A stretch of DNA of 10,757 nucleotides from a bacterium. Lineage in GTDB: Bacteria; Planctomycetota; J058; JAJDCP01. The stretch lies in the NCBI GenBank assembly GCA_030428695.1, contig JAUIEM010000355.1, forward strand, positions 1 through 10,757, in the 5' to 3' direction. The position numbers were made by a program, and so were the translations under genes. The notes beneath the pieces are model-generated. The model searched no databases. It saw only the letters and a list, made by a program, of their open reading frames with translations, and was not told the DNA's origin. Shown here piece after piece: positions 1-10,757 of the stretch (the stretch's first letter is position 1; the number at the start of each line of letters is the position of its first letter).

Positions 1-445
1 GCCCTTTCGGCTTCGGGGTCGCCTTGCGGGGAGGCAGGGGCGGCCGGGCCGCGGCCTTGCCGGAGCGGGGCTTGCCGCCGGTCGCGATCACGGAGAAGGG
101 GTCGCTCTGGCCCGCGATCCGGTCGCGCTCTCGCACGCCGACGCCGAGCCCCAGGTGTCCGGCGAGCTCTTCGAGGGACTCGATGTCGCGCGCGCTCGGG
201 TCCTGCCGCAGGATCACCGCGACCGCGAGATACAGGGCCTCCCGCTCGGGGTGCTCGTCGGGGACGCGGAACCGGGCGTCCGCGGTCAGCCGCGCGAGGT
301 CGGCGAAGCTGAACCCGAGCCGCGTGGCCAGGGACTGGAAGACCGCCGCGCGGGCGGGGCTGAGCTCGGCCTCACGCTCGGTCGCCGCCGCGTAGGCGGC
401 TTCGACGACGAGCTCGGCGGCGCTGTTCGACAAGCGGATCTGCAT
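1..445 (-). CDS. Uncharacterised protein, 3' end beyond window
   Basis: This leftward reading frame begins with ATG at 443-445 and stays open for 148 codons to the window edge, so the C-terminus is missing. A GGGGGA ribosome-binding sequence lies just upstream of the ATG, which fixes the start. The protein opens MQIRLSNSAAELVVEAAY and residues about 1-110 look helical and acidic, with no signal peptide or membrane segment, suggesting a cytoplasmic protein. Residues about 125-148 form a basic Pro/Ala/Lys-rich tail. Helical segments around SPARAAVFQSLATRLGF (29-45) and DIESLEELAGHLGLG (87-101) recall the all-helical TerB-like fold, but this is only an impression and I do not recognise the family. 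It is transcribed divergently from the secreted protein at 624. Confidence 0.75.
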   Translation of the reverse strand, partial: MQIRLSNSAAELVVEAAYAAATEREAELSPARAAVFQSLATRLGFSFADLARLTADARFRVPDEHPEREALYLAVAVILRQDPSARDIESLEELAGHLGLGVGVRERDRIAGQSDPFSVIATGGKPRSGKAAARPPLPPRKATPKPKG

Positions 446-522
446 GGCTTCCCCCTGCACGTCGCTCTACCACACCTGGGCCCACAGCGCAAGCTTCAGA
501 GGCGTCAAGCGAGCGCGTCCAG

Positions 523-545
523 TGTCTGTCCGGGGCGAACAGACA
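523..545. promoter_or_regulatory. Inverted repeat between divergent genes
   Basis: Two perfect 7-bp arms, TGTCTGT (523-529) and ACAGACA (539-545), are separated by 9 bp. The centre lies between two divergent starts (445 and 624). It could be a dimeric repressor operator or a short hairpin. I do not recognise it as a known regulator's site. Confidence 0.4.
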
Positions 546-623
546 TCGCGCCTCCCGAGGCCCGCGATCAGGGGTTCGGCGGACGGCACGGGGCGTGCAC
601 CCGGCGTGGCAGGAGGACCCACC

Positions 624-1571
624 ATGCGCCATCTGCTCAGCCTGCTCACCCTGCTCGCCGCTCTGCACGCCCAGGAACCGACCTTCACCTGGCACGAGCA
701 GGGCGACACCGCCGCCGCGCTCGAGCTCCAGCTCGCCCCGACCCTGCCCCTCGACACCCGCAGCCCACGCGCCGTCGCCGCCTGGACCGTCGGCCTCTTC
801 GGCAGCGAGCGGGCGGGGCGGGACGCGTTGCGCTGGCGGCTGCACACGCTGCTGCTCGAGGCCCTCGCCGCGGGGGAGGCGCGCTGCCTCGGCGAGGAGT
901 TGCGCAGCGTGCCCGACGCCGGGCTCCGGCACCTGGCCGAAGAGCTTCGCCTCGAGGTGCTGCCCGCGCGCCTCGAGCGGGTCGAGGGGGATGCCTGTGT
1001 GTTCGTCGCCGAGCAGGAGTACCGGCTGTTCGAGGGCGGCCCCCTTCCCTCCGAGCGCTGGCAGGTCCTGACCCGGCTGCGCCTCGCCGAGCGCCCCGGA
1101 GGATGGCGGCTGATCGGCCTCGAGCGTGGCGAGCGGGACGTGACCGGGACGATCCGCTGGCGCGACGCGGCCGGCCTGCTCGCCGACTGGCAACGCCGGT
1201 CCCGGGCGGCACCGCCCGCGCCGCCAGAGCCGCCGACGGAGGCCGGACCCGAGGGCCAGGTGCGCACCCTGTACGGATGGCTGCTGCCCCTGCGGAGAAG
1301 CCTCGCCCGCCGCCTGGAGGCCGAGGTCTACGGCGCGCTGTGCGCGCAGCTGGAGGAGGTGCTCGGCGCGGAGCTGCGGGCGCCCGCCGAGACGCCCGTC
1401 GCTTCCCCGGAGGACGGGCCCTGGCGGTTCGAGCGCCAGGCGCAGCGGGTGATCTTCTCGCGCGGGGAGGGTCCGCGCCTCGCGGTCGAGCTCACCGACG
1501 GCCGGATCGCACGCTGCGGTCGCTGGCAGGATGGGCGGCTGCGGGCGCTGCCGTGGTGGAAGCTGCCGTAG
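624..1571 (+). CDS. Secreted hypothetical protein
   Basis: I place the start at the ATG at 624 because AGGAGGA lies at 611-617. The frame is open further upstream but has no comparable ribosome-binding site there. The 315-residue product begins with a classic signal peptide (MRHLLSLLTLLAALHA) with likely signal peptidase I cleavage after A16. There is no lipobox, so it is probably periplasmic or exported. The mature part is rich in Arg, Leu and Glu. It has a Pro-rich linker at about 197-212 (APPAPPEPPTEAG) that separates an N-terminal region of about 180 residues from a C-terminal region of about 100 residues ending in WWKLP. I recognise no catalytic motif and no family. It converges with the toroid-protein gene; the two stop codons are 22 nt apart. 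Confidence 0.8.
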   Translation: MRHLLSLLTLLAALHAQEPTFTWHEQGDTAAALELQLAPTLPLDTRSPRAVAAWTVGLFGSERAGRDALRWRLHTLLLEALAAGEARCLGEELRSVPDAGLRHLAEELRLEVLPARLERVEGDACVFVAEQEYRLFEGGPLPSERWQVLTRLRLAERPGGWRLIGLERGERDVTGTIRWRDAAGLLADWQRRSRAAPPAPPEPPTEAGPEGQVRTLYGWLLPLRRSLARRLEAEVYGALCAQLEEVLGAELRAPAETPVASPEDGPWRFERQAQRVIFSRGEGPRLAVELTDGRIARCGRWQDGRLRALPWWKLP

Positions 1572-1577
1572 CGTCCG

Positions 1578-1597
1578 CTAGCTGACTAGTCAGCTAG
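1578..1597. repeat. 20-bp perfect palindrome with stops in all six frames
   Basis: The sequence is CTAGCTGACTAGTCAGCTAG, identical to its own reverse complement and centred between 1587 and 1588. It holds TAG (1579), TGA (1583) and TAG (1587), one in each forward frame; by symmetry all three reverse frames are also stopped. The stop of the leftward toroid-protein gene (1594-1596) is inside it, and the stop of the rightward gene (1569-1571) is 7 nt before it. No T-tract follows on either side, so it is not a standard intrinsic terminator. Confidence 0.85.
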
Positions 1598-2727
1598 TCC
1601 TCTTCCGCCTCCCACGCCGCCGGCGGCGGCATGTCCGGCTGCAGCAGCGCGAGCATCACGCAGGCGGTGCCGAAGTTCTGGCTGCGCTCGAAGACCCGGT
1701 CGTTCCACGCCCCGCTCCCTTCCCGCACCTGGAACAGCCGCGCGTCGAGCTGGTCACGGAAGGCGGCGCGCTCCTTTTCGGGCAGCTGCTCGATGGCCTG
1801 GGCGGCGTAGGTGTGCGCATAGAAGAAGTAGTAGGGGGCGACCATATAGGGCGGCTCGTGGGTGCCGGTCTTCTGGCGCCGGTCCTCGAGCGCGTCCCAG
1901 TGCTCGAAGAAGGCCTCGAGGGCGCCGCGCACCGCCTCGACGCTGCCCCGACCGGCCAGCCGCAGGGTGGTCTCGCAGACCGGCATGCGGCCGATCGCGC
2001 CGGGCACCGCCTCGATGCCCTGGCCGGTCGCCCGGCCGGGCTGGGTGGAATACTGGAAGGCGCCGCTGTCGAGCCGGGCGTCGAGCAGGGTCTGCAGGGC
2101 GCGGTCGACGACCTCGTCCGGCACATCTTCCCCCTGGGCCCGCGCCTCGAACAGGGCCTGCAGGCCGGGGGCGGTCATGAAGGGTGAGGCGGCGGCGCGG
2201 CGGCCGCGGCTGTAGTTCCAGCCACCGTTCGCGATCTCGGTGCGCGCGAGCCCCTCGCACAGGCCCGCGATCGCGGCGTCGACCCGCGCGGCCAGCTCGC
2301 CCGCGCGTTCGAGCTCTCGCGTCCGCAGGAGGAAGCGCAGGGCGTAGATGTGTCCCCAGCCGCGGACGTCGTAGCTGCCGACGAAGGTCGCCTCCATGCC
2401 GGGGTCCTCGAGCTTGTCGAGCACGAAGCGCAGGCCACGGGCCACCGCCGCCTGGCGCGGCGCGTCCTCTTCCCAGCCCGGCGCCTCGAGCAGCGCCCAG
2501 GCGCAGATGCTGGTGCCGCCGACCCGGTACCCGAGCGGGATCTCGGGGCCGCTCGGACCGCGCACCCGGTACACGCCCTCGTAGGGCCACTCGTCGGGTT
2601 CCTCCTTGGCCTCGAAGCTCTCCTGCCCGGCGAGCAGGATCTCGACGCCACGCCGGATCGCCTCCTCCCGCTCGTCGGCGCACAGGCCGGCGAAGAGGAG
2701 CAGGGTGAGGACAAAGCTCGAGCGCAC
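1594..2727 (-). CDS. Secreted prenyltransferase/squalene-oxidase-repeat-like toroid protein
   Basis: The start is GTG at 2725-2727, with AGGAGGT six bases upstream. The 377-residue product has a signal peptide (MRSSFVLTLLLFAGLCA), with cleavage probably after A17. The C16 context does not make a convincing lipobox. The mature protein shows repeated helical pairs with Gly/Trp/Phe/Tyr-rich turns typical of the alpha/alpha-toroid fold: GGTSICAWALL (70-80), GSYDVRGWGHIYALRFLL (117-134), NGGWNYSRG (167-175), SGAFQYST (221-228), and NFGTACVMLALLQ near the end. This fold is shared by squalene cyclases, protein prenyltransferases and many secreted proteins of unknown role. I see no DxDD or QW-motif series of a true cyclase, so an enzyme activity is not claimed. 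It lies 78 nt after the pseudo-rhomboid gene on the same strand, perhaps as a third operon gene. Confidence 0.75.
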   Translation of the reverse strand: MRSSFVLTLLLFAGLCADEREEAIRRGVEILLAGQESFEAKEEPDEWPYEGVYRVRGPSGPEIPLGYRVGGTSICAWALLEAPGWEEDAPRQAAVARGLRFVLDKLEDPGMEATFVGSYDVRGWGHIYALRFLLRTRELERAGELAARVDAAIAGLCEGLARTEIANGGWNYSRGRRAAASPFMTAPGLQALFEARAQGEDVPDEVVDRALQTLLDARLDSGAFQYSTQPGRATGQGIEAVPGAIGRMPVCETTLRLAGRGSVEAVRGALEAFFEHWDALEDRRQKTGTHEPPYMVAPYYFFYAHTYAAQAIEQLPEKERAAFRDQLDARLFQVREGSGAWNDRVFERSQNFGTACVMLALLQPDMPPPAAWEAEED

Positions 2728-2805
2728 GGTTCTACCTCCTCGGAAGCGCAGGGATGCGGGCGACGACTGCCGCCGCTGGCTGCGTCGCTGGTTCCTTCCC
2801 CGCCA

Positions 2806-4050
2806 TCAAGGAAAGCCCTGCCGCGCCTCGAGGGCCTGGAGCCCCTGGACGGTCAGGGTGGCGGGGGACGCCTTGGCCTTGACCAGGCCGTACAGCTTGC
2901 CGACCAGCCGCACGTCGAGGCGCTGGATCGCGTAGTCGGCCGCCTCGAGACGCAGGAAGGCGACGAAGTCGACGAAGAGCACGTCCCAGAAGTCCTGGGC
3001 GAGGTGCACCTCGATGCGGACGGTCGGATCGTTGATCGCCTCGATGCGCCCGCGCAGGTCATCGAGCTGCCCGACCGCCTCCTCGAGCTGCAGGTCGGCC
3101 TGCAGGCGCTGGTGCAGGCGGCCGGCCTCGCCGTAGCGCTGGCTGACCGAGACCAGGGTGTCGAGGCTGGTGCGCAGTGCCGCGTTGACCGCCAGGGAGC
3201 GCTGGTGGAAGTCGGCCGGCGGCGCGTCGCTCTCGAGCAGCAATCGACGCTCGGCGGCGGCCTGCTTGGCCGCGGTCGCCTCGGCCGGGAAGCGCAGCTG
3301 CTCGTAGCGCTCGGCCTCGGCCGGGGCCGCGGGGAACAGCGCCCGCACCTGGGTCGCGCGCCAGCCCGCGAAGGCGAGGAGCGGGACGAGGAGCAGGGCC
3401 GGGAGCGCCTTCGGCTTGCCCTCGAAGACCAGGCCGAGCAGCACCCCGCCCAGCAGACCCGCGACGTCCGCCAGCGGCGCCAGGCCGGGCAGCTTCGCGT
3501 GCATCGGTAGGAGGTACAGCGCGAGGCCGTAGCAGACCGCCAGGTAGGCGAGCCGCAACCACAGGGGATCGCCCCCCTTGGGCCGCCGCCCGGCCAGGTA
3601 GGCGCCGAGCTCGAGGCCGCTGAGGGCGCAGCAGCCGGCGACCATGCCCAGGCCGCCGGGGAACGGTGCCGCGCCGAACAGGGCGAGGCTGCCGGCGAGC
3701 AGGCCGAGGCCGAAGGCGAGCAGCACGCGGCCGCTGCCGTAGCGGCTCTCGAGCGCCGGTCCGAGCAGCTGCAACAGCGCGACCGTGCAGGCGACGTGGA
3801 CGATGTCGGTCGTGTACAGCACCGGCTTGTGCACCCACCAGTGGCTGAGCCAGCGCCAGGGCTGGTCGAGCACGGCGGCCGGGTGCAGGCCGAGCTCGTA
3901 GACCCGGGCGCTGTAGTTCGCGCCGGTGAAGCCGAGCCAGCCGAGCCCCGCGCACAGCTTCGGCACGATCGCGCCGAGGATGGCGATCGCCGACAGGGCG
4001 TAGGTCGCGGCGACCTTGTCGTGGAAAGCGGGCGCCTCAGCGCTCGGCAT
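2806..4050 (-). CDS. Rhomboid-fold membrane protein lacking catalytic residues, with large C-terminal domain
   Basis: The start is ATG at 4048-4050 preceded by GGGAGGA. Upstream codons in the same frame overlap the preceding gene and lack such a site. The product is 414 residues. Residues 14-230 contain several membrane segments in the rhomboid order: HVACT (85-89) where active rhomboids have HxxxN, a GxGR turn near 105-108, GMVAGCCALSG (135-145) at the active-site loop, and AGLLGG (197-202) where AGHLGG is expected. Compared with the neighbouring rhomboid, the catalytic Ser is replaced by Ala138, the catalytic His by Leu199 and the conserved Asn by Thr89, so proteolysis is not expected. Residues 240-414 are a soluble, Glu/Gln/Arg-rich, largely helical domain with likely coiled-coil character around 250-340. 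Its start overlaps the protease gene by 14 nt, which suggests translational coupling and a partnership, perhaps as a client adaptor. Confidence 0.8.
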   Translation of the reverse strand: MPSAEAPAFHDKVAATYALSAIAILGAIVPKLCAGLGWLGFTGANYSARVYELGLHPAAVLDQPWRWLSHWWVHKPVLYTTDIVHVACTVALLQLLGPALESRYGSGRVLLAFGLGLLAGSLALFGAAPFPGGLGMVAGCCALSGLELGAYLAGRRPKGGDPLWLRLAYLAVCYGLALYLLPMHAKLPGLAPLADVAGLLGGVLLGLVFEGKPKALPALLLVPLLAFAGWRATQVRALFPAAPAEAERYEQLRFPAEATAAKQAAAERRLLLESDAPPADFHQRSLAVNAALRTSLDTLVSVSQRYGEAGRLHQRLQADLQLEEAVGQLDDLRGRIEAINDPTVRIEVHLAQDFWDVLFVDFVAFLRLEAADYAIQRLDVRLVGKLYGLVKAKASPATLTVQGLQALEARQGFP

Positions 4051-4894
4051 CGGTTCCTCCCGTCGGGGCTGGCGTCTCTTCGACGCGCCAGAAGTCCTCG
4101 AAGTTCCGCGGGCGCTCGTCGAACACCCGATGATAGCGCGCCACGCGCAAGCTCGCGACGCCGACCAGGGCGACGAGGACACAGGCGACCAGCAGCCAGC
4201 GCGGCGCCGGCTTCCGCCGCAGGCCGAGCAGCCGCGGGGCGTAGGCCGCGCCGAGCACGGCGCCGACCGCCAGCCCGCCGAGGTGTCCGGCGTGGGCGAA
4301 CTGCACGCCGGCCAGGGGCTCGAGCAGCGCGGCGCTGACCAGGGTGAGGGCGAAGAACACCGCGAAGAAGGCCGCGTAGGCCCGGTACAGCTCGCGGTCG
4401 AGGGCGTCCCGGTGGGGCAGGACCAGCCCGCACAGGATGCCGATCAGGCCGAACAGCGCGCCGGATGCCCCGAGGCTGCCCGGCAGCTCATCCCCGCAGC
4501 CGAGGCTGAGCAGGCAGCCGCCGAGCAGGCACAGCAGGTAGCCGGCGAGAAAGCGGCCGGCGCCGAGCTGGCGCTCGAGGATCGGCCCGAGCAGACCGAG
4601 AAAGACCGCGTTCATGCCGATGTGCAACGCGTCGACCGGGGCGAGCAGGGGGGCGTGGACGAAGCCCGAGGTCACGAGCCGCCACCACTCCCCGAAGGCG
4701 ACCTCCGGCCGCAGGGCCCAGCGCAACAGCCAGGCGCTGTAGGCGTCCGGATCGGCCAGGCCGCAGGCGCCGAGCCGATGGCAGCCCCAGGGCACCAGGC
4801 ACAGGGCGAGGTTGACGGCGAGCAGGCCGGCGCTGACCGGCGCGGCCTGGAGGCGCGGCGCGGAGACCTCCAGCGGGGCATCCTCGCCTGGCAT
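4037..4894 (-). CDS. Rhomboid family intramembrane serine protease
   Basis: The start is ATG at 4892-4894. Its ribosome-binding site is only moderate (GGGGGTGG just upstream), but it is the last good start before the divergent promoter. The 285-residue product has six or more hydrophobic segments and all rhomboid signatures in order: a WWRLVTSGFVH entry region (70-80), HIGMN (91-95), the GAGR turn (111-114), GASGALFG (142-149) with nucleophile Ser144, and AHAGHLGG (200-207) with catalytic His204. Rhomboids cleave substrates inside or next to their transmembrane helices in the inner membrane; no substrate can be named here. A short charged tail (about 250-285) follows the last membrane segment. 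It is first in a leftward cluster, overlaps the inactive paralogue by 14 nt, and is divergent from def. Confidence 0.93.
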   Translation of the reverse strand: MPGEDAPLEVSAPRLQAAPVSAGLLAVNLALCLVPWGCHRLGACGLADPDAYSAWLLRWALRPEVAFGEWWRLVTSGFVHAPLLAPVDALHIGMNAVFLGLLGPILERQLGAGRFLAGYLLCLLGGCLLSLGCGDELPGSLGASGALFGLIGILCGLVLPHRDALDRELYRAYAAFFAVFFALTLVSAALLEPLAGVQFAHAGHLGGLAVGAVLGAAYAPRLLGLRRKPAPRWLLVACVLVALVGVASLRVARYHRVFDERPRNFEDFWRVEETPAPTGGTDAER

Positions 4895-4944
4895 CGCCAC
4901 CCCCGCCGCGTGGGCCGGTCCGGAGACCGGGAAAAACCGTGTCG

Positions 4945-4966
4945 GGCCGTTTCGGCCGTGTATAAT
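4945..4966 (+). promoter_or_regulatory. def-ribF promoter (-10 TATAAT)
   Basis: A perfect TATAAT at 4961-4966 stands out in GC-rich surroundings and lies 51 nt before the def start. No good -35 hexamer is visible at 16-18 bp spacing. A 13-bp inverted repeat, GGCCGTTTCGGCC (4945-4957), fills the place just upstream of the -10 and could be an operator in the divergent intergenic region shared with the rhomboid gene. Confidence 0.65.
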
Positions 4967-4970
4967 AGCG

Positions 4971-4994
4971 AGCGTGGGAGCCGATTCCCACGCT
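4971..4994 (+). promoter_or_regulatory. Hairpin at predicted 5' end of def-ribF mRNA
   Basis: Perfect 9-bp arms AGCGTGGGA (4971-4979) and TCCCACGCT (4986-4994) enclose a 6-nt loop. With the -10 at 4961-4966, transcription should begin near 4972-4974, so the hairpin would form the very start of the message. There is no T-tract, so it is not an intrinsic terminator. A 5' stabilising stem, as known for some bacterial mRNAs, or an operator are the main options. Confidence 0.6.
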
Positions 4995-5017
4995 GCCAGA
5001 ACACCCTGAGGTGCCGC

Positions 5018-5560
5018 ATGGAAATCCTGAAGTATCCCGACCCGCGACTCCGCAAACGGGCCGCGCCCGTCAAGGATATCAACTCGGCTTTCGAGGAGAA
5101 AGTGCGGGAGATGTTCGAGGTCCTGTACAAGGATCGCGGCATCGGCCTCGCCGCCCCCCAGGTCGGCTGGAGCCAGCGGGTCCTGATCCTCAACCTCGCC
5201 TGCGACAAGAAGAAGCCGCACGAAGAGCGGGTCCTGATCAACCCGAAGATCGTCAAGCGCGACGGGCGCGTGACGGGCGAAGAGGGCTGCTTGAGCTTCC
5301 CGGGCCTGTTCTTCAAGGTCGAGCGCGACAAGGACATCGAGGTCGTCGGCTACGACCTGCAGGGCGAAGAGGTGCGGATCCCCGCCGACGGCCTGCTCAG
5401 CCGGGCGATCCAGCACGAGATCGACCACCTCGACGGCATCCTCTTCATCGATCGCGCCAGCCTCCTCGAGAAGGCCAAGATCCGTGGCAAGGTCAAAGCG
5501 ATGGAGAAGAGCTGGGCGAAGAAGAAGAAGGCGAAGAAGGTCTCGGCGCTCGGGAGATAG
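5018..5560 (+). CDS. def: Peptide deformylase
   Basis: The 180-residue protein is a metal-dependent cytoplasmic hydrolase that removes the formyl group from the initiator methionine of new proteins. All three family motifs are intact: GIGLAAPQVG (41-50), EGCLSFPG (89-96) with metal ligand Cys91, and QHEIDHLDG (132-140) with metal ligands His133 and His137 and catalytic Glu134. The length fits the family, with a basic tail (AKKKKAKKVSALGR, 167-180) that is a little longer and more lysine-rich than usual. The start is the ATG at 5018 with GAGGTG at 5008-5013; the frame is open upstream but only across the promoter and antisense rhomboid gene. It is followed by ribF after 6 nt, whose ribosome-binding site lies inside the def 3' end, so the two are probably co-transcribed from the 4961 promoter. 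Confidence 0.97.
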   Translation: MEILKYPDPRLRKRAAPVKDINSAFEEKVREMFEVLYKDRGIGLAAPQVGWSQRVLILNLACDKKKPHEERVLINPKIVKRDGRVTGEEGCLSFPGLFFKVERDKDIEVVGYDLQGEEVRIPADGLLSRAIQHEIDHLDGILFIDRASLLEKAKIRGKVKAMEKSWAKKKKAKKVSALGR

Positions 5561-5566
5561 CCGCGC

Positions 5567-6490
5567 ATGCAGGTGCACACCGGCGCCGACGCCCGGCCCG
5601 CGTCGTTCGAGAAGCCGGTCGCGACGCTCGGCGTGTTCGATGGCGTCCACCGGGGCCATCGCGCCGTGCTCGGGAAGGTCCGGTCCTGGGCCGACGAGAC
5701 CGGCGGTGACGCGGTCGTCATCACCTTCGATCCGCACCCCCTCCAGGTCCTCCAGGGCCGTCCCCCACCGCTCCTGACCCCGTTGCGCTTCCGTCTGCGG
5801 CTGTTCGAGCAGCTCGGCCTCGACCACGCCGTCGTGCTCCGCTTCACGCCCGCGCTCTCCGCGATGCCCGCGCGCGACTTCCTCGAGCGCATCCTGCTCG
5901 GCGGCATCGGCACCCGCCGCCTGGTGCTCGGCCCGGACGCCTTCTTCGGCAAGGACCGCGAGGGCAACGCCGGGTTCCTCGAGAGCGTGCGCGACGAATA
6001 CGCGCTCGAGGCGGTCTCCGTCCCCTTCCTGACCGAGGCCGGCGCGAAGGTCAGCAGCACCGAGGTGCGGCGCGCGATCGCCGCCGGCGCCCTCGACACG
6101 GCGCGTGCGCTGCTCGGCCGGCCCTACACCCTGTTCGGGCAGGTCGTGCGCGGAGACGGACGGGGCCGGGTGCTCGGCTTCCCGACCGCCAACCTCGCGA
6201 CCGCGCAGGTGCTGCCGCCCCACGGCGTGTACCACGCGCGGACCCGCATCGGCGAGCGCAGCTTCCGCGCGCTGACCAACATCGGCGTCGCGCCGACGGT
6301 GGTCGCGGGGCGGCGGGCGGTGCCGGAGGTGCATCTGCTCGACTTCGAGGGCGACCTGTACGGCACCTCGATCGAGGTCGAGCTGCTCGCCAAGCTGCGC
6401 CCCGAGATGCACTTCCCCGACCGCAACGCCCTGGTCGACCAGATCGGGCGCGACGTCGAGCAGGCGCGGCAACGGGCCGGGTCGGTCTGA
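5567..6490 (+). CDS. ribF: Bifunctional riboflavin kinase / FAD synthetase
   Basis: The 307-residue protein converts riboflavin to FMN and then FMN to FAD in the cytoplasm. The N-terminal nucleotidyltransferase half shows GVFDGVHRGH (22-31), the HIGH-type ATP-binding motif, then TFDPHP (53-58), LGPDAFFGKDREGN (121-134) and SSTEVRRAI (163-171). The C-terminal flavokinase half shows GRVLGFPTAN (200-209), TNIGVAPT (237-244) and EVHLLDFEGDLYG (254-266), which includes the conserved catalytic Glu region. Both halves are complete and the length is normal for the bifunctional enzyme. The start at 5567 is supported by GGGAG at 5552-5556, within the end of def. It is the last gene before the tRNA-Phe promoter; no intrinsic terminator is visible directly after its stop. 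Confidence 0.97.
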   Translation: MQVHTGADARPASFEKPVATLGVFDGVHRGHRAVLGKVRSWADETGGDAVVITFDPHPLQVLQGRPPPLLTPLRFRLRLFEQLGLDHAVVLRFTPALSAMPARDFLERILLGGIGTRRLVLGPDAFFGKDREGNAGFLESVRDEYALEAVSVPFLTEAGAKVSSTEVRRAIAAGALDTARALLGRPYTLFGQVVRGDGRGRVLGFPTANLATAQVLPPHGVYHARTRIGERSFRALTNIGVAPTVVAGRRAVPEVHLLDFEGDLYGTSIEVELLAKLRPEMHFPDRNALVDQIGRDVEQARQRAGSV

Positions 6491-6530
6491 GCCGGTCTGA
6501 GGCGGGCGCGCAGAAAAATTTCAGCCAACT

Positions 6531-6560
6531 TTGGAAACGGCCGGGTGATGCCCCTATAAT
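6531..6560 (+). promoter_or_regulatory. Promoter of tRNA-Phe
   Basis: TTGGAA (6531-6536) and TATAAT (6555-6560) are separated by 18 bp. The -10 is perfect and the -35 matches four of six consensus bases. Transcription would start about 8-10 nt before the tRNA 5' end. Confidence 0.8.
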
Positions 6561-6575
6561 GCGGCCCGCTCACCA

Positions 6576-6648
6576 GGGCGGATAGCTCAGCTGGTAGAGC
6601 AAGGGACTGAAAATCCCTGTGTCGGCGGTTCAAATCCGCCTCCGCCCA
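6576..6648 (+). tRNA. trnF: tRNA-Phe (GAA)
   Basis: A full cloverleaf can be drawn: acceptor GGGCGGA/TCCGCCC, D stem GCTC/GAGC, anticodon stem AGGGA/TCCCT with loop CTGAAAA, and T arm GGCGG-TTCAAAT-CCGCC. The anticodon is GAA at 6609-6611, reading Phe codons. The discriminator base is A (6648). The CCA end is not encoded and must be added by nucleotidyltransferase. It has its own promoter and terminator and so is probably a single-tRNA transcription unit. The 3' end of a leftward GNAT gene overlaps it in antisense. Confidence 0.97.
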
Positions 6649-7273
6649 ATGCGATCCGAGGGACCTCCCTCGGATCGTCTTCTTTGTTGCCCCCGTGCTC
6701 TTCGGCGAGGAGCGCGTACAGCGCCGTGTCGCACCACTCCCCCTTCGACCAGTAGTTCCGCCGCAGGCACCCCTCCTCCCGCATGCCGAGCCGACGCGCG
6801 ACCGCCAACGAGGCGGCGTTGCGCGGGTCGGCCTCGACCGTGATCCGGTGCAGGGAGAGCGCCTCGAAGCCGAAGCCGACCAGCCCCCGGCAGGCCTCGG
6901 TCGCCAGGCCGCGCCCCCAGTAGCTGCGGGCCAGCGTGTACCAGAGCCCCGCCTCGTAGCGCCGGGGAGCGGTCCGCCGCACGACCTTGCGCTCGAGCCC
7001 GCAGCAGCCGATCAGCGCGCCCGTCGCGCGCTCCTCCAGGGCGAGGTCGTAGTACAGCCGCGGCCGGCGGCGGGCCGCGTCGAGGCTTGCCTGGAGGCCG
7101 GCGACGGTCTGCGCCTCGGTGCGGGGGCCGTGGGTGAGGAAGCGGACGACCTCCGGGTCGGCCTCGAAGGCGCACAGGTCCACCAGGTCGGCCTCGCGCA
7201 GCTCGCGGATCAAGAGCCGGGGGGTGGGAATCGCGACCGCGGGCGCGCTGTCGGGTCTCTCGGAAGCGTCCAA
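6587..7273 (-). CDS. GNAT family N-acetyltransferase (RimJ/RimL type)
   Basis: Residues about 15-192 form a complete GNAT domain of the type that acetylates protein N-termini or small molecules with acetyl-CoA. Visible parts are the first strand PTPRLLIRELREADL (16-30), the acetyl-CoA loop YWGRGLATEA (118-127), and SLHRITVEADPRNAASLAVA (140-159), the usual RimJ/L helix-strand pattern, then GMREEG. I chose the TTG at 7271-7273 as start because it is the only plausible start near the domain border; the in-frame ATG at 7405 would cross the tRNA-His promoter. The TTG has only a weak Shine-Dalgarno, so the start is uncertain. No stop codon occurs before 6587, so residues about 199-207 come from the antisense of the tRNA-Phe terminator and 209-228 from antisense tRNA-Phe. 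The domain is complete before this tail. Substrate unknown. Confidence 0.82.
   Translation of the reverse strand: MDASERPDSAPAVAIPTPRLLIRELREADLVDLCAFEADPEVVRFLTHGPRTEAQTVAGLQASLDAARRRPRLYYDLALEERATGALIGCCGLERKVVRRTAPRRYEAGLWYTLARSYWGRGLATEACRGLVGFGFEALSLHRITVEADPRNAASLAVARRLGMREEGCLRRNYWSKGEWCDTALYALLAEEHGGNKEDDPREVPRIALGGGGFEPPTQGFSVPCSTS
6652..6689 (+). terminator. Intrinsic terminator of tRNA-Phe
   Basis: Perfect 12-nt complementary arms CGATCCGAGGGA (6652-6663) and TCCCTCGGATCG (6666-6677) form a strong stem, in practice with a tetraloop. It is followed by the T-rich run TCTTCTTTGTTG. It begins 4 nt after the tRNA 3' base. There is no matching T-run on the opposite strand, so it should not stop leftward transcription efficiently. 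Confidence 0.85.
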
Positions 7274-7352
7274 CCGCCGCCCTCGCGTTTTCCTCCACGA
7301 TAGCGGATCGCCGCCCGGTGGGCCACGCGCAGCACCGCCATCGCAATTTCGC

Positions 7353-7380
7353 TTGACTTCATCCGGGGCCTGGCTACGAT
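7353..7380 (+). promoter_or_regulatory. Promoter of tRNA-His (and probably tRNA-Arg)
   Basis: TTGACT (7353-7358) and TACGAT (7375-7380) are separated by 16 bp, giving five of six and four of six consensus matches. It lies 26 nt upstream of the tRNA-His 5' end. It lies in the 132-bp gap between the GNAT start and tRNA-His; nothing else stands out there. Confidence 0.7.
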
Positions 7381-7405
7381 ACGCCCAGCCGGAGACGGCT
7401 GTCAT

Positions 7406-7480
7406 GGTGGGTATAGCTCAGCCGGTTAGAGCGCCAGTTTGTGGCACTGGAGGCCGAGGGTTCGAGTCCCTCTATCCACC
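7406..7480 (+). tRNA. trnH: tRNA-His (GTG)
   Basis: The cloverleaf has acceptor GTGGGTA/TATCCAC with one G-T wobble, D stem GCTC/GAGC, anticodon stem CCAGT/ACTGG with loop TTGTGGC, and T arm GAGGG-TTCGAGT-CCCTC. The anticodon GTG is at 7441-7443. The extra G at 7406 can pair with discriminator C at 7480, the G-1:C73 pair that marks bacterial tRNA-His for its synthetase, so I include it. CCA is not encoded. Confidence 0.97.
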
Positions 7481-7485
7481 CTTCG

Positions 7486-7514
7486 CGCCGGGGATCCCTT
7501 CCCCGGCGTTTTCT
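7486..7514 (+). terminator. Terminator-like hairpin between tRNA-His and tRNA-Arg
   Basis: Nine-bp arms CGCCGGGGA (7486-7494) and TCCCCGGCG (7500-7508) with a 5-nt loop are followed directly by TTTTCT. This has all the marks of an intrinsic terminator. It lies 5 nt after tRNA-His, yet the next tRNA starts at 7521 with no promoter in between, so it may act as a partial terminator or processing signal. Confidence 0.8.
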
Positions 7515-7520
7515 CTGTTC

Positions 7521-7594
7521 GCGCCAGTAGCTCAATTGGATAGAGCATCAGACTTCGGATCTGAGGGTTGGGGGTTCGAGTCCTCCCTGGCGCG
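7521..7594 (+). tRNA. trnR: tRNA-Arg (TCG)
   Basis: The cloverleaf has acceptor GCGCCAG/CTGGCGC, D stem GCTC/GAGC, anticodon stem TCAGA/TCTGA with loop CTTCGGA, and T arm GGGGG-TTCGAGT-CCTCC with one G-T wobble. The anticodon TCG at 7555-7557 reads CGA. The discriminator is G (7594) and CCA is not encoded. Unlike the two tRNAs before it, no terminator follows; instead an integrase gene ends 71 nt further on, pointing at the tRNA. This is the usual arrangement where an integrative element uses a tRNA 3' end as attachment site. Confidence 0.96.
7575..7594 (+). other. Probable attachment-site region (tRNA-Arg 3' end)
   Basis: Tyrosine recombinases often recombine in the T-arm and acceptor region of a tRNA and leave the gene whole. 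The tRNA is intact and the integrase gene faces it at 71 nt. The exact core cannot be set because the other element end is outside the window. A 9-mer TCCCTGGCG from this region (7584-7592) recurs at 7657-7665, next to the integrase stop. Confidence 0.45.
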
Positions 7595-7623
7595 CTTGCT
7601 TCGCGGGAAATCACGATGGGTAG

Positions 7624-7645
7624 GGGTCGCCAAAAGGGTCGCCAA
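7624..7645 (+). repeat. Pair of 10-bp direct repeats near element end
   Basis: GGGTCGCCAA occurs at 7624-7633 and again at 7636-7645, a 12-bp period. They lie between the tRNA 3' end and the integrase stop. Short direct repeats here are what arm-type binding sites of a tyrosine integrase look like. A near copy (GGGTCGCCAG) sits inside the integrase gene close to 7832 and may be chance. Confidence 0.5.
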
Positions 7646-7665
7646 CCGGTCCCGGGTCCCTGGCG

Positions 7666-9024
7666 TCAAGCGGCTCCGGAGTGCTCGTCCAGTGTCGCCT
7701 GCAGGTCCCGCTCCGCGTCAGCCAGCACCTCGCGCACCGCACAGGCAGAGGCGCGGGGGTCGAAGGCGGTGAAGTCGGTGTAGTGCTTCGCCCCGGTCCC
7801 GGTGATCGATCGGATGACCGCGAGCGTCTGGGGGTCGCCAGTTGCGTGGCCGAGCTGGACGTCGATGGCCTCGCTGGCCACGCCCTTCGCCCGCGCCCAT
7901 GTCCTGTGGGTCTTCTTGAAGCTGTGCACGTCGACGCCCTGCATGCGGGCCGCCCACTCCTCGCCGAAGTCCTCAACGATCGCGAGCGCGGCGCTGTCCG
8001 CCCGGAGGGGCTTCGGAGCGTCGCGCCGGTTGTGCTTCATCGGCGCCGTGAGGGTGCGCAGGGCAGCGTAGAGCGTGCCGATGTCCTCGTCGGGCACGAG
8101 CTCGGCCAGGGCGCCGAGTCCGAAGGACTCGCGCCACCAGTCGAGCACCCGGCAGGCCGCGAGGCGCTTCCCGCGGGGCGAGGGGAGTAGAGGGTCCCGC
8201 CGGTCCCGGTCGAGGATGTGTTCTTCGATCTCGGCCGCGGTCTCGTCGTCGAGGGAGCCGGCGCCGCGACGCTTGTTCTTCGGCCCCTTCCCGAAGTCGA
8301 TGCGCTTCTGTCGGTGGCGGTAGTGCCGGACGTCCCGCTCGCACAGCGACTCGATCCGGGGAGCGGTCACGAGCAGCACCCGCCAGAGCAGGCTGAGGTC
8401 CCGCTTCCAGCCGCGGAGCTGTGCGAGGGCCCGGGCGCCCCACAAGGCCAGGGCGACCTCGGACGGAAGGAAGGCGCGGCGCACGACGCGCACCCGTTCG
8501 TACTGGATCGGCCGCCAGCTTCCGAGCGGGTCGTACTCGAGCACGCGATGATCCTCCGCGAGCCACTTGGACAGCGCGCGGAGCGGGTCCTGGTAGAGCC
8601 GCCGCGCGGTGACGTCGCTCAGGTTGAGACCCTGGATGCCCTTGTTGAGCCGTCCGATGTCGAGCAGGTCGCCGGTGGTCTGCAGGCCGAGCTTGGCGAT
8701 GACCCGGAGGATGTTCGTGCGGCACTGCTTCGGCCAGCTCGACCCGGGCTTGCAGCGCTTCGTCAGGGCCTCGAGCCAGGCCTCTGCAAGCGGTGCAAGG
8801 TCGGCTCGCCAGACCGCATAGTCCGGGAGCCCCGCCCGCTTCCGCTCTATCTCCTCCTGCCAGGCCGCGATGATGCGCGCGGCGATCGCAGGATCTTTGG
8901 TCCCCGTCGAGCGCTGCGGGCGCTTGCTGGGGTTGCTCGGGTCGGTGTAGCGCCACGCGATCGTCCCGTGTCGCGTCCACGTGCACCCGGGCGGCAAGCT
9001 GTCCTTCTTCCGTCTCCTGGGCAT
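7666..9024 (-). CDS. Tyrosine recombinase (integrase)
   Basis: The 452-residue product cuts and rejoins DNA at attachment sites to move the element in and out of the chromosome. Residues about 11-62 look like an arm-type DNA-binding domain (HGTIAWRYTDPSNPSKRPQR, 19-38), about 72-165 like the core-binding helical domain, and about 185-420 like the catalytic domain. Active-site residues that I can place are Arg223 in VTAPRIESL (219-227), a likely beta-turn Lys in GKGPKNKRR (245-253), His367, LGH (391-393), and nucleophile Tyr415 in AKHYTDF (412-418). The usual second Arg of HxxR is Lys370 (HSFK, 367-370), a substitution worth noting. Start ATG 9022-9024 has GGGAGGAG upstream; an in-frame GTG at 9051 lacks one. 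The excisionase frame overlaps its first 178 nt. Confidence 0.9.
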   Translation of the reverse strand: MPRRRKKDSLPPGCTWTRHGTIAWRYTDPSNPSKRPQRSTGTKDPAIAARIIAAWQEEIERKRAGLPDYAVWRADLAPLAEAWLEALTKRCKPGSSWPKQCRTNILRVIAKLGLQTTGDLLDIGRLNKGIQGLNLSDVTARRLYQDPLRALSKWLAEDHRVLEYDPLGSWRPIQYERVRVVRRAFLPSEVALALWGARALAQLRGWKRDLSLLWRVLLVTAPRIESLCERDVRHYRHRQKRIDFGKGPKNKRRGAGSLDDETAAEIEEHILDRDRRDPLLPSPRGKRLAACRVLDWWRESFGLGALAELVPDEDIGTLYAALRTLTAPMKHNRRDAPKPLRADSAALAIVEDFGEEWAARMQGVDVHSFKKTHRTWARAKGVASEAIDVQLGHATGDPQTLAVIRSITGTGAKHYTDFTAFDPRASACAVREVLADAERDLQATLDEHSGAA

Positions 9025-9224
9025 GCTGCGCTCCTCCCGCCTCTGATCCACTGTAGGAGATCGGCGCGCAGAAAGTGGAGCGCACCGGCCGGCGGCGGGA
9101 CGTGGCGTGCGATCGCCGCCAGCCCGGTGTCGGGATCGTCCAGCCAGCGGTAGACCGTGCGCGTGCTCTTTCCGAGCAGCGCAGCGGCATCCGCGAGCGT
9201 CAGGAGCTCAGGCTGGACGTCCAC
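8847..9224 (-). CDS. Small HTH protein, excisionase type
   Basis: The start is GTG at 9222-9224 with GGGAG upstream, inside the end of the preceding gene. Residues 8-63 are a MerR/excisionase-like winged helix-turn-helix (HTH_17 type): LTLADAAALLGKSTRTVYRW (8-27), a wing with VPPPAGALHF (42-51), then LRADLLQWI (52-60). Such proteins bend DNA at attachment sites to favour excision, or regulate the element. The domain is complete by residue about 63. The frame then stays open to residue 125 with an Arg/Pro/Gly-rich sequence because it runs over the integrase gene in another frame. That tail looks like non-selected out-of-frame coding, but no earlier stop exists, so it should be translated. A recombination directionality factor is the best guess; a repressor is possible. 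Confidence 0.75.
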   Translation of the reverse strand: MDVQPELLTLADAAALLGKSTRTVYRWLDDPDTGLAAIARHVPPPAGALHFLRADLLQWIRGGRSAACPGDGRRTACRPGARGRDTGRSRGATPTRATPASARSARRGPKILRSPRASSRPGRRR

Positions 9225-9227
9225 GCG

Positions 9228-9674
9228 CTACTCCCGTCCCCCGAACTGCTCGCGCACCGTCCGCGCAGCCTCGCCAGCGTGCAGGCCGCGGGCGAGCAAG
9301 GCCGGATCCACGGTGCCGCGCGGCTTCGCCCACAACCCGCGATAGACGTCGAAGAACTCGAGCACCCGGGCCAGCGGCGCCATGTCGTGCATGACCATGA
9401 AGCTGTCGAAGGCCTCGACAAGGGCGAGCTGGTCACGCGTCCAGCCGACACCGGCGAGCACGTTGTCGAGGGCCTCGAGCTCGGGGCCGCGATCGCGGAC
9501 GACCCACTCGAGCACGTCGATCTCGGCACGCGGGCACTCGATCTCGAACGCGTCGAGGATCGACGTGACCGGCATCGCGAGGCTGCCGTCGGGAAGGTGC
9601 TCGACCGCAAGCGGGCTGTCCGGCCACTCGATTCGGGTTGTCTTCGTCGAACAAGGGATCAGGGGTGTTTGCAC
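9228..9674 (-). CDS. Unrecognised 148-residue protein of the element
   Basis: The start is GTG at 9672-9674 with AGGAGGG upstream, and the stop lies 3 nt before the excisionase start, so these two genes are translationally linked. I do not recognise the family. The protein is acidic and mainly helical, with hydrophobic stretches around LAMPVTSILDAFEI (32-45) and an amphipathic segment around LALVEAFDSFMVMHDMAPL (83-101). It has no signal peptide, no membrane segment, no clear zinc or nucleotide motif and no evident HTH. The residue pattern and third-position GC bias look like true coding. Position between a replication-type gene and excisionase suggests an element-maintenance, regulatory or phage-interaction role, but this is guesswork. 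The GTAGAC repeat array lies upstream of it and may control it. Confidence 0.75.
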   Translation of the reverse strand: MQTPLIPCSTKTTRIEWPDSPLAVEHLPDGSLAMPVTSILDAFEIECPRAEIDVLEWVVRDRGPELEALDNVLAGVGWTRDQLALVEAFDSFMVMHDMAPLARVLEFFDVYRGLWAKPRGTVDPALLARGLHAGEAARTVREQFGGRE

Positions 9675-9693
9675 GGTACCCTCCTTGGAGGCT

Positions 9694-9811
9694 GTCTACT
9701 AACGTGGCGATTCCGCGGACAAACTTCGGCGACGTAAGGACTTGCGATTGTCTATTTCGTGTCTACTGGGCCGCTACTGCGCGTCTACCCGGCGTCTACG
9801 GAGCCGTCTAC
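9694..9811 (-). repeat. Phased GTAGAC repeat array (iteron- or operator-like)
   Basis: Read on the minus strand, GTAGAC or a one- to two-base variant starts at 9811, 9799, 9788, 9777 (GTAGCG), 9766 and 9755 (ATAGAC), at steps of 12, 11, 11, 11 and 11 bp. A further GTAGAC starts at 9699, 56 bp on, close to five helical turns. All therefore lie on about the same DNA face. The stop codon of the DUF3987 gene (9785-9787) is inside one copy. The stretch from about 9700 to 9765 is visibly richer in A and T than its surroundings. Replication iterons, a cooperative repressor operator, or recombinase/excisionase sites all fit. Confidence 0.75.
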
Positions 9812-10757
9812 GAAGTCCCCGAGTTGGGGATGCAGGTGGTAGAAGCTCGGCTTGCCTGCCTTCGACTTCTCCGAAGCGCGCACCCAGCCGAAGCTCTCGA
9901 GCTCGCCCAGGAGTCGGCGGATCTCCCCGGCCTTGGGCGGGACGCGCCGCTTGGCGTAGCGTTGGATCCACGCCGGTTTGACCTTGCTGGCATCGACCGC
10001 GAGCTTTTCGGCGCGCGCGGGCCACTCCTCAGCCAGCCAGCGAAGCAGCTCGCGGCCGTGGCGCTGGCGCGCGTCGTGTCCGCGCTCCTGCTCCAGGACG
10101 CGGTAGAGCTCGATCGCGTGCGGCCAATAGAACGTCTTCACGAGCTGGATGGCCCGGGCCATGGTCTCGCCCTCGACGGTCAGATCTTGCCCGCGCGGCG
10201 TCAGCATCACCTGCAGGACACCGGCCAGGCGGCCGATGTGGTCGGAGGCCTTCGTTGTCCAGTCGGGCATGGTCTGGCGCTCGGGGCGCTTGAAGAACCA
10301 GCCCTTGGCCTCGCGCCACAGGCGGTCGGCCTCGGCCGACAACCTCAGCATGTGGGCCGTGTTCCCGAGCGGGGCTGGGAGGGTCACGAGCGTTCGCAGC
10401 CAACCGCGGTAGGTCTCGATCACCGCGCCGGGGATGTCGTCCTCCGGGCGGGGAGTGTGCCGATCCACAAGAGGGGCGAAGCACGGCAGGAAGCGCGCGG
10501 ACAGACCTTCGGCCTTGTATTCTTCGCCGCGCTTCGCCGCGAGCTCGCGGAGCGTGTCCGGTTGGATCGCCTGCAGGATCGCGAGGGAGGCGTTCGGGAT
10601 GACGTAGTGGACGCCATCGGTCTTCTGCTTGCCCTTCCTGGCGACCGCAACGCGCCCGCCGTCCCACGCGTTCTTCGTCAGGTCGAAGTGCGGCTTGCTG
10701 CCGTAGAAGCCGCTGATGATCTTCAAGAACCGGCCCTCGGCGCCGACGATGTTCATG
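9785..10757 (-). CDS. DUF3987 domain protein, C-terminal part (N-terminus beyond window)
   Basis: At least 323 codons are open to the window edge. The ATG at 10754-10756 lies within the domain and is most likely an internal methionine. The visible part has the usual DUF3987 order: RFLKIISGFYG (9-19), a DLTKNAWDGGRV stretch (25-36), PNASLAILQAIQPDTLREL (54-72) and GLSARFLPCFAP (84-95), with a helical region after it. The fragment ends in a winged-helix-like segment (WIQRYAKRR to HLHPQL, 263-312). DUF3987 proteins are linked to P-loop primase/helicase modules in phages, satellites and islands and are thought to act in element replication. The missing N-terminal part should hold the Walker motifs. 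The 3' end of the gene lies inside the phased GTAGAC array, so its last codons (including two Val-Asp pairs) are set by the repeats. Confidence 0.82.
   Translation of the reverse strand, partial: MNIVGAEGRFLKIISGFYGSKPHFDLTKNAWDGGRVAVARKGKQKTDGVHYVIPNASLAILQAIQPDTLRELAAKRGEEYKAEGLSARFLPCFAPLVDRHTPRPEDDIPGAVIETYRGWLRTLVTLPAPLGNTAHMLRLSAEADRLWREAKGWFFKRPERQTMPDWTTKASDHIGRLAGVLQVMLTPRGQDLTVEGETMARAIQLVKTFYWPHAIELYRVLEQERGHDARQRHGRELLRWLAEEWPARAEKLAVDASKVKPAWIQRYAKRRVPPKAGEIRRLLGELESFGWVRASEKSKAGKPSFYHLHPQLGDFVDGSVDAG

What the first reader, a model, noticed from the sequence alone, without database searches (positions are those of the whole stretch)
9689..9811. Helically phased GTAGAC array between a replication-type gene and an unknown gene
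Six units at 11, 11, 11, 11 and 12 bp steps plus one isolated copy 56 bp away is far from random and puts all copies on nearly one DNA face. It sits in the main gap of the element, overlaps the stop codon of the DUF3987 gene and is bordered by an A/T-richer stretch. This fits an iteron origin with an unwinding region, or an operator for a cooperative regulator. I do not know this repeat from any described system.
Basis: partly seen in the sequence, partly recalled or inferred. Interest (0 to 1): 0.75.

Follow-up and report, generated by a model that had tools for sequence, protein, structure and literature searches.

The report
Replication-start repeats behind a helicase gene
A small mobile element in what is probably a Planctomycetes bacterium carries evenly spaced copies of a six-letter DNA word at the very end of its helicase gene, most likely the sites where that helicase begins copying the element, an arrangement known from Staphylococcus islands.

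Summary
The repeat is real: on the minus strand four exact GTAGAC units, one ATAGAC and one degenerate GTAGCG at 12, 11, 11, 11, 11 bp steps, plus an exact copy 56 bp on. 0 of 300 shuffles give four phased copies of any hexamer. Unit 3 supplies the TAG stop codon of the DUF3987 gene, and the array adjoins the lowest-GC 50 bp of the visible element.

The element (integrase, HTH_17, unknown ORF, DUF3987) lies at tRNA-Arg. The precedent is SaPI and SCCmec, whose helicases bind iterons just downstream of their own genes. GTAGAC recurs in the last 200 nt of other DUF3987 genes: 7 of 62 planctomycete loci against 28 of 1700 control tiles (p=1.5e-4), and 2 of 4 virus-database loci.

Against: most DUF3987 genes show no clear array; where repeats occur the step is usually 9 bp, and 11 is not enriched; no close relative with context was found; 11-bp phased arrays of other hexamers are as common in viral DNA; protein-level effects are not fully excluded.

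Best reading: iteron origin bound by the DUF3987 helicase (0.6). Main rival: an operator for the int operon (0.22).

The parts
9806..9811 (-). iteron unit 1, GTAGAC, inside the DUF3987 coding tail
9794..9799 (-). iteron unit 2, GTAGAC, inside the DUF3987 coding tail
9783..9788 (-). iteron unit 3, GTAGAC; contains the TAG stop codon of the DUF3987 gene
9772..9777 (-). degenerate unit 4, GTAGCG (2 mismatches) in register
9761..9766 (-). iteron unit 5, GTAGAC
9750..9755 (-). unit 6, ATAGAC (1 mismatch)
9700..9749 (.). A/T-richer spacer, candidate unwinding region (54% GC; the lowest-GC 50 bp of the visible element starts at 9718, 46%)
9694..9699 (-). isolated unit 7, GTAGAC, on the other side of the spacer and just upstream of the ribosome-binding site of the 148-aa ORF
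9785..10756 (-). DUF3987 gene, 3' part (323 aa seen; the 5' part is outside the window); proposed self-loading helicase that binds the array
   Evidence: Pfam PF13148 E=2.2e-32, covering profile positions 148-362 of 364; PHROG 2373 'DNA helicase' E=3.8e-15
9228..9674 (-). 148-aa ORF of unknown function, first gene after the array; coding-like GC by codon position (0.72/0.46/0.88)
   Evidence: no relative found but itself
8847..9224 (-). HTH_17 (excisionase/AlpA-type) ORF; the domain match is residues 7-63
   Evidence: PF12728 31.9 bits, cut-off 27; PHROG 66 'excisionase and transcriptional regulator' E=7.2e-7
7666..9051 (-). tyrosine-type integrase
   Evidence: PHROG 1 integrase E=1.6e-14; relatives
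7521..7595 (+). tRNA-Arg (tcg), presumed attachment gene next to the integrase
   Evidence: attachment is inferred, the other end of the element is not in the window

Best explanation
The array is the initiator-binding half of the element's own replication origin. The DUF3987 protein, a predicted helicase, would bind the GTAGAC iterons that overlap the 3' end of its own gene through its C-terminal part, assemble there in helical register, melt the adjacent A/T-richer 50 bp (with the lone GTAGAC on its far side) and load on the exposed strand, so that the excised element is copied. Shown here: the repeats, their register, the stop-codon overlap, the composition dip, the gene set, and the recurrence of GTAGAC at other DUF3987 3' ends. 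Inferred: binding, melting, helicase loading and replication.
For: Architecture: six phased units, spacer of low GC, lone unit, all at the 3' end of a DUF3987 gene. Family: PF13148 and 'DNA helicase' PHROG matches; DUF3987 is predicted to be a mobile-element helicase (PMC5862659, passages). Precedent: in PICIs the region immediately 3' of the rep gene is the origin, with two iteron sets flanking an AT-rich region (PMC6092414, passages); SaPI Rep recognises such iterons with its C-terminal domain, and SCCmec Cch2 binds three short direct repeats just downstream of its gene through its C-terminal domain (PMC7581432, passages). Comparative: GTAGAC in the last 200 nt of 7 of 62 other DUF3987 genes against 28 of 1700 control tiles, p=1.5e-4; the carriers are 30-50% identical to one another and are followed by different genes. 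Share of GTAGAC among Val-Asp codon pairs: tail 9 of 31, body 7 of 124, p=7e-4. GTAGAC in 2 of 4 virus-database DUF3987 loci, three copies in L411. L310 has GTGGAC/GTAGAC repeats in its coding tail and a second, inverted GTCTAC set about 280-320 nt after the stop. With no hexamer named beforehand, GTAGAC is the most over-represented one in the 3' region of L310, L307 and the window. The array does not fold: z -0.01 to 0.97 in the four tiles from -100 to +50.
Against: Most DUF3987 3' ends have no clear exact-hexamer cluster: over 66 loci the overall shift is not significant (p=0.11), only the extreme scores are (z>=8: 5 of 66 against 20 of 1331, p=0.005). Where short repeats occur the step is 9 bp (14 of 62 against 133 of 2164 tiles); lag 11 is not enriched (2 of 62 against 40 of 2164). 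All 9 tail copies of GTAGAC are in frame, Val-Asp is itself commoner in tails (31 against 19.9 expected) and GTGGAT is enriched too (8 against 2.25), so part of the signal may be protein-level. GTAGAC is only fifth among hexamers enriched there. The window has one clear iteron set and one lone copy, not two sets. E. coli CP4-57, with the same gene families, shows no array after yfjI. The window's DUF3987 is only about 25% identical to the GTAGAC carriers that it matches.
Confidence: 0.6

Rival explanations
1. Operator: the array is a cooperative binding site for the HTH_17 (AlpA/Xis-type) protein or the 148-aa protein, controlling the 148-aa - HTH - integrase operon, with filament-like binding along one helical side.
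For: The array lies directly upstream of that operon, the lone copy ends about 20 bp before the 148-aa start codon, and an HTH_17 protein is encoded in it. Helical register suits cooperative binding (phage Cox/Xis-type proteins, recalled, not tested).
Against: GTAGAC goes with the DUF3987 3' end in loci whose next gene differs, e.g. an ORF that looks like an integrase in L268 and ORFs of other kinds in L282, L290 and L310 (these ORFs were judged by eye). No sigma-70-like promoter was found in 9550-9950, though other promoter types are not covered.
Confidence: 0.22
2. Coding-tail repeat: the array is a by-product of a repetitive, acidic C-terminal tail of DUF3987 (VD-containing) or of slippage, without DNA function.
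For: Tails of DUF3987 proteins are variable and repetitive, tail copies of GTAGAC are all in frame, and Val-Asp is commoner in tails.
Against: In the window only three of seven units touch the gene; the rest lie after the stop, at 11-bp steps that would not keep a frame. GTAGAC is over-represented among Val-Asp codings in tails (p=7e-4), while GTGGAC and GTCGAC are not enriched (p=1, 0.41). Spacers between units differ, unlike a perfect tandem repeat. Repeat clusters also lie after the stop in L261, L297, L409 and L310.
Confidence: 0.1
3. Integrase arm-type sites or an excision-control site.
For: Arm-type sites can come as tandem short repeats (recalled); the array is on an element with a tyrosine-type integrase.
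Against: It is about 2.1 kb from the presumed attachment site at tRNA-Arg. A separate pair of GGGTCGCCAA repeats (7624-7633, 7636-7645) lies beside the tRNA and suits that role better. Among the 16 regions fetched around the best integrase relatives (L235-L250) none has a GTAGAC array; one has a weak 3-copy 10/11-bp repeat and one a GGGCAG repeat at 22-23 bp.
Confidence: 0.05

Closest known systems
SaPI / PICI replication origins (pri-rep-ori)
   Same: Short direct repeats immediately 3' of the initiator-helicase gene, beside an AT-rich stretch; integrative element with integrase and excisionase-type gene (passages of PMC6092414; PMC7581432).
   Different: PICI origins are described with two iteron sets flanking the AT-rich region; here one set and a single copy. 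The helicase is of the DUF3987 family. No repressor, packaging or interference genes can be seen in the window.
SCCmec pattern-2 putative origin (Cch2 helicase, AAGTG iterons)
   Same: Direct repeats between a helicase gene and a recombinase gene; bound by the helicase's C-terminal domain (passages of PMC7581432).
   Different: The iteron is GTAGAC, not AAGTG; here there are seven units, not three; tyrosine-type integrase and HTH in place of ccrC; binding untested.
PICMI satellites of Vibrionaceae
   Same: Core of integrase, AlpA (models PF05930/PF12728) and a DUF3987/DUF5906 primase (passage of PMC10803314); the window has integrase, PF12728 and PF13148 genes.
   Different: PICMIs sit at fis in Vibrionaceae; this element sits at tRNA-Arg in a probable planctomycete. 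The word iteron does not occur in that paper's main text.
E. coli prophage CP4-57 (intA-alpA-yfjI)
   Same: Integrase, AlpA and DUF3987 genes.
   Different: Integrase and alpA lie upstream of the DUF3987 gene, not downstream, and no phased array follows yfjI.

Membership tests
Iteron-type origin of the SaPI/PICI layout | several copies of one short repeat in direct orientation | tested here: met
   Four exact, one 1-mismatch, one 2-mismatch and one isolated exact copy; 0 of 300 shuffles match
Iteron-type origin of the SaPI/PICI layout | location immediately 3' of the initiator/helicase gene | tested here: met
   Array overlaps the stop of a PF13148 gene
Iteron-type origin of the SaPI/PICI layout | two iteron sets flanking an AT-rich region | tested here: inconclusive
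   One set of six, a 50-bp dip to 54% GC, then a single copy
Iteron-type origin of the SaPI/PICI layout | initiator binds the iterons and the region drives autonomous replication | not testable with these tools
   No binding or replication data
PICMI satellite | integrase + AlpA (PF05930/PF12728) + DUF3987 gene | tested here: met
   PF12728 and PF13148 above cut-off; integrase by PHROG only (no Pfam integrase match above cut-off)
PICMI satellite | insertion at the fis gene of Vibrionaceae | tested here: not met
   tRNA-Arg beside the integrase; relatives are planctomycetes
Phage satellite (any) | induction and packaging by a helper phage | not testable with these tools
   Most of the element is outside the window
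Tyrosine-integrase arm-type sites | close to the attachment core | tested here: not met
   About 2.1 kb from tRNA-Arg

The most novel reading that the evidence does not exclude
DUF3987 helicases are self-origin initiators as a family: each reads a short iteron cluster placed in the variable, coding 3' tail of its own gene and just beyond it, so that initiator and origin travel as one unit and even share letters (here an iteron supplies the stop codon). The iteron sequence differs between lineages, and GTAGAC and its GTRGAC variants are one recurring type.
Probability: 0.4. Interest if true: 0.62.

Novelty: new variant of a known kind. Interest (0 to 1): 0.45.

Why it matters
DUF3987 is a large family with an unknown-function label that is found in satellites, prophages and integrative elements: 84 of 392 planctomycete genomes searched have it above cut-off. 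If its genes carry their own iterons in the 3' tail, the origin of many unstudied elements can be read from sequence, and the family gets a testable role as self-loading initiator helicase.

Tried and rejected
GTAGAC as a phage-wide motif. Controls removed the hexamer-specific part: exact 11/11 steps gave 44 stretches for GTAGAC against 33, 56 and 35 for three other hexamers. None of 50 virus records with GTAGAC arrays has a DUF3987 gene. Proteins within 1 kb of 34 such arrays include primases, helicases, terminases and integrases; I prepared but did not scan a set of distant proteins, so this is uncontrolled. Of 10 neighbours scanned one by one, 4 match helicase/primase families, 2 terminases, 1 integrase, 3 nothing.

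GTAGAC arrays in planctomycete chromosomes: 1 of 392 genomes, a perfect 12-bp tandem, while the pattern read backwards rings in 13 by my count of the table. So the hexamer array is not a feature of the phylum.

Close relatives: none for DUF3987 or the 148-aa ORF. The best integrase relative (P0003, 69%) could not be placed in a genome. Distant DUF3987 loci (14 of 392) have no phased hexamer of four or more copies within about 1.5 kb (15 loci with L186). Of 22 loci examined, 20 fetched regions plus L182 and L183, two loci that hold the same site (L183, L240) have a GGGCAG repeat at 22-23 bp and one (L246) a weak 3-copy repeat.

RNA: no Rfam family of note in 9500-10000, and no unusual fold at the array. 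AlphaFold models of the DUF3987 part and the 148-aa ORF, without alignments, are too poor to use (mean pLDDT 44.6 and 42.8); no fold search was made with them. Literature searches brought no listing that shows a GTAGAC iteron or an iteron beside a DUF3987 gene; most listed papers were not opened.

Full report
What is there. The finding is real. Read on the minus strand, the array starts inside the DUF3987 gene and runs past its stop: GTAGAC, GTAGAC, GTAGAC, GTAGCG, GTAGAC, ATAGAC at 12, 11, 11, 11 and 11 bp steps, then a lone GTAGAC 56 bp further on. The letters between the units differ, so this is not a perfect tandem repeat. None of 300 dinucleotide shuffles of the window has four or more copies of any hexamer at one period between 8 and 14 bp. 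Unit 3 contains the TAG that stops the DUF3987 frame. The 50 bp between unit 6 and the lone copy are 54% GC, and the lowest-GC 50 bp of the visible element starts at 9718 (46%); the window is 71% GC. At 10.5 bp per turn the six tandem units spread over 120 degrees, so they wind slowly round the helix instead of lying exactly on one face.

The element. Minus-strand order is DUF3987 (PF13148, E=2.2e-32; PHROG 'DNA helicase'), the array, a 148-aa ORF with no relative found but itself, an HTH_17 ORF (PF12728, above cut-off), an integrase (PHROG 1), then tRNA-Arg on the plus strand. The window holds no whole genome record. Integrase relatives were found in a Planctomycetota MAG (L182, 39% identity) and in a MAG titled only 'uncultured bacterium', whose genome is counted in the same phylum by the later searches (G052). 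The host is therefore probably a planctomycete. A 69% relative exists (P0003) but its neighbourhood could not be fetched.

Is the hexamer a known motif? But exact 11/11 triples give 44 stretches for GTAGAC and 33, 56 and 35 for three control hexamers. Phased 11-bp arrays are thus a general habit of viral DNA, not a mark of this hexamer. In 392 planctomycete genomes the pattern occurs in one, as a perfect 12-bp tandem. None of 50 array-bearing virus records encodes DUF3987.

The comparative test. I took 64 of the strongest PF13148 places in planctomycete genomes (60 newly fetched, 4 already held; some partial or contig-end rows were skipped), and dropped two whose frame had no stop before the contig end, leaving 62. 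Most have no obvious exact repeat at the 3' end. Yet GTAGAC stands in the last 200 nt of 7 of 62 genes against 28 of 1700 control tiles of the same loci (p=1.5e-4). The seven are 30-50% identical to one another and are followed by different ORFs. Examples: L282 has GTCTAC twice, then GTAGAC twice 50 nt on; L307 has GTCTAC, then GTAGAC twice; L268 has GTCTAC, an AACCCC...GGGGTT-type inverted repeat, then GTAGAC; L310 has GTGGAC repeats with one GTAGAC in the tail and a second cluster of four GTCTAC facing two GTAGAC 278-359 nt after the stop. With no hexamer named beforehand, GTAGAC is the top hexamer of the 3' region in L310, L307 and the window. In a further set of four virus-database DUF3987 loci two carry it, one in three copies (binomial 0.0016). 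That set was found with a profile built from six genes, two of them GTAGAC carriers, so it is not fully independent.

DNA or protein? All nine tail copies are in frame and read Val-Asp. Val-Asp is commoner in tails (31 against 19.9 expected) and one other coding, GTGGAT, is also enriched (8 against 2.25). Still, GTAGAC makes up 9 of 31 Val-Asp pairs in tails and 7 of 124 in the rest of the genes (p=7e-4), and GTGGAC and GTCGAC are not enriched by locus (p=1 and 0.41) (all). The frame out of phase by two would put a stop in the gene, which is what happens once, at the right place, in the window. Other repeat types also lie after the stop, e.g. TTCTGTCAC in L261, AGTCACAC in L297, AACGAAA in L409, ACGGT in L294. 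I read this as mainly DNA-level, with a protein-level share not excluded.

Spacing. The family-wide signal is a 9-bp step (14 of 62 loci against 133 of 2164 tiles); 11 bp is not enriched (2 of 62 against 40 of 2164). The window's 11-bp register is therefore its own. A possible reason, inferred, is that inside a gene repeats must keep the frame, while most of the window's array lies beyond the stop.

Mechanism. The closest described cases are SaPI and SCCmec. In PICIs the origin is the region immediately 3' of the initiator gene, with iterons flanking an AT-rich stretch (PMC6092414, passages). SaPI Rep reads its iterons with its C-terminal domain, and SCCmec Cch2 binds three direct repeats between its gene and the recombinase gene, also through its C-terminal domain (PMC7581432, passages). 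DUF3987 has been predicted to be a mobile-element helicase (PMC5862659, passages), and the satellite family PICMI uses integrase, AlpA and a DUF3987/DUF5906 primase whose deletion lowers copy number (PMC10803314, passages). On this basis I propose that the DUF3987 protein binds the GTAGAC units at the end of its own gene and opens the A/T-richer spacer. In the alignment of 19 DUF3987 proteins the conserved part ends in a GGRPxxxF motif followed by the variable tail in which the repeats lie; that the part before the tail is a winged helix is my reading and was not shown, since the models were too poor.

Rivals. An operator for the 148-aa/HTH/int operon is the main one: the lone unit lies just upstream of its first ribosome-binding site. 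It is weakened by the recurrence of GTAGAC behind DUF3987 genes with other neighbours, but nothing here excludes it, and both uses could be combined. Integrase arm sites are unlikely at 2.1 kb from the tRNA, where another repeat pair, GGGTCGCCAA, lies. A mere coding-tail repeat does not explain the four units beyond the stop.

Verdict. A real, probably functional iteron array; a new variant of a known kind of origin. Its use as an origin rests on position, composition, precedent and a modest comparative signal; no binding or replication was tested.

Noticed in passing
window 7624-7633 and 7636-7645: Direct repeat GGGTCGCCAA, 12 bp apart, between the integrase stop and tRNA-Arg; candidate integrase arm-type or attachment-site repeat.
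   Followed up: partly
L294 (about -60 to +200 of the DUF3987 stop): Dense ACGGT[T/A/G] repeats, 15 non-overlapping AACCGT/ACGGTT in the 500-nt region, behind a DUF3987 gene.
   Followed up: partly
L297 (+14 to +180 of the DUF3987 stop): Many AGTCACAC/GTGTGAC repeats in both orientations behind a DUF3987 gene.
   Followed up: partly
L409 (+6 to +100 of the DUF3987 stop): Three AACGAAA repeats after the stop and one inverted copy at +95, in a virus-database DUF3987 locus.
   Followed up: no
3' ends of L268, L269, L284, L259 and others: GGGGGTT, GGGTTCC and AACCCC are the most enriched words in the last 120 nt of DUF3987 genes (GGGGGT 17 against 1.36 expected, 12 loci); they form inverted repeats, sometimes round GCCAGAGC, which is unexplained.
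   Followed up: partly
L011, L049, L066, L097, L101: Five virus contigs with GTAGACCATAT-type 11-bp arrays 2 bp from the end of a primase/helicase-like gene; the array is on the strand opposite to the gene.
   Followed up: partly
L003, L085, L098: GC-rich virus contigs with two GTAGACACC arrays in opposite orientation close together, with a GCAGGTCA motif between units; may be an origin or regulatory site.
   Followed up: no
L022 10230-10257: Perfect GTAGACAAAGG 11-bp triple about 210 bp beyond the 3' end of a helicase-like gene (phrog_256), upstream of a small ORF.
   Followed up: no
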